Below are positions 1-64,000 of a DNA stretch of 64,000 nt, one piece after another; position 1 is the first letter of the stretch, and each line of letters opens with the position of its first letter. The notes under the pieces are model-generated. The model had not been told where the DNA came from, did not search any database, and worked only from the letters and a program-made list of their open reading frames with translations. The stretch lies in the IMG/VR virus record IMGVR_UViG_3300030419_006954, positions 1,933-65,932 of that record, one strand, 5' to 3'. A program made the translations under genes and the position numbers. Source of the DNA: a virus.

Positions 1-4631: not shown

Positions 4632-5504
4632 ATGAGTCTCTCATATTCCAACACCCCCGTTTACATTGGGGTTCCTAACACATCGAATGTGAACACGGGT
4701 TTTACGGGTTCGGTGGATTATATTCCTGCTCTTAGGAGTGATGTAACTTTTACTACATCTAACAACCCCAAAAGAAATTTGGGGGTTAACGTAGTTACGA
4801 GCGACCAATTTACGTTTGGTGGTGCTCTTGAAACCAACATATCTATTGAGTCTTTAATCCAAAGAGACATAAGTGAAGGTTTTAGATACTTGAGTGGAAC
4901 AACAGAGATACAAGAATCTTATGTTCCTATACGGATAGGCAACAACCTATATAAGAAATGCTACCCCACAGATGTAAGTATATTTATCCAGCCTTATATT
5001 CCTGTGAGGATAAGGGCAAATTTTCTTTGCCTAGATCCTCCTATTGGGACAGCAGTTTCTGGAGATAGCAAGGTTTTTTCCCAGACTAGCGGTATACCAA
5101 TTAGTGGCGACGACCTTGTTTACGGTCATACTTGCACGGTCGGATCACCCGTGGGAGAAGTTGTAGGCGATGTCCAAGCACAAGCGGATTTCACAAGAAC
5201 CTATAATCGTAGTCCCGTTTATAATCTGGGTTCAATTAATGCCTCTAGTATGCTTTTAGATGGTATAGAAGAAGAGATATCTGTAACAGCTACAGGTCTA
5301 ACTGAATTAATTAATTTAAGTGGGCAGGTATTGGGCGGAACGTTTGGATTCTCCTTGCAGGACGCGGATAACCTTTTTACTAATGGAGCATTAGCAGAAA
5401 TAATCGCTCTGCCTGTAGGAGCGCGGGTGATTAACCAGAGTTATGGCATCCAAGGAGGAGAGACCGCACAAACAAGCGTAACATTAAAAAATATTAAACT
5501 GTAA
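4632..5504 (+). CDS. tail-tube-like structural protein (paralogue of later tail genes)
   Basis: The 290-residue product is beta-rich with few charged residues, typical of a virion protein. It shares a pattern with the 31051-31854 protein: a TDVS strand, a long variable loop, then a string of Val/Ser-rich strands and a final turn (here YGIQGGETAQTSVTLKNIKL). I infer a tail-tube-type fold by that resemblance, not from a known match. It stands apart from the other tail genes, between a membrane protein and phoH. It could instead be a decoration or fibre protein. Confidence 0.45.
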   Translation: MSLSYSNTPVYIGVPNTSNVNTGFTGSVDYIPALRSDVTFTTSNNPKRNLGVNVVTSDQFTFGGALETNISIESLIQRDISEGFRYLSGTTEIQESYVPIRIGNNLYKKCYPTDVSIFIQPYIPVRIRANFLCLDPPIGTAVSGDSKVFSQTSGIPISGDDLVYGHTCTVGSPVGEVVGDVQAQADFTRTYNRSPVYNLGSINASSMLLDGIEEEISVTATGLTELINLSGQVLGGTFGFSLQDADNLFTNGALAEIIALPVGARVINQSYGIQGGETAQTSVTLKNIKL

Positions 5505-5509
5505 TTTGC

Positions 5510-5518
5510 GTGTAAATA
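5510..5518 (+). promoter_or_regulatory. late-promoter-like box GTGTAAATA
   Basis: GTGTAAATA lies six bases before the phoH start codon; seven of its last eight bases match T4 late TATAAATA. Confidence 0.5.
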
Positions 5519-5524
5519 TAGATA

Positions 5525-6241
5525 ATGGCTCGCAAAGACTTGTCCAATATTGAGTTAACGCCTCATTTTCATCACTCGATCAAATTTAAAGAAAGAAAAT
5601 TTAAATTCACCCCAAAACAAAAGAAGTTCCTTAGCACTCTTTTAAGTTCTTCGGTTAAAATTCTTTTTGTTTCAGGGCCAGCAGGGTCCAGTAAAACCTA
5701 CATGTCTCTTTATGGGTGCTTGCGCCTTTTGGCGGAAAATTCTGAAAAAGAGTTATTATATGTAAGGAGTATAGCAGAAAGTGCGGATAAAGGATTGGGA
5801 AGCTTACCAGGGGATATAACAGATAAGTTTGATCCATTTTTAATGCCTTTGTATGATAAGTTGGATGAAATAATTTTTGAGGGCGATACAGCTTATTTAA
5901 AACAAGTTGGTCGCGTATCTGCGGTTCCGATAAATTTTCTCCGAGGGGCTAACTGGAGCAATAAGCTTATTGTCGCAGACGAAGCTCAAAATTTTACCTT
6001 TAAGGAACTTACTACATTAATAACACGCATAGGAGAAGGAAGCAAGTTAATTATTTGCGGAGACTTCATGCAAAGTGACATTAACGGCAAAACAGGCTTT
6101 AGCGAAATGTTTGATTTGTTCTCTGATGAGAGTTCTGTCGAGAATGGGATAAGCTCTTTTAAGTTTACTCGGAGTGATATTGTTCGTAGCAAGATTTTAA
6201 AATTTATTATTTCTAAATTAGAAACATATAAACCTGTGTAA
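5525..6241 (+). CDS. phoH: PhoH-family ATPase
   Basis: The 238-residue protein has the PhoH P-loop core: Walker A GPAGSSKT at residues 51-58, a conserved SLPGD segment near 93, Walker B LIVADEAQN at 148-156, and a GDFMQSD sensor segment near 179. PhoH is related to the ATPase part of superfamily 1 helicases, has a reported RNA-helicase role in bacteria, and is very common in marine phages, where its job is unclear. The size is normal for a phage PhoH. It has its own late-type box and is not in an obvious replication operon. Confidence 0.92.
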   Translation: MARKDLSNIELTPHFHHSIKFKERKFKFTPKQKKFLSTLLSSSVKILFVSGPAGSSKTYMSLYGCLRLLAENSEKELLYVRSIAESADKGLGSLPGDITDKFDPFLMPLYDKLDEIIFEGDTAYLKQVGRVSAVPINFLRGANWSNKLIVADEAQNFTFKELTTLITRIGEGSKLIICGDFMQSDINGKTGFSEMFDLFSDESSVENGISSFKFTRSDIVRSKILKFIISKLETYKPV

Positions 6242-6244
6242 TAT
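6236..6244 (+). promoter_or_regulatory. late-promoter-like box GTGTAATAT
   Basis: GTGTAATAT spans the phoH stop codon and lies four bases before the ATG of a 27-codon frame. Confidence 0.4.
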
Positions 6245-6247
6245 TAT

Positions 6248-6331
6248 ATGTATATAACCAAGAGCGAACGTCAACGCGACAGCGGCGAACAGCTTATTAT
6301 ACTCACAGGACTACAATCTTGTTTATTTTAG
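6248..6331 (+). CDS. possible 27-residue peptide
   Basis: ATG at 6248 opens 27 codons (MYITKSERQRDSGEQLI and so on) ending in TAG at 6331, in the otherwise empty gap between phoH and the zinc-ribbon gene, just after a GTGTAATAT box. No resemblance is seen; it may be chance. Confidence 0.2.
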   Translation: MYITKSERQRDSGEQLIILTGLQSCLF

Positions 6332-6350
6332 AAAAACCCCCAATTTAATA

Positions 6351-6358
6351 TATAAATA
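6351..6358 (+). promoter_or_regulatory. T4-type late promoter box TATAAATA
   Basis: A perfect TATAAATA four bases before the ATG of the zinc-ribbon gene at 6363. In T4, such a box alone is recognised by gp55-bearing RNA polymerase. Confidence 0.5.
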
Positions 6359-6362
6359 TATA

Positions 6363-6704
6363 ATGAGCCATTTGTTTTGTCATAGCTGCGGGAGCAAACT
6401 TTCTTATAGTCACGCGAAACCTAATTTCTGTGGCAAGTGTGGACAACAGTTAAACATGAGTGCCACAGCTAATGTCGCTGGTCAAAACTCTACAATCGAA
6501 AAATCAGTGGTCATCTCGCAAGACGAAACAGATGCAGAGTCGGTCCCTCATGTCGAGAATTTCCAGATTGGCTATAGCATCGACCAAAATCCTGTCACTT
6601 TAGGTTCATTACTGGGGACGGCGGAAAATACGCCTGATGCCCACAAGAAGAGAAAATCTCTCTCAGTTGATGAATTTATTGATGAAAAGAAAAAAGAAAG
6701 GTGA
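6363..6704 (+). CDS. zinc-ribbon protein
   Basis: The 113-residue protein starts with a zinc ribbon: CHSCGS at residues 6-11 and CGKCGQ at about 23-28, giving two CxxC pairs 14 residues apart, as in the zinc_ribbon_2 type. The remainder is polar and probably disordered, ending in a basic tail (HKKRKSLSVDEFIDEKKKER). It overlaps the start of the sigma-like gene, so the two are probably translated together. A partner or regulator of that sigma-like factor is an inference from position only. Confidence 0.6.
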   Translation: MSHLFCHSCGSKLSYSHAKPNFCGKCGQQLNMSATANVAGQNSTIEKSVVISQDETDAESVPHVENFQIGYSIDQNPVTLGSLLGTAENTPDAHKKRKSLSVDEFIDEKKKER

Positions 6705-7386
6705 ATACACCTACGAGGATTTTTCGGACATCATAGATGCCGCTATAAAAAGGCAACAGTATAAGTGGAGACTGAATGCTGTTAAGTGGTTCGACTTTGA
6801 AGATGTAGAACAGATAATAAAATTGCACATAGCCAAAAAATGGCACATGTGGGATCAAGAGCGTCCTTTGGAGCCGTGGATAGGGCGTATCATCTCCAAT
6901 CAGATGCGGAACCTGATTAGGAACCATTATGGTAACTATGTGAAACCCTGCACCAATTGTAAGTTTTCGTTGGGCGAAAGATGTTCACTAACAAGAACAG
7001 GAAGACAAGACTCTACCTGCACTATTTACGCTAAGTGGGAAAAATCAAAAAAAGCAGGGTTAGAGCTTAAAACCCCGTTGTCTACCGAAGATTTTCCCAA
7101 AGAGGTTAAAGGTAAGCCTTACGAAGATTTTGATTTTGAGGGCTCTCTCAAAAAGCTTGATATCCACATGAAAATTAAGTTGAGCGGCGTCCACTACGTT
7201 GCTTACCGCATGTTGTATTTTGAAGACAAGACCGAGGAAGATGTCGCCCGTTTTATGGGATACAAAATATCGGAACAAAAAAACAAGCTAGGATATAGAC
7301 AGGTAAAGAACCTCAAGAAAAAGTTTCTAGAGATAGCCTTAGAAATCCTAAAAGAGCAAGATATTATAGGAAATGGACCTGAGTGA
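6682..7386 (+). CDS. sigma-70-like transcription factor with an inserted four-cysteine cluster
   Basis: From ATG 6682 the product has 234 residues. A region-2-like stretch (FDFEDVEQIIKLHIAKKWHM, then PWIGRIISNQMRNLIRNHY, residues 38-83) matches the sigma core that binds RNA polymerase. Next come Cys90, Cys93, Cys101 and Cys113, a likely zinc site. A region-4-like helix pair follows (MLYFEDKTEEDVARFMGYK). It could direct late transcription from the GTGTAA/TATAAATA boxes. ATG 6670 is an equally possible start; both overlap the zinc-ribbon gene, and neither has a clear ribosome-binding site. Confidence 0.6.
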   Translation: MKRKKKGEYTYEDFSDIIDAAIKRQQYKWRLNAVKWFDFEDVEQIIKLHIAKKWHMWDQERPLEPWIGRIISNQMRNLIRNHYGNYVKPCTNCKFSLGERCSLTRTGRQDSTCTIYAKWEKSKKAGLELKTPLSTEDFPKEVKGKPYEDFDFEGSLKKLDIHMKIKLSGVHYVAYRMLYFEDKTEEDVARFMGYKISEQKNKLGYRQVKNLKKKFLEIALEILKEQDIIGNGPE

Positions 7387-8422
7387 AGAACAAAAAGAGT
7401 TTTTACGGGAAAACGCAGCTAGGGTTCCAAATTTGATTGATTTGACGCAACAGTGTTTTGATAGAAAGGACTTAGATGGTCGGTCGCGTGAAGGGAGAGC
7501 GGTAAGGAAGTTTTTAGCTGACAACGCTATTGACTATCAAACAACAAACCGCCCACCCGCCGAAACCATAGAGTTCACAAAAGAGCAAGTGGAGTTTATA
7601 CTGGATCAAGCTAAAGATGGCCTTTCGTCTTTGCAGATTGCAAGAATTGTTTTTCCTGATCGCCAAGTAAGACCTTTAAGTGCGGAACAAAGAGCCGTGC
7701 TCTCGGAAATCAGAGATGTTAATCCTGACATTTTACCATCTCAAGATAGTGGTGCGCTCAATTCATACATTTCTCCGAAGGCTCCTTCCCGAATCATCAA
7801 AAAAATCAATGATGCTACAGGGATAGGGCTGGAGGAGTCTAAAATTAACAGGCAGAAACAAATTTGTGTCGAAAAGTTAATGGTTAACCTGTCGAATTCA
7901 AGATTTCTCAAAATTATTAATAATTACCTCAATGAAGAAGACAGATTGTTGTTTGAGCATGAGTTTATACGCTTAACGTGGGATAAGCCTGATCTAACAG
8001 CCGACGAAATTAATTTATATTTAAATGTCTGTAAGGAGGTAATTAATTTGGAGGTGGTAAGCGCTCACCTTAACAAATTGAATGATATGTTCGATGTGGC
8101 CGACGAACAGGCAGAAATGTCTATACGTCTAGCGGAAATCATCAAAGCAAAGAGTTCGGAGTATCATCAATGCGAGACGCGCATCGAAAACCTTACAAAG
8201 AAGCTCCAAGGTGATCGCGGAGAAAGGATGAAGAAGATGCAGAAAGAAAACGCTTCGTTTCTTTCTATTGTCCAACTTTTTCAAGAAGAAGAGGAAAGAA
8301 AGACAATGGTAAGGATAGCTGAGATGCAAAAGGAAGTAGTGAAGCAGGAAGCTGAAAGATTGGAGGGAATGTCTGAGTGGAAAGCAAGGGTTTTAGGAAT
8401 TGGTCAACAAGATGTCTTATGA
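7373..8422 (+). CDS. putative small terminase subunit
   Basis: The 349-residue protein overlaps the sigma-like gene by 14 bases. Its N-terminal third has repeated short helix-turn-helix-like units (FTKEQVEFILDQAKDGLSSLQIARIVF, cut here for brevity, and SAEQRAVLSEIRDVNP). The second half is long, charged and coiled-coil-like (about 250-340). DNA-binding units plus an oligomerising helix, two genes upstream of the large terminase, fit a small terminase subunit, but no signature motif is seen. A general DNA-binding protein is the alternative. Confidence 0.4.
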   Translation: MDLSEEQKEFLRENAARVPNLIDLTQQCFDRKDLDGRSREGRAVRKFLADNAIDYQTTNRPPAETIEFTKEQVEFILDQAKDGLSSLQIARIVFPDRQVRPLSAEQRAVLSEIRDVNPDILPSQDSGALNSYISPKAPSRIIKKINDATGIGLEESKINRQKQICVEKLMVNLSNSRFLKIINNYLNEEDRLLFEHEFIRLTWDKPDLTADEINLYLNVCKEVINLEVVSAHLNKLNDMFDVADEQAEMSIRLAEIIKAKSSEYHQCETRIENLTKKLQGDRGERMKKMQKENASFLSIVQLFQEEEERKTMVRIAEMQKEVVKQEAERLEGMSEWKARVLGIGQQDVL

Positions 8423-9422
8423 TTGTAAAGAGTGTGGGGATTCATTTGGTTCCTTAAGGAGTCTACACGCACACATAAAAAAACATGGTAAATACCTTGG
8501 GGATTACTATGTGGAGAATTATGCCAGAAAAGATAAGCTTACAGGAGAACTTATTCCATTTAAAAAATACGATCAGTATTTCGCTACTGATTTCTTAAAA
8601 AAAGAAAATATGCAGGAATGGTGCGAAACCGCACCTCGGGATGAGGTCAAAAAATTTATTATAAAAATCTTTCGGAACAAGAAGAAAACCAAAAGGTTGT
8701 GGGGCGGTCCACCCTCGACTTATTTGCAAACGCTCGGCATTCCCGATATAGACACATGTAAAAAAGTTTTCGGTAGTTACAACGAAGCTTGTAAGCAATT
8801 TGGCATGTCGCCCATGCTCTCGGGGCAATTGCCAAATGACTTCAACAACGATTATTCAAATACCCCCATTCTCATAGATACTAGAGAGCAGAAGCCCCTG
8901 CATTTTAAGAATTCAGAGTCCCTTAAATTAGATGTGGGAGATTACGCTGTTGGGGGTGATTTATATGACTATACATTCGTGGATAGGAAGTCTTACCAGG
9001 ATTTCTGTGCGACAGTGACCAACGGTTATAACAGGTTTGTAAAAGAATTACTCAGGTGCAAATCTTTAGGTTGTTATCTGTTTGTGGTTGTTGAAGCTTC
9101 ATTCGATAACATAGAAGAGGAAAACAGAAGAGGATACAAGAAATACAACCTAGACTATGTATACCATATGATGCGACAGATTCAAGCTAAGTATTCTGAT
9201 TGCTGTCAATTTGTATTTAGCGGCTCACGGAAAAAAAGCGAAGAACTGATACCTAAGATTCTTGTTTCGGGGAAGCGTTTGTGGAGAGTGGACGTTCAAT
9301 ATTTTTGGAATAAACAACTTAAAAAAGATGGCTTGGCAAGAAGGAAAGCAAAAGCTCAACCGAGAGCACAGGGATATAAACCAACTAATTCTAGGCAAAG
9401 AGGGATATTTAGAGGAAACTGA
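8412..9422 (+). CDS. C2H2 zinc finger plus ERCC4/XPF-type nuclease
   Basis: From ATG 8412 (overlapping the previous stop by 11 bases) the product has 336 residues. Residues 5-25 form a classical C2H2 finger (Cys5, Cys8, His21, His25). The C-terminal half is an ERCC4-type nuclease: ILIDTREQ at 153-160, GDYAVGG at 176-182 and the DRK core at 191-193 (usual motif ERK). That family cuts branched or flapped DNA. Its place directly before the large terminase suggests a role in resolving DNA before packaging, which is inference. The final 95 bases overlap the start of the terminase gene. Confidence 0.75.
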   Translation: MSYDCKECGDSFGSLRSLHAHIKKHGKYLGDYYVENYARKDKLTGELIPFKKYDQYFATDFLKKENMQEWCETAPRDEVKKFIIKIFRNKKKTKRLWGGPPSTYLQTLGIPDIDTCKKVFGSYNEACKQFGMSPMLSGQLPNDFNNDYSNTPILIDTREQKPLHFKNSESLKLDVGDYAVGGDLYDYTFVDRKSYQDFCATVTNGYNRFVKELLRCKSLGCYLFVVVEASFDNIEEENRRGYKKYNLDYVYHMMRQIQAKYSDCCQFVFSGSRKKSEELIPKILVSGKRLWRVDVQYFWNKQLKKDGLARRKAKAQPRAQGYKPTNSRQRGIFRGN

Positions 9423-11193
9423 AGCAAAAGTATTGCTTTATAAATTTCTAAAAGAAAATCCTTCATTTGCTTGTGAATTGTTTACTGGTGTTAAGTTATT
9501 CCCGTTTCAGCATATGGCTATTAAGGCCATGATGGAGTCCGACTACTTCTTGGGCATATGGAGTCGGGGGATGTCTAAAAGCTTCTCTACGGGCATTTTC
9601 GCGCTCCTAGACGCTATTTTAAATCAGGGTGTCCAGATAGGTATTTTGTCGAAATCTTTTAGGCAGTCTAAAATGATCTTCAAGAAGATAGAGGATATCT
9701 CCAGAAGCCCTAAGGCCACATTTTTCTCCCAATGCATAACAAGGGTTTCTAAAATGAATGATGAGTGGATTATGGAGATCGGTCAAAGTAGTATAAGGGC
9801 TTTGCCTTTGGGGGATGGTGAAAAACTTAGGGGGTTTCGTTTCCAGCGCATGATTATTGATGAGTTGCTTCTGATGCCTGAAAAGATTTATAATGAGGTT
9901 ATTATTCCTTTCTTGTCTGTGGTGGAAAATCCTACCGAGCGCCAAGAGGTTTATGATCTAGAAACCCAAATGATTGAAAAGGGTAAAATGAAAGAGGAGG
10001 ATAGAAGAAAGTGGCCGAACAACAAAATTATTGGTTTGTCATCTGCCTCATATAAATTCGAATACCTTTATAAGATATATCAACAATATGAGAATCTCAT
10101 TCTAAATGAAAACGACCAAGATGGAGCACATAGGACTATTATGCACTTTAGTTACGATTGTGCGCCAGAACAACTATATGATCAAAATCTAATTAGTCAG
10201 TCGAAGGCGACGATGAGTGACTCCCAGTTTGAAAGGGAGTTTGGGGCTATATTTACAGATGATAGTTCAGGATATTTTAAGGTGAGCAAAATGGCAGCTT
10301 GCACAATACCAGATGGAGACGGTCAATGCGTCGAGGTGGTGGGCAACCCAAAAGATGAATATATTTTAGCTTTTGACCCCTCATGGTCTGAAAGCGAAAG
10401 TTCCGATGATTTTGCGATGTTGCTAATCAAGCTTAACAGAGACACAAGGAAGGGAACTGTTGTCCATAGCTATGCTTTATCAGGAGCTAATCTAAAAACT
10501 CACATAAAATATCTAGCCTACCTTTTGACTCACTTTAACATAGTAGCTATTGTGGGCGATTATAACGGAGGGGTTCAATTTATAAACTCTTGTAACGAGA
10601 GCGATATTTTTAAAAAAATAAATATTAAACTAGGCGTTATTGAGGCCAATTTAGATAAAGCACAAGATTATGAAAAAGATCTTCGCAAAATAAAAAATCA
10701 ATACAACCATAGCACAAAAAACATTGTATTTTTAAGAAAGCCAACTTCCCAGTGGATTAGAATTGCAAATGAGTCCTTACAGGCTGCTTTCGACCATAAA
10801 AGGATATTTTTCGCAGGGGCCGCGATGAATGATGATTATAATATTCAGCGTAAGTCCAGAGTGCCTATTAAAGATTTAAAGTTTTTAAGAAATGACCCAA
10901 ATGAAAAGGGGGGCGCGGGAGCTAGAATGATTGATTTCGTAGAGCATCAAAAAGATATGATGGATTTAATTAAAGTCCAATGTGCCCTTATACAAATTAC
11001 GACTTCTCTTCAGGGGACACAAAGTTTTGATCTTCCTCCTAACCTAAGAAAACAAAAAGGCGCAGACAAAGCTCGAAAAGATTCCTATTCTGCCTTGGTT
11101 TTAGGTAATTGGGCAATGAATGTTTTTTATGATATGGAGTCGGAGGATGTGGGCAACATACAAACAACCTTCACTCCAATGTTCATTTCTTAA
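9328..11193 (+). CDS. terL: large terminase subunit (packaging ATPase and nuclease)
   Basis: From ATG 9328 the product has 621 residues, a normal TerL size. The ATPase part has a Walker A variant SRGMSKS at 79-85 and Walker B MIIDE at 175-179. The nuclease part begins with ILAFDPSW (Asp350), with VGDYNGG further on. TerL drives DNA into the prohead through the portal and cuts it. The start overlaps the nuclease gene by 95 bases, unusually long; no later ATG occurs before residue 63 of this frame, so either the overlap is real or a non-ATG start is used. The portal gene follows. Confidence 0.9.
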   Translation: MAWQEGKQKLNREHRDINQLILGKEGYLEETEAKVLLYKFLKENPSFACELFTGVKLFPFQHMAIKAMMESDYFLGIWSRGMSKSFSTGIFALLDAILNQGVQIGILSKSFRQSKMIFKKIEDISRSPKATFFSQCITRVSKMNDEWIMEIGQSSIRALPLGDGEKLRGFRFQRMIIDELLLMPEKIYNEVIIPFLSVVENPTERQEVYDLETQMIEKGKMKEEDRRKWPNNKIIGLSSASYKFEYLYKIYQQYENLILNENDQDGAHRTIMHFSYDCAPEQLYDQNLISQSKATMSDSQFEREFGAIFTDDSSGYFKVSKMAACTIPDGDGQCVEVVGNPKDEYILAFDPSWSESESSDDFAMLLIKLNRDTRKGTVVHSYALSGANLKTHIKYLAYLLTHFNIVAIVGDYNGGVQFINSCNESDIFKKINIKLGVIEANLDKAQDYEKDLRKIKNQYNHSTKNIVFLRKPTSQWIRIANESLQAAFDHKRIFFAGAAMNDDYNIQRKSRVPIKDLKFLRNDPNEKGGAGARMIDFVEHQKDMMDLIKVQCALIQITTSLQGTQSFDLPPNLRKQKGADKARKDSYSALVLGNWAMNVFYDMESEDVGNIQTTFTPMFIS

Positions 11194-11218
11194 CTTTTAA
11201 AAGTTGAAAGTTAACTTT
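11192..11218. repeat. two adjacent perfect palindromes between terL and portal
   Basis: AACTTTTAAAAGTT (11192-11205) and AAAGTTAACTTT (11207-11218) stand side by side just before a late-type box. Neither is followed by a T-run. They may be protein-binding sites or weak hairpins. Confidence 0.5.
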
Positions 11219-11221
11219 GGG

Positions 11222-11230
11222 GTGTAATAT
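11222..11230 (+). promoter_or_regulatory. late-promoter-like box GTGTAATAT
   Basis: GTGTAATAT is 12 bases before the portal ATG, directly after the tandem palindromes. Confidence 0.45.
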
Positions 11231-11242
11231 GAACTACATTCC

Positions 11243-13216
11243 ATGTCTAAAAGAAAATATACCAAGAGGTCAGAATATTGGAACCAATTTGACCCTAAGG
11301 AGCACCCTTCTCTTCCCCCCAACTCCGACGTTACACCTGAGCTTTTGGGGGAGCCGTTTTATACCTCCACAGCTTCCTTTGACTTTATTTCGAATGCTAG
11401 AAGACAAGCCCTTACAGATACAAGCTTTAAAGGCTCACGCACTAACAGGGTAGCTTTTAACAACCCAAAAGACAGGTTCTCTAGCATTCGTGTAGGGATG
11501 CTCCCATATGAGTATGCCTCTGATGGGGTGTCGGCTAGAGACGCTATCGAGTTGTGTCAAAAAGCTTACGCAAATGTAGCGGTTTTTAGAAACGCTATAG
11601 ATATAATGTCAGAATTCACCAACACTGATATTTACTTGGAAGGGGGGAGCCGCAAAAGCAGAGAGTTTTTCTACGAATGGTTTAAAAGGATTAATATTAT
11701 TGGGCTTAAAGATCAGTATTTTAGAGAATATTACAGGAGTGGAAATGTTTTTCTTTATAGGGTAGACGGAAAATTTAAAGCTGAAGATTATGCGAAATTA
11801 ATAAACCAAGTGGGAGCGATAGGTGTTTCTACAAACAAAATACCGCTTCGCTATGTTTTGCTCAATCCTTATGATGTAGTAGCTAAAAGAGCCACGACTT
11901 TTACCTATAGCGGAGCTTACCAAAAAGTTTTATCCGAATATGAAATAGCTCGTCTCGCCAGCCCTCAAACAGACGAAGATTTATCTATTTTCCAAGGGTT
12001 GCCCCCTGAGACTCAAAAGAGAATACAGGACGGATCTTATTCTGGGACGGGTCTTCATATGGATTTAGATCCTACAAGGTTGTCTTATTCTTTTTATAAG
12101 AAGCAAGATTATGAGCCTTTTTCTATACCGTTTGGATTCCCCGTATTGGAGGATATAAATGCCAAGCTGGAATTAAAGAAAATGGATCAAGCGATTACCC
12201 GCACAGTCGAAAATGTTATTTTGCTTATCACAATGGGTGCTGATCCAGAAAAGGGAGGGATTAACCCAAACAACATGGCGGCGATGCAAAACCTTTTCAA
12301 AAACGAAAGTGTGGGTCGAGTATTGGTTTCAGATTATACTACCAAGGCTGAATTTATTATTCCTGAGTTAAACTTAGTATTAGGGCCAGAAAAGTATCAA
12401 ATACTCAACGATGATATAAAACAAGGTCTTCAGAATATTGTGGTGGGAGAAGAGAAGTTTAATTCTACCCAAGTAAAGGCTCAAATCTTTATTGATCGTT
12501 TACAAGAATCTCGTTATGGCTTTTTGAATGATTTTGTTAATCGGGAAATCAAAAGAATTGCAAAAGAACTTGGTTTCCGCTCTTGGCCTGAGGCTAAAAT
12601 GAAAGACATCGACATGAGGGATGAAGTCCAGCTTATGAGGGCATCTACTAGACTGATGGAGTTGGGAATCATTACTCCCAAACAAGGAATGGAAATGTTC
12701 CATAATGGCCGCTTCCCAGAACCAGATGAGCTTAATGATGCTCAGAAAGACTTCTTAGAAGAGCGCGAACAGGGATACTATAACCCCATAGTCGGAGGAG
12801 TTCCTGTTATCGCTCCAGCGGGTGGTGGGTCAACTGGGCCGCGCAAAGAAGCGGGAAGGCCAGAAGGGACAACCGATATCCCTCTTGCAAATGCAAAGTA
12901 TTCTAGAGCGACTATCCAGCAAACTATCTACGATATAGAAAACTTAATTCATGAGGCTACGGCTCAATTAGTTAAAAAACTAAAAGTTAAAGAGCTTACT
13001 GATGACCAGAAAGATATGGCTAGTAGTTTATGTGAGTCTATTGTGTGTTCACGACCCAAAGAATATTGGGCAGAAACGCTAGAATCGTGTGTAAAGGATT
13101 TTAATGAAATAGAATCTCTAGAGACCTTAAAGGAGGTTTTAGACATCTCTGCCGAGCATACTTTAGAAACCTATCCATCAGCAATTTTACACCACAGCTA
13201 TGAAAAAAAATCTTAA
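11243..13216 (+). CDS. portal protein
   Basis: The 657-residue protein follows terL and precedes the protease and capsid genes, the standard position of the portal. It has the right size and pattern: an N-terminal wing (ARDAIELCQKAYANVAVFRNAIDIM, shortened to key residues ANVAVFRNAID), a central stem region, and an Asp/Glu-rich C-terminal part. The segment FYEWFKRINI then YYRSGNVFLYR resembles the T4 gp20/SPO1 type of portal. Twelve copies would form the DNA channel and head-tail joint. It starts after a late-type box and overlaps the next gene by 17 bases. Confidence 0.8.
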   Translation: MSKRKYTKRSEYWNQFDPKEHPSLPPNSDVTPELLGEPFYTSTASFDFISNARRQALTDTSFKGSRTNRVAFNNPKDRFSSIRVGMLPYEYASDGVSARDAIELCQKAYANVAVFRNAIDIMSEFTNTDIYLEGGSRKSREFFYEWFKRINIIGLKDQYFREYYRSGNVFLYRVDGKFKAEDYAKLINQVGAIGVSTNKIPLRYVLLNPYDVVAKRATTFTYSGAYQKVLSEYEIARLASPQTDEDLSIFQGLPPETQKRIQDGSYSGTGLHMDLDPTRLSYSFYKKQDYEPFSIPFGFPVLEDINAKLELKKMDQAITRTVENVILLITMGADPEKGGINPNNMAAMQNLFKNESVGRVLVSDYTTKAEFIIPELNLVLGPEKYQILNDDIKQGLQNIVVGEEKFNSTQVKAQIFIDRLQESRYGFLNDFVNREIKRIAKELGFRSWPEAKMKDIDMRDEVQLMRASTRLMELGIITPKQGMEMFHNGRFPEPDELNDAQKDFLEEREQGYYNPIVGGVPVIAPAGGGSTGPRKEAGRPEGTTDIPLANAKYSRATIQQTIYDIENLIHEATAQLVKKLKVKELTDDQKDMASSLCESIVCSRPKEYWAETLESCVKDFNEIESLETLKEVLDISAEHTLETYPSAILHHSYEKKS

Positions 13217-13811
13217 ATCAGAGTATTTCCTTCATAAAGACTCTATCGAAATTTCCATTACCGAAGCTGAAAAAACCAAGAAGCAATGGGATAAAATCGA
13301 CAAAAAAGAACTTAAGCGGGATACTAAAAAAGAAAAAGAAGAGCATGAAAAGGATGCTATAGAGGATGATAAGAGCAAAATCAAAAAGCTAGAAAAGGGA
13401 AAGCCTTCCGAAAAAAAGAAAGCCGAAAAGAAAGCTCTTAAAAGAGACATGAAGTTCGACAAGGACTCAAAGGAGAAGATGGAGGGGGAAGTAGCTGAAG
13501 ATGGACAATATAAAGGCAAAGCTCCAGAAAAAGCTAAATCCAAGAAAAGCTACGCTCAAATGCTTATAGATATCGCCGCAGAAAGGTTTGGCGGAAAAAA
13601 GCGTAGTGCCTTAAAGGATAGCGATTTTCTTGATCCCAAGAGACGCTCTTTCCCCGTAATGTCTGCCCAAGACGTTAAGGATGCTGTTAGCAGTTGGGGA
13701 AGGTATAAAGGTTCGATGACCTTTGATGAATTTAAGGCTAAATTAACGCGCAGGGCTAAAAAGATCGGGGCTGAAAGTGCTCTCCCAAAAAGTTGGACTA
13801 AGAAAAAGTGA
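13200..13811 (+). CDS. Lys-rich head-assembly protein with a conserved C-terminal domain
   Basis: The 203-residue product has two parts. Residues 20-120 are an extremely Lys/Glu-rich, probably disordered or coiled region. Residues 145-203 (DFLDPKRRSFPVMS, SSWGRYKG, LTRRAKKIGAESALPKSW) look like a small folded domain found in other phage head-region proteins, similar in style to DUF6582. It lies between portal and protease, overlapping the portal stop. A scaffold or internal head protein is plausible. The function is not established. Confidence 0.45.
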   Translation: MKKNLKSEYFLHKDSIEISITEAEKTKKQWDKIDKKELKRDTKKEKEEHEKDAIEDDKSKIKKLEKGKPSEKKKAEKKALKRDMKFDKDSKEKMEGEVAEDGQYKGKAPEKAKSKKSYAQMLIDIAAERFGGKKRSALKDSDFLDPKRRSFPVMSAQDVKDAVSSWGRYKGSMTFDEFKAKLTRRAKKIGAESALPKSWTKKK

Positions 13812-13812
13812 T

Positions 13813-15303
13813 ATGGATTACAAGTATACCACGACTTTTGAATCCCCACTTTTAGCTTGTGAAATTAATGAGTCTTCATTAATTTCTAAAGCATCTTTAG
13901 AAACTTTAGCGCCCCTTGTCCCTTCTGACATTGATTACGAAAGCAATATAGACTTGTTGGGGGTGGCGTTTAATGCAGCGGTCGTAAATAAATTTAACAA
14001 AAATGGAGACGGCATGGACGCAGCCACAGCCGTAGAATACACTAATAATTTTATTCATAAACCCACCAATATAGAACACGACAAGACTAAGATAGTAGGC
14101 CATATCGCAGCTGCGGGTTATAGCGAATTTGGATCTAATAAATTATTAACAGCTGAACAAGCAAAAAGCACCACAGAACCATTCAATATTGCCTTGGGCG
14201 CTGTTCTTTATAGAACGGTTAATGAAAATTTTACTACTCTAGTAGAGAAATCTCTCGACCCTAATGACTCGGCTTTTCAAAAAGTTTCAGCGAGTTGGGA
14301 GGTAGGCTTCAATGATTATGTTTTGGCGGTGGGGAGTGACGTTTTAAGTGAGGCTAGAATAGTTTCTGATCCTGATAAAATTTTAGAATTACAGGGGTTT
14401 TTAAGGAGTTACGGTGGTAATGGCACAACAGATGAAGGTGAAAGCATTCATAGGTTAATTGTCGGAGATATTTATCCTTTGGGCATTGCATATACTCTCA
14501 ATCCCGCCGCCCAAGTAAAGGGGCTCTATAGCAAGCCTCCTGAAAAACCCCAAGTTTTTATAAACGATAAAAGGGATAAAATTTCACAAAATAATAATTT
14601 AAATGTAAACAACCAAAAGAACATTATCGACATGGAAATGGAAAAGACTCTGAATGAACTCAAAGAACTTCTTTCTGAGAAGAAATTCTCAGAAGAAGCG
14701 GTCGCCTCGATGACTGATACTTTTGCACAAGCTATTCGTGAGCGGGATGAAGAATACCGCAAGGATATCGAAGCGCAAAAAGCAGCTAAAGAAGGCGTGA
14801 CAAAGGAATACGAGGAATTGAAGTCCTCCGTTTCTGAGCTGGAAGAAAAGCTGAACGCCGCTAATGAGCGGATTTTAGTTTTTGAAAAAGAGAAGAAAGC
14901 TGAAGAAGCGGTTGCCTCTTTCAATGAGCGTATGGATAAGCTGGACGAAAAATTTGAGCTTGACGACGAAGATCGTGAATTCCTTGCCAAAGAACTTAAG
15001 AGTGTGGATAACGCAGAGGCTTATGAGGCTTTTGCTTCCAAATTAGAAGTTCTGTGGAAACACAAGAATAAAGAGGTTCAGGCAGAGTTTGATGCCCAAA
15101 TCCAAGCACGGATTGACGAAGAGGTAGCTAAGAGGGTTTCTACAGCTTCTACCGAAGAGGTGAAGATTGAAGAGGCTCTGGACGCAGCCGAGCCAACTGA
15201 CTCAGTTGTTTCCAATGCTAACGAAGCTGTCGCATCTGAAAAAACCAGCTTCCGCGATAAATTTAAGGCGGCATTTTCCCGCGACAATATTGAAATTTCT
15301 TAA
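13813..15303 (+). CDS. prohead protease fused to a coiled-coil scaffold
   Basis: ATG 13813 is one base past the previous stop and gives 496 residues. Residues 1-250 are a folded domain with the position and size of a prohead protease (LLGVAFNAAVVNKFN, a conserved NIEHDKTKIVGHI segment, then QKVSASWEVGF and DIYPLGIAYT), including His and Ser candidates in the NIEHD and KVSAS segments. Residues 275-460 are a long Glu/Lys-rich coiled coil typical of scaffold. Lambda-like phages make the scaffold from an internal start; ATG 14632 (MEMEKTLNELKE) could serve here, but no ribosome-binding site is visible. Confidence 0.6.
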   Translation: MDYKYTTTFESPLLACEINESSLISKASLETLAPLVPSDIDYESNIDLLGVAFNAAVVNKFNKNGDGMDAATAVEYTNNFIHKPTNIEHDKTKIVGHIAAAGYSEFGSNKLLTAEQAKSTTEPFNIALGAVLYRTVNENFTTLVEKSLDPNDSAFQKVSASWEVGFNDYVLAVGSDVLSEARIVSDPDKILELQGFLRSYGGNGTTDEGESIHRLIVGDIYPLGIAYTLNPAAQVKGLYSKPPEKPQVFINDKRDKISQNNNLNVNNQKNIIDMEMEKTLNELKELLSEKKFSEEAVASMTDTFAQAIRERDEEYRKDIEAQKAAKEGVTKEYEELKSSVSELEEKLNAANERILVFEKEKKAEEAVASFNERMDKLDEKFELDDEDREFLAKELKSVDNAEAYEAFASKLEVLWKHKNKEVQAEFDAQIQARIDEEVAKRVSTASTEEVKIEEALDAAEPTDSVVSNANEAVASEKTSFRDKFKAAFSRDNIEIS

Positions 15304-15320
15304 TTTAACAACTAAAAAAA

Positions 15321-15965
15321 ATGGCATTACGAATTCTACCATTCAGACAATACTCTGATCACGATGTTGTAAACCTGTATTCACTTGCGGACGCGAGTGT
15401 TCTTCCAGCTACAACAGACACAGGCGCTGGCGATGCTGGCGTTTTTGTAAAAGTATCGGCAGGTAACTTTAGCGCTGATCCAATAGATTACCAAACAAAT
15501 ACCTATTTGGGTGACACCAGCTATCCGTATCTTGGTAATACTACAATGTATCCCGAAGTTAACCTTGAAGTCACACCCTCTACCTCGGGCTCGATCCCGC
15601 TGGGTATGACCCTGTATCAAACGGCTAAAAACGATGAGAACGGCGAGAAGCTGCTCTACAATCCAACGAAGCAAACGGAACTACAAGCAATGCTCCCAGG
15701 CCAAGCTGTTCCTGTCGCAACTAAAGGTATCTTCACCTTGGCTGCTGCTGCCTTCGATGCTCCTACTCCCAGTGTGGGTGATGCTATTATCGCCTCTCAC
15801 ACCACTGCTGGTAAAGTTTCTGGAGTTGCAAGAGGTTCCGATGGGGTCTCGGGTGACATCAAATTCGGACACGTTATCGGAACAGGATCTCGGTCTACAG
15901 TAGGAAACGCCACAGACCAGTTTGTTGGCGATTACATTGTTGTGTCTTTTAATTGCAACATCTAA
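15321..15965 (+). CDS. putative head decoration protein
   Basis: The 214-residue, small-residue-rich, beta-type protein lies between the protease-scaffold and the major capsid gene, the usual place for a decoration protein. It contains IPLGMTLYQT and AMLPGQAVPVATKGIFTL, typical of capsid-cement proteins that hold a VAxxG strand after a PGQ loop. Codon use is more GC-rich than that of neighbours, as in the capsid gene, hinting at high expression. It ends a few bases before the capsid start. Confidence 0.5.
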   Translation: MALRILPFRQYSDHDVVNLYSLADASVLPATTDTGAGDAGVFVKVSAGNFSADPIDYQTNTYLGDTSYPYLGNTTMYPEVNLEVTPSTSGSIPLGMTLYQTAKNDENGEKLLYNPTKQTELQAMLPGQAVPVATKGIFTLAAAAFDAPTPSVGDAIIASHTTAGKVSGVARGSDGVSGDIKFGHVIGTGSRSTVGNATDQFVGDYIVVSFNCNI

Positions 15966-15985
15966 TTAGAAAGGATTTTATTACA

Positions 15986-17140
15986 ATGAAACTTACTTTA
16001 AAAAGAACCCCCGAACAAGTCGAGCTTGTAAAAGCCATGGCTTCACGCAACCGAAACGTTGCATACGAGGCGCAGGTTGCACTTGCTGAGTTCATCGGAC
16101 CAGTTTTGGCCGAGGTTCTCAATAACGCTCCAACAGTGAGCAATCTGTTCCAATCTCTTCAGTTTAACGCTGATGACAATCCAAGCATCCCGCTGGATCT
16201 TTACTACAATATCTCTGACGAAGACTACGTTAATGTGTGGAGTCAGAGTCATGCGGGTGGTCTTCCAAGCAACCAAGTGTTGCCGACCGCTTCTGAACTG
16301 AAGCTTGCTACTTACAGCCTTGACACTGCGGTCGATTTTGATCGTCGTTATGCTGCTAAGAGCCGCTTGGATGTTGTGGGCAAGACCTTCACTCGCGTGG
16401 CGCAAGAAATTCTTCTTAAGCAGGAGCGGACTTCCGCTACTCTGCTTATGACTGCTCTTGCTAATGCTACTACAACCTCTTCTACAGCTACGAATGACGC
16501 TCACATTATTGCTAACGCAATTGATGACAAGTTTATGCTCGCAGATGTAAATGATTTATTCATTCTCGCGAAGCGGATTAACAGCTCATGGATTAACGGA
16601 ACTCCCACCGTTCGCACTCGCGGAATTACAGATATTATCTGTTCTCCTGAGGTTGTGGGTGATATTCGCGCACAGGCTTACAACCCTGTTAACACGAAAG
16701 ATGTTGACGGTAGCGCCCTTGGCGCTGGGGAAATGCCCATAGCGGCTCCTGAGAGTGTTCGTGACAGCTTGTATAATAACGCTGGTCTGACCAGCTTTAT
16801 GGGTCTTAACATCTTGGAATATAACGAGATGGGCGCTGGACAGAAGTTTAACGAGTTGTTCGCTAATACGGCGCTCGGAACGACTTACACCTCCTTAAGC
16901 ACCTCGACGAGTTTTGGTTTCGCTCGCACCGATGAAATTGTAGTTGGTGTGGATCGCAGCCGCGATTCCCTCATTCGGGCCGTTGCTACAGATTCCGAAA
17001 GCGGAAGCGAATTCAACCTGATTGCTGACGATCAGTATAGCATTCGCCAGAATAAGATCGGCTACTTCGGCGCTGTCGAAGAAGGTCGCGTGGTTCTCGA
17101 TAACCGAGTTCTGGTTGGTTGCGCTATTAAACGCAGCTAA
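15986..17140 (+). CDS. major capsid protein
   Basis: ATG 15986, preceded by a good ribosome-binding site (GAAAGGA, 15969-15975), gives 384 residues. The length, the position after protease-scaffold and decoration genes, a long N-terminal helix (EQVELVKAMASRNRNVAYEA), the P-domain-like centre and the final strands (YFGAVEEGRVVLDNRVLVG) fit an HK97-fold capsid protein. Codon use is noticeably biased towards frequent codons, consistent with very high expression. A strong terminator follows at once. No direct match was possible, so the assignment rests on context and size. Confidence 0.75.
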   Translation: MKLTLKRTPEQVELVKAMASRNRNVAYEAQVALAEFIGPVLAEVLNNAPTVSNLFQSLQFNADDNPSIPLDLYYNISDEDYVNVWSQSHAGGLPSNQVLPTASELKLATYSLDTAVDFDRRYAAKSRLDVVGKTFTRVAQEILLKQERTSATLLMTALANATTTSSTATNDAHIIANAIDDKFMLADVNDLFILAKRINSSWINGTPTVRTRGITDIICSPEVVGDIRAQAYNPVNTKDVDGSALGAGEMPIAAPESVRDSLYNNAGLTSFMGLNILEYNEMGAGQKFNELFANTALGTTYTSLSTSTSFGFARTDEIVVGVDRSRDSLIRAVATDSESGSEFNLIADDQYSIRQNKIGYFGAVEEGRVVLDNRVLVGCAIKRS

Positions 17141-17160
17141 TCAATAACCCCCAAATTTTA

Positions 17161-17192
17161 AAAAGCCGCTCTTTCGGGAGCGGCTTTTTTTT
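17161..17192 (+). terminator. rho-independent terminator after the capsid gene
   Basis: AAAAGCCGCTC, loop TTTCGG, GAGCGGCTTTT and further T: an 11-bp stem with a UUCG-type loop and a T-run, 20 bases after the capsid stop codon. The clearest terminator in the window. Confidence 0.93.
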
Positions 17193-17210
17193 GTGCAATT
17201 TTTGCTTTAT

Positions 17211-17219
17211 GTGTATATA
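17211..17219 (+). promoter_or_regulatory. late-promoter-like box GTGTATATA
   Basis: GTGTATATA sits just after the terminator and six bases before the ATG at 17226, so transcription can restart for the connector genes. Confidence 0.45.
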
Positions 17220-17225
17220 ATATAT

Positions 17226-17672
17226 ATGGCTAAGAAGAAAGCAACTAAGAAAAAAGCCCCTTTTAAGGAGGTCACTACAGGTCAAGAACAGCCTGTGAAA
17301 AAGGGGATTATGGAGGAATTAAAAGAACTCAAGGAAAAGGGAGAAACCAGCACTGCTCGCTATAGAGAGGTTTTAAGAGAGGTCGAGATCTTATATGGAA
17401 CAGGAGAAACTAATTCTTTTGGCACTAATGATTTAGGCATCTTAAAAGAAAACCTAAACAAGATGAGCAAGGCTGACTTACAGGCTTTTGCCAAAAAAGT
17501 TGGTATTAACCCTTTTTACGACAAACATTTATTAATGCAAAATATTATAAAAGAATTCAACCGCCTCCAAAGCCGTAGCAATCTTTTTACAGTTCCGCAG
17601 CCTGTCCCTGCTTTAGAGTTAGATCCTGAAAATCCCGCAGATAAAGATCTTCTAGATTGGTTAAATAGCTAA
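17226..17672 (+). CDS. putative head protein with a SAP/HeH-like helical motif
   Basis: ATG 17226 gives 148 residues. The N-terminus is Lys-rich (MAKKKATKKKAPFKE). Residues 75-115 (LNKMSKADLQAFAKKVGI, then DKHLLMQNIIKEF) resemble the helix-extended-helix/SAP-type DNA-binding fold found at the start of some phage head proteins. It lies between capsid and a putative connector. Function unknown; perhaps a head-completion or DNA-contact protein. Confidence 0.45.
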   Translation: MAKKKATKKKAPFKEVTTGQEQPVKKGIMEELKELKEKGETSTARYREVLREVEILYGTGETNSFGTNDLGILKENLNKMSKADLQAFAKKVGINPFYDKHLLMQNIIKEFNRLQSRSNLFTVPQPVPALELDPENPADKDLLDWLNS

Positions 17673-17677
17673 ACGCT

Positions 17678-17686
17678 GTGTAATAC
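17678..17686 (+). promoter_or_regulatory. late-promoter-like box GTGTAATAC
   Basis: GTGTAATAC five bases before the ATG of the 17692 gene. Confidence 0.4.
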
Positions 17687-17691
17687 AATAT

Positions 17692-18186
17692 ATGCCCACT
17701 GTATTAGAAGACCTCGCCTCGGGTATTGTAGTTACTGAATTCGATGGCGACACCGCAATAGCGACTGTAGCTAACGTTAGCGGTTGGCTTTACGAAAACC
17801 TTGGCCAAGTTAATACTTATCTGTATACAGATTTTGATGGGGCTACAGCGAGTGGGACTTATGGTGTTATGGACATTGAAGCTCAAAATGTCCTTAAAGA
17901 GCTTTACCTTTGCAATTACTATAATAAGCAAGCGAGAAATGCTCTCAGGGGCATCACAAACTCCAGTGTGAGTGGAGACAACGTTTTGTCTCTAAAGGAC
18001 GGAGAAAGCTCTGTGACGTTCGTTAACCGTAATGAGGTGTCGAAGGTCTACAGGGGACTCGCAAGCGACTGTATGGAGAAGGTGACGCGATTAGCGGCTC
18101 AATACAATATCTACCAAGCACAGCCTCGCCAGCTAGGAGGAATAGATGCTAGTGGATATGCTACAGTATACCCAATCGCTGATTAA
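17692..18186 (+). CDS. putative head-tail connector
   Basis: The 164-residue product has an N-terminal acidic part and a helical core (EAQNVLKELYLCNYYNKQARNAL, key residues VLKELYLCNYY; then VSKVYRGLASDCMEKVTRLAAQYNIYQ). Small helical proteins in this position after the capsid gene are usually neck or connector proteins. No specific family is seen. It meets a minus-strand gene tail to tail 10 bases later. Confidence 0.4.
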   Translation: MPTVLEDLASGIVVTEFDGDTAIATVANVSGWLYENLGQVNTYLYTDFDGATASGTYGVMDIEAQNVLKELYLCNYYNKQARNALRGITNSSVSGDNVLSLKDGESSVTFVNRNEVSKVYRGLASDCMEKVTRLAAQYNIYQAQPRQLGGIDASGYATVYPIAD

Positions 18187-18196
18187 AAACTAATAC

Positions 18197-18454
18197 TTAT
18201 TTCTTGGACCTCAAGGCTATCCTTAGAGCTTTGCGATCTTTTTTGTATTGAGTCCTCAAGGCGGTAGCATCAGCAGGATGAGCCTTAAGAGCGGCAAAGT
18301 ATTCTTTCTTTAAAGAACCCAAGCTGGTGTGAGCTGTTTTTTTAGGAGCCTCCCTTTTGGGCTCCTCCTTTTTGGGCTCCTCCTTTTTGGGAGGGGCCAC
18401 CCTTTTTTTGGGTTCGCTTTTTTTAGCGCGAACCAATTTTTTAGAAGCTGGCAT
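18197..18454 (-). CDS. Lys/Ala/Pro-rich basic protein with KKEEP repeats
   Basis: The 85-residue protein has a histone-H1-like composition: KKEEPKKEEPKREAPKK in the middle, encoded by a 15-base tandem repeat at about 18344-18390, and a basic helical tail (YKKDRKALRIALRSKK). Such proteins bind DNA non-specifically or act as flexible tethers. It is the last gene of the inverted structural block. Function not known. Confidence 0.5.
   Translation of the reverse strand: MPASKKLVRAKKSEPKKRVAPPKKEEPKKEEPKREAPKKTAHTSLGSLKKEYFAALKAHPADATALRTQYKKDRKALRIALRSKK
18344..18390. repeat. 15-base tandem repeat encoding KKEEP
   Basis: GGGCTCCTCCTTTTT-type unit present about three times, in frame in the 18197-18454 gene. 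Copy number may vary between relatives. Confidence 0.7.
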
Positions 18455-18475
18455 AATAAAAATAAAGTAGAGTGA

Positions 18476-18826
18476 TTAATCGAAACTTTGGAGAATTTCT
18501 TTGAATCTGCGGAAAGCCTCAGAATAGAAGGTTTCGAAATGAGAATAATAATCTATTCCCAGAATTTTAGCGTAGGATTTTAAAGTTGATTCACTTGGCT
18601 CATCTTTTACAAGAGCGTTACTGAAGTCTTCCACACTTTTCCAAGGTAAAACTGACTTGTGAGGGAGTGGCAATTTGTTTTTATGTTTGTAAGTAGGCAG
18701 TGGAGAAGATGTCGTTTTTTCCGAGTGGAAAACCAGTGGTCTTTTCTTTTTCTCGGGTGTCGAGTCGCGTTGGGGCTTTGCCCCAAGCTTATTAAAAGCC
18801 TCGGAAGGGTTATTTTTTTCTTTCAT
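18476..18826 (-). CDS. unknown 116-residue protein
   Basis: The N-terminal 70 residues are basic and proline-rich (NKLGAKPQRDSTPEKKKRP), probably disordered. The C-terminal 45 residues (STLKSYAKILGIDYYSHFETF) look helical. It starts five bases after the stop of the tail-tube gene and shares its strand, so it is probably co-expressed with it. It might be a small tail-associated protein or chaperone. No family is recognised. Confidence 0.45.
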   Translation of the reverse strand: MKEKNNPSEAFNKLGAKPQRDSTPEKKKRPLVFHSEKTTSSPLPTYKHKNKLPLPHKSVLPWKSVEDFSNALVKDEPSESTLKSYAKILGIDYYSHFETFYSEAFRRFKEILQSFD

Positions 18827-18831
18827 ATCTC

Positions 18832-20004
18832 CTATAGACTACCACCACCGTGGGCAGATCTCTTAAGTCCATTTTGTCCCGTCACCCAAAGAACGGAGGT
18901 ATTTATACCGCTCATAAAGACACCATCAATAATGTCCTCAGGGCCACCAATTTGCGCGGTGAAGGTTAAGTCAACAGATTTGTTAGCTCCGATACTAGAA
19001 CTCCAGCTTTCGCTTTCGACTAGCGCTCCTTTGAAGTCCCACTTAATTGCGTGTTGGGCATCGGAATCTTTCATTGTGATAGAAACGTCTTGTTCGGGCT
19101 GTTCTAAAAGCGTGGATAAGCTTTTTGCGTTCTGCTCGTTCATAATAGCGCTGACACTCATTGTGGTGACAACTGGGAAATCAACAGTCCGCGCAAACGC
19201 GAACTTACTTCCCAAACGATCCAGAGGTGTTCTAGAAAGAGGAACAGAAATGGTAGCGCTTTGAACGTGGGCTCCTGCGGTAGCGCCAAGATCAGTAATG
19301 GTATCCCCATCCATGGCCGAAAGTCCTAAGGTAATATCTCCTGGGCGCAGAGCAGTAATACTGCCACTAGTAAGCGCTGCTGCCTCTAACCCACTGCTTG
19401 GAAGTGGTAAGGCAACCCCCGAGTCAGTAAAAATCGTCCCGAGTGATTGGTCTACAGATGGGTTTTCGATAGTGGAGGGAGAACCCCCTGCATTAGAAGA
19501 ACGCACATTAGCGCCTTCCATAGAAACACTCGCGGTGGGAAGAGACCCGACTGAAAGATCAATAGAATAATCGCTGAGATAACAATTACCAATACCGATA
19601 ACTCTATCCGTGCTCTCATAGGCATCTCCAGCATTTAAATCCTCACCCTCAGGAGAGGTCACAATGTAAAGATTAACTCCAGATCCAGCAGTGAGGTGTC
19701 CAGAAGCGAAGTTTCCTTGAGAATCACCAGCTCCTGTTTGAACATAAAAGCCTAAACATCTTTCATTAAAGCCGTCAGTTAAGTAATAAGAAAAATCAGC
19801 ATTTACAGTCGGCGGCTCCAGAACTAAAGAGTCAATTCGCGCAAGCTGCCCATATTGGTTAACATCTTGACGATTAATAGTGTAGCTGTAATTAGCGCTT
19901 TGAACCCTACGCAATTGTTCGTGTGGTGCTATTCCAGTAGAGGTCGCGTATTCGCTGATAAAAAGGCCCTCGGATTGATAAATTACTCTGTTTCTGGTTG
20001 CCAT
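18832..20004 (-). CDS. major tail tube protein
   Basis: The 390-residue, beta-rich, low-Lys protein fits a siphovirus major tail protein. It contains the family pattern also seen in the 32809-33903 protein: NYSYTINRQDVNQYGQL near residue 38, IGNCYLSDYSIDLSVGSLPT near 145, and VQSATISVPLSRTPLDRLG near 250 followed by a second strand-rich domain. Hexameric rings of this protein would form the tube around the tape measure protein. An A/G-rich ribosome-binding site (AAAGGAAAG) lies upstream. It is encoded opposite to the capsid and tape measure genes. Confidence 0.7.
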   Translation of the reverse strand: MATRNRVIYQSEGLFISEYATSTGIAPHEQLRRVQSANYSYTINRQDVNQYGQLARIDSLVLEPPTVNADFSYYLTDGFNERCLGFYVQTGAGDSQGNFASGHLTAGSGVNLYIVTSPEGEDLNAGDAYESTDRVIGIGNCYLSDYSIDLSVGSLPTASVSMEGANVRSSNAGGSPSTIENPSVDQSLGTIFTDSGVALPLPSSGLEAAALTSGSITALRPGDITLGLSAMDGDTITDLGATAGAHVQSATISVPLSRTPLDRLGSKFAFARTVDFPVVTTMSVSAIMNEQNAKSLSTLLEQPEQDVSITMKDSDAQHAIKWDFKGALVESESWSSSIGANKSVDLTFTAQIGGPEDIIDGVFMSGINTSVLWVTGQNGLKRSAHGGGSL

Positions 20005-20053
20005 GATAAAAGATTCTTTCCTTTGTTTACAGTTTTATTATTAAAATATGAAA

Positions 20054-20902
20054 TTACTCAAAGCGATACCTGTATTTTAAAATGTCAAAATCAACAAACC
20101 CTATGTATAGCTCATTAGCTAATGTCTTTCTTGTTCTGTCGGTTAATTTAGAAGTCCGCACCTTGTCGATGATGAATTGATCTACTCCCGTGTAGGAGCT
20201 TATTAAGTTTGTATAGGAATATTCACCATTTTTTAGGTCTCCGAGTTCTGTGATGGGATAACCACTCATTGGAATTGCGGTAAAGCCCTCATTAACTGAG
20301 TCCATAAAAATAGACAACACCCCATCTAATTGATAAGAGTCTTCTGCGAGCACTACCGCATTAGCATGAATGGTAGTGTCCTGCATTCCCCCGAAGGCAA
20401 AAGGTTTGTTTTCTGCCACGGAAGTGGAAAGGAAAATCGCAGGAACCACATCATCATAGGGTTCAATATAGGTTTCTGGACCTGAAGGGAGACGGGAATT
20501 AACTACATATTTATTTTCCACAATTAAGTCGTCTTCGGTATCATTGGTAAGATAAACACTAAAATCTTTTACCGCGAATTCTCCTGTGATTGTAGAGCTT
20601 GTAACATCCCCCGATATCAACGCTCTGCCGTTGTCCATGTCAAAAACAACACCATCATTTCTGCCTGATAAGCCCCCGTTGATATAAACACCTGTGGGGA
20701 TAGTTGCTCCTGCGATAGAAGAATCTGTAACCCATTGTTTATAGGGGCTCCCGTAAGCTGTGTAGGTGCTGTCGAGCCGAGGATCAGAATAATAATAAAA
20801 AGTCCCCGTTTTATTACTATAAGCCTCTCCTTTTTTTAATAAAAAATTATCAAACCAAAGGAAAAATGAAGTGGTCAGCTTATGTTGGAATTGTGCAATC
20901 AT
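20054..20902 (-). CDS. putative tail-completion or neck protein
   Basis: The 282-residue protein starts with ATG 20902, overlapping the previous stop by four bases (ATGA). It has an N-terminal helix (MIAQFQHKLTTSFFLWFDNFLL) and a long beta-rich body with a Tyr-rich segment (GTFYYYSDPRLDSTY). By order (connector, HK97 gp10-like, this, tail tube) it could be a tail terminator-like protein, although it is longer than usual. No motif settles it. Confidence 0.4.
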   Translation of the reverse strand: MIAQFQHKLTTSFFLWFDNFLLKKGEAYSNKTGTFYYYSDPRLDSTYTAYGSPYKQWVTDSSIAGATIPTGVYINGGLSGRNDGVVFDMDNGRALISGDVTSSTITGEFAVKDFSVYLTNDTEDDLIVENKYVVNSRLPSGPETYIEPYDDVVPAIFLSTSVAENKPFAFGGMQDTTIHANAVVLAEDSYQLDGVLSIFMDSVNEGFTAIPMSGYPITELGDLKNGEYSYTNLISSYTGVDQFIIDKVRTSKLTDRTRKTLANELYIGFVDFDILKYRYRFE

Positions 20903-21486
20903 TTCAATTCTTCAAACTTTTTTTTATATTTGCGTAGAAACGCTGAAATGTAGGGGGTGTTTTGGAATTTCCCGCCTCTGACCTTTACACTTGTTTGGAT
21001 GGCTGCGCCTGATCTGCCTTTGTTTTTTCTCAACAAATGGCCCAGCCCTGAAAGTCCACGCTCGATCCCCTCTGCCCAGCTTCTTCCCGTCGCCCACGGA
21101 AGGGGGGTTATGGAGAAAATATCTTCAGGAAGAGGCAGGTTAACCTTAAAATTTACTCCCAATCCTTTGGTTGGGCTTTTTATCTCTGACCCGTATTCAA
21201 AGGTTACGCTTTCGAGGAGTGTTAAAATGGGGGCTATCGGGTCCGATCCTTGGTCAAAGCCAATAAAAGCAAAAAGATTGCTTGTTCCTCCTAGAGTCCC
21301 GCTAATGTTAGTGCCTCCAGCTCCTGCCATAATTTCTTGAGTAATAGGATTAGCCAGAAACTCATTTATCATTTCTTGCTTAATTTGTTTAAATTTTTTT
21401 CTAGCCTCTATATCCAAGCCTTTTCTGGTTAATTTTGGGACTTGGCGCTGAAGAGCCAAAACAACATCTGGTTCTAAAAAAGCCAT
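20899..21486 (-). CDS. putative tail-completion protein, HK97 gp10-like
   Basis: The 195-residue protein has a basic helical N-terminus (KGLDIEARKKFKQIKQEM) and a conserved-looking GRSWAEGIERGLSGLGHLLR segment, then RGGKFQNTPYISAFLRKYKKKF. HK97 gp10-type proteins typically have an N-terminal helix followed by a beta sheet and sit between connector and tail tube genes, as here. One-base overlap with the previous gene and four with the next. The assignment rests mostly on position. Confidence 0.4.
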   Translation of the reverse strand: MAFLEPDVVLALQRQVPKLTRKGLDIEARKKFKQIKQEMINEFLANPITQEIMAGAGGTNISGTLGGTSNLFAFIGFDQGSDPIAPILTLLESVTFEYGSEIKSPTKGLGVNFKVNLPLPEDIFSITPLPWATGRSWAEGIERGLSGLGHLLRKNKGRSGAAIQTSVKVRGGKFQNTPYISAFLRKYKKKFEELK

Positions 21487-21956
21487 TAGGAGTCTACAGG
21501 GCTAAGGGTAAAGGTGTAAAACTGGTTAGAGGTGAACCCTCTGGGTTGTCCATCGCTTTCAATAAGGAATTTTGTTCCGTCGAATTCAACTCTACGGGCT
21601 TCACTCAAATAGGTGTATGCGGCTTCTTTGACTACAATTTTTACGGTTCCGTCAGGGACCACTACCTTGTTCTGAGTTCCTGCTTGTTCTGTAGGGCCAT
21701 CGTCAGTAAGATAAGAAGTGTCCATATCATCATAGTAGATTCTTGCCTCAAAGGTTTGAGAGACGGTTGTATATTCCACTGATGTATTAGACCCCGTATT
21801 TGTGCGTTTATACAAAGAATTCCAAGAGTCGGTAGATGCGATTAAGGTTTTTTTAGCTGTTTTGTATACAGTAATAGTTCGCGCAAAAGTGGTATGTAGC
21901 GTATCTGCTAGATTTTGGACTTTTGTGATTTGATCTGCTGATAAAAATCCTGCCAT
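21486..21956 (-). CDS. putative head-tail stopper/connector
   Basis: The 156-residue protein (MAGFLSADQITKVQNLADTL) has a helical N-terminus and a beta-rich body with a C-terminal VEFDGTKFLIESDGQPRGF segment. Its size, all-beta body and position first in the block fit head-tail stopper proteins (SPP1 gp16-like). It has a minus-strand GTGTAAAAAT box before its ATG. Confidence 0.4.
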   Translation of the reverse strand: MAGFLSADQITKVQNLADTLHTTFARTITVYKTAKKTLIASTDSWNSLYKRTNTGSNTSVEYTTVSQTFEARIYYDDMDTSYLTDDGPTEQAGTQNKVVVPDGTVKIVVKEAAYTYLSEARRVEFDGTKFLIESDGQPRGFTSNQFYTFTLSPVDS

Positions 21957-21960
21957 ATTG

Positions 21961-21970
21961 ATTTTTACAC
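21961..21970 (-). promoter_or_regulatory. late-promoter-like box GTGTAAAAAT on the minus strand
   Basis: GTGTAAAAAT, read leftward, ends four bases before the ATG at 21956. It would drive the inverted connector/tail-tube block. Confidence 0.4.
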
Positions 21971-22001
21971 TTTTATTTATATAATAAGATAGGTTTAAGG
22001 C

Positions 22002-22289
22002 ATGGACGCTAAAAAAAGTTTAAATAAGGAGTCTCATGATGAAATTTCTAGGCTATTTAAAATGATGTTAATGATGGTGGAGGATATGAAACAGGACCAT
22101 GATTTTCATTATGAAAAGCTTTATGAAAACATCCCTGAAGAATATCATAAAATTATTAATACAGCTAATCACTTTACCCCTTCCAAGGTTAATTGGATTA
22201 GAAAAAGAATTTTAGATATTGGGAACGAATCAATTAGAAATTTCGGGTCGTCTCTTGATAATTATACAGTAAGCTTTGTGTTTAAATAA
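22002..22289 (+). CDS. unknown 95-residue helical protein
   Basis: The product is mostly helical and rich in Met, Lys and His (MMLMMVEDMKQDHDFHYEKL). It is divergent from the 21956 gene and 11 bases before the putative tail chaperone gene, so it probably belongs to the tail operon. No family is recognised. Confidence 0.5.
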   Translation: MDAKKSLNKESHDEISRLFKMMLMMVEDMKQDHDFHYEKLYENIPEEYHKIINTANHFTPSKVNWIRKRILDIGNESIRNFGSSLDNYTVSFVFK

Positions 22290-22300
22290 GGAATAAGGTT

Positions 22301-23056
22301 ATGGCATTTAAAGAACTATACGCATTTACCATTGATGATGAGCGGGAGGTGGAAAAAACCCACACACGCAAAAATAAGAAAACAGGCGAAGAGACGACTG
22401 TAACAAAAAAGGTCAAGGAGAAGGTTCCTGTCCAAGTTCGCTTAAAGCGACCATCTCGGAGGGAATTAGAAGACGCCGAGCTGGAATATTCTGTCGAAAT
22501 GAGCCGTTGTGTTAAGAGGGGTATCTTGACAAAGGCGATGCTGTATAAAAAATATAGTGATACAGGAGGGGTATGGAGTGAAGACGACGCTAAAGATTAT
22601 GGTAAGCTCTACAAAGAAATTTTTGACATCCAAAATGAATATGCTCGTTTGGAGACGGTAGATAAAAAAACCGAAAAGCAAAACAAAAAAATAGAAGATC
22701 TTAAGGAGAAATTGGCTTCCGCGAGACGCAAAATTGTAGATGCGGAATCAGCGATGCAGTCGCTCTTTGACCACACCGCTGATGTAAAGGCTCAAAATCG
22801 TCTTTTGCTTTGGTATACCTTAATGTTAACTCATATTCAGAAGGAGGACGAGGACGATCCTGTTCCTTATTTTAATGGTCTCGATTTCGAAGAAAAGATT
22901 GAAGACTACTATTTAAAGGAAGATGCTTCTGATGACTTTTATCTTGCTGTGGTTAAAAAGGTTACCACAATTTTAGCTTTTTGGTTCTTCAATCAAGCCT
23001 CCACTCCTGATGAGTTTAACAATCTCATCGAGCAAGTGGAAAAGGGTGAGCTTTGA
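22301..23056 (+). CDS. putative tail assembly chaperone, first of two
   Basis: The 251-residue protein is helical and highly charged. It lies where tail chaperones are found, directly before the tape measure gene. Residues 30-55 are basic; residues 100-150 form a coiled coil (VDKKTEKQNKKIEDLKEKL); the C-terminal part has LLLWYTLMLTHI and ILAFWFFNQASTPDEF. Many phages fuse the two chaperones by a frameshift. Here the next gene seems to start on a TTG that overlaps this stop codon, with an AAGGGTGAG ribosome-binding site. Confidence 0.5.
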   Translation: MAFKELYAFTIDDEREVEKTHTRKNKKTGEETTVTKKVKEKVPVQVRLKRPSRRELEDAELEYSVEMSRCVKRGILTKAMLYKKYSDTGGVWSEDDAKDYGKLYKEIFDIQNEYARLETVDKKTEKQNKKIEDLKEKLASARRKIVDAESAMQSLFDHTADVKAQNRLLLWYTLMLTHIQKEDEDDPVPYFNGLDFEEKIEDYYLKEDASDDFYLAVVKKVTTILAFWFFNQASTPDEFNNLIEQVEKGEL

Positions 23057-24036
23057 AAGATGAGTTCTATATTTCTTTAGTCGGAGAGGCTTTTGACGGA
23101 TATACAGAAGCTGTTTTAGATGACAAACCCGCCTATTTCAAGCATGTAAGCATTAAGGATCAAAGGTATCTACATAAGTTTTACGAAAAATATAAAGCTT
23201 TAGCTCTATCTAAGGGATTAGAAACAGAAAAAGATAGACTAGCTTATGTTATAAAAGAGGGAATTTGGACTCAGGAAGAAGATTCTAAAATAGGATCTTT
23301 GGAGTTTGAGATAAAAAACCTCAAAAAAACCCAAACCCAACTTCCATTGCCTTCTCAGCGGGAAGAAATGGGCAATACAATTACTGAGAGAACCAAAGAA
23401 TTAGCTAAATTATTAGCTGACAGACAAGAGGTAGTGGGAAAAACTGCGGAAGATTATGCGACATCAAGAAGTGGCGATGAAATTTTAAGGTTCCTGTTGT
23501 TCAAGGATGAAAAGCTAACCAAGCATTTTTACACAGAAGAAGAGTTCGGGGAACTAGAAACTTGGCAGGTAGCTCAAATCAATTTGCTCCAAGGTGATAT
23601 AGGTGAACGATTCACTGATATAAAAATTCAAGAAGCGGTTTTGAGGCCATTTTTTAGCATGTATTTATCTTTATGTGAAGATGTCGGGGCTTTTTATAGA
23701 AAGCCTGTTACTTCTTTGAGCATTTATCAGTTAAGGGTGGCTCTTTTTGGTAGAATGTTTTTTAATATTTTCCAAAACACCGACGATATTCCTGACAATA
23801 TAAAGCAAGATCCTGAGAAGCTTCTATCTTTCTCAGAAATGCAACAAAACAAAGATAAGCGCAAGACTGGCATAAGAGAAGATGCTGATGCTTCCGTGGT
23901 TTTCGGAGCAACTAAAGATGATATGAAAACATTTAATGTTCCACAGGGCAATAAACAACTAGCCGAAGAAGCGGACAAGCATGGAGGGAAACTCAATATG
24001 GAACAAATGATGAGATTAGCTGGGCATGATGTGTAA
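23053..24036 (+). CDS. putative tail assembly chaperone, second of two, TTG start
   Basis: The frame opens at TTG 23053, overlapping the previous TGA as TTGA. It gives 327 residues, helical and charged, with a long middle linker (KNLKKTQTQLPLPSQREEM) and a conserved-looking hydrophobic core (LRPFFSMYLSLCEDVGAFYRK, then LRVALFGRMFFNIF). By synteny it is the second tail chaperone, which would hold the tape measure protein before tube assembly. A stop codon in this frame at 23047-23049 makes a classical -1 frameshift unlikely. Confidence 0.5.
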   Translation: MKDEFYISLVGEAFDGYTEAVLDDKPAYFKHVSIKDQRYLHKFYEKYKALALSKGLETEKDRLAYVIKEGIWTQEEDSKIGSLEFEIKNLKKTQTQLPLPSQREEMGNTITERTKELAKLLADRQEVVGKTAEDYATSRSGDEILRFLLFKDEKLTKHFYTEEEFGELETWQVAQINLLQGDIGERFTDIKIQEAVLRPFFSMYLSLCEDVGAFYRKPVTSLSIYQLRVALFGRMFFNIFQNTDDIPDNIKQDPEKLLSFSEMQQNKDKRKTGIREDADASVVFGATKDDMKTFNVPQGNKQLAEEADKHGGKLNMEQMMRLAGHDV

Positions 24037-24051
24037 ATATTTGTGTAAATA
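24031..24051 (+). promoter_or_regulatory. tandem late-promoter-like boxes GTGTAAATA
   Basis: Two GTGTAAATA boxes (24031-24039, 24043-24051) twelve bases apart, before the tape measure ATG at 24070. The first overlaps the upstream stop codon. Confidence 0.5.
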
Positions 24052-24069
24052 ACACAAAGGTTTACGGTT

Positions 24070-27000
24070 ATGCCATTAAGAGTTCCAGCAGTAGTAACAG
24101 GATTAGAGGCCAGCATCGAGGCTCAAGCCAAGAGAGCGGGGAAAAATCTTAAGTTAAATTTAGGCACTAGCGCCAAAAGTATTGAAGGTTTGTCTCAACC
24201 TTTAGGGCGCATTACTGGTAAGGCAGACCAGTTTACCAAGTCGATGGAAGCCGCCAACGCAAGGGTGTTGGCTTTCGGTGCTTCCGTAGGCGTTCTGTCG
24301 GCTGTCACCCAAGGCTTTAAAGAATTGGTGAACACTACTATTCAGGTAGAGAAGCAGCTTGCTTCTATTAATAGTATTTTGGGGGCTACGAAGGGGGAGC
24401 TGGATTCTTTTAAGAAAACAATTTTTGAGGTTGCTCGCAATACAGAACAATCATTTGATACTGTTGCCAATGCAGCTTTAGAATTAAGTCGTCAAGGTTT
24501 AAAAACGGAGCAAGTTATAGAAAGACTAAATGACGCCATGATTCTTAGCCGCTTATCTGGGCTGGGAGCTTCAGAAGCTGTGGCGGGTTTGACCGCCGCT
24601 ATTAACTCTTTTAAGAAGGAGGGGGTAACAAGTGAACAAGTTCTAAACAAACTTTCTGCCGCATCCGTTAAAGCAGCTGTTTCGGAAAGAGACTTAATCG
24701 AGGCAATTAAGCGGTCAGGTTCAGTTGCTCAAACTGCTGGAGTTAGTTTGAACGAATTGGTTGGTGTGGTTAGTGCGGTCCAAGAAAGGACGGCGCGGGG
24801 TGGTGCTGTTATTGGTAACTCTTTTAAAACAATTTTTACTCGCATTCAAAGTCTAGATAAACTTAAGACGATGCAACAGTTAGGGGTCCAAGTAGAGGAT
24901 GCTTCAGGCCAAGTATTAAGTGCTACTCAGCTGATTCAAAACTTAGCAAAAACGATAGAAAGTCTCCCCGAAGCTCAAAGACTCCAGATAGCAGAGAATT
25001 TAGTGGGGAAATTCCAAATCGCTCCATTTTTGGCTATCTTAGATGACTACAATTCTAAAACCTCAAAAGCTATAGAGATTACTAAAGTGGCGGCTAATGC
25101 CACTAACGAGTCTTACAACCGAAATATAGCCTTAAACCAAACCCTTTCCGCTGCGATTAATGAAGCAACTGTAAATCTTAAAGAACTAGCTGACACTCTT
25201 GGCACAATTGGTATCACTGAAAGTTTACAAAATGTCTTAGGATTTTTTAACAACTTAGTAACCAATATTAAAGATCTTTTAGAGGGAGAGGGTATTGGTT
25301 CGGATTTCGCCAAAGGAATTGTTAAAGGAATAGGTGGAATCTTGGCTGGACCTGGATTAGCTATCTTCGGCGCTATTATTGCAAAACTTACTATTGATTT
25401 GGTGAGGTTCGGGACAGGATCTTTAAAAACCTTCTTTGGATTAAATAAAGCCGCCCAACAACAAAAGACTCTTCAGGGACAAATAGCGTCAACGCTTTTG
25501 GGTAACAAGGGGATACAGCAGCAAATTTTAGCTATTGAAAATAGCACGTTAAGCACAGAGCAAAAACGGGCCGCTCAAATCAAATTCTTTACAACCGCTT
25601 TAAATGAGCAGTTGCGAGTAATGACTCAGATGCAAGGCATTGCGGGTCGGATAGCTCCTGCCGTGCTTAGGGGGACTGCTGGCGCTAGAGGAGGAAAAGC
25701 GGCTGGAGGATATATTCCTAATTTCGATGCGGTTAGAGGCTATGGGTCAGAACGGCAAGCTATAGCTCGCGGCGTAGGGGGAGCCCCTCCCTCTGCTCGC
25801 CCAGTGAACATACCCAACTTTAATTTTGGAGGAGGGAGGCGTGGGCCTATTACCGCGAATACTAGTGAATTTATTGTTCCAAATTTCGCTGGGGGAAGTG
25901 GTTCAGCTATATTTAATCAAAATATGGTTTCCTCTATGGGTCTTCCTACGGGAGCTAGAAAAATTGGCGCTGCTGGTGGTTATATTCCTAATTTCCAAAG
26001 AGGTAAGAGTTTCCCCGCGAATATAAATACAAAAGACTCACTGGTTCTATTCGTGGGAGATAGGGGTGAAGATACCGTAATGAACATGTGGGCTGGTAGA
26101 GTTGGAGGAAAAACGAGGGCTTACACATCTCCAGCTTTAGCTGATAAAGCAAAAGCTACAGATGTCGCTAATGTGAGAGTTCCAATTTTTAGAATGAAAC
26201 CCAAGGGCAAAAACAAAGAGCCCATGGATATTCAAACCATTAAAAGGAGTCTTTCTAAGAATGCTACAGAAAACGCAGAAAGGTTTGCTAAAAGTTTAAG
26301 TGGTAGGAGAGACTTGCCCAGCTTAACAAAAAACCAAATTACAGGTCTATTTAACCCAGGAGCTTTTGAGGGTTTTGCTGGGAGTATTTTTGAGGTGTCA
26401 TTGGCAGCTATATTGGGTAGTAAACAATTTCTTGATTATGCCTCTAGAACTGAAACCTCAAGAATTGATTTGCCATATTCGCCAAGATTATTCAACAAGT
26501 TCGGAGCGCGGGGCAAAGGACGAAGGGGGGCAGAGGTAAAGGCTAACGCCAGCACTGATCTTGTTGGAGGTGCCGCTGTTAAATTTTATGATGTTCTAGG
26601 AAGGGGAAGGGCTGCGGCAAAATATAAAAAAGAGAGATTAGGCAAACATCTTTCAAAAACCATGGCTCTTTCGAGATATGGTATTAGTAATCAGGCTTAT
26701 GCAAGGATAAACGCAAAATACGGCACAGTAAGTGCGGGGTCGATAAGTCAGTGGAGGTTAGAGCAAGGTCGGATTCCAAGAATGGCTGAAGGCTATATCC
26801 CAAACTTTGCCAAAGGCCCGTTGCAAGAATCCATAGAAAGAGAAAAAGCAGCAGGGCTTTCTATTAGTCAAATTAGAATCAACCAAGACTCCAGACTTAA
26901 AAATGCAGACAACCCAATGGGTCTTGCTGTGACGAATACAAGGGATGAGCCTACTGGGGCTATTCCTTTTGTTGCTGGGGGGTATATACCAAACTTTAGA

Positions 27001-30000
27001 ATCAACCACCCATACAGATCAGCGACACCTGCACCTGCACCTGGAAGAGCAGCACCCCCTTCTGCTCCTCCTTCGGGGCCAAACCCCCCAGGAGCCCAAA
27101 GAGATTTACTAGGCCCAATCTTTGCGGTCACCGCCGCGATGTCTGCTTTACAAGGGGCTACGTCGGGAGCTGAAGATGGGATGGCGAAATTCACCAACAC
27201 TCTGGCCTCTGCTTTAGCGGGTGTCAGCACAGCTGTATTTGCAGGGACCGCTATAACTGGCTTCGGCAAAGATATACAACAGGGTGGCGGAAGATTTAAA
27301 AAAGCCATGGGAGGAGCCGTCAAGGGTCTTGGGCATTTTGGGATGGCGCTGGGGATAGGACTGGCTGCTTGGAAAGCAGGTGTTGAGATCTTCAACCAAG
27401 TGACTGGAGCCAATAAGAGAGCGGCTCTAGCCACAGGTGCTCTTGCCGATGCTAGCGAGAAGCTGGCTGTAAAGTTCGGCTCCTTATCTAAGGAGAGACA
27501 AGCGGAAATTGGATTTGAATCAAAAGAGGCTGTGGTAGAGGGAACTGTGGAGGAGACTGTGCATGTCGCGAATGAAATCTTGATGAGAGACATGTTAGGA
27601 ATTAAAGGTTTTAATTTGCGAAAAAAACATTTCGCCCCAGTGTTTGCAGGGCCTTTAGGACCAGCTGGAATGCTTGCGGCCCCGCATATCCCAGGCATGA
27701 AGACAGTTACCCAGCAGGAACAAAGGCGTTTTGGATTTGGGAAGGCTGGGAAAGAGCTGAAAAAAGCCTATACCGATTTGGGAAATCAATTCATCGCTCT
27801 AGGCGGCACAGCAAAGCAACTTGATGAAGCGTTAGACACGTTAGGGGCAGACCTAAGCGACAAAGGAAAGTTTAAAAAAGCCATAGAATTACTGAATAAA
27901 AGAAACGAAAAAACGATTAAAGAATCCGCTGCTTTTGGCAAGATGCTAGATAGCCTCTTTAAAATAGATGAAAAAGGTTTAAAAGGGTTAGAGAGGCTCT
28001 TGAAAGACTTAAGTGGGCCTCTCGTCGGCCCAGCAGGAAGAGGGGGAGCCACTGGAGCTTTGGAGCAGTTAAGAAGAAAGGCGGGTCCAGATTTCAAGAC
28101 AGCTGGATCAGACTTATCTCTGGAACAAAAAAGGGTTTTAATAATAGAAAGAATAAAAAAAATCCAAGCAGAGATATCCCAAAATGTTTCTAACGCAAAG
28201 AGAATAGAATTAACGTTGGCTCAAAAAATACTTAAGTCAGCACTAGACCTATCTGTTTTAGAGTCCACAATGTCGCGGGAGTTAAAAGAACAAGTGGCAT
28301 CTGCTAAAATCTTGGGGTCTAGAAGTAAGGAACAGATTAGAGATTTGGAAACCCAATTATTCCAAACAGAACAAGAAAACCAAAAAATAAAAGCAAGAGC
28401 TGCGCTAATAAAAGAATCAATAGATTTACTAAAGGGACTCTCGATTGACGACAAAAAAAGAGAGGAGCTGGAAAGAAGACTGCTTCAATTGCAAAAAGAC
28501 GGGCTGCTAAACCTAAAAGAAGTCGAAAAGGTCATCTCAGAAATTTTAACCGCAACGGAGATGACAGGGGTGAACTCGAAAGACTTAGCTGAAAAGTTTA
28601 TAGAAGGTCATAAGGCTGGAGAAAAACTGCTTGATGCAATGCAAGAAGTGGATCTGAATATTAGAAGGTCAGCAGATAATGCGGCAAATTTAAAAGATGA
28701 GCTAGAAAGGGCAGCAGAAGCGTTCGATTTAGTAGCTCGACAGGCTTCTTTTGGAGTAACTTTTGGCGCTGATCAGGAGCTGGATAGACTGCGATCCGAT
28801 CAGCAACGTTTACAAAGAGCGGGTCAACTTACCATGAGACCTGGTGACCAAGAGGCTAACGCTTTGGCGTTAGCTAGAAATAAAGTGGCACAAGAGGAAC
28901 AAAATGCAATAACGAAGCGAGAAAACTTGTTAAGAAGAGCGAGGGAAACACCAATGTCTGCAATTGGTGTAGATAGTGAAACTGGTAATGCCCTTATGAG
29001 GGCTATAGCGCGGGGCGCACCACAAGAAGAGCGAGATACTATTGTGGCAAAAGGTCAGGAAAGATTGAAGGAGATGATATCTGGAGCTAAGGATGTTGAC
29101 GCGGTAATCAAAATTTTACGAGACAGTCTAGAGGCAGCTAGCATAGACCAAGTAAACGCTATAAAGAAACAAATACAGGTTCTTGAAGAGGGGAAAAAAA
29201 CAACCGAGCGACAAATAACAGCCGCAAAAGCAACAGCAGAAGCCGAACTAGAGCTTATAACCGCTAGAGATAAAGCTTTATCTGCTTTGCAGAGCCGAAT
29301 TACAGGTTCAGGTTTAATGGGACTGGATGCACGGACAAGGGCGGGACTCAGGCGAAAAAAAGCAGTTGAATTAACAGACCCTAACAATCCACTAAGCGCA
29401 GGTTCTGGGTTTGAAGGATTAACTCCTAGAGAGGCCGAGGAATTAAGTGACATGCGAAGGACTGCTTGGGATCGAATTATGGAAAGACCAGAATTTGACA
29501 CCTTAACTAATGCCGACGCTCTTGCGACAAAAGTCGAAAATGCAGCTATAAATTTCAAAAACACGATGTCCGACGCTTTAGTCGATTCCATAATTAAGGG
29601 AGAGAATTTGGGGGATGTTCTTAGGAGTGCTGCCACTGATTTTTTTACTTTGCTCTCTAAGGCTTACATGGAAAGCGCTGTTAATCAACTCATCGGAAGC
29701 ACTTTTCCAAAACCCGCTGCAAGCGGTGGTGGAGGCGGCGGCGGTGGTAGAGGCGGCGGCGGTGGCCTCTTGGGTTTTATTGGAAGTCTTTTAACTGGGA
29801 AAAACAGCGGGGGTCTTGTTACGGGAGGATCGGGAATAAAAGACGATGTTCCCACTTTATTAACAGGTGGTGAATTTGTTATCAGGAGAAGCGCTGTATC
29901 AAGATACGGACCAGAGTTTCTTGAGGCTTTAAACAGAGGGGGAATTCAAACCATGCAAAGAGGTGGGCTCTTTAGCCCAGGAACTTACGGGCAAGGAGCG

Positions 30001-31047
30001 ATAACGGGACAGAGAAACCTTTTAGATTTTGCTACGCAGTCAGCCACCCGTGGTCAATTTGATCAACTTAGTGGAGGGGCTGGGTTCGGAGCAGTATCAT
30101 TGGAACCGATGAGCGCCCGATTAACTATGTTCGGGAGGAGAAACAGTCCACTGTTTCAGAGAGAGCAAGACTCACAAAGAGAGGCTTTTGGACTTTACGT
30201 TCGCCAAGTTCAACATGAAGAAGAAATAAGAAGACAAGACGAAGAAAGAAGGAGAGGTTTTAGAAACTCTATAATAATGGCCGCTGCTAGCGTAGCATTG
30301 AACGAATTTGCCACGGGTTTTAGTGAATCAATGAAGGCTAGTAAGGGCACGGACCAAGGCCCACTTAGTAGACTTTGGAGTGCAGTGGGAGCTGGTGTTA
30401 CAGGCTTTGAAGGTGAAGGAGGGCAAAGATTTGGCGGATTACTAAACTTTGGCCCCAGACCAGAAGGTCTGCTTCCATCACAAATACGCGCTGGCTCAGG
30501 GACAACAACCGTTGCTCCCCACACACATAATAGCGGTGGCGGTGTTGTTAACACAGGAGCGCCTCTTTCACCACTGCCCAGCCGCACTCGACCTGTTACC
30601 CCACTTACCCAAGAACAGAGAGCAGACATCGCAACGGGAGGGAGCGGAGGACTCCATTGGACTAACCCCGATCATTTTTCGAGTGGTGGCTACATTTCTC
30701 CCACTGCTGGAGTAGATACGGTCCCAAGCATGTTGTCGGGTGGAGAATTTGTGATGAACGCTGCCGCCACTCAACGCATGGGTCGCGGAAATCTGGCCGC
30801 TCTTAATGCTGGCGGTGGTGCGGGAGGTGGCGACGAGGCAATAGTCGCTAGGCTCGATGAGCTTATTGCTGTAACTGATGGAAGCGGAGAAAGCGTTATC
30901 AACATTACCGTTAATTCTGACGGCACTGAAACTCAAGGCGGTAATGGTGACGAGCAGCAGCAGAACCTAGCCATTAAAATTAAAGATGTTGTAAGACAAG
31001 TTATTGCTGAAGAGCAAAGATTAGGGGGCTCATTAAGAAGGAATTAA
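24070..31047 (+). CDS. tail tape measure protein with embedded nuclease-like domain
   Basis: The 2,325-residue protein has a TP901-type tape measure domain at about 55-260 (ASINSILGATKGELDSF, AALELSRQGLKTEQVIERL, GVVSAVQERTARGG), coiled coils around 1290-1750, a Gly-rich stretch near 1885, and two copies of the typical C-terminal pattern, GGLVTGGSGIKDDVPTLLTG near 1917 and GGYISPTAGVDTVPSMLSGG near 2210. It would set tail length and enter the tube. Linkers of the type GGYIPNF occur at 546-552, 580-584 (shortened), 601-606 (shortened), 636-642, 907-913 and 970-976. Between 643 and 906 lies a domain with Glu767, Glu775, Asp800 and Glu822-Val-Lys824, spaced as in PD-(D/E)XK nucleases. Confidence 0.88.
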   Translation: MPLRVPAVVTGLEASIEAQAKRAGKNLKLNLGTSAKSIEGLSQPLGRITGKADQFTKSMEAANARVLAFGASVGVLSAVTQGFKELVNTTIQVEKQLASINSILGATKGELDSFKKTIFEVARNTEQSFDTVANAALELSRQGLKTEQVIERLNDAMILSRLSGLGASEAVAGLTAAINSFKKEGVTSEQVLNKLSAASVKAAVSERDLIEAIKRSGSVAQTAGVSLNELVGVVSAVQERTARGGAVIGNSFKTIFTRIQSLDKLKTMQQLGVQVEDASGQVLSATQLIQNLAKTIESLPEAQRLQIAENLVGKFQIAPFLAILDDYNSKTSKAIEITKVAANATNESYNRNIALNQTLSAAINEATVNLKELADTLGTIGITESLQNVLGFFNNLVTNIKDLLEGEGIGSDFAKGIVKGIGGILAGPGLAIFGAIIAKLTIDLVRFGTGSLKTFFGLNKAAQQQKTLQGQIASTLLGNKGIQQQILAIENSTLSTEQKRAAQIKFFTTALNEQLRVMTQMQGIAGRIAPAVLRGTAGARGGKAAGGYIPNFDAVRGYGSERQAIARGVGGAPPSARPVNIPNFNFGGGRRGPITANTSEFIVPNFAGGSGSAIFNQNMVSSMGLPTGARKIGAAGGYIPNFQRGKSFPANINTKDSLVLFVGDRGEDTVMNMWAGRVGGKTRAYTSPALADKAKATDVANVRVPIFRMKPKGKNKEPMDIQTIKRSLSKNATENAERFAKSLSGRRDLPSLTKNQITGLFNPGAFEGFAGSIFEVSLAAILGSKQFLDYASRTETSRIDLPYSPRLFNKFGARGKGRRGAEVKANASTDLVGGAAVKFYDVLGRGRAAAKYKKERLGKHLSKTMALSRYGISNQAYARINAKYGTVSAGSISQWRLEQGRIPRMAEGYIPNFAKGPLQESIEREKAAGLSISQIRINQDSRLKNADNPMGLAVTNTRDEPTGAIPFVAGGYIPNFRINHPYRSATPAPAPGRAAPPSAPPSGPNPPGAQRDLLGPIFAVTAAMSALQGATSGAEDGMAKFTNTLASALAGVSTAVFAGTAITGFGKDIQQGGGRFKKAMGGAVKGLGHFGMALGIGLAAWKAGVEIFNQVTGANKRAALATGALADASEKLAVKFGSLSKERQAEIGFESKEAVVEGTVEETVHVANEILMRDMLGIKGFNLRKKHFAPVFAGPLGPAGMLAAPHIPGMKTVTQQEQRRFGFGKAGKELKKAYTDLGNQFIALGGTAKQLDEALDTLGADLSDKGKFKKAIELLNKRNEKTIKESAAFGKMLDSLFKIDEKGLKGLERLLKDLSGPLVGPAGRGGATGALEQLRRKAGPDFKTAGSDLSLEQKRVLIIERIKKIQAEISQNVSNAKRIELTLAQKILKSALDLSVLESTMSRELKEQVASAKILGSRSKEQIRDLETQLFQTEQENQKIKARAALIKESIDLLKGLSIDDKKREELERRLLQLQKDGLLNLKEVEKVISEILTATEMTGVNSKDLAEKFIEGHKAGEKLLDAMQEVDLNIRRSADNAANLKDELERAAEAFDLVARQASFGVTFGADQELDRLRSDQQRLQRAGQLTMRPGDQEANALALARNKVAQEEQNAITKRENLLRRARETPMSAIGVDSETGNALMRAIARGAPQEERDTIVAKGQERLKEMISGAKDVDAVIKILRDSLEAASIDQVNAIKKQIQVLEEGKKTTERQITAAKATAEAELELITARDKALSALQSRITGSGLMGLDARTRAGLRRKKAVELTDPNNPLSAGSGFEGLTPREAEELSDMRRTAWDRIMERPEFDTLTNADALATKVENAAINFKNTMSDALVDSIIKGENLGDVLRSAATDFFTLLSKAYMESAVNQLIGSTFPKPAASGGGGGGGGRGGGGGLLGFIGSLLTGKNSGGLVTGGSGIKDDVPTLLTGGEFVIRRSAVSRYGPEFLEALNRGGIQTMQRGGLFSPGTYGQGAITGQRNLLDFATQSATRGQFDQLSGGAGFGAVSLEPMSARLTMFGRRNSPLFQREQDSQREAFGLYVRQVQHEEEIRRQDEERRRGFRNSIIMAAASVALNEFATGFSESMKASKGTDQGPLSRLWSAVGAGVTGFEGEGGQRFGGLLNFGPRPEGLLPSQIRAGSGTTTVAPHTHNSGGGVVNTGAPLSPLPSRTRPVTPLTQEQRADIATGGSGGLHWTNPDHFSSGGYISPTAGVDTVPSMLSGGEFVMNAAATQRMGRGNLAALNAGGGAGGGDEAIVARLDELIAVTDGSGESVINITVNSDGTETQGGNGDEQQQNLAIKIKDVVRQVIAEEQRLGGSLRRN

Positions 31048-31050
31048 AAA

Positions 31051-31854
31051 GTGTTTGGGACAAAGCTAAATTATGATTCCCATTTTTTTGTTAATGGGGA
31101 AGAAATATCGGGGATAGACTCGATAGAGATTGGTTATCAAAATTCCGCCAATGTTACTAAACCTCTTGGTTATCATGGGGGAGTCGTAACGGTGGGGGGA
31201 CCAACCCAACAAAGCTTATCTGTTTCAAGATACTTAATTTCCAACACTCCTTTAGAATCTTTTTCTAACGGTCAAAAATTTACAGGAAGCTTGAATTATG
31301 AAGGAGGCTCTTATGGTTTTAATAGTGGCTATATAACAGATGTTTCTGTTAATTGTGCAGTGGGCGCGATTCCGCGAACAAATTATAATTTTGTCGTGTA
31401 TGATGAGTTGACAGGAGTAGATGCTTCTGGGACACAGACCAGCGATATATATATTCCAAGCCAAGGATCTATTTCGATCACTTGCGATAATGTAAGCACC
31501 AACAGGGTATTGGGATTTGATTACAGGGTAGAATCGCCTATAAAACCATATTATACAATAGGCTCAGAAAACCCAGCTGAAGTTAAGTATGTGGGACCGA
31601 ATACTTACACAGCCTCAGTTCAGTTAGAAGTAGATGACGTTTTCCCAGAAAGCGGATATACATTTTTGACTTCTGGAAAAGATGGGAGAGGAGGAAAGTT
31701 CAACCAAACTAACGTAATTTTGTCTGTCAATGGGAGAGACGGGACAAACATAAAAAATTATCCAATCCCCTCCCCTGTTTTAGTAGGCGAACAGTTAAGC
31801 GCTTCTGCTGACGGATCTCTACGGTTAACTCTTAATTATATAGGACACATGTAA
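31051..31854 (+). CDS. distal tail protein, tail-tube-like fold
   Basis: GTG 31051, three bases past the tape measure stop, starts a 267-residue beta-rich protein. Its pattern (GIDSIEIGYQNSAN near 18, YITDVSVNCAVGAIPRTNY near 90, then Ser/Thr-rich strands) resembles the 32809, 18832 and 4632 proteins, suggesting a tube-like fold. Proteins in this position form the tail tip. The stop overlaps the next ATG by one base. Confidence 0.5.
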   Translation: MFGTKLNYDSHFFVNGEEISGIDSIEIGYQNSANVTKPLGYHGGVVTVGGPTQQSLSVSRYLISNTPLESFSNGQKFTGSLNYEGGSYGFNSGYITDVSVNCAVGAIPRTNYNFVVYDELTGVDASGTQTSDIYIPSQGSISITCDNVSTNRVLGFDYRVESPIKPYYTIGSENPAEVKYVGPNTYTASVQLEVDDVFPESGYTFLTSGKDGRGGKFNQTNVILSVNGRDGTNIKNYPIPSPVLVGEQLSASADGSLRLTLNYIGHM

Positions 31855-32807
31855 TGAGCGAAAGTTTATTTTATAATAGAGACCAAAATATCTCAGGAGC
31901 AACAGTCCCAAGCGAACTGGGGGGGCTGACTTTTACTCCTGTTTATGGGTCTCGGGTAAGCTTTGAGGCAAAAAATCACTCGTATAACACTGATGATTTT
32001 TATTATAATTTAATACCGATGTCAGTAAATAGTTTGACGGCTAAATTTGAAGTCAGATATGATGTTAACGAAAGCGGGGCGAGACAGCTTGCTGCTTTTT
32101 TTGAAAGCAAAGAGGGATTTAAACCCTTGGAATTTACTCCTGATAATTCTGGAATTTACAAAACTGTTTCTGGTTTTTGTGATAATTATGCGATTAACTT
32201 TATAAACAACCAACACTTTGAGGTGGGGGCTAGTATCGCGGTTGATCGCGCTCCAACCCTGTTAAATTGGTCGGGAGGAAATTTTGCCAACATCCCATTC
32301 CAGTCGTGGACTAACTCTACATCTTTTAAGAAATATGATGTTGTTTATTCAGGAATCAATGAAAACAAGTTAGACAACTTTTATTATTGCACAGGAGACA
32401 ATACTTCCTCGGAAACCAATAGTCCTACAGGAACAGCTTCTTTGTGGTCACAAAAGTTTTTCTTTGAACCAGACATAGGAATTCAAAATGATGTGAAAAT
32501 TAAGGCTGATGTTTTAGACTACAGAAATTCTTTTACCCAACACTTAAAAACCAATGATAACATAGCTACATTTGATATGAGGTATACTTATACTGATATC
32601 ACCGACAAACAATTAAGATGCATGTTACACTTTTTGGAGAGAAAGGGAGGATATAGAATATTTGAACATCAGATTCCCTCTGTGTATAATAGACCCAAAG
32701 TTTATTATTGTCCTAGCTGGGAACATACATGGAATTATTTTAATTCTAACACTTTGACGCTTGATCTTGTAGAAAACCCACTCGGAGTAATACCAACAGA
32801 AACATAA
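31854..32807 (+). CDS. minor tail protein with an internal duplication
   Basis: The 317-residue protein seems built of two similar halves. Residues 62-130 (KFEVRYDVNESGARQLAAFF, then a hydrophobic strand series) and residues 235-310 (TFDMRYTYTDITDKQLRCML, then the same) both have the form F.x.RY...D....QL..ML/FFE.K.G. This is the pattern of lambda gpM-like minor tail proteins that join tape measure and tip. Between them is a low-complexity Ser/Thr/Asn segment. Confidence 0.5.
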   Translation: MSESLFYNRDQNISGATVPSELGGLTFTPVYGSRVSFEAKNHSYNTDDFYYNLIPMSVNSLTAKFEVRYDVNESGARQLAAFFESKEGFKPLEFTPDNSGIYKTVSGFCDNYAINFINNQHFEVGASIAVDRAPTLLNWSGGNFANIPFQSWTNSTSFKKYDVVYSGINENKLDNFYYCTGDNTSSETNSPTGTASLWSQKFFFEPDIGIQNDVKIKADVLDYRNSFTQHLKTNDNIATFDMRYTYTDITDKQLRCMLHFLERKGGYRIFEHQIPSVYNRPKVYYCPSWEHTWNYFNSNTLTLDLVENPLGVIPTET

Positions 32808-32808
32808 A

Positions 32809-33903
32809 ATGGCTAGAGATATCATAAAAAGCAATATCGCCGCAGTTGCAGTAAATCATGGCTCTTCTGATGCTTTTAGCACCTCTGCTCTTGGTCTCAG
32901 GCTTTATATGGGAGTTAAAGACTTTAATTATTCTATTCAGCTCCCACGCCAAAATTTAAAACAAGTAGGAAGTCAAGAACTTGCTTTTAATGGAATGGTT
33001 AACCAGCCCGATGTAGAGCTGGGGATTTCTTATATAGCTCAACCCGTAGGTTCAAATGAATATAATGGAAACTTTGTTGGTGAGTCGTCCTTCTTCACCA
33101 AATTTAATAATTTCTTTTCGGGCACTGCCGAAAATTCTTCTAACTTTTATGTTTTTTTAGATCCTAATCAGCAAGCTGATATTTTTAATACTTTAAAATT
33201 TGATGAGTCTTTAATAAACTTATCAGGATTTGATTCTATCGCATTCGGAAATTGTTATGCGACTACATATGGAATAAGTTATGCGGTGGGGGGAGCGCCC
33301 ACCGTTTCTACAAATTATCTTTGTTCTAACGTTGTATTTGAAAATATAACTGGCACATCCATGCAAATCCCAGCCATCAATTTAACAGGCGGCAATAACG
33401 ATGGTGTTGGTTTGTGTTCTTTTCAGTTTGAAGAAAATACTACAGATGATTCCAAGCCTGTTGTATTAAATCCCACAGACACAAACAGTAGCATAACCCT
33501 ACAAAACTTAGAGGTGGGAGGACAGGCTTTATCTGGAGTTCATTTCATTCAGTCTGTAGATATGTCTGTAGACTTACCCAGAAGCTCTTCCTATGGTCTT
33601 GGAAACGATTTTGCTTACAATAGAAAAGCTCAACTACCAGCGAACGGAAGATTCTCAGTCTCCTCTCTTGTCTCAGGATTAAACTCGGGGGTCTTAACAG
33701 GAATATTAGATAGCGACCAAAATTATGACTTCCAATTAGTTTTAGCTTCTGGTTCTAAAAAAATGATTTACCAAATCGAAGACGCTAAATTAAGCACTTA
33801 TAACTATGGGATGTCTGTAAATCAACAAATGTCTTTTGACGCCGACTTCTCTTTTAATGTAACTGAAACAAAAGGACTGAAGATTAGCGGGACCATTGTT
33901 TAG
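32809..33903 (+). CDS. tail protein related to the major tail tube protein
   Basis: The 364-residue protein shares the pattern of the 18832-20004 product: NYSIQLPRQNLKQVGSQ near 43, FGNCYATTYGISYAVGGAPT near 148 and IQSVDMSVDLPRSSSYGLG near 245. So it is probably a second tube-type protein, placed at the tail tip or at a junction. It ends at 33903, overlapping the end of a minus-strand gene by four bases. Confidence 0.55.
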   Translation: MARDIIKSNIAAVAVNHGSSDAFSTSALGLRLYMGVKDFNYSIQLPRQNLKQVGSQELAFNGMVNQPDVELGISYIAQPVGSNEYNGNFVGESSFFTKFNNFFSGTAENSSNFYVFLDPNQQADIFNTLKFDESLINLSGFDSIAFGNCYATTYGISYAVGGAPTVSTNYLCSNVVFENITGTSMQIPAINLTGGNNDGVGLCSFQFEENTTDDSKPVVLNPTDTNSSITLQNLEVGGQALSGVHFIQSVDMSVDLPRSSSYGLGNDFAYNRKAQLPANGRFSVSSLVSGLNSGVLTGILDSDQNYDFQLVLASGSKKMIYQIEDAKLSTYNYGMSVNQQMSFDADFSFNVTETKGLKISGTIV

Positions 33904-34286
33904 TCATAATCAATTTTAATGTTCTTGCTTTCGTAACCCTTTTCCTTTATTCGGTTCGGGTGTTCAGCCCCTCCTCTTTCTTTGGCATAATTGTCATAAA
34001 ATTTTTCCTTTACGGGGTCAAGACCTCCCGCTTTTTCAGCTCTCTTGGCGCTTAGTTCTGATGAAAGGTCCATCATATCTCCCATGGTCCCTTTTTTATT
34101 ATAAGTCGCGTCAATATACTGCTGCTTATTAAAAGGATCTATTGAATTATCAATGGAGGCGTTGGGGGAGAGAAAAACTCTCTTCCACTCAACACCCCCC
34201 TCTGAATAAATATGTTTGTCATTCATCCCTTGGAATACCTCTCGGTATTCTTTTCTGTCGGGATGCTTGTAGACATAAATCGGCAT
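33900..34286 (-). CDS. FmdB-like protein without the cysteines
   Basis: The 128-residue protein starts MPIYVYKHPDRKEYREVFQG, followed by MNDKHIY. This resembles the start of FmdB-type zinc-ribbon proteins (MPIYEYRC..CG), but the four zinc cysteines are absent. The rest is polar and charged. Such cysteine-less forms are seen in other phages; function unknown. The ATG overlaps the Hsp20 stop codon by one base, so the two are co-translated. Confidence 0.4.
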   Translation of the reverse strand: MPIYVYKHPDRKEYREVFQGMNDKHIYSEGGVEWKRVFLSPNASIDNSIDPFNKQQYIDATYNKKGTMGDMMDLSSELSAKRAEKAGGLDPVKEKFYDNYAKERGGAEHPNRIKEKGYESKNIKIDYD

Positions 34287-34612
34287 CAGGTTTCAATTTT
34301 AATGTCCCTGCCTTCACAAACCTCTTTTTTAGGGAGTGTGATGGTAAGCAAACCATTTTCGAGCTTGGAAGAAATATGTTCTTCTGAAACATCGGTAGTC
34401 AAATACACCTTAAATTTCTTTTTGCGTTTTTTGTTTTCAGCATGAACATTTAAAACGCCGTCTATGACTGTTAATTTTATGTCTTTTTTAGAAAAGCCAG
34501 CCAGCTCTAATTCAGCTGTATATACATCCCCCGTATCTGTGACAGCTACATCTGTAGATAGAGTAAATGGGTAGGTAGGGTTTTCGAATAATTTTTCAAA
34601 TAATGGATTCAT
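34286..34612 (-). CDS. small heat-shock protein, Hsp20/alpha-crystallin family
   Basis: The 108-residue protein has the alpha-crystallin domain: a beta-rich core from about residue 20 (YTAELELAGFSKKDIKLTV), a GVLNVHAE strand and the diagnostic LENGLLTITLPK strand near 84-95. Small heat-shock proteins hold unfolding proteins; phage copies are known in T4-like cyanophages and may help virion assembly. A TATAAATA box lies three bases before the ATG. Confidence 0.85.
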   Translation of the reverse strand: MNPLFEKLFENPTYPFTLSTDVAVTDTGDVYTAELELAGFSKKDIKLTVIDGVLNVHAENKKRKKKFKVYLTTDVSEEHISSKLENGLLTITLPKKEVCEGRDIKIET

Positions 34613-34615
34613 GTG

Positions 34616-34623
34616 TATTTATA
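34616..34623 (-). promoter_or_regulatory. T4-type late promoter box on the minus strand
   Basis: TATAAATA, read leftward, three bases before the ATG of the Hsp20 gene. Confidence 0.45.
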
Positions 34624-34631
34624 AGCAATTT

Positions 34632-35723
34632 TTATGCCTGAGCTTTACCCTTAAAAATATAGGCTAAAATATCCTCCACCATTTTAGAATAGGTCATAGT
34701 GTCTCCCATTTCTACACCAGCTGTGTTTAATTGACCCACCTTTGCTTCTGCTTTCTCCATAGCAGTAACAGCTTCCTCTTCGGTCCAAGTGTAAAAAGTG
34801 CCTTGGTTAAATGGTCGGTTTTTTTCGAAAAATACTCCATCAAACACGGGCATTTCGCCTGACGGCTCAATCAAAATAGAATTTTCCTTGGTGGCCCAGT
34901 CTTTATGAGAGGTGGAATTTAAAACAATGCTCCACTTACCTAAGCAAGTAGCATTAAAGGCGGGAAGATTCCAACCCTCTCCCCCTGACAAGCCTGTTAA
35001 GTCAATATCAATTGCATTTAGAAATTCATTGACCTCCGCGTTCTTATCTAAGGGAGGAATAATATTAATATTATTATAATGGTTCCCTTCTAGGGTCTGA
35101 TTTATGATATTTTGCATTTGCTCTGGTTTAAAAAACGGATTATTAATGCAACAAGAAAGCTGATATTTGTTGTTGTTTCCGTATTTTTTTAGCCAAGCTC
35201 TAATTATTTTTTGGGTGTGTTTTCTGTTTTCATATTTTCCCATTAACCCAAAATGAACAACATCCTTGAGGTAGGTTTTGTTGGTTCGATAGAATTCTGG
35301 ATCTAATCCCAGGGGAATAGACCTAGAGTTGGTAACTCCTTTATTCTCAAAGTGCTTTGAGGCTTCTCGCGAACTAAAAAAAGTGAGGTCTTGATGAGCA
35401 CACAAAGCGACTTCTTCGTTGGTGGGTTCATTGCATTCATAAAAGGTAAAAAGAAATTGATCTTTATTTTTTCTATTCTCACTACCATTAAGATGCCACA
35501 GCTTTAAACAAGGAATGTCCTTTTTAAGAAAATCCCATCTCTGGTTGATGGCTTTTTCAATATAAGATTTTAGCTCTTCGGTAACATTAAATGCACTAAG
35601 GTCTACATTTCCTATAGGAAAAATCCCTATATCAACATTTAGTTTATGCAGTTCCCTAACAAGATTGTAGGAAACATTTCCGAAGCTTAATCTATTAAGC
35701 GGGATTTCTAGAAGGAGCTTCAT
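34632..35723 (-). CDS. glycosyltransferase, GT-B (GT4-like)
   Basis: The 363-residue protein starts MKLLLEIPLNRLSFGNVSY and has the two-domain GT-B layout: an N-terminal part ending near FFSSREASKHF and IPLGLDPEFY, then a C-terminal nucleotide-sugar domain with FGLMGKYENRKHTQKIIRAW, LSGGEGWNLPAFNATCLGK and a late acidic segment. The GEGWNLP stretch is the GT4-style donor-binding loop. It lies in a minus-strand operon with ssb, overlapping its stop by one base, away from the main glycan cluster. Acceptor unknown. Confidence 0.75.
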   Translation of the reverse strand: MKLLLEIPLNRLSFGNVSYNLVRELHKLNVDIGIFPIGNVDLSAFNVTEELKSYIEKAINQRWDFLKKDIPCLKLWHLNGSENRKNKDQFLFTFYECNEPTNEEVALCAHQDLTFFSSREASKHFENKGVTNSRSIPLGLDPEFYRTNKTYLKDVVHFGLMGKYENRKHTQKIIRAWLKKYGNNNKYQLSCCINNPFFKPEQMQNIINQTLEGNHYNNINIIPPLDKNAEVNEFLNAIDIDLTGLSGGEGWNLPAFNATCLGKWSIVLNSTSHKDWATKENSILIEPSGEMPVFDGVFFEKNRPFNQGTFYTWTEEEAVTAMEKAEAKVGQLNTAGVEMGDTMTYSKMVEDILAYIFKGKAQA

Positions 35724-36088
35724 TAAAAGGGAACAAGATCTTCAGACTCCTCAGATTTTTCAGCCTCTGAATCAGAATCAGACTTCTTCCCAGAACTCAA
35801 AAACTGGAGATCCTTGCCACGAATATAATACTTGCTAAAGCTTTTTCCGTCTTTCTCCCAAGAAGACATGCAGAGTTCTCCTTGAACCATAAACTCACGG
35901 CCCTTGGTCAGATATTTCTCTGCAATTTCTGCGGTCTTGTTCCAAAACTCTACGTCGATAAAGCATTTAGTTTTGGCGTTGGCCGTGGATATTCCAACCC
36001 TGAGGTTGGCTACTTTGTTACCAGTGTCAGTTGTGCGGACTTCTGGATCTTTTACCAGATATGCGGCGGCTGTAATTGAATTAAACAT
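35723..36088 (-). CDS. ssb: single-stranded DNA-binding protein
   Basis: The 121-residue protein has the OB fold of bacterial SSB: an N-terminal strand with AYLVKDPEVRTTDTGNKVAN, a central FIDVEFWNKTAEIAEKYL and GREFMVQGEL, and a final strand DLQFLSS. An acidic disordered tail ends in DLVPF, close to the SSB C-terminal peptide (DDDIPF) that recruits replication partners. It overlaps the sigma-like gene by eight bases and would act with the replication genes further right. Confidence 0.9.
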   Translation of the reverse strand: MFNSITAAAYLVKDPEVRTTDTGNKVANLRVGISTANAKTKCFIDVEFWNKTAEIAEKYLTKGREFMVQGELCMSSWEKDGKSFSKYYIRGKDLQFLSSGKKSDSDSEAEKSEESEDLVPF

Positions 36089-36689
36089 AATTTCCTTCTT
36101 TTTTTACTTTGTTAATGAATCGGTTATGGATGTTTATACATCCTTGGATACTCATGTCAAGTTTTTCTGCTATTTTTCTCCAAGGAGTGAGCTTATTATT
36201 ATCTACCCCGTATCTCAAGTCAATTATTTTTTTGACCCTGATATCTTTTTCTTTTTCTAAGCATTTATTAAACAATGAAAAAGCCTCTTCTTTGTCTATT
36301 TCTGTCGCGAAGCTTTCGGAGGCTGGTTCAATATAGTTTGGTATTCCATCAAAACAAATCTCCTTATTCTTCTTTTTTTTATTGAGGAGATTTAAGCACT
36401 TCCATTTTGTTTGATTGGCTAAATGAGTCGAAAACTTAGTTTTACGAGTAGGATCGTAATTTAAAGCTGCCGAATAAATTGTAGAATCTTTTTCTCCTAC
36501 CAGCTGGTATTTATCCACCACACATTGAGGGTGAGACATAAACTGATTTACCATAGTATGAAAAATACCCGAGTGTCTGTCTATGATTTCCAAGAGGCTC
36601 TCCTCATCGTTTGTTTCTTGGATGTTGGAGATCAGAGTGTAGTCGCTTTCCACTGAACCAATCCTATCATCTGTATCATCTTTTTCCAA
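36081..36689 (-). CDS. sigma-70-family transcription factor
   Basis: The 202-residue product has a region-2-like segment AALNYDPTRKTKFSTHLANQTKWKC (key residues YDPTRKTKFSTHL, residues 78-90), as in the FDPxRGxKFSTY core of sigma factors. Region 4 is seen as DLRYGVDNNKLTPWRKIAEKL and a following helix (IQGCINIHNRFINKVKKEG). It may be the gp55-like late factor. The frame begins at TTG 36689; GTG 36653 is an alternative. Two TATAAATA boxes lie upstream. Confidence 0.75.
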   Translation of the reverse strand: MEKDDTDDRIGSVESDYTLISNIQETNDEESLLEIIDRHSGIFHTMVNQFMSHPQCVVDKYQLVGEKDSTIYSAALNYDPTRKTKFSTHLANQTKWKCLNLLNKKKKNKEICFDGIPNYIEPASESFATEIDKEEAFSLFNKCLEKEKDIRVKKIIDLRYGVDNNKLTPWRKIAEKLDMSIQGCINIHNRFINKVKKEGNYV

Positions 36690-36703
36690 AAGAATTCGGG
36701 GAA

Positions 36704-36722
36704 TATTTATAATATATTTATA
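36704..36722 (-). promoter_or_regulatory. tandem TATAAATA boxes on the minus strand
   Basis: TATAAATA at 36711-36704 and 36722-36715, read leftward, in front of the sigma-ssb-glycosyltransferase operon. Confidence 0.45.
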
Positions 36723-36820
36723 AAACGTTTTACGTTAAAGACTAACGTTACCTTTTACCATTACGTTAAAGAACTAAGAAGCGTTCTTAGAACCGTTTCA
36801 CGGTAATTATATCGTGGACT
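36722..36820. promoter_or_regulatory. divergent control region with repeats and palindromes
   Basis: Contains AAAACGTTTT (36722-36731), two copies of TACGTTAAAGA (36731-36741 and 36762-36772), the 17-base palindrome CTAAGAAGCGTTCTTAG (36774-36790) and an inverted CACGG/CGTG pair (36799-36816). It separates two divergent operons, so operator sites are likely. No NrdR box pattern is obvious. Confidence 0.5.
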
Positions 36821-36885
36821 CTTATTCTGTCAACTAAAATTTTTCGGAAATTTCTTAATTGAGAGTGGACACTATTGCCCCCTAA

Positions 36886-36894
36886 GTGTAAATT
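36886..36894 (+). promoter_or_regulatory. late-promoter-like box GTGTAAATT
   Basis: GTGTAAATT nine bases before the nrdB ATG. Confidence 0.4.
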
Positions 36895-36903
36895 CCTTTG
36901 ACC

Positions 36904-37875
36904 ATGATTTTTGAAGAACAGATATCCAGAAAGCCCGATCACTACCCTTGGGCACAAGAGTTTATTGAGGCGATGCATACTGGGTTTTGGACGGATAAAG
37001 AATTCAGTTTTAGCAGTGATATACAGGACTTTAATGTCAATTTAGACGAAAATGAGAGGGAGATGATTATTAGAACTCTGTCCGCGATTGGCCAAATTGA
37101 AGTGGCTGTAAAAAAATTCTGGAGCAAGCTTGGAGATAACCTTCCCCACCCCAGTTTAACCGACCTCGGCTATGTCATGGCCAACGTGGAAGTGATTCAC
37201 AATAACGCTTACGAAAGACTCCTACAGATTCTTGGCCTAGAGGATATTTTTGAAGAAAATTTAAAGCTGGATTTTATCGAGGGCCGCGTCAATTATCTGA
37301 GGAAGTATACCCACAGATTTTACAAAGATTCAAAGAAACAATATGTTTATGCCCTTACTTTGTTTACTTTGTTTGTGGAGAACGTCTCTTTGTTTTCTCA
37401 GTTTTATGTAATCAATTGGTTTAATCGTTACAGAAATGTTCTTAAGGACACTGGGCAGCAAGTAAAATATACCAGAAACGAGGAAAATCTTCACGCTCTT
37501 GCTGGTATAAAAATAATCAACACCATTAGAGATGAACATCCCGAGCTTTTCGATAAAGAGCTAGGGGAGAGAATCGCAATGGAGGCTAAGGCGGCTTTTG
37601 ATGCGGAAAGCAAAATTGTAGATTGGATGGTAAATGGCTTTGATGAAAAAGGACTTAGTGCAGATATTTTAAAAGAGTTTATCAAAAACAGAATAAACGA
37701 CTCCCTCGAAAAAATAGGGTTTGCACCTGCGTTTAATGTTGACACCTCTCTTCTGGAAGATACAATGTGGTTTGAAGAGGAATTGATGGGGAACAACGCC
37801 ACCGATTTCTTTCATTCTCGACCTGTAGAATATTCCAAGAATTCTCAAACATTTGATGCGGACGACCTTTTTTGA
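36904..37875 (+). CDS. nrdB: ribonucleotide reductase class I, beta subunit
   Basis: From ATG 36904 the product has 323 residues. Metal-ligand motifs of the R2 fold are present: EVIHNNAY (Glu96, His99, radical Tyr103), FVEN (Glu159) and EENLH (Glu194, His197). The first ligand position seems to be Glu66 (QIEVAVKKFW) where most R2 proteins have Asp. The protein generates the radical used by the alpha subunit to make deoxynucleotides for phage DNA. It is one base from nrdA, so the two are made together. Confidence 0.92.
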   Translation: MIFEEQISRKPDHYPWAQEFIEAMHTGFWTDKEFSFSSDIQDFNVNLDENEREMIIRTLSAIGQIEVAVKKFWSKLGDNLPHPSLTDLGYVMANVEVIHNNAYERLLQILGLEDIFEENLKLDFIEGRVNYLRKYTHRFYKDSKKQYVYALTLFTLFVENVSLFSQFYVINWFNRYRNVLKDTGQQVKYTRNEENLHALAGIKIINTIRDEHPELFDKELGERIAMEAKAAFDAESKIVDWMVNGFDEKGLSADILKEFIKNRINDSLEKIGFAPAFNVDTSLLEDTMWFEEELMGNNATDFFHSRPVEYSKNSQTFDADDLF

Positions 37876-39521
37876 TGAAGAGATATAAGTGGCTTAACAA
37901 AGATTCCCGCGATTTCTTAAAACGGGGGTATTTGAGAGAAGGAGAATCAGCAGAACAGCGAGGTCATGACATTGCTGTCGCCGCAGAAAAACTTCTAAAA
38001 ATAAAAGGCTTTTCTGATAAGTTCGAAGAATACCTAAGAAGAGGTTTTTATTCTCTATCTAGTCCTGTGTGGGCCAACTTTGGCAGAGATAGGGGCCTTC
38101 CTATTTCTTGTAATGGAGTCTTCATAGAAGACCGTATGGACGCGATTCTTGACAAGCAAGCTGAAGTAGGAATGCAAACAAAGCATGGCTCTGGCACTTC
38201 TGGATATTTTGGTGAGTTACGAGGAAGAGGTGCTGAAATTTCAGCGGGAGGGACTTCAAGCGGCCCAGTCCACTTTATGGAATTATTTGACAAAGTTTCT
38301 TCTGTTGTTTCTCAAAGCAATGTAAGAAGAGGCTCCTTTGCCGCTTACCTACCTGTAGATCATCCTGATATTAATGAATTTTTAAGAATACGCAGCGAGG
38401 GTAACCCAATACAAGAAATGTCCTTTGCTGTGTGTATCACAGACAAATGGATGCGATCTATGATAGAAGGAGATAGGAAGAAGAGATCTGTGTGGGCTTC
38501 TATTATAAAAAAAAGATTTGAAACTGGTTATCCCTATATATTTTTTACGGATAACGCCAATCAACAAGCTCCCAAGCCTTACAAGGATAAAAAGCTGCAA
38601 ATCCACGCCTCCAATCTGTGTAGCGAAATATTCTTACATTCCTCAGAAGAAGAATCCTTTGTCTGTTGTTTATCTTCTCTAAACTTACTTGAATGGGACG
38701 AGATAGAAAAAACCGATGCTATTGAGACTCTCGTTTATTTTTTGGATGCCGTAATGGAAGAGTATATCCAAAAAACAGAAGATATTCCCTATATGCAAGC
38801 CTCTCACAATTTTGCCAAGAGGCAAAGGGCATTGGGGGTTGGGGTTCTTGGTTGGCACTCTTTCTTGCAATCTAAACTGATACCATTCGAAGGAATGGAG
38901 GCTAAGTTTTTAAACAGGCAAATCCACAGAACCATAAGAGAGAGAGCAGATAACGCCACAAAAGAACTATCTGGTTTATTGGGAGAGCCGTTACATTTAG
39001 AAGGCTATGGCAGACGCAATATGACAACAATAGCGATTGCCCCTACAACTTCCAGCTCTTTTATATTGGGTCAGGTTTCTCCATCAATTGAACCCCTAAA
39101 TAGTAACTACTTTACAAAAGATCTAGCTAAAGGCAAATTTACTTATAAAAACCCTTATTTAGAGAGTCTTTTAGAAGAAAAAAAGAAAAACACCCAAGCA
39201 ACTTGGAAATCTATTCTTAGCAAAGGTGGATCAGTCCAACACTTAGACTTTTTATCTGAAGAAGAAAAATCTGTATTTAAAACATTTGGAGAAACATCTC
39301 AAAAAGAGATTGTTATTCAAGCTTCTCAGCGCCAAAAGTTTATAGACCAAGGCCAAAGCTTGAACCTGATGATTTCTCCGAAATGCCCTCCCAAGCAAGT
39401 AAGCGAACTTCTTATCTTTGGGTGGGAGCAGGGGATCAAGAGCTTCTATTACCAACGTAGCGCCAATCCTAGCCAAGAACTTGCTCGCTCTATTTTAAAT
39501 TGTTCCTCTTGTGAAGGATAA
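37875..39521 (+). CDS. nrdA: ribonucleotide reductase class I, alpha subunit, compact form
   Basis: ATG 37875 overlaps the nrdB stop and gives 548 residues. Catalytic parts are complete: SCNG with Cys79, NLCSEI with Cys249 and Glu251, CCLSSLNL with the paired cysteine near 264, SFYYQRS with Tyr525-Tyr526, and a C-terminal CSSC (543-546) that is re-reduced by thioredoxin or glutaredoxin. It is much shorter than the roughly 760 residues of the E. coli enzyme, because the N-terminal ATP-cone is missing; dATP feedback through that site is therefore not expected. Confidence 0.93.
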   Translation: MKRYKWLNKDSRDFLKRGYLREGESAEQRGHDIAVAAEKLLKIKGFSDKFEEYLRRGFYSLSSPVWANFGRDRGLPISCNGVFIEDRMDAILDKQAEVGMQTKHGSGTSGYFGELRGRGAEISAGGTSSGPVHFMELFDKVSSVVSQSNVRRGSFAAYLPVDHPDINEFLRIRSEGNPIQEMSFAVCITDKWMRSMIEGDRKKRSVWASIIKKRFETGYPYIFFTDNANQQAPKPYKDKKLQIHASNLCSEIFLHSSEEESFVCCLSSLNLLEWDEIEKTDAIETLVYFLDAVMEEYIQKTEDIPYMQASHNFAKRQRALGVGVLGWHSFLQSKLIPFEGMEAKFLNRQIHRTIRERADNATKELSGLLGEPLHLEGYGRRNMTTIAIAPTTSSSFILGQVSPSIEPLNSNYFTKDLAKGKFTYKNPYLESLLEEKKKNTQATWKSILSKGGSVQHLDFLSEEEKSVFKTFGETSQKEIVIQASQRQKFIDQGQSLNLMISPKCPPKQVSELLIFGWEQGIKSFYYQRSANPSQELARSILNCSSCEG

Positions 39522-39530
39522 GTGTAAATT
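39522..39530 (+). promoter_or_regulatory. late-promoter-like box GTGTAAATT
   Basis: GTGTAAATT seven bases before the ATG at 39538; identical to the box before nrdB. It also lies at the head of the glycan cluster. Confidence 0.4.
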
Positions 39531-39537
39531 AAACAGG

Positions 39538-39954
39538 ATGAAGTCTAGCTTTTCAGATAAAATTTATACTTGCCTTGCGGCTAAGGTAATTAAATTTAAT
39601 GAAGAAAATACGCCTCGCGTTACCTTAGACCAATTAATTAGGGTATATAAGAGAGGGGAAAAAACATCAAGAGTTTTCTTTTCTTTCGACAAAAGCCCCG
39701 CTCAGTGGGCCATGGCCCGAGTAAACATGTTTTTAAGGCTCAGTGCAGATCGTCGTGTCGCAGACGCTTATCGCTTTCAAGACTTAGATATATCTGAAGG
39801 AACAGACCGCACCTATCACCAAGAAGAAGCAGAACCCTTTTGGAAATTTTCTGAATTAGACTTCACTATGGCTCGTTCTGATTTGTTATTGTTTCACATC
39901 ACTGATCAGGAGGCGGAAAGCACATTTTACCCGCCCCCCGTTGAAGAAATTTAA
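39538..39954 (+). CDS. unknown 138-residue protein
   Basis: ATG 39538, seven bases after a GTGTAAATT box, is preferred to a GTG further upstream that lies inside nrdA. The 138-residue product (MKSSFSDKIYTCLAAKVIKF) is moderately basic, with a SPAQWAMARVNMFLRL segment and an acidic aromatic C-terminus. I do not recognise it. It sits between nrdA and the glycan cluster and could belong to either. Confidence 0.5.
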   Translation: MKSSFSDKIYTCLAAKVIKFNEENTPRVTLDQLIRVYKRGEKTSRVFFSFDKSPAQWAMARVNMFLRLSADRRVADAYRFQDLDISEGTDRTYHQEEAEPFWKFSELDFTMARSDLLLFHITDQEAESTFYPPPVEEI

Positions 39955-39985
39955 ATTCAGCCTATAATCATACCAGTGGTATGAA

Positions 39986-40858
39986 ATGAAGGTTTTATTT
40001 GTATCTGACTTCACCTTAGAGCGCAACCAAGTTGGTGGCGCACAACTAAGCAACTCCTTTATAATAGAAAAGGGCAAAGAGCTTGGTCATGAGATTGTGG
40101 AACACGATTATACGTCGTCCATAGTAGATTTTTTAGCTACATATGACCTTTTGATTAGCTCTAATGTAGAGGCTATAAACGAAAAATCTCCAGAAAAGCT
40201 GGATTTTATTTTTAAGCATCCCAACCACATTAGGTTAGAACACGATTCATGTTCTTATTTGAGCAATAAGACTAGACAAAAACTATTTGAATCTTCAAAA
40301 CAAAACTTTTTTCTTTCTCAGTTTCACATTTCTTTTTTTAAAAGGCTTTATGGTGATTTTTTTAAAAACGTAGAAATTGTTTATGATCCCATAAATACCG
40401 ATATTTTTAAGCCCAAAAATGTGGAAAAATTATATGATGTAGTTTACTGTGGGTATTTACACCCCCTAAAAGGGCTTAACAGCCTCGTTTCATTCGCGCA
40501 GGATAATCCAAACAGAGAAATTAACGTTTTTGGATGGGGTGATTTTAACTGTGATGAGTTTTTTAGCAATTATTCTAATTTAAACTTCGGGGGCATTAAA
40601 AAATATCAAGAAATAGCGACGATCCTCCAGCAAACCAAGGCTGTTTATCACAATCCCACCGTTAACGAGCCGTTTTGCAGGATGGTAGCAGAAGCTCTTT
40701 TGTGTGGGGTCGAAGAATTCATAGGCGACACAGACAAAATTGGGTCTTACTTAGAATTTCAAGCTGTAGGGCGAGAAAAATTTGAAGAGGGCTGCAATAA
40801 TGCGGCTGACAATTTTTGGGAAAAAGTAAATGAAAGGTCTTTATCATGTGTGATTTAA
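39986..40858 (+). CDS. glycosyltransferase, GT-B (GT4-like)
   Basis: The 290-residue protein has a GT-B layout. The N-terminal domain starts MKVLFVSDFTLERNQVGGAQ with the Gly-Gly loop after the first strand. The C-terminal domain has VVYCGYLHPLKGLNSLV, INVFGWGDF, and TVNEPFCRMVAEALLCG, the donor-binding segment with the conserved Glu pair of GT4. It is the first gene of a tightly packed cluster and overlaps the next gene by 13 bases. Acceptor unknown. Confidence 0.75.
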   Translation: MKVLFVSDFTLERNQVGGAQLSNSFIIEKGKELGHEIVEHDYTSSIVDFLATYDLLISSNVEAINEKSPEKLDFIFKHPNHIRLEHDSCSYLSNKTRQKLFESSKQNFFLSQFHISFFKRLYGDFFKNVEIVYDPINTDIFKPKNVEKLYDVVYCGYLHPLKGLNSLVSFAQDNPNREINVFGWGDFNCDEFFSNYSNLNFGGIKKYQEIATILQQTKAVYHNPTVNEPFCRMVAEALLCGVEEFIGDTDKIGSYLEFQAVGREKFEEGCNNAADNFWEKVNERSLSCVI

Positions 40859-41688
40859 TTTGCGGAACATATTTCAAACATCAGTGTCGGACGAGAATAA
40901 GTAACTATATAGACGAAAGAACACCTGTCTTTGAGTTCACAGAAGCAGAAGAAGGGCATGAAAATTACGTTTATTGCAAACCAGAATTTATGCAACTTTT
41001 AAAAGATTCTAAACTATTAAAAGACGGGCCGTTTACGTTAATTACTCACAACTCAGATATTAATTTTGATGAGGAGTATGTAGAAGCCGTATTAGAATTT
41101 TTTCCTGAGATAGAGCATTGGTATACTCAAAACTTGCTTTATAAACATCCGAAGGTTTCTCCCATCCCCATTGGTATAGCAAACCCAAGGTGGTCTCATG
41201 GCAATCAAGAGCGCTTCAAAAAAATAATTGAAGAAAACAACAAAAAAGATAGAGCATACTATGCTAACTTTAATGTCTCTACAAACCCTTTAGAAAGGAC
41301 TGAGTGTTACAAGCAGCTAGGTATAGAGTCGCCTACCGATTATCCAAACGCAACCTCTATAGAGGAACACAACAAGTTTGTTAATAAAACCCAAGAAAAA
41401 TATTTAAGAAATATAGCAAAGTCTTTTTTTACGGTTTCACCTGATGGTAATGGCAAAGACTGTCACAAAACCTGGGAAGCTTTATATATGAAAAGTATCC
41501 CTATTGTTAAGAGGTGGCATGGTGCAGAAAGGTTTAAAGAGCTAGGAATACCCATGTTAATTGTAGATAACTGGTCTGAGTTTAAAGATTTAGATCTTTG
41601 TGAGGATTTATATCTCAGCCTGTGGGGTGAATTCAAGCCCTCTTTCCTTAACTTCGATCTATTTAAGAAAGGTGAAAAATCTTCATAA
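40846..41688 (+). CDS. exostosin-like glycosyltransferase
   Basis: The 280-residue protein has TLITHNSDINFDEEY, a hydrophobic IPIGIANPRWSHG strand and FFTVSPDGNGKDCHKTWEALYMKSIPIV, cut here at key residues DGNGKDCHKTWEAL. That last segment is the exostosin/GT47-like pattern, where a G..D..R/H..EAL run precedes a PIV strand. It overlaps both neighbours, so it is translated as part of the cluster. The sugar transferred is unknown. Confidence 0.55.
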   Translation: MCDLICGTYFKHQCRTRISNYIDERTPVFEFTEAEEGHENYVYCKPEFMQLLKDSKLLKDGPFTLITHNSDINFDEEYVEAVLEFFPEIEHWYTQNLLYKHPKVSPIPIGIANPRWSHGNQERFKKIIEENNKKDRAYYANFNVSTNPLERTECYKQLGIESPTDYPNATSIEEHNKFVNKTQEKYLRNIAKSFFTVSPDGNGKDCHKTWEALYMKSIPIVKRWHGAERFKELGIPMLIVDNWSEFKDLDLCEDLYLSLWGEFKPSFLNFDLFKKGEKSS

Positions 41689-42358
41689 AGTTTACATAAT
41701 TCACTATACAAAATTGACATCCCGAAAAGCTCACATGCTAAATGAGCTTCAGCGGTGGTTTCCCAATATTGAATATGAATTTGTAGAGGAGTTAGATCAA
41801 GAAGATTTAACAGATGATATTATACAGGAAAACTTTGATTTGCTATCTTTTAAAAATAGGTTTGGCAGAGATATGCTTAGATCTGAAATGTCTTTATGTA
41901 TGAAATATAAAAAAGCCATTAATGATATTTCTAAATTACCAGAAGGAGAAGATTTTTTTATTTTAGAAGATGATGTTATATTTAAAGAAGACCCTTTAAA
42001 CTATATAGAGGCCATGAACCGATTGTGCGACGAACATAAACTAAAATATGATTGTGTATTTTTGGGCGAAGCTTGGATAAGGCGTGATGATAACAGAGAT
42101 ATTTTTGGGAAGAAAGATCATCCAGCGACGAATGGATTATGCACTGTTTTATATACCAAAGAATCTGTAAAAAAACTAAACAAGTATTTGCAGTCTACCA
42201 AAATAACACAACCCCTAGACTGGCAATTCAATGATGCTTTCGAGCAGTTGGATTTTGATGTGTATTGGGGCAAAGCTTTAACTAGGCACGGTAGCGTATT
42301 GGCTTTAGACGGAGAAGATTTCAAAAATTTTAAATCTACCCTGAGAGACACATATTAA
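41672..42358 (+). CDS. GT25-family glycosyltransferase
   Basis: Taking GTG 41672 as start, the product has 228 residues and opens with the family's first strand (KVYIIHYTKLTSRKAHML). It has SEMSLCMKYKKAI, FFILEDDVIFKEDP (the EDD metal site, near residue 97) and a C-terminal PLDWQFNDAF segment. GT25 enzymes are LPS galactosyl- or glucosyltransferases and collagen galactosyltransferases. GTG 41600 would add 24 residues inside the preceding gene and is less likely. Confidence 0.75.
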   Translation: MKNLHKVYIIHYTKLTSRKAHMLNELQRWFPNIEYEFVEELDQEDLTDDIIQENFDLLSFKNRFGRDMLRSEMSLCMKYKKAINDISKLPEGEDFFILEDDVIFKEDPLNYIEAMNRLCDEHKLKYDCVFLGEAWIRRDDNRDIFGKKDHPATNGLCTVLYTKESVKKLNKYLQSTKITQPLDWQFNDAFEQLDFDVYWGKALTRHGSVLALDGEDFKNFKSTLRDTY

Positions 42359-42359
42359 A

Positions 42360-43304
42360 ATGCCCGAAAAAATTAAATTAAAGTTTTCATCTCCTTGGGA
42401 TTCTGCTAAAACCAATAATGCGAGGGTAGAATATAATTGGGGAACTCTTCCTGAGTGTTTCGAATTAACCAGTGGAAGCGACTATGATTTTTTGATTGTT
42501 TTAAATCATAGCCGAGAAATGTATTGTTCTCCTAGAGAAAAAAACATAGCCGTGACCATGGAACCTACATGGAGCATTAATTCTCTAAAAAATTTAAATG
42601 ATTATTGCCAACACATAATAACTAGCGATAAGAAAATAAAAGGAGAAAACATTAATTATACATACTCTTTTCTTTTTACCCACGACTCCAGAAACAATAG
42701 TGATACAAACAATTTATACGGTCCCACCGTTGATGACTATTTAAACAATAATTCTTTTCCTGACGACATAGACTCAGCCGATTACCCCAAAAAAATATCT
42801 TACATGGTAGCTAGCCATGGAGCGTTAAACGGCACTCCCCACCACTCATCATCTAACTACATCTTAAGAGAAAACTTACTTCTGGAAATTCTAAACTCTG
42901 ATTTAGACATTGATATTTATGGAAGGGGTTGGAATATAAACGATTCTCGCTATAAGGGCGCACCTCCTTTAAAAAAAGAGGCTTTAAAGGACTATAAGTA
43001 TTCCATTTGTATCGAAAACAGTTGCGAAGATTTTTATATTTCTGAAAAGTTTTTCGATGCCGTTTTAAACAACTGCATACCAATATATTACGGATGCAAA
43101 AGCATAGATGAAGCATATAATCCAGATTCTTTTATTATATTTGATCCTACATCAAAAAATGTAATAGATAATTTAAAAAATATTATCAATGAACCAATCT
43201 CTTGGCGACTAGAAGCTGTGAAGAAGGCTAAGAATGAATATTACAACAGACATAATTTACTGAAATATTTAGAAAACTTTATAAAAAATGAAATATCTAA
43301 TTAA
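42360..43304 (+). CDS. GT10-family fucosyltransferase
   Basis: The 314-residue protein has the alpha-1,3/1,4-fucosyltransferase donor site: IYGRGWN at 186-192, DYKYSICIENS at 211-221, DFYISEKFFDA at 224-234 and IPIYYG at 240-245, matching the GDP-fucose-binding pattern YK(F/Y)xxxxENS...DYxTEK...G.xPVYYG. The N-terminal acceptor domain is unlike known ones. Since the cluster also encodes enzymes for GDP-fucose, this is the likely user of that donor. It is alpha-fucosylation in principle; linkage and target are unknown. Confidence 0.78.
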   Translation: MPEKIKLKFSSPWDSAKTNNARVEYNWGTLPECFELTSGSDYDFLIVLNHSREMYCSPREKNIAVTMEPTWSINSLKNLNDYCQHIITSDKKIKGENINYTYSFLFTHDSRNNSDTNNLYGPTVDDYLNNNSFPDDIDSADYPKKISYMVASHGALNGTPHHSSSNYILRENLLLEILNSDLDIDIYGRGWNINDSRYKGAPPLKKEALKDYKYSICIENSCEDFYISEKFFDAVLNNCIPIYYGCKSIDEAYNPDSFIIFDPTSKNVIDNLKNIINEPISWRLEAVKKAKNEYYNRHNLLKYLENFIKNEISN

Positions 43305-43995
43305 TTACGCGGACCTTGGGTTTAAGGAGGCTCAGAAAATAAATTCTACCTCTGGTATAGTATGTGGATTTGATTCTGTCATACAATATAGCAAGCCTAA
43401 TATAGACAAAAAATTTTTAGAAGAAAACTTTAAAATTTTAGACCAAAAACGTGGGGCTGGCTATTGGCTGTGGAAACCATATTTTATTTTAAAAACCTTG
43501 CGAAACACTAATGAGGGGGATATTATATTTTATTCAGATAGTGGGGCGCAGTTTATAAAACACATGAATCCTATTTTTGAAAAGATAGAAAAATCTGATA
43601 GAGGAGTTCTTATTTTTAGACTTCCAGGCCATCACAAAGAAAACGAATACTGTAGAAAGCAGGTAGCAGAAGAAGTGGTGAATTGTGACAAAGAAATAAT
43701 GGAAAGCGATCAACATATGGCGAGCTTTGTAGGGCTCCGTAATTGTGTAGACTCAATTGCCATAATTTGTAAATGGCTAAACCTTTGCACAAAAGAACAT
43801 CTTATTACAGATATGCCTCCCCAAGAGGATGAGTTTCCCATGTTCAAAGACCACCGTCACGATCAGAGCCTTTTAAGCCTTTTAAGTAAAAAACTAAACT
43901 TAGAGACGGCTCCTGATCCATCTCAATGGGGCCTTGTTCACAAGCAAACAACCGAAGAAGATCATTTTATTTATCACCACCGAAACAGGCAGTAA
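43288..43995 (+). CDS. glycosyltransferase-like protein (GT-A type)
   Basis: The 235-residue protein contains RGAGYWLWKPYFILKTL and DIIFYSDSGAQFI, a pair typical of a group of bacterial and phage glycosyltransferases where the DSG/DAG stands for the metal-binding DxD. It has CRKQVAEEVV and HDQSLLSLLSKKL near the C-terminus, the latter resembling a donor-side His/Asp loop. It overlaps the fucosyltransferase gene by 17 bases. Function inferred from pattern and context. Confidence 0.55.
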   Translation: MKYLINYADLGFKEAQKINSTSGIVCGFDSVIQYSKPNIDKKFLEENFKILDQKRGAGYWLWKPYFILKTLRNTNEGDIIFYSDSGAQFIKHMNPIFEKIEKSDRGVLIFRLPGHHKENEYCRKQVAEEVVNCDKEIMESDQHMASFVGLRNCVDSIAIICKWLNLCTKEHLITDMPPQEDEFPMFKDHRHDQSLLSLLSKKLNLETAPDPSQWGLVHKQTTEEDHFIYHHRNRQ

Positions 43996-44007
43996 AAAAA
44001 ATCTACA

Positions 44008-44727
44008 ATGAGTAACTTACCCACCAATATAGGCAAAGATATACTTTTTTATTCTCATTTAGGTTTAGGCGACAATATAAGCTGCAACGGGATTGCCCAC
44101 TACTTGGCCGAAAGATACAAAAAAAATATTTTTGTTGCATCAAAAGAGAAAAATTACAAAAGCTTATCTTTTCTTTACAAAGACTTCCCTAATATAAGCA
44201 TTATCCCTGTTACAAACGATCCACATGAGGAGCAAAGGGAAATTATAAAAATTGCAGAGAAGCACAATCTTTATTTAATAAGAACCTTTATTCGCTCCAT
44301 GAAAGATCCTTGGGATGTGGATTTTTATAACATATTAGATATAGACTATAATATTAAATTTGATTATTGTCGTTTACCATCCATTAGCAATAAGAAAGAA
44401 ATAATTTCTAAAGTTCTTAAGAAAAACAAAATAAAAGAAGGAGAAGATTTTGCTTTTGTTCACCAAGATAAATCCCGTGGGTTTACATTTGAATATAAAA
44501 CGGATTTACCAGTGGTTTTCAACGAATTAGACTTGAATGTATTTGAAATGTCTTGTATTTTAACCAGAGCCGCCGAACTTCATATGATGGGTAGCAGTTT
44601 AATTTGTATTGCTGAATTATTAAAACTGCCGACCAATAAACAAAAAGCTTTTTTTTACAATATTAGATCAAACGATGGCGAAACTATAAACATTAACAAT
44701 AAGAAAAACTGGAAATATTATGTCTGA
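44008..44727 (+). CDS. glycosyltransferase-like protein (GT9-type half)
   Basis: The 239-residue protein begins with a GT-B-like first strand and Gly loop (FYSHLGLGDNISCNGIAHYLAERY), as in heptosyltransferase-like GT9 proteins. The C-terminal part has LTRAAELHMMGSSLICIAELL, where the GSS loop and following helix resemble the GT9 donor site. It is short for a GT9, so it may be a reduced or atypical form. Function uncertain. Confidence 0.45.
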   Translation: MSNLPTNIGKDILFYSHLGLGDNISCNGIAHYLAERYKKNIFVASKEKNYKSLSFLYKDFPNISIIPVTNDPHEEQREIIKIAEKHNLYLIRTFIRSMKDPWDVDFYNILDIDYNIKFDYCRLPSISNKKEIISKVLKKNKIKEGEDFAFVHQDKSRGFTFEYKTDLPVVFNELDLNVFEMSCILTRAAELHMMGSSLICIAELLKLPTNKQKAFFYNIRSNDGETININNKKNWKYYV

Positions 44728-45028
44728 TACATTAGGAGGATTAATTGATAAATTGATTACCATCGACATGAAAATGTGGGATAATCAGGAATTTTTATAT
44801 GAAGTTAGAAGGTTAAGCTTTGATGAGTTCAAAGAGAAGTTCACACAAACAGAAGAACAAAAAAAATCCTTATTTGAGTCTGTAAAAAAGTGTTGTGACT
44901 TAAACGTGCAAAGAAGTCAACTTATAGATGAGGTGGATGAAAAAATTGTAGAAATAGTTCGAACTTCTTCTGAGGGTGAAAATTTAGACTCAGGCAAATT
45001 TATCCAAAGAAAACATAAAACATACTAA
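44720..45028 (+). CDS. small helical protein, DUF4254-like
   Basis: The 102-residue protein begins MSDTLGGLIDKLITIDMKMW, close in form to a segment LIDKLSILxLKIWH found in DUF4254-type proteins that accompany polysaccharide genes. The rest is helical and charged. It overlaps the previous gene by eight bases. No function is known. Confidence 0.4.
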   Translation: MSDTLGGLIDKLITIDMKMWDNQEFLYEVRRLSFDEFKEKFTQTEEQKKSLFESVKKCCDLNVQRSQLIDEVDEKIVEIVRTSSEGENLDSGKFIQRKHKTY

Positions 45029-45031
45029 AAA

Positions 45032-45883
45032 GTGAAACATTGCCATTTTTCAATTTTGTATAATGAGTTACCCTTTTTAAAACAAAAGCTACCTTTCTTA
45101 TACAAACATTTCGGCCAGCTTATATTTTTTGATTTAAATGTGGGGACCGAAAATCCTCATTTTTCTTTGGATGGATCTCATGAATTTATAAGAGACTATC
45201 CAGACCCAGACAAAAAAATTACACTAATAAACCAAAAAGACATAAATAACGTAGGGGTTTTTACTGGTGCTGGTTCTATTGAAAAACAAAAGATGTTTGC
45301 TGTTGGTTCTCAATATGTGGAAGATGACGTTGATGTTTTTTGGTGTAGCGATTTAGACGAATTTTTTAATGAATCTTTTATATATAAAGTCGAAAAAGTT
45401 TTGGAAATTCCTGATGTCAACACTGTAGACCTAGAACATTATCTTTTTTGGAAAGACTTTAATCATATCTTGTGTTATCCACACTCAAATACTCGCAAAA
45501 TGTATGCGCGAGTTTGCCGCCACAAAAGAGGCAATCTTTACGGCCACTGTTCTTTACAAAACCAATTTCCAAAAACTGCTTTTATAGATGATGAAAAATA
45601 TTATCATTTTGCGTGGCTAGGGGACTCAAGGGTTTTAAGCAAATTCAATCATTATTCTACTCCCCCGACAGGAAGCACTTCTAATAAAAGAATGTATGAA
45701 AAATATTGGGAAAATATATGGCAACCATTTAACTCCAAAAGACTCTTTAAAGATGGGAAAGATCTACAGGGATATCCTCACATGCACCCCAACTCCGCAA
45801 TAGAAATGGGTATTAGAAAATTTGTAGGCTCTCTTCCCTCTTATGTTAATTATGAGGAGCTAGAAAAAGATTTGAACACCTAA
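45032..45883 (+). CDS. glycosyltransferase (GT-A, GT2/GT17-like)
   Basis: GTG 45032 starts a 283-residue protein. The centre has VDVFWCSDLDEFFNESF, a classical DxD in the SDLDEF form seen in GT17/GT92/GT2 proteins that act on a lead strand of aspartates, then a hydrophobic strand LEHYLFWKDF. A C-terminal Gly/Pro region and several His residues follow. Donor and acceptor are unknown. It is four bases from the previous gene. Confidence 0.6.
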   Translation: MKHCHFSILYNELPFLKQKLPFLYKHFGQLIFFDLNVGTENPHFSLDGSHEFIRDYPDPDKKITLINQKDINNVGVFTGAGSIEKQKMFAVGSQYVEDDVDVFWCSDLDEFFNESFIYKVEKVLEIPDVNTVDLEHYLFWKDFNHILCYPHSNTRKMYARVCRHKRGNLYGHCSLQNQFPKTAFIDDEKYYHFAWLGDSRVLSKFNHYSTPPTGSTSNKRMYEKYWENIWQPFNSKRLFKDGKDLQGYPHMHPNSAIEMGIRKFVGSLPSYVNYEELEKDLNT

Positions 45884-45892
45884 TGTAACCGT

Positions 45893-46300
45893 ATGAAGTT
45901 TTTGCCTCTCGATACCTCCGATAAAAGTAAACATCTTTTGCAACATTTTTTAGATAGTGCAGGAACATCTCTTGTTGGCTTTAGATATTACAATACCAGA
46001 GATTTTGATGTAATAAAAAATCATATTTTTTCATTTCTTTTGTATGATGGAGAAAAATGTGTAGGTTACGGCCACTTAGACAGAGAAAAAGAAAAGGTAT
46101 GGCTAGGTATTTGTGTCCGAGAAACTTGCACAGGATTAGGTTATGGCGACATAATTATGAAAAAATTAATTTCACTACACAGCGGAACCATTTTGCTAAC
46201 CGTTGATTCCACAAACGAGGTAGCTATTAATCTATATAAAAAGTATAATTTTGAAATAAACTCCGAAAGAAGAAATATTTATTTAATGAAAAGAAAATGA
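45893..46300 (+). CDS. GNAT-family N-acetyltransferase
   Basis: The 135-residue protein has the GNAT acetyl-CoA loop: VWLGICVRETCTGLGYGDII (residues 76-95), where the Q/RxxGxG/A loop is replaced by ETCTGLGYG, followed by a helix and the closing strand LTVDSTNEVAINLYKKYNF. It overlaps the aminotransferase gene by four bases. It could acetylate the amino-sugar made by that enzyme, as in N-acetyl-perosamine or similar sugars; that is inference from position. Confidence 0.75.
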   Translation: MKFLPLDTSDKSKHLLQHFLDSAGTSLVGFRYYNTRDFDVIKNHIFSFLLYDGEKCVGYGHLDREKEKVWLGICVRETCTGLGYGDIIMKKLISLHSGTILLTVDSTNEVAINLYKKYNFEINSERRNIYLMKRK

Positions 46301-47391
46301 TACCTCTTTACCAGCCGTTTTTACCCCGAAAAAGCATAATATATGCAAACGAAGCCATCCGATCTAATTGGATTTCCTCGCTTGGCAAATATTCTTCGTT
46401 GGCGGCAGAAAAACTAGCAGAAATTCATGGTGTAAAGTTTTGCATTCTTACGAATAATGGCACAGCCGCTACACATTTGGTTGCTAAAAGTCTCAAGAAA
46501 AAATACCCCACCATTAAGAAAATATACGTTCCATCTGCGTGTTATGTGGCAGCATACAATAGTTTACTTTATGACAAAATCGGGTGGGAAGTAGAAGCTG
46601 TAGATTTGTCTGAAGAAACCTGGAACTCAGATTTTAGCTGTATAAAACCAGAAAAAAATTCTGCATTAATGGTCGTCCATAACTTAGGAAACATTGTGGA
46701 TGTTTTAAAACTAAAAGAAAAATTTAACATTCCTATTATAGAAGATAATTGTGAAGGTTTTTTTGGTGAATATGGGGGATATCCATCAGGCTCCAAGTCT
46801 CTAGCATCTTCTCTTTCTTTCTTTGGTAATAAAAATATAACTACTGGAGAAGGAGGGGCTTTTCTCACAAATGACGAGTCTATTTATAATTATTCTAACA
46901 AAATAAAAGGCCAAGGCCAAACATCAACCCGTTACATCCACGATGAACTTGGCTATAATTACAGAATGACAAACGTTCAAGCCGCCATATTGCTCGGCCA
47001 ACTTGAAGAGATAGACACTATAAAAGAAAAGAAGAAAAAAGTTTTTAATTATTTTAGGGAAAGATTAAGTCAGATTGAAGGCGTCACAAACCAAGCTATA
47101 GAAGCTAACACTAGCCATTCTATGTGGATGATAGGAGCGCGATTTAACCCAGAAAGATTTAATGTTTCTAAGCTAGAACAAGAATTGGGAGCCAATGGCA
47201 TAGAGACCAGAAAAATGTTTTATCCTTATACTGCTCACAAACATTTAAAATTTAAAGGTGCCACCGACATAAGCTCTTTGATCAATTCTCAGGTTTTAAT
47301 GTTGCCTTCTTATCCAGAACTGAAAAAATTAGAAATCGACAAAATTTCTTCGACAATAGAGAAGCATTCAAAAACTAAAAACACGAATTAG
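46297..47391 (+). CDS. DegT/DnrJ/EryC1/StrS sugar aminotransferase
   Basis: The 364-residue PLP enzyme has TNNGTAATH (52-60), EDNCEG (149-154), SLSFFGNKNITTGEGG with the PLP lysine at 179, and a C-terminal TRKMFYPYTAHKH loop. Members turn a 4-keto (or 3-keto) nucleotide sugar into an amino sugar; the sequence resembles perosamine synthases that use GDP-4-keto-6-deoxymannose. Such a substrate could come from the Gmd encoded at 55729-56784. Substrate not proven. Confidence 0.85.
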   Translation: MIPLYQPFLPRKSIIYANEAIRSNWISSLGKYSSLAAEKLAEIHGVKFCILTNNGTAATHLVAKSLKKKYPTIKKIYVPSACYVAAYNSLLYDKIGWEVEAVDLSEETWNSDFSCIKPEKNSALMVVHNLGNIVDVLKLKEKFNIPIIEDNCEGFFGEYGGYPSGSKSLASSLSFFGNKNITTGEGGAFLTNDESIYNYSNKIKGQGQTSTRYIHDELGYNYRMTNVQAAILLGQLEEIDTIKEKKKKVFNYFRERLSQIEGVTNQAIEANTSHSMWMIGARFNPERFNVSKLEQELGANGIETRKMFYPYTAHKHLKFKGATDISSLINSQVLMLPSYPELKKLEIDKISSTIEKHSKTKNTN

Positions 47392-47396
47392 ACGTT

Positions 47397-47957
47397 ATGA
47401 AAACTCCAGCATTTTGGCCTGAAAAGGGCCACTTAAATTTAAATCAATACTATTATATCAAAACATTGGTAGAAGGTAAAAACATCGAATATGCTTTAGA
47501 AACAGGATTCCACACGGGTAGATCAGCCTTGTCTATTTTGAATAATTGCAAAAATTTAAAAAGGATGATTAGTATTGACAACAATTTTGTTCATGAAAGA
47601 AAAAAGCTTCTTGAAGAAAAATTTCCTCACTTTAAGGGGGTTGAATCCGATTCAAAATTAGCTTTAACGGAGGAGTTTTTTGAAACCAATTACCCCGAAG
47701 GAATAGACTATTGTTTGGTGGACGGCGATCACTCTTATTATGGATGCCTGAGTGATTTAAAATTAGTTTTGCCGCATATGAAAAACGGAGGTCTTATTGT
47801 CATAGACGACTATGAATCGGGGCCACCAGACGGATGTCCTATACCAGAGGTTACAGCCGCATGTGATCATTTTTATGGAGAGAACGCCGACAAACTATCA
47901 AGAGAAAAATGGCACAAATCGGGCAAAGGATTTTGTGTATTCACAATTAAGGAATGA
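47397..47957 (+). CDS. class I SAM-dependent methyltransferase
   Basis: The 186-residue protein has a SAM-binding start (ALETGFHTGRSALSIL, residues 34-49), a second strand with ISIDNN, and DYCLVDGDHSYYGCLSDLKL (101-120), typical of Methyltransf_24-type enzymes in polysaccharide clusters. It overlaps the next gene by four bases. It could methylate a sugar residue of the product glycan. Confidence 0.7.
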   Translation: MKTPAFWPEKGHLNLNQYYYIKTLVEGKNIEYALETGFHTGRSALSILNNCKNLKRMISIDNNFVHERKKLLEEKFPHFKGVESDSKLALTEEFFETNYPEGIDYCLVDGDHSYYGCLSDLKLVLPHMKNGGLIVIDDYESGPPDGCPIPEVTAACDHFYGENADKLSREKWHKSGKGFCVFTIKE

Positions 47958-48667
47958 AAAAACAAAAAGTTTTAATCATAGGGAACAAGCAATACTCTAA
48001 TTTTAAATTAGACAATATTGTGGACACCTTTGATGTAATTTACAGATTTAATCTTGCTTGGCCTAATAAAAACAACGGCACAAAATTCGGTAAGCTGGCA
48101 ATGTGCGGTCACATATATCAGAATTTTATAGGGCAACCCGCCGCCAAAGAGCAAATAATGAAGAAATACGGCGAGTATGATCCTGTATATTTAAGCAATT
48201 GGTATGACTATTTTCAAGCGAATAAAGAAAACTTTGAGGAAATTTTTCATCAAAATGAAAACAATTGGGCACAATGGAACAAGATGCTTGGAACATATGG
48301 CAGTCCGCATAGATTTTCTAGAATGGCGACGACGGGATATTCGACTATTTTCAGAAACTTATCGAATCCAGACAACAAAATTTATGTTTCTTGCTTTACC
48401 CTATGTAGCGACGAAACAAGAAAAACAGTAGGAATGACGGATAAAATTGCGAAAAAGGAGAATGAAGGCGGCGGGTGTCATTCGTTTTCAGATGAAATAA
48501 AAATACTAAATTGGCTCCACAACAATAAAAAAATTGACGCCTCTCTGTGTATGATTAATGACATTGAAAAGCTTGACTTTAAAATCAACAAAGACAGCAT
48601 CGGTCCCTCTAAAGAAATAGTAGAGTTAATTAAAAAAACCCATAATCAAGATGGCGACACAAGGTAA
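47954..48667 (+). CDS. putative glycosyltransferase with a GT29-like N-terminal motif
   Basis: The 237-residue protein begins VLIIGNKQYSNFKLDNIVDT, then FDVIYRFNLAWPNKNNGTKFGK. The G-N...iDs.D.ViRfN...........GtK pattern resembles the large sialylmotif of GT29 and similar phage proteins, and MATTGYSTIF resembles the second motif. No sialic acid pathway is seen, so the true donor is unknown. It overlaps the cupin gene by 17 bases. Confidence 0.45.
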   Translation: MKKQKVLIIGNKQYSNFKLDNIVDTFDVIYRFNLAWPNKNNGTKFGKLAMCGHIYQNFIGQPAAKEQIMKKYGEYDPVYLSNWYDYFQANKENFEEIFHQNENNWAQWNKMLGTYGSPHRFSRMATTGYSTIFRNLSNPDNKIYVSCFTLCSDETRKTVGMTDKIAKKENEGGGCHSFSDEIKILNWLHNNKKIDASLCMINDIEKLDFKINKDSIGPSKEIVELIKKTHNQDGDTR

Positions 48668-48998
48668 AATTTGGGGGAAAACCCAAGACATATTTAAAAA
48701 CTCTAACTTTGAGCTTCACAGAATAGAAATCAAAAAAGGAGGTTATTGTTCTACGCATCAGCATGAACACAAATTTAATGCTTTCTATATTGAGAAAGGT
48801 AAACTAAAAATAACCATATACGAAACAGATTATGATTTAGTAGATGAAACTATTGTGTCTACAGGCGAGCTAACAACAGCCAAACCTGGGGCGTATCATA
48901 AGTTTGAGGCTCTAGAAGATACAATTTGTTATGAACTTTATTGGGTAGAGTTAAACCACAACGATATAAAAAGAAAGGATGTCGGAGGGCGTAAATAA
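48651..48998 (+). CDS. cupin-domain protein
   Basis: The 115-residue protein has a single cupin barrel: motif 1 GGYCSTHQHEHKFNAFYIEKG (key residues H..H.....E, about 32-50) and motif 2 PGAYHKFEAL near 82-91. Cupins in sugar clusters include isomerases, epimerases and oxygenases; the metal ligands look present. A sugar isomerase or epimerase is plausible, but substrate is unknown. Confidence 0.7.
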   Translation: MATQGKIWGKTQDIFKNSNFELHRIEIKKGGYCSTHQHEHKFNAFYIEKGKLKITIYETDYDLVDETIVSTGELTTAKPGAYHKFEALEDTICYELYWVELNHNDIKRKDVGGRK

Positions 48999-49002
48999 AA
49001 CT

Positions 49003-49887
49003 ATGAAAAAAGGCATGAAGGACAATATAGAGCGGAAGCAGCCCTCTATAAACGAAGTCGTCATGCATGAAGGGTTTCCCTTGTTTAGCTTTTTAGAGCT
49101 GAATATTAATGAAATCTGCAACAGGAAGTGTCCCTTTTGTCCGCGATCCGATCCTAAAAGCTATCCCAATCAAAACATCCATATGGATATAGAGATAGCT
49201 CGAAACATAGCCCAACAACTTGAAAGTCTTAATTTTACTGGAATTGTAAATATAAGCGGGACTGGGGAACCTTTACTAACTAGATATATTCCAGACATTG
49301 TAAAGGAATTTGGCGACAGAGGAATACATGTAGAAATAGTTACCAACGGAGATGTTCTCGCAAACAAAAAAAAGGGTCCACCGCTCATAGAAAAACTTTA
49401 TAGCTCTGGCCTTAAACAGTTTGTGGTTAGTATGTATGACGGCCCCGAACAAATTGATTTTTTTAATTCCTTGTTTTCCAGTTGTGGTATAGACAAAAGC
49501 CTTTATTCTTTAAGGGACAGGTGGTATGATGAGTCAGAGGATTATGGGTTATTATATACCAACAGAGCGGGGAATATAGGTTTTGAATTCTTGTCAGAAA
49601 TAGCTAAAGCAAAACTTATAAAATCAGGAAAATCTGCTTGCTTTTATACTCATTATGCTATGATGATTGACTGGAATGGGGACGCATTAATATGTTGTCA
49701 AGATATGTATAACAGAACCGTAAATTTTGGCAATGTGATGACTAAACCCTTGATTGATATATGGATGGATGGCAAGCTCATGGAATTTAGAAATAAACTT
49801 AAAAACGGAGAGAGGTCTTTGTCTCCTTGCAGCAATTGCAATGCAAACGGTCAGATATTTGGAGCTAATCACGCATCAGCATGGTAG
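49003..49887 (+). CDS. radical SAM enzyme with SPASM-like C-terminal cysteines
   Basis: ATG 49003 gives 294 residues. The radical SAM cluster is CNRKCPFC (Cys39, Cys43, Cys46), followed by the ISGTGEPLL strand (GGEP-like) and SMYDG. The C-terminus has cysteines in WNGDALICCQDM and CSNCNANG, an auxiliary iron-sulfur (SPASM) pattern. Members modify peptides or small sugar-type substrates. The neighbouring aminotransferase, methyltransferase and oxygenase suggest a shared small-molecule pathway. Confidence 0.8.
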   Translation: MKKGMKDNIERKQPSINEVVMHEGFPLFSFLELNINEICNRKCPFCPRSDPKSYPNQNIHMDIEIARNIAQQLESLNFTGIVNISGTGEPLLTRYIPDIVKEFGDRGIHVEIVTNGDVLANKKKGPPLIEKLYSSGLKQFVVSMYDGPEQIDFFNSLFSSCGIDKSLYSLRDRWYDESEDYGLLYTNRAGNIGFEFLSEIAKAKLIKSGKSACFYTHYAMMIDWNGDALICCQDMYNRTVNFGNVMTKPLIDIWMDGKLMEFRNKLKNGERSLSPCSNCNANGQIFGANHASAW

Positions 49888-51038
49888 TAAAAAAAGCTCA
49901 TAAATGCTTTATTGTGGATGAATATGGTGTCAAGTTTATAGACACTACAATGGGTTCAGGTTCACAGATAATAGGTCATAATAATCCTCTAATAAAAAAG
50001 ATCGCTAGGCAGATTAATAAAGGGACAATATATACTATACCCAATCATCACACAGAGACTGTTAATCATTATCTAAAAGAGCATATAAATCCAGACTTAA
50101 GTGATAATTATATTTTTTGTAGCTCTGGCACAGAGGCTAATATGAGAGCCATAAGATTAGCTAGAGCACATACGGGTAAAAATATAATTGGCAGATTTCA
50201 TGGTGGTTGGCATGGAGGTCTCGATGGGTTCTTACAAGAGCACCCTGACAAAAATGGAGTGCCAGCAGATGTTAACAATCTTTTTAAAGTTTTACCATAC
50301 AACGATGACAGTTGTTTTGATTTGATTACATCTGACATGGCCGCGATTATTATTGAGCCAGTGCAAGGATCTAACCCTAGATCTGATATAAAAAGTTTCT
50401 TACAAGCTTTAAAAAAACATTGTGAAGATAAAAACGTCTTACTTATACTAGATGAGATAATGACGGGCTTTAGATTATCTGCAAAAGGTGGCGCTGGCAT
50501 CTTTGATGTAAGACCTGATATAGTTACTTATGGAAAAGTTTTGGGTGGAGGATTCCCAATAGGCGCTGTTGGCGCTAAAGAAGAAATATTCCAGAGCAAA
50601 AATGTTTTTTTTGGTGGAACTTTTTCTGCCAATCCATTGAGTATGTATGCAGCTAAACTTATATTAGAAACTATTATTAATAAAAAATACATCGACTATG
50701 ACTATCTCAATGAGTCGGGCTTTCTTTTTAGAAATGAATTAAATTATTTTTTTGATAATGAAAATTTAAATATTAGCGCGATTGGTTGCGGACCAATAAA
50801 TCGTTTGATCTTTACCAATAAGTTCATAAAAAATAGAAAAGATAGAGATCTTTTTGAAAATAGTAATGAACAAGTAGAGTTCTCTAGGTTATTAAAAAAT
50901 CAAAAAGTTTTTGTAAATTCGAATGGGCTATATCATTTTTCTATGGCCCACACACAAAAGATTATTCAGAATCTCATCACCATAATTAAAAGAGTATCAA
51001 TGCAGGTAAGCGGCCATGAAAACAAGAAAGCAGTATAA
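49881..51038 (+). CDS. class III aminotransferase, glutamate-semialdehyde-aminomutase-like
   Basis: The 385-residue PLP enzyme has SSGTEA (81-86), HGGWHGG near 107-113, IIIEPVQG near 156, DEIMTGFR (191-198) and TYGKVLGGGFPIGA with the PLP lysine at 219. The layout is that of GSA-aminomutase-like proteins, which also occur in sugar and polyketide-type pathways. It overlaps the radical SAM gene by seven bases and the next gene by 23, so the three genes form a coupled set. Substrate unknown. Confidence 0.85.
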   Translation: MVVKKAHKCFIVDEYGVKFIDTTMGSGSQIIGHNNPLIKKIARQINKGTIYTIPNHHTETVNHYLKEHINPDLSDNYIFCSSGTEANMRAIRLARAHTGKNIIGRFHGGWHGGLDGFLQEHPDKNGVPADVNNLFKVLPYNDDSCFDLITSDMAAIIIEPVQGSNPRSDIKSFLQALKKHCEDKNVLLILDEIMTGFRLSAKGGAGIFDVRPDIVTYGKVLGGGFPIGAVGAKEEIFQSKNVFFGGTFSANPLSMYAAKLILETIINKKYIDYDYLNESGFLFRNELNYFFDNENLNISAIGCGPINRLIFTNKFIKNRKDRDLFENSNEQVEFSRLLKNQKVFVNSNGLYHFSMAHTQKIIQNLITIIKRVSMQVSGHENKKAV

Positions 51039-51777
51039 TAACTCACTAGAATACAATGGACAGGCTTATGCTGATAAATTCGTTTTGAATTGCACAGACT
51101 TTAAGCGGGATGGTTATTTTTTAGAGCTAGGCTCTAGGGATGCCATTCAAAACAATAATTCTTATATCTTAGAGGAGAGCTTTGGGTGGATCGGGATAAT
51201 GGTTGAGAGAGAGTCTGGATATGAATTAGAATACGCAACCCATAGACCTAATAGTCTCGCGATTATAGAAGACGCAACTCAAATAGACTATAAAAAACTA
51301 TTCAAGGATAACAATCTTCCTCTTAATTTAGATTTTTTGCAATTAGATTTAGAGGTAAGGGACAACACATCCTTAGAGACCTTTTTAAAGATTAATAGTG
51401 AATTACTCGATGATTATAAATTCGCAGTAATAACAATGGAGCATGATATTTATACGGAGCTGGAAACTGCCGCCGATATGAGGATTAAATCAAGAGAGAT
51501 TTTAGAGAGTAGGGGTTATTATTGTGTTTTTAAAGATATTGTAGACTCTTCCCCACCAGAGTATATCTCTTGCCCCTACGAAGATTGGTGGGTTCATCCA
51601 GACCTAGTTAACATGAAATACATAAAATATCTCCTCAAAAAAAACCAAGACAAATATTTGACTGTAAATACCCCCACCCCGATAGAGGGAAATGCGTCTG
51701 CGCTTCATATTTGTTCCCATTGCGGCGTTTCAGGCACTCCTATTAAATGTTTTAAGGCTGCGGAGACAGAATATTAG
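51016..51777 (+). CDS. FkbM-type methyltransferase
   Basis: The 253-residue protein has a SAM-binding pattern FLELGSRDAIQNNNSYILEE, then WIGIMVERE and LDFLQLDLEV, as in FkbM-family O-methyltransferases. The C-terminus has a CPYEDWWVHPD segment and a CSHCG pair, the latter possibly binding metal. It is part of the coupled set with the aminotransferase and oxygenase. Confidence 0.6.
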   Translation: MKTRKQYNNSLEYNGQAYADKFVLNCTDFKRDGYFLELGSRDAIQNNNSYILEESFGWIGIMVERESGYELEYATHRPNSLAIIEDATQIDYKKLFKDNNLPLNLDFLQLDLEVRDNTSLETFLKINSELLDDYKFAVITMEHDIYTELETAADMRIKSREILESRGYYCVFKDIVDSSPPEYISCPYEDWWVHPDLVNMKYIKYLLKKNQDKYLTVNTPTPIEGNASALHICSHCGVSGTPIKCFKAAETEY

Positions 51778-51788
51778 TATTAAGTAAA

Positions 51789-52574
51789 ATGAAATTAAAA
51801 ATTTTTCCCAAAATTGATAATGCAGAAGTTCAGACGGAACCTTTTGATCATGTGATTATAGATAATTTATTGCCCCAAGACTTCTACAAAGAGGTATCGG
51901 AAGAACTAGACGGGGCGAATCTTGACAACCATTGTGAAAAGGGAGATTACGGAACCAAAGGACGGTTTGGGGTGGACATAACAGATTATTCCGCTTGGAA
52001 GAATTCGGGATGTAAGAGTTCTACAACAATCCATCAGAATAATTATAATTTAATATCGCAAAAACTTCCCAATGTTCATGTTTTTGTTAACTTTCTTTTG
52101 GAAAATGAAAAGAGTTTTTATTCTGCAATCGCCTCTAAATTCCCTACAGAAAGAATTACAGATGATTATTTTTTTCATTTACACCTAAATAAAGATAGCC
52201 TTGGGTATAAAATACCCCCACATGTCGATGGCAATAATATTTTTACAATTTTATTTTATACCCCGCAAACGGATGTGAACAAAATGTTCGGGCTAGATTT
52301 ATACGGAGAGGGCGGCGCAACACCAGTTTTAGTTGACCGACTTCATGAAGAGCGGCATAAAGGTCCAACTGAGAATCTGCAATTAGTTAAGCATGTCGAT
52401 TTCCTACCTAATAGAATGCTGATCTTCGCCCCCTCATACGGTGGGGTCAGACCAGCTACTTGGCATGGCGTAAATCAACTATCTTATGAATTAACTGGGA
52501 CAAGGAATTCTTTTCAGATGTTTTTTTATCCAAACGAAAACACTGAAGGACACTGGCGAAATTCAAAAATTTAG
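51789..52574 (+). CDS. 2-oxoglutarate/Fe(II)-dependent oxygenase
   Basis: The 261-residue protein has the iron-binding triad of the double-stranded beta-helix oxygenases: His145 and Asp147 in PPHVDG, and His226 in ATWHGV, with Arg239 in GTRNSFQ to hold 2-oxoglutarate. Such phage oxygenases hydroxylate proteins, nucleobases or small molecules. Here it is between a methyltransferase and a glycosyltransferase, so a sugar or lipid carrier is possible. Substrate is inference. Confidence 0.8.
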   Translation: MKLKIFPKIDNAEVQTEPFDHVIIDNLLPQDFYKEVSEELDGANLDNHCEKGDYGTKGRFGVDITDYSAWKNSGCKSSTTIHQNNYNLISQKLPNVHVFVNFLLENEKSFYSAIASKFPTERITDDYFFHLHLNKDSLGYKIPPHVDGNNIFTILFYTPQTDVNKMFGLDLYGEGGATPVLVDRLHEERHKGPTENLQLVKHVDFLPNRMLIFAPSYGGVRPATWHGVNQLSYELTGTRNSFQMFFYPNENTEGHWRNSKI

Positions 52575-52577
52575 AAA

Positions 52578-53513
52578 ATGTTAAATTTAAATATAGAAAA
52601 TAACCCCTCTTTCTATCGTGACTACAGGGAAGGTTTGCAATATTTGCGAGACCTAGACGAAAGCGAATATGAATATCCTGAACACCAAACGATATTCCAT
52701 GTGTATTCTGAATTTAAAAACCCCGAAGAGCTTATGGCTCTTAAGTCCTATTTGGCTACGCAAAATTTAGAAAAAACAAAACTAATTGTATGGTCTGATT
52801 ATGACATATCAAGTCAGGAAAACATACAACCTTATAAAGATTTAGTATATTTTAGAGTTTATAGAGCAGAAGAACTAGCCAAGGACACACCTCTTGAAAA
52901 TTCTAAAATTTCAGCTTACGATTTTCCAGATGGTGATCTTAACCACTGGATGCGTAGCGGGATAATGAGATTTCTGGTTCTTTATAAATTCGGCGGGATT
53001 TATTACGACATGGATACAATTCTCTTAAGAGATTTTAAGCCTATATTAAATCAAGACTTTGCCTATCAATGGGGAGGTTCCACAGATTTTCCCAAGGAAA
53101 GGAGAGACTTACCTGATTGTCATGGCCCATGTGCGGCTATTATGGGATGCAAATATAAAAGTGATTTTATTGAGGAGTGTATGCACAGATTGTTGGTAAC
53201 CCCCCCTGTTGGTGGCACTTGCTATGACGAAGACATGCTTTCTTATGTATACAGAGAGACTAAATTTACGGTATTCCCCTCTTCATTTTTTGACACCCAA
53301 TGGCTTATGAGCAAAGTTAACATGGAAGATGCCGTTAAAGCAAATAAAGAAATGTTTGATGTGCCAGTAGAGGATAAAGCTTGGTTATTTCTAGAAGCAT
53401 TTGCGTGGCACTGGCACAACAGCTCTAATAAAAACAAAATCCCCGTTAAGGGTTCCAAATTTAATCTTCTAGAGGAGATAATCAACAAAAAACTAAAAGA
53501 GAGGGGTATTTAG
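52578..53513 (+). CDS. GT32-like glycosyltransferase with a DxD motif
   Basis: The 311-residue protein has the diagnostic RFLVLYKFGGIYYDMDTILL segment (131-150), with the metal-binding Asp144-Met-Asp146, of the Gly_transf_sug (GT32) family. A GGSTDFP loop and a C-terminal AFAWHWHNSS with two His follow, as in family members. GT32 enzymes add mannose, galactose or GlcNAc to glycans in the Golgi and in bacterial capsules. Four bases separate it from the oxygenase gene. Confidence 0.8.
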   Translation: MLNLNIENNPSFYRDYREGLQYLRDLDESEYEYPEHQTIFHVYSEFKNPEELMALKSYLATQNLEKTKLIVWSDYDISSQENIQPYKDLVYFRVYRAEELAKDTPLENSKISAYDFPDGDLNHWMRSGIMRFLVLYKFGGIYYDMDTILLRDFKPILNQDFAYQWGGSTDFPKERRDLPDCHGPCAAIMGCKYKSDFIEECMHRLLVTPPVGGTCYDEDMLSYVYRETKFTVFPSSFFDTQWLMSKVNMEDAVKANKEMFDVPVEDKAWLFLEAFAWHWHNSSNKNKIPVKGSKFNLLEEIINKKLKERGI

Positions 53514-53515
53514 CG

Positions 53516-54415
53516 ATGTCAAAAAAAGCAATTATTACTGGAGGCGCAGGTTTTATTGGATCTAATTTAGTAGATGCTTTACTTGATCTCGGTTATGAGG
53601 TTACTGTAATTGACAATCAATCTAGTGACGCTCACGATAAATTTTATTGGAACCCTAAAGCAGATAATCATATTTTAGATATATGTGATTATGATAGCAT
53701 AAGGCCATTATTTAATGATATTGATTTGGTATTTCACGTTGCTGCTGAAGCTAGAATACAGCCTACTTTAGAGAACCCTATTTTGGCTGCGAAAAGCAAT
53801 TTCTTAGGGACATGCATTGTTCTTCAATGCTCAAAAGAAGCGGCAGTCAAAAGAGTTATTTATAGCTCCACATCGTCTGCTTATGGGTTGTCTAACGAAA
53901 CCCCGAACATAGAGACTATGCAGAAAGACTGCCTTAACCCATACTCTGTAACAAAAGTCGGAGGGGAGGAACTTTGTAAGATGTATACAGATTTATTTGG
54001 ACTAGAAACAGTTTGTTTTAGATACTTTAATGTTTACGGAGAAAGACAACCGATTAAAGGGCAATATGCTCCCGTTATAGGTATCTTTCTTAGACAAAAA
54101 TCTAACGGAGAACCTATGACAATTGTGGGAGATGGCGAGCAAAGGAGGGACTTCACACATGTAAGTGATGTAGCGAAGGCGAATATTTTAGCTGGGGACT
54201 TATCCAATAAAAAAATTGTAGGAGAACTAATTAATATCGGAAGTGGTAAAAACCATTCTATTTTAGAAATAAAAGATTTAATTAAAGGGGATCATGTCCA
54301 CATTCCGCCGCGAAAGGGGGAGGCTAGAATTACATTAGCAGACAACACTAAAGCTAAAGAAATTTTAGGCTGGTCTCCCCAAATAGAACTGGAGGATTGG
54401 ATCAAAATTAAATGA
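53516..54415 (+). CDS. NAD-dependent sugar epimerase/dehydratase
   Basis: The 299-residue short-chain dehydrogenase has GGAGFIGS (9-16), a VIDNQSS second strand, SSTSSAYG (117-124) and the catalytic Tyr143-x-x-x-Lys147 (NPYSVTK). The C-terminal half has FRYFNVYGERQ, GDGEQRRDFTHVSDVA and GSGKNHSI, like UDP-glucose/GlcNAc 4-epimerases. It provides one nucleotide sugar for the transferases; substrate is not identified. It overlaps the next gene by four bases. Confidence 0.88.
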   Translation: MSKKAIITGGAGFIGSNLVDALLDLGYEVTVIDNQSSDAHDKFYWNPKADNHILDICDYDSIRPLFNDIDLVFHVAAEARIQPTLENPILAAKSNFLGTCIVLQCSKEAAVKRVIYSSTSSAYGLSNETPNIETMQKDCLNPYSVTKVGGEELCKMYTDLFGLETVCFRYFNVYGERQPIKGQYAPVIGIFLRQKSNGEPMTIVGDGEQRRDFTHVSDVAKANILAGDLSNKKIVGELINIGSGKNHSILEIKDLIKGDHVHIPPRKGEARITLADNTKAKEILGWSPQIELEDWIKIK

Positions 54416-54825
54416 AAATTGGTTTTACCGCTGGGGCTTTTGACTTATTACATGCAGGGCATGTAATAATGCTTGAAGAATGTTCTTCCTTTTGTGATAA
54501 ACTAATCGTAGGGCTACATGTTGACCCCTCCGTAGAACGGGATAGCAAAAACCCTCCCGTTCAGTCCATGGTAGAAAGATATATACAGTTAAAAGCTATA
54601 AAGTTTGTTGATGAAATAATTCCCTACCAAACAGAAAAAGATCTCGCGGATTTATTAAAATCTATTAAAATTGATATTCGTTTTGTAGGATCTGATTGGA
54701 AAGGTAAAAACTTTACAGCGAAGTCTTTATCCACAAATGAAGGGAAGCATAAAATAATTTACAATACCCGAGATCACAGTTATTCTTCTTCAGAGTTGAG
54801 GCTTAGAATCAAAAAGAGCTTATGA
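54412..54825 (+). CDS. nucleotidyltransferase (cytidylyltransferase-like)
   Basis: The 137-residue protein has the HxGH active site (HAGH, residues 14-17) after FTAGAFDLL, and a C-terminal SSSELRLRIKK, in the TagD/RfaE2-type family that forms CDP- or ADP-linked donors such as CDP-glycerol or ADP-heptose. The substrate cannot be told. It lies between two short-chain dehydrogenase genes with four-base overlaps. Confidence 0.85.
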   Translation: MKIGFTAGAFDLLHAGHVIMLEECSSFCDKLIVGLHVDPSVERDSKNPPVQSMVERYIQLKAIKFVDEIIPYQTEKDLADLLKSIKIDIRFVGSDWKGKNFTAKSLSTNEGKHKIIYNTRDHSYSSSELRLRIKKSL

Positions 54826-55742
54826 AAAAAATTTTAATAACAGGCTCAAAGGGCTTTTTAGGCCATCACCTAGTCAAAAAACTAAAAGGCAGCTACGAGC
54901 TTTTAACTCCAAATAGTGCTGAGTTAAATATCCGCGATGGAGAGGCTCTCCAGACCTACATATGGATTAATTCTCCCAACATTATTATCCATCTCGCCGC
55001 AGTTTGCGGGGGCATTGGAGCGAACCAAAAATCTCCCGCCGATTTTTTCTTGGATAACTCTTTAATGAGTTTAAACATCTTGTCAGCATCCAATTATTTT
55101 AATATAGAAAAACTGATAACATTGGGCAGCGTATGTTCTTACCCGAAGTTCACTCCCGTCCCTTTTAAAGAAGAAGATCTTTGGGATGGCTATCCTGAGG
55201 AAACTAATGCTCCTTATGGGATCGCGAAGAAAAATTTATTAGTGGGCTGTCAGGCTTTTAGAGATCAGTATGACGATAATTTTATTCACTTGATTCCTGT
55301 TAACATGTATGGAGAGCATGATAACTTTGATCCCGAAAGTTCTCACGTTATACCTGCGTTGCTCAAAAAATTCTCAGAAGCAAAACAAGCCAATAATCCC
55401 TTTGTGGAAGTTTGGGGAGACGGTTCAGCCTCTAGGGAATTCTTGTATGCTGGAGATTGTGCGGAAGCGATTGTGTTAGCTTTAGAAAATTACGATAAAC
55501 CAGACCCTGTTAACATCGGGACGGGCTCGGAAATAACTATTAAAGACTTGGTTCAAAAAATTGCTTTAATAGTTGGCTATGAAGGAGAAATCAGATATGA
55601 TACCACTAAACCCAACGGACAACCTCGTCGCTGTCTAGACACAACTCGCGCTAAAGAATCTTTTGGGTTTGAAGCCCAAACCTCTTTAGATGAAGGATTA
55701 GAAAAAACTTACAAATGGTATTTAGAAAATGTCAAAAAATAA
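54822..55742 (+). CDS. fcl: GDP-L-fucose synthase
   Basis: The 306-residue dehydrogenase has GSKGFLGH (Gly8, Gly11, Gly14), HLAAVCGGIGANQKSPADFF (57-76), the GxVCSYP segment, and the catalytic Tyr132-x-x-x-Lys136 (APYGIAKK). The GGIGAN and MYGEHDNFDPESSHVIPAL stretches are typical of GDP-L-fucose synthase, which converts GDP-4-keto-6-deoxymannose to GDP-L-fucose. It overlaps gmd by 14 bases, giving a two-enzyme path to the fucosyltransferase donor. Confidence 0.9.
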   Translation: MKKILITGSKGFLGHHLVKKLKGSYELLTPNSAELNIRDGEALQTYIWINSPNIIIHLAAVCGGIGANQKSPADFFLDNSLMSLNILSASNYFNIEKLITLGSVCSYPKFTPVPFKEEDLWDGYPEETNAPYGIAKKNLLVGCQAFRDQYDDNFIHLIPVNMYGEHDNFDPESSHVIPALLKKFSEAKQANNPFVEVWGDGSASREFLYAGDCAEAIVLALENYDKPDPVNIGTGSEITIKDLVQKIALIVGYEGEIRYDTTKPNGQPRRCLDTTRAKESFGFEAQTSLDEGLEKTYKWYLENVKK

Positions 55743-56784
55743 AAAAGTATTAATAACTGGTGTTACGGGACAAGATGGTAGTCACATGGCTGATTACCTA
55801 ATAGAAAACACAGATCATATTGTTGTAGGAGGCATAAGAAGATTAAGCGTAGATAATCACGGAAATATTGGTCATTTAAAAAATCATGACAGATTTTCTC
55901 TTGTAGATCTAGATATAACTGATCCACAGAATATTGAACGTGTTATAGCTTCTGAAAAACCAGACTACTTTATCAACTTAGCGGCCAATTCATTTGTTGG
56001 ATGCAGCTGGGACATGGCTACAAACCATATGCAGACAAACTGCATGGCGGTATTGCATCAGCTAGAGTCTATCAGGAGGCATGTGCCGCATTGTCGCTAT
56101 TATAACGCAGGAAGCTCTGAGGAGTTTGGTGATGTCCAGACTGTCCCACAATCAGAATCTCATCCATTGCGTCCCAGAAGCCCTTACGGAGCCTCTAAGT
56201 GCTCTGCTCGTCATTTAGTAAAAGTGTATAGAGATTCCTACGATCTTTATGCGGTTCAGGGTTGGCTATTTAATCACGAAGGCGTCCGCAGAGGAGAAGA
56301 ATTTGTTACGAGGAAGATCACAAAAAATGTCGCCAGAATTTTAGCACAATATGAAATCGGCAAAGTGATTGTCCCGATGCAATTGGGTAATTTAGACGCG
56401 AAGAGGGATTGGAGCGATGCTGAAGATTTTGTCAGTGGAGTTTGGCGCATGTTAAATCAACCAAGAGACAAGCCTAAGGACTATGTTCTATCGTCTAACG
56501 AAACTCATACGATTAGAGAATTCGTAGAGGAGGCTTTTAATTTTGTAGGATTTCACAGAAATGCTTGTGAGTGGGTGGGGGAAGGTCTTGAAGAAAAATA
56601 CATGCACGGGCGAGATTGCTTTGTAGAAATTAATTCAGATTTTTATAGACCAGCGGAGGTTGACTTGCTTCTGGGCGACTCGACAAAAGCGCGTGATGAG
56701 CTTGGCTGGCAACCAAAAACCACATTTATTCAGCTTATCAAAAAAATGGTTGACAAGGATGTGGCGTCAGCTATTACTTGGTAG
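55729..56784 (+). CDS. gmd: GDP-mannose 4,6-dehydratase
   Basis: The 351-residue protein has TGVTGQDGSHMADYL (10-24), NLAANSFVG, AGSSEEFG (127-134), the catalytic Tyr153-x-x-x-Lys157 (SPYGASK), NHEGVRRGEEFVTRK and GNLDAKRDWSDAEDFV, all hallmarks of Gmd. It makes GDP-4-keto-6-deoxymannose, the common precursor of GDP-fucose (via Fcl) and GDP-perosamine (via the DegT aminotransferase). It is the last gene of the glycan cluster; the next gene starts on a GTG overlapping its TAG. Confidence 0.93.
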   Translation: MSKNKKVLITGVTGQDGSHMADYLIENTDHIVVGGIRRLSVDNHGNIGHLKNHDRFSLVDLDITDPQNIERVIASEKPDYFINLAANSFVGCSWDMATNHMQTNCMAVLHQLESIRRHVPHCRYYNAGSSEEFGDVQTVPQSESHPLRPRSPYGASKCSARHLVKVYRDSYDLYAVQGWLFNHEGVRRGEEFVTRKITKNVARILAQYEIGKVIVPMQLGNLDAKRDWSDAEDFVSGVWRMLNQPRDKPKDYVLSSNETHTIREFVEEAFNFVGFHRNACEWVGEGLEEKYMHGRDCFVEINSDFYRPAEVDLLLGDSTKARDELGWQPKTTFIQLIKKMVDKDVASAITW

Positions 56785-57131
56785 TGCCGAAGTCTAAAGG
56801 CCCGAATAAACGGGATATCATTTTTCGTCTTATAGAAGTCCCCGACAAAGGGAGGCGACCATTTTTCGCGAGGGAGATGAAGTTGCTTAACGATCTCTGT
56901 GATCGCTATTCTTTGGAGTTTATGGATATTGTGAACTTCGGCAAAAAGTTTGACTCTCTCGCTTATCTCGTTAGCGCGAAACTCAAGGACGCGCTGGATG
57001 AAAAGTTCAGAGCCTTCAATTTTAAGGTTGATTTATCCAAGTATGAAACCTATGATATAGGTGAGAAAATAGGCGAAGATGCGGTTATTTCGCAATCCCC
57101 CAAAACAATAAAAGATTTTTTAGATGAGTAA
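56784..57131 (+). CDS. unknown 115-residue protein before the recombinase
   Basis: GTG 56784 shares a base with the gmd stop codon and gives 115 residues (MPKSKGPNKRDIIFRLIEVP). A short segment (RPFFAREMKLLNDLCDRYSLEFM) looks helical. It overlaps the recombinase gene by eight bases and therefore probably belongs to the replication operon. No family is recognised. Confidence 0.5.
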   Translation: MPKSKGPNKRDIIFRLIEVPDKGRRPFFAREMKLLNDLCDRYSLEFMDIVNFGKKFDSLAYLVSAKLKDALDEKFRAFNFKVDLSKYETYDIGEKIGEDAVISQSPKTIKDFLDE

Positions 57132-58236
57132 AGAGATTCAACCACAAGAACTTCTTGGCAATTATTTGAAAGCGCACAAGGAAGACCACTATAATTTTGA
57201 AGACAGCATAGATTATAAAATTTCTAGCGGCTCTCTTCAATTTGATATGCATCTGGAGGGGGGCTTTGGACCTGGGCTGCATCGTTTCACAGGAGTCAAC
57301 GAAGGCGGCAAAACTTCAGAATCTTTACAGGTTATGAAAAACTTTCTGAAGGGACTCCCCAAATCACGGGGGTTATATGTAAAAGCGGAAGGGCGACTAG
57401 GGCCAGAGCTTCAAAAGCGTTCTGGCGTTAAGTTTGTTTTTTCTCCTGAAGAGTGGGTAGATGGAACTTGTTTTGTTTTTGAAAGCAATATTTATGAAAC
57501 AGTAATGGGTCTAATACGGCAACTCATTACTAATAATGAGGACAAGGTTAAATATTGTTTTATTTTAGATTCTGTGGACGGCTTAATCCGCAAAGACGAC
57601 TTAGACAAAAATTTCGAAGAGAGCACCAAGGTTGCTGGTGGTGCGGTTGTAGCCTCTAACTTCTGCAAGAAAACAAGCACTGCTCTGGGTAAGCGGGGGC
57701 ACATGGCTATTTTTATTAGTCAAGTCCGCGCCGACATTAAGCTTGATCCTTATTCCAAGGCTCCCGTGCGCCAAACTACAGCCACAGGAGGGAATGCCCT
57801 CTTACACTTTGCGAATAACATTATGGAGTTCGAACCCCGCTTTAAAGGGGATTTAATTTTGAAAAATCCCTCCGTTAAAACAGTGGACGCAAAGAAGAAT
57901 CCGATTATTGGTCATCATGCGAAAGTTACCATTAAAAAATCCGCTCACGAAAACACCAACACGACTCTTTCTTACCCTATTCGTTATGGGCGCATAGATG
58001 GCACCTCTATATGGGTGGAGAAGGAAATTGTAGATCTCCTCTATGCGTGGGAATTTGTGGAAAAGAAAGGCGCGTGGATTAAGCCTACCGATGATTTTAA
58101 GGAGCTGCTTGATTCCAATGGGTTTGGGTTTCCCGATAAAATTCAGGGCGACAACAATCTCTTTAAAACCATTGAAGATAACAAAGAATTGTCTGCATTT
58201 TTGATAGACTATTTCAAGGAACAGATAAATGCATGA
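57124..58236 (+). CDS. RecA/UvsX-like recombinase
   Basis: The 370-residue protein has a RecA-type ATPase core: Walker A GVNEGGKTS (57-65), Walker B YCFILDS with Asp149 near 144-150, then a GGAVVASNFCKKTSTALGKRG segment, FISQVRADI (L1-like) and TATGGNALLHFA (L2-like region, as in the TTTGGRALKFYASVRL of RecA). It would pair DNA strands in phage recombination or recombination-driven replication. It overlaps the next gene by four bases. Confidence 0.82.
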   Translation: MSKEIQPQELLGNYLKAHKEDHYNFEDSIDYKISSGSLQFDMHLEGGFGPGLHRFTGVNEGGKTSESLQVMKNFLKGLPKSRGLYVKAEGRLGPELQKRSGVKFVFSPEEWVDGTCFVFESNIYETVMGLIRQLITNNEDKVKYCFILDSVDGLIRKDDLDKNFEESTKVAGGAVVASNFCKKTSTALGKRGHMAIFISQVRADIKLDPYSKAPVRQTTATGGNALLHFANNIMEFEPRFKGDLILKNPSVKTVDAKKNPIIGHHAKVTIKKSAHENTNTTLSYPIRYGRIDGTSIWVEKEIVDLLYAWEFVEKKGAWIKPTDDFKELLDSNGFGFPDKIQGDNNLFKTIEDNKELSAFLIDYFKEQINA

Positions 58237-58640
58237 AGTTTATTGACTCATATGGCAAACAGAGAAATCTAAAGAACGCAAAGAAGTATTTAATAGATTG
58301 GGACAAGCCTAGCCGCAGCAAGTTCCAAACCCAAGTTAAAAGGTTTCTAAGAAGGTATTGGAAGAATGATATTGTGTTCGAAGAGTTTAGGGTCGTAGGC
58401 ACTCGCCTTACCTTAGACTTTTATAATGCCAATAAAAAGATAGCAGTTGAAGTTCAAGGAGCGCAGCACACAAAATTTGTTAAGTTTTTCCATAAAAATC
58501 GCTTCAAGTATAGAGAACAACTCAAAAGGGATGAAAAAAAGCTCGACTTTTGTAAAGCCAATGATATAAAGTTGGCAGAAGTTTATCCACAGGACAAAAT
58601 AGTAGCCTCATTATTCAAAAAACAGGATATTTATTTATGA
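58233..58640 (+). CDS. small PD-(D/E)XK-type endonuclease
   Basis: The 135-residue protein has a restriction-like nuclease core: RLTLDFYNANKKIAVEVQGAQH (residues 58-79, shortened to key residues LDFY, AVEVQG), where Asp62 and Glu73-x-Gln75 form the D...ExQ/K site, and an RDEKKLDFCKANDIKLAEVY helix-strand. This is the DUF559/Vsr-like layout. It lies between recombinase and helicase genes with four-base overlaps, so a repair or recombination role is likely. Confidence 0.6.
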   Translation: MKFIDSYGKQRNLKNAKKYLIDWDKPSRSKFQTQVKRFLRRYWKNDIVFEEFRVVGTRLTLDFYNANKKIAVEVQGAQHTKFVKFFHKNRFKYREQLKRDEKKLDFCKANDIKLAEVYPQDKIVASLFKKQDIYL

Positions 58641-58870
58641 ATTTAGAAGAAAATGACGAATTCTCTATCCCGTCTGAGATGGTAGAAAAAATTTACGAGC
58701 TGTCAGGAGGGGTGGATAAATATAAAGGTGTGATATTGGCGGTTTCTTCTGAAAATGGCAAACCTTTAATATATTGTAAATTTGATTGTGGGATGACTGA
58801 GTTTGCTTTAACTAAAGCTCTTGAAAACCATTTCACATCTCCTCTTGAAAGAAGGGAAGAAGACCGATGA
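58637..58870 (+). CDS. unknown 77-residue protein
   Basis: The 77-residue protein (MNLEENDEFSIPSEMVEKIY) is acidic at both ends with a short beta-rich centre (YKGVILAVSSENGKPLIYCKF). It overlaps both neighbours by four bases, so it is translated within the replication operon. A helicase-loader or adaptor role would be a guess; no family is recognised. Confidence 0.5.
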   Translation: MNLEENDEFSIPSEMVEKIYELSGGVDKYKGVILAVSSENGKPLIYCKFDCGMTEFALTKALENHFTSPLERREEDR

Positions 58871-60384
58871 TTTATAACTTTGAGCTAGAAAAGCAGCTAT
58901 TGGCAGGTTTGATTAAAGAGCCTGACACTCTGGCAGAAATATCCAATTTTATTGGCACCTCCGATTTTTATTCCAAGCAAAGCTCTTTGCACTCAGCTAT
59001 CTTCAGGATTGTTAAACAAGCTATAGATGCAGGAGATGAGGTAGACGAAGTTATTATAGCCCAAAGGGTTAACGACGTAGGGTTGTCATTTGAAGATAAT
59101 TTAAACCCCTCGGATTATATTAAATCTTTAGCCCTCAGGAAAGTCCCCAAAGGCAACACCCTCAAAACAGCTAAGGAATTAAAAAAATATTCAATCAGGC
59201 GCGAAATCTTGGATTCTTCTCAAGATATCGCCAAAAAGATGAAAAACATGGCTCCTGAGGCGTCCTATAGAGCCATTATAGAAGCCGCTGATTCCGCATA
59301 TAATTCCCGCATTAACCTCTACGAGATGGGCAATGACACGCCTGAAAATATTTACGAGGAAATGGAGGCTCTTATAGAAGAGCGCGGCAACAATCCCGTT
59401 ACAGAGTTCGGGATGATGGGTCCGCACCCTAAAGTCAACGAGATTTACGGCTCATTGCTCCGCGCAGGAAACATTACCGTTATAGTAGCCAGATCGGGAG
59501 TTGGTAAAACAAATTTCTGCATGGATTACAGCACGAAGGTGAGTCTCAAGTATGATGTTCCAGTTTTGCATTTTGATAATGGTGAGATGAGCAAAGAAGA
59601 GCTTATTATGCGCCAGTGCGCTGCCCTTTCAGGGGTCTCCATGCATCTACTGGAGAGTGGTAAATGGAGGCAAGCTGGCGAGAAAGTAGTAGATAAAGTC
59701 CGCTCGGTTTGGCCAGTGGTTAAAAACTTAAAATTTTATTATTATAACGTGGGAGGAATGGATGTAGACTCCATGGTTAATACTCTTAAAAGATTTTATT
59801 ATTCTAAGGTAGGTCGAGGCAAGTCGATGGTATTTTCCTTTGATTACATCAAAACCACCTCAGAAAATATCGCCAACAAGTCAGAGTGGCAGGTAGTGGG
59901 AGAGATGGTGGACAAGTTTAAGAAGTGTGTGCAGAAGGAAATTCTTCATGACGGGAATCCCGTTATTCCTATGATTACTTCTGTCCAGTCCAACAGATAC
60001 GGCATCACCAACAACAGAAACTCTCAAAACATTGTAGATGACGAGTCTATTGTTTCTCTTTCAGATCGCATCACCCAATTCTGTTCCCACATGTTCATTT
60101 TGCGGAACAAGACCACTGATGAGATAGAGACTGAAGGGGGCAGATTTGGCACCCATAAACTAATTAACGTCAAAGCCCGACATTTAGGGAGCGATATCGC
60201 TGGTGCCATTGAACCCGTTAGGATCGGAGATGCACTCCGCAAAAACTCTATAAATTTAGAATTTAATAATTTTAATATTGCAGAAAGGGGAGATTTGAGA
60301 GATATCGCGAGAATGCTCGATGGTGAAGAAGATTTAGATGGTGATGGAGCCCAACAAACAATCCCAGATTTCGATGAGTTCTGA
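58867..60384 (+). CDS. DnaB-like replicative helicase
   Basis: The 505-residue protein has the two-domain DnaB layout. The N-terminal helical domain (MIYNFELEKQLLAGLIKEPD to about 150) matches DnaB N. The RecA-like C-terminal domain has Walker A ARSGVGKTN (208-216), HFDNGEMSKEEL (the E of Walker-like H1a), FSFDYIKTT (Walker B) and SVQSNRYG (H3 region). Hexamers would unwind DNA at the phage fork. It overlaps the primase gene by 11 bases. Confidence 0.88.
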   Translation: MIYNFELEKQLLAGLIKEPDTLAEISNFIGTSDFYSKQSSLHSAIFRIVKQAIDAGDEVDEVIIAQRVNDVGLSFEDNLNPSDYIKSLALRKVPKGNTLKTAKELKKYSIRREILDSSQDIAKKMKNMAPEASYRAIIEAADSAYNSRINLYEMGNDTPENIYEEMEALIEERGNNPVTEFGMMGPHPKVNEIYGSLLRAGNITVIVARSGVGKTNFCMDYSTKVSLKYDVPVLHFDNGEMSKEELIMRQCAALSGVSMHLLESGKWRQAGEKVVDKVRSVWPVVKNLKFYYYNVGGMDVDSMVNTLKRFYYSKVGRGKSMVFSFDYIKTTSENIANKSEWQVVGEMVDKFKKCVQKEILHDGNPVIPMITSVQSNRYGITNNRNSQNIVDDESIVSLSDRITQFCSHMFILRNKTTDEIETEGGRFGTHKLINVKARHLGSDIAGAIEPVRIGDALRKNSINLEFNNFNIAERGDLRDIARMLDGEEDLDGDGAQQTIPDFDEF

Positions 60385-61408
60385 AGACTTCCAAGGTGTT
60401 CTGGAGTCGATAGGATACAATCTAATTGACTGTGGAGACCATTGGAGAACACAGGCTTTATATCGAGATGGTGACAACAAAACTGCTGTAAAGATTTACA
60501 AGAACACAGGTGTATGGATGGATTTCGTAGAGAACAAAGGGTCGATGCCTTTCGAAGCATTGATCCGCTTAACAGTCAAAGATGATAAACAAATAAAAGA
60601 GATCATTGGCAGCACCAAACTAGAAACTTCTACTCTTTATTCTCCAAAAGAAACAATAGAAATGGAAAAAATTTACCCCACATCCTCTCTAGACCGACTT
60701 TTCCCAAATTATAATTTTTATGAAAAAAGGGGTATTTCTAAAGACACCCAGCAAGCCTTTCAGGTTGGCTTGGCTGGAGTTGGCAAAATGTATAGGAGGA
60801 TGGTTTTCCCTGTCTTCAATGAACATGGCCAGATAATTGGCTTCTCTGGCAGGAAAGTAGATTCCAACAATGATTATCCCAAGTGGAAACACATTGGTAG
60901 ACGCAATAACTGGGTTTATCCCGCCTTGAACAAAAAGACGGGTGTAGACGAAGAAATAACAACACAAGAGCAAGTGGTTCTAGTAGAAAGCATAGGAGAT
61001 GCAATGGCATTGTATGAACAAGGTATTAAAAACGTTTTGGTTATTTTTGGTCTATCTGTTAACAATAATATCGTTAACTATCTTAGTGGTAAGCCTATTA
61101 ATCATATTTTTATTTCGACTAACAATGACGCGGCTAGTCAAGAAAATAGAGGCTTTATTGCGGCCATCAAAAGCTTCATAAAGCTTTCTAAGTATTTCGA
61201 CCTAGACAGGTTGACTGTAAAATTCCCCCCGAAACCCTATAATGATTTTGGTGACGCTCATTTGGCCGAATACGACCTTACTGCTTGGCTTGGCAAAGAT
61301 ATAGATAAAGCTGCACAACTAGATTACATCTTAGAGTTTGTTAGAAACAACCCATCTTGCTTCACTAAGAAAGAAATAAAAACATCCTTAATACTTAGTG
61401 ATGCCTGA
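60374..61408 (+). CDS. DNA primase, Toprim type
   Basis: ATG 60374 gives 344 residues. The protein lacks a clear zinc-binding start but has the rest of a DnaG-like core: residues 100-180 resemble the N-terminal RNA-polymerase part (FYEKRGISKDTQQAFQVG, then RRMVFPVFNEHGQIIGFSGR), and VVLVESIGDAMAL (201-213) is the Toprim motif, with Glu205. A second Toprim acidic strand (ISTNNDAASQENRG) follows. It would lay RNA primers with the DnaB-like helicase. Confidence 0.78.
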   Translation: MSSEDFQGVLESIGYNLIDCGDHWRTQALYRDGDNKTAVKIYKNTGVWMDFVENKGSMPFEALIRLTVKDDKQIKEIIGSTKLETSTLYSPKETIEMEKIYPTSSLDRLFPNYNFYEKRGISKDTQQAFQVGLAGVGKMYRRMVFPVFNEHGQIIGFSGRKVDSNNDYPKWKHIGRRNNWVYPALNKKTGVDEEITTQEQVVLVESIGDAMALYEQGIKNVLVIFGLSVNNNIVNYLSGKPINHIFISTNNDAASQENRGFIAAIKSFIKLSKYFDLDRLTVKFPPKPYNDFGDAHLAEYDLTAWLGKDIDKAAQLDYILEFVRNNPSCFTKKEIKTSLILSDA

Positions 61409-62426
61409 ACTCCAAACGCCGTTATCTGCTAGTAGAATAAAAACGGCGCAGTCGTGTTCATGGCTCTATTGGTGCAAGTATAAGCTAAAGCTACCAGACA
61501 GAAGTAATGACGGAGCCCGAAGAGGCTCTATTTGCCATTTAGTTTTTGAAGTTCTGGGGGTAAAGGGAAGGAAAAAATATTATAATAAAATAATAAAAAG
61601 CCAAGATGTTTTTGCTGTCCCTTCTATAAAGCGCCTTATTCTAAAACACGCTGTTAGGGAAGGCGTAGACGATTCTGAAAATGTAGAGCTGATGAAAGAT
61701 ATGATCTTCAATGGTCTTTCGTATGATTTTTTTGGCGATGATTTAGGAAAGCCTACAGAGGAATACTCAGAGAAGGATTTTGATATCATAAAAAATGATG
61801 GCAATATAAAATACAAAATAAGAGGCTTTATAGATAAGCTATTTTTATATAAGAAAAAGAAATTTGCTATAATACGAGACTTCAAGACGAGCAAAGAAGT
61901 CTTTAAAGGCAAAGACCAGACCGACAACCTGCAAGACCTCATGTATAGCCTTGCGGTTAAAAACCTGTTCCCCGAGTATTCTGAGAGAGTTAGCGAGTTT
62001 CTCTTCCTTAAGTTCGACTTAGACCCCGATGCAGCAAAATCAGGTGTTGTCCGCATGAAGGCTCTTGACGAGAACGAGTTAGAGGGTTTTGAAATGCAAC
62101 TCTCTGAGATACAAAAATATCTAGATAACTTTTCAGAAAAAAACGCTAAACAAAATTTTGCTCTTCACCAAGGATTTCCCAAAGACAACTCCTTTAGCGG
62201 GAAATTGCTATGTGGATTTGCCACAAAAAAGGGAGAGTTAAAAAAGGATGGCTCTCCCAAATGGCACTGCCCCATGAAGTTTGATTTTTTCTTTTATGAG
62301 GTTTGCAACTCTAATGGAGATGTTGTGAGGGCATATTTTGAGGATGAGTTCTCAGAAGATTTAGTCCCCGAGGGCGGTAGCTATGAGATGAAATATTATC
62401 AAGGTTGCCCCGCACATTCTTCTTGA
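61401..62426 (+). CDS. RecB/Cas4-like PD-(D/E)XK exonuclease
   Basis: ATG 61401 gives 341 residues. It has the RecB-family nuclease core: GSICHLVFEVL (40-50), GFIDKLFLYKKKKFAIIRDFKTSK (about 140-163; key residues GFIDK and DFKTSK) and NLQDLMYSLA. Cysteines in SCSWLYWC near 20-27 and in the C-terminal LLCGF, HCPMKF and QGCPAHSS could hold an iron-sulfur cluster as in Cas4/AddB, though the spacing is unusual. Role: end processing in recombination or replication. Confidence 0.75.
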   Translation: MPELQTPLSASRIKTAQSCSWLYWCKYKLKLPDRSNDGARRGSICHLVFEVLGVKGRKKYYNKIIKSQDVFAVPSIKRLILKHAVREGVDDSENVELMKDMIFNGLSYDFFGDDLGKPTEEYSEKDFDIIKNDGNIKYKIRGFIDKLFLYKKKKFAIIRDFKTSKEVFKGKDQTDNLQDLMYSLAVKNLFPEYSERVSEFLFLKFDLDPDAAKSGVVRMKALDENELEGFEMQLSEIQKYLDNFSEKNAKQNFALHQGFPKDNSFSGKLLCGFATKKGELKKDGSPKWHCPMKFDFFFYEVCNSNGDVVRAYFEDEFSEDLVPEGGSYEMKYYQGCPAHSS

Positions 62427-62457
62427 CCTTTCAGGGAAAAGGTCCAATATACAGGAG

Positions 62458-63195
62458 ATGACTCCAGTATTCAAGTCAACCTATTCTATCGGGAAGAGTA
62501 TTCTAACTCTGGATAAGGAAGGGACGGAGGACGGTCCAGATAGCATCATTGAGATGTGCGAAGAAAACTCTATCAAGTCTCTTGTGCTTGTAGAGGACTC
62601 CATGACAGGATTTGTGACTGCCCACAATCGCTGCAAAGAGGCTGGGATTGATTTAGTCTTTGGATTAAGAATTACCTGCTGCAATGACACTTATGATGAT
62701 GATGACTCTGATCACAAGATTATAATTTTTGCCAAGAACGATGAGGGGTGCCGCTTACTCTATCGAATTTATTCATACGCCCACACAGGGCAAAACGGCA
62801 AAGTAGATTTTGCGTTTCTCTTCAGCCTTTGGAATGAGAACATTGAATTAGTTATTCCTTTTTATGATTCTTTTATATATAATAATAACTTTCACTTCAA
62901 AAAGTGTGTCCCCGATTTCTCCACCATACTCCCGACTTTTTGGCTGGAAGCGAACGACTTACCCTTCGATGGATTGTTAGCTGAGAAGGTATTAAAGTTC
63001 GCCCAAGGAATGATGAGGCCAGTTAAGCGGGTAAAAACTATTCTATATAAAAACAGAGACGATGCTGAAGCTCTTCAAACTTACAAGATTCTCTGTAACC
63101 GAAATTTTGGCAGAGCCGCCTCTTTAAGTAGTCCTAACCTTAATCACTTCGGCAGCAAGGAGTTCTGCCTTGAATCTTATTTGCAATATGAATGA
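62458..63195 (+). CDS. stand-alone PHP-domain part of DNA polymerase III alpha
   Basis: The 245-residue protein resembles the N-terminal PHP domain of DnaE. SIIEMCEENSIKSLVLVEDSM with GFVTAHNRCKEAGIDLVFGLRI matches the DnaE pattern (TDHGN.fGavefykac..aGIkpiiG), and the end, DAEALQTYKILCNRN to KEFCLESYLQYE, matches the region just after PHP (…eFylks.eem). The metal-binding His of active PHP domains (HxHxxxS) are absent (FKSTYSIGKS), so it is probably structural. The polymerase core is encoded separately at 63817. Confidence 0.7.
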   Translation: MTPVFKSTYSIGKSILTLDKEGTEDGPDSIIEMCEENSIKSLVLVEDSMTGFVTAHNRCKEAGIDLVFGLRITCCNDTYDDDDSDHKIIIFAKNDEGCRLLYRIYSYAHTGQNGKVDFAFLFSLWNENIELVIPFYDSFIYNNNFHFKKCVPDFSTILPTFWLEANDLPFDGLLAEKVLKFAQGMMRPVKRVKTILYKNRDDAEALQTYKILCNRNFGRAASLSSPNLNHFGSKEFCLESYLQYE

Positions 63196-63820
63196 GTCAT
63201 TACTTAGATTTAACAAAAAGCAAAGATATCTTGTTTTTGACACTGAGACGGAGGGGTTGAATTTAGTTACCTCTAGGCCGTGGCAAATCGCTTGGTTGGT
63301 AGTGGAGGGAGACACAATTCTTTCGCGTCATGACAAGTTTATAGATTGGCCTGACTTAAACGTTTCTGAAGGTGCAGCCAAAGTCACAGGCTTTTCTCGC
63401 AAAGAGTATGAAAAGAAAGCCGAAGCTCCCGACCAAGTGTGGTGCCAATTTTCTGCCCAACTTTATAATGAAGACAACTTAGTTATCGGGCAGAACCTTT
63501 TGGGCTTTGATGTTTACATAATTAATGTGTGGCGCAAATTGATGGGTATGCAAAGTGATTACTCTTTTGTAAACAGAATTATAGACACTAAATCCTTGGC
63601 GACAGCTATTGCTAAACAAATCCCCGTAGAGAAGCAGAACTTTCTACCTTGGCAGTATAGGTTGCTAAACTACAGGGAAAGAGGCTTAAAAACCTCTCAA
63701 GCTACTCTTCTGAAAAAATACAGCATCCCCCACGATCCGAAGAGGCTCCACGATGCCCTCTATGATATTGAAATGAATTTTAAGGTTTTTCGCAAGCAGC
63801 TTTTTGAGTTGGAGATATGA
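63188..63820 (+). CDS. DnaQ-like 3'-5' exonuclease (proofreading)
   Basis: ATG 63188 overlaps the PHP stop by eight bases and gives 210 residues. It is a DEDDh exonuclease: FDTETEG with Asp18 and Glu20, QNLLGFD with Asp108, and LHDALYDIE with His188 and Asp193. It matches the epsilon subunit of DNA polymerase III. Its stop overlaps the polymerase start codon (ATGA), so PHP, exonuclease and core are co-translated and may assemble into one enzyme. Confidence 0.88.
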   Translation: MNESLLRFNKKQRYLVFDTETEGLNLVTSRPWQIAWLVVEGDTILSRHDKFIDWPDLNVSEGAAKVTGFSRKEYEKKAEAPDQVWCQFSAQLYNEDNLVIGQNLLGFDVYIINVWRKLMGMQSDYSFVNRIIDTKSLATAIAKQIPVEKQNFLPWQYRLLNYRERGLKTSQATLLKKYSIPHDPKRLHDALYDIEMNFKVFRKQLFELEI

Positions 63821-64000
63821 ATTCTACTAAATATACAGGCTATAAAACCCCTTTTCCTGTGGGGGTTAAGCTGCCAGAAATCAAAATTGAAAAAAAATAT
63901 TACGAAGAGGTCTCTTGCGTAGACCTGGAAGATAACTTCCAATTCCTCAGGAAGCTATGCTTCAAAAGGGTCAAAGAAAAAGGCATAGACCAACTGGAGA
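63817..64000 (+). CDS. dnaE: DNA polymerase III alpha core, partial, runs off the right edge
   Basis: ATG 63817 opens a frame to the window end (61 residues). It has the pattern seen just after the PHP domain in DnaE: GVKLPEIKIEKKYYEE, then a short acidic gap and NFQFLRKLCFKRVKEKG, matching lPeFxxPexxxxxxYLRxLcxeGlxxRyG. This supports a polymerase core starting at the exact place where the PHP protein ends. Only the first few percent is visible. Confidence 0.6.
   Translation, partial: MNSTKYTGYKTPFPVGVKLPEIKIEKKYYEEVSCVDLEDNFQFLRKLCFKRVKEKGIDQLE

Follow-up and report, generated by a model that had tools for sequence, protein, structure and literature searches.

Does a virus in which the PHP domain, a proofreading exonuclease and the catalytic core of DNA polymerase III alpha (Pol III alpha) are encoded by three successive genes build its replicase from three separate proteins, or has the PHP part left the polymerase, is the arrangement an intermediate on the way to PolC, is a fused chain made after all, or is the split an error? 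The question is raised by a 64,000-base stretch of viral DNA (hereafter the window), corresponding to bases 1933-65932 of a virus record of 95,565 bases (95.6 kb), whose relevant features are collected in Table 1.

Table 1. Features at the polymerase locus and upstream of it, in window coordinates.
Feature	Position	Strand	Supporting match
RecA/UvsX-like recombinase, upstream neighbour	57124..58236	+	phrog_97 7.4e-33
DnaB-like replicative helicase, upstream neighbour	58867..60384	+	DnaB_C 2.4e-13, phrog_19 1.6e-37
DnaG-like/Toprim primase, upstream neighbour	60338..61408	+	phrog_47 5.5e-23, DNAG_N 4.3e-8
PD-(D/E)XK nuclease, upstream neighbour	61398..62426	+	PDDEXK_1 7.5e-14
PHP stand-alone protein (245 aa)	62458..63195	+	Pfam PHP 2.4e-6
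DnaQ-like DEDDh 3'-5' exonuclease (210 aa)	63188..63820	+	RNase_T 8.5e-16
Pol III alpha core, first part	63817..64000, continues outside the window	+	DNA_pol3_alpha 2.6e-61, finger 6.1e-28, HHH_6 3.3e-18

The three genes lie where a first-pass annotation had placed them, and the overlaps that it reported, 8 bases between PHP and DnaQ and 4 bases between DnaQ and the core, are borne out by the sequence. The core starts with the ATG at 63817 and DnaQ with the family-supported ATG at 63188, the TTG at 63170 given in the ORF list being upstream of it and not the start used in the family. Beyond the window edge the core gene continues to a stop at contig position 68304 (whole gene L002:5749-8304). 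Genes for a recombinase, a helicase, a primase and a nuclease precede the trio on the same strand, and the region is therefore a replication cluster. A small ORF between the RecA-like and DnaB-like genes (window 58233-58640) resembles homing/HNH endonuclease families (phrog_559, 2.9e-14), and a ClpA/ClpB-like AAA+ gene is located directly 3' of the core (L002:8316-10745, contig 68316-70745; phrog_4871, 2e-207).

Once the contig was extended, the third gene proved to encode a complete core of 851 aa with palm, thumb, fingers, HhH and C-terminal OB domains; it is DnaE-like over its whole length, which removes the initial doubt that the likeness might end at residue 61. Its catalytic triad (D160, D162 and D311) is intact and, together with K309 and D164, invariant in 60/60 sequences. 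Among NCBIfam models the core matches DnaE (TIGR00594, 1.6e-138) far better than polC (1.1e-11), and a profile search of PDB structures gave values of up to 2e-219 for DnaE and about 1e-22 for PolC. The AlphaFold2 model (pLDDT 86.4) was aligned to residues 269-910 of E. coli alpha (2hnh), 283-1122 of Taq alpha and from 298 onwards of the M. tuberculosis protein; in the longer of these structures the alignment also takes in the OB fold. The OB fold occupies model residues 742-842, C-terminal to the HhH (E. coli 950-1074 matched by profile), and the chain stops about 9 residues past it, at residue 851, the small C-terminal domain that follows the OB being missing. The position equivalent to the clamp-binding QADMF of E. 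coli is variable, with L/I/M and then M/F/I. By both profile and model, the protein is the core of a DnaE-type (C-family) Pol III alpha.

The profile of the PHP protein matched PDB sequences weakly (best E 0.035), and its identity was settled by structure comparison. Its AlphaFold2 model (pLDDT 89.8) superimposed on residues 6-247 of E. coli alpha and 7-258 of Taq alpha with Z 20-21 over 224-225 residues (VIA-align), as compared with Z 11.6 at most for non-polymerase PHP proteins, and a comparison with the bacterial DnaE PHP by hhalign gave E 3.7e-12. The metal site of active PHP domains comprises nine residues (HHDHEH[C/H]DH), seven of which could be mapped onto the protein, with the C/H position unplaced. 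In place of the expected H, D, H, E, H, D and H, the window protein has K6, K13, D47, R71, K87, S/T194 and Y/L196, and the 69 sequences of the family have K/T/R, K/R, D/N, R/K, K (69/69), S/T and Y/L/F; residues other than those of an active PHP nuclease thus stand at the seven mapped positions in nearly all 69. Judged by these positions, no metal site remains, and the gene product is a complete N-terminal DnaE-type PHP domain devoid of its metal ligands. The fold (Z 21) and the substitution of every mapped ligand agree with what the first-pass annotation had proposed for this gene.

That annotation had also placed the end of the PHP protein where the palm normally joins. In the predicted structures the split falls exactly at the boundary between the PHP and palm domains, because the PHP model reaches E. 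coli 247 / Taq 258 and the alignment of the core model picks up at E. coli 269 / Taq 283. Neither protein has the linker of about 21-25 residues in between (E. coli 248-268), and interface contacts would have to compensate for its loss.

The middle gene was correctly recognised as a DEDDh exonuclease: D18, E20, D108, H188 and D193 are unchanged across 41 family sequences, leaving the catalytic set intact. Since only 17 residues follow the last catalytic Asp (D193 of 210 aa), the protein is without an epsilon-type C-terminal tail. In E. coli it is the C-terminal tail of epsilon that binds PHP (PMC3666897, PMC3919608); with this element absent, the tether of the viral DnaQ would have to be different. 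The gene neighbourhood suggests that DnaQ could serve as a proofreading subunit bound to Pol III alpha.

To learn how general the arrangement is, IMG/VR was scanned with each of the three proteins and then with progressively more distant members, the best 80 matches being retained in each scan. At least 312 loci were found, at least 286 of them with all three genes; the remaining 26 were fragments in every case inspected. In all 286 complete loci, with 161 distinct cores among them and identity falling to about 54%, the three genes share a strand and follow the order PHP, DnaQ, core. PHP has its own gene in 286/286, and is fused to the core in none. The gap between PHP and DnaQ varies between -43 and +1835 bases and falls in each of the three relative frames, and that between DnaQ and the core lies between -19 and +1216 bases; the order of the trio is stable although its junctions vary. 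The junctions are hot spots for insertions (L212, L208, L008, L011), the inserts including a SET domain, an IMPDH/GMP reductase-like gene, an FkbM methyltransferase and a mannose-6-phosphate isomerase-type cupin. Bacterial relatives, among the best 80 listed, reach at most 33% identity in the best segment; in 76 of these 80 the core and a PHP-sized region ahead of it form one chain, and the remaining 4 are truncated at a contig end. The search for fused intermediates covered the best 80 matches per scan, and any whose identity lies between 33% and 54% may have escaped it.

All three genes are under strong purifying selection, with median dN/dS values in close pairs of 0.063 for PHP (omega about 0.06), 0.035 for DnaQ and 0.028 for the core. 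Twelve related contigs of 95-211 kb, which are possibly fragments, have exactly one PF07733 match apiece; a search of them for Pol A, Pol B, a second DnaE and the beta clamp found nothing. The viruses form a large, uncultured group whose genes match those of bacteriophages. A search of annotated phages with PHP gave no matches.

We consider it likely that the trio specifies the polymerase with which a large clade of uncultured tailed phages replicates its DNA, and that this enzyme is a DnaE-type alpha, split once and made up of a core, a docked PHP scaffold and a proofreading DnaQ. The split would have happened in the common ancestor of the clade, at the PHP/palm boundary. The 851-aa palm-thumb-fingers-HhH-OB core would carry out synthesis, and the detached, metal-free PHP (about 245 aa) would be a structural scaffold that docks non-covalently, in trans, against the core on its palm side, at the position that PHP occupied in the fused ancestor. 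DnaQ would act as an active proofreading exonuclease kept beside the core either by the PHP subunit or directly. Assembly of the three proteins into one enzyme, the requirement for PHP in it and the site at which DnaQ would bind are inferred. This is the three-piece polymerase that the first-pass annotation had put forward as one of two options, and it is well supported by the conserved trio, the complementary folds, the intact polymerase and exonuclease residues, the purifying selection and the lack of any further recognisable polymerase in the related contigs. For the E. coli enzyme, mutating the degenerate metal site of PHP makes the entire Pol III less stable and less active, and the PHP domain is also bound by epsilon (PMC3666897). 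It is tempting to go further and to speculate that PHP is an independent, dissociable subunit and that these phages could assemble, regulate or exchange polymerase and tail-less proofreading modules, giving a modular C-family replicase, a possibility that we put forward only tentatively.

The reading that best survives beside this one, which we regard as improbable, holds that PHP has left the polymerase, with the core working alone or with DnaQ and PHP taking a separate role such as the binding of nucleic acid or host factors. PHP evolves about twice as fast as the core (dN/dS 0.063 vs 0.028), genes may be inserted between it and DnaQ or the core, and the linker helix is missing. However, not one of the 286 complete loci has lost PHP, which always lies upstream of DnaQ and the core, and its fold is nearest to polymerase PHP domains (Z 21 vs at most 11.6 for others). 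Moreover, the PHP domain has been described as universal among C-family polymerases (PMC12926913).

The other option of the first-pass annotation, a PolC relic or intermediate in which the exonuclease gene has been caught between the PHP and polymerase parts, did not hold up and seems to us very unlikely. It was suggested by the gene order PHP, exonuclease, core, and the DnaQ of the window is in keeping with it, its first NCBIfam match being the PolC exonuclease model at 2.7e-10, about equal to the score of the epsilon model (2.9e-9), and its best PDB match the PolC exonuclease of T. maritima; the DnaQ proteins of other family members, in contrast, prefer epsilon models. The core, furthermore, is matched by DnaE (1e-138 to 1e-219) and only weakly by PolC (about 1e-11 to 1e-22), and has its OB fold at the C-terminal side, where PolC would have an N-terminal OB and a PolC-type core. 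Nor is the exonuclease inside PHP: the PHP model spans E. coli 6-247 with complete C-terminal elements, and the exonuclease gene starts at the PHP stop codon. In a FastTree tree of 728 core columns, for which alone the matched pieces of Alicyclobacillus phage KKP_3916 and Tenacibaculum phage Larrie were joined end to end, the split sequences were monophyletic (support 1.0, stem 1.46) and nested within phage DnaEs. Their nearest neighbours were KKP_3916 and Brevibacillus phage Sundance (support 0.64), in both of which PHP is fused. The split looks derived because the phage DnaEs among which this monophyletic clade is placed have PHP fused, and it is best read as one derived event with a single origin. 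We rejected the PolC intermediate on the type of the core, the places of its OB fold and of the exonuclease, and the tree.

Still less credit can be given to a fused polypeptide that would arise from programmed frameshifting, from readthrough or by protein trans-splicing, even if short overlaps (-4, -8, -11, -20) are common among the members. All three relative frames occur, non-homologous genes of up to 1.8 kb sit in either junction, and an intein/Hint domain is absent among the Pfam matches of the three window proteins. The order is stable while the junctions vary, and fusion by frameshifting is therefore ruled out; varying frames, inserted genes and the lack of an intein match were our grounds for rejecting frameshift, readthrough and intein alike. 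As for a sequencing or assembly error, which the first-pass annotation had envisaged as restoring a continuous frame, or a decayed gene, the chance is negligible: the same split is present in each of the 286 complete loci, in three frames and with inserted genes, and therefore cannot be a sequencing error. Error and decay alike are contradicted by the 161 distinct cores in which it was seen, on many independent contigs, and by the strong purifying selection on all three genes.

Having favoured a DnaE-type alpha in three pieces, we can compare it with known systems. The bacterial DnaE1-type alpha with epsilon (E. coli DnaE and DnaQ; Taq DnaE) has the same domains in the same order, PHP-palm-thumb-fingers-HhH-OB, and in E. 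coli an inactive PHP likewise accompanies a separate DEDDh exonuclease. Unlike in bacterial DnaE1, the phage PHP is a protein of its own, the linker is gone and there is no small C-terminal domain after the OB fold; the phage DnaQ is short and tail-less, and the proteins share at most 33% identity with the listed bacterial homologues. PolC, the replicase of Gram-positive bacteria, encodes PHP, a DEDDh exonuclease and the core in the same order, but as one chain with the exonuclease inside PHP and an N-terminal OB, in contrast to the three chains and DnaE-type core of the phage system. Group 2.2 jumbo phages divide a minimal Pol III alpha among separate genes, and its parts are presumed to reconstitute; these are only the NTP-binding and DNA-binding parts, encoded by distant genes beside a family B polymerase (PMC7824862), whereas here the full PHP, core and DnaQ are clustered and no DNA_pol_B match occurs in the 12 possibly fragmentary contigs. 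The Cbastvirus Larrie (ON950054) also has DnaE in two neighbouring genes, but there the break is within the palm and separates FERFLN from PDIDSDF; PHP remains attached to the part of the palm that comes first, and no DnaQ lies in between. The cyanobacterial DnaE split by an intein comes from two genes too, but with a different break point; in the phage proteins there is no intein/Hint and covalent joining is not expected.

Split phage Pol III alphas have already been reported; the separate PHP and the trio arrangement, which appear to be new, are widespread. No description of a separate PHP protein or of a PHP-DnaQ-core trio was found in the open-licence literature, although an earlier one is possible. 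Surveys state that PHP is part of the chain in every C-family polymerase, and it is kept even when inactive. A natural enzyme with a separate, metal-free PHP allows the reason for this to be tested directly. The clade also adds an abundant viral lineage whose only replicase appears to be Pol III alpha, the records being possibly fragments.

Several further phage records bear on DnaE. Some labelled as phage (MT835501, MT837297, MT835750, OR846923 and OR849058; L147, L151, L268, L267 and L407) resemble bacterial chromosome contigs, with dnaE beside a phosphofructokinase-like or a tryptophanyl-tRNA synthetase-like gene and PolC beside a prolyl-tRNA synthetase-like gene; such MT83xxxx/OR84xxxx records were excluded as phage evidence but inflate tblastn counts. 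In Larrie the two DnaE genes are at L408:5843-7390 and 7393-9423, the last 50 or so residues of the N-terminal part are unmatched and no intein family match was obtained. Cellulophaga phage phiST has a 525-aa DnaE fragment on record. KKP_3916 (OQ846916, L146:3068-9694) has DnaE matches over four ORFs in about 6.6 kb, annotated as hypothetical proteins, a scattered pattern as expected from introns or inserted genes. PF07733 is frequent in PGC_A, a cluster of marine jumbo phages (PMC9123017), which may include the split lineage.
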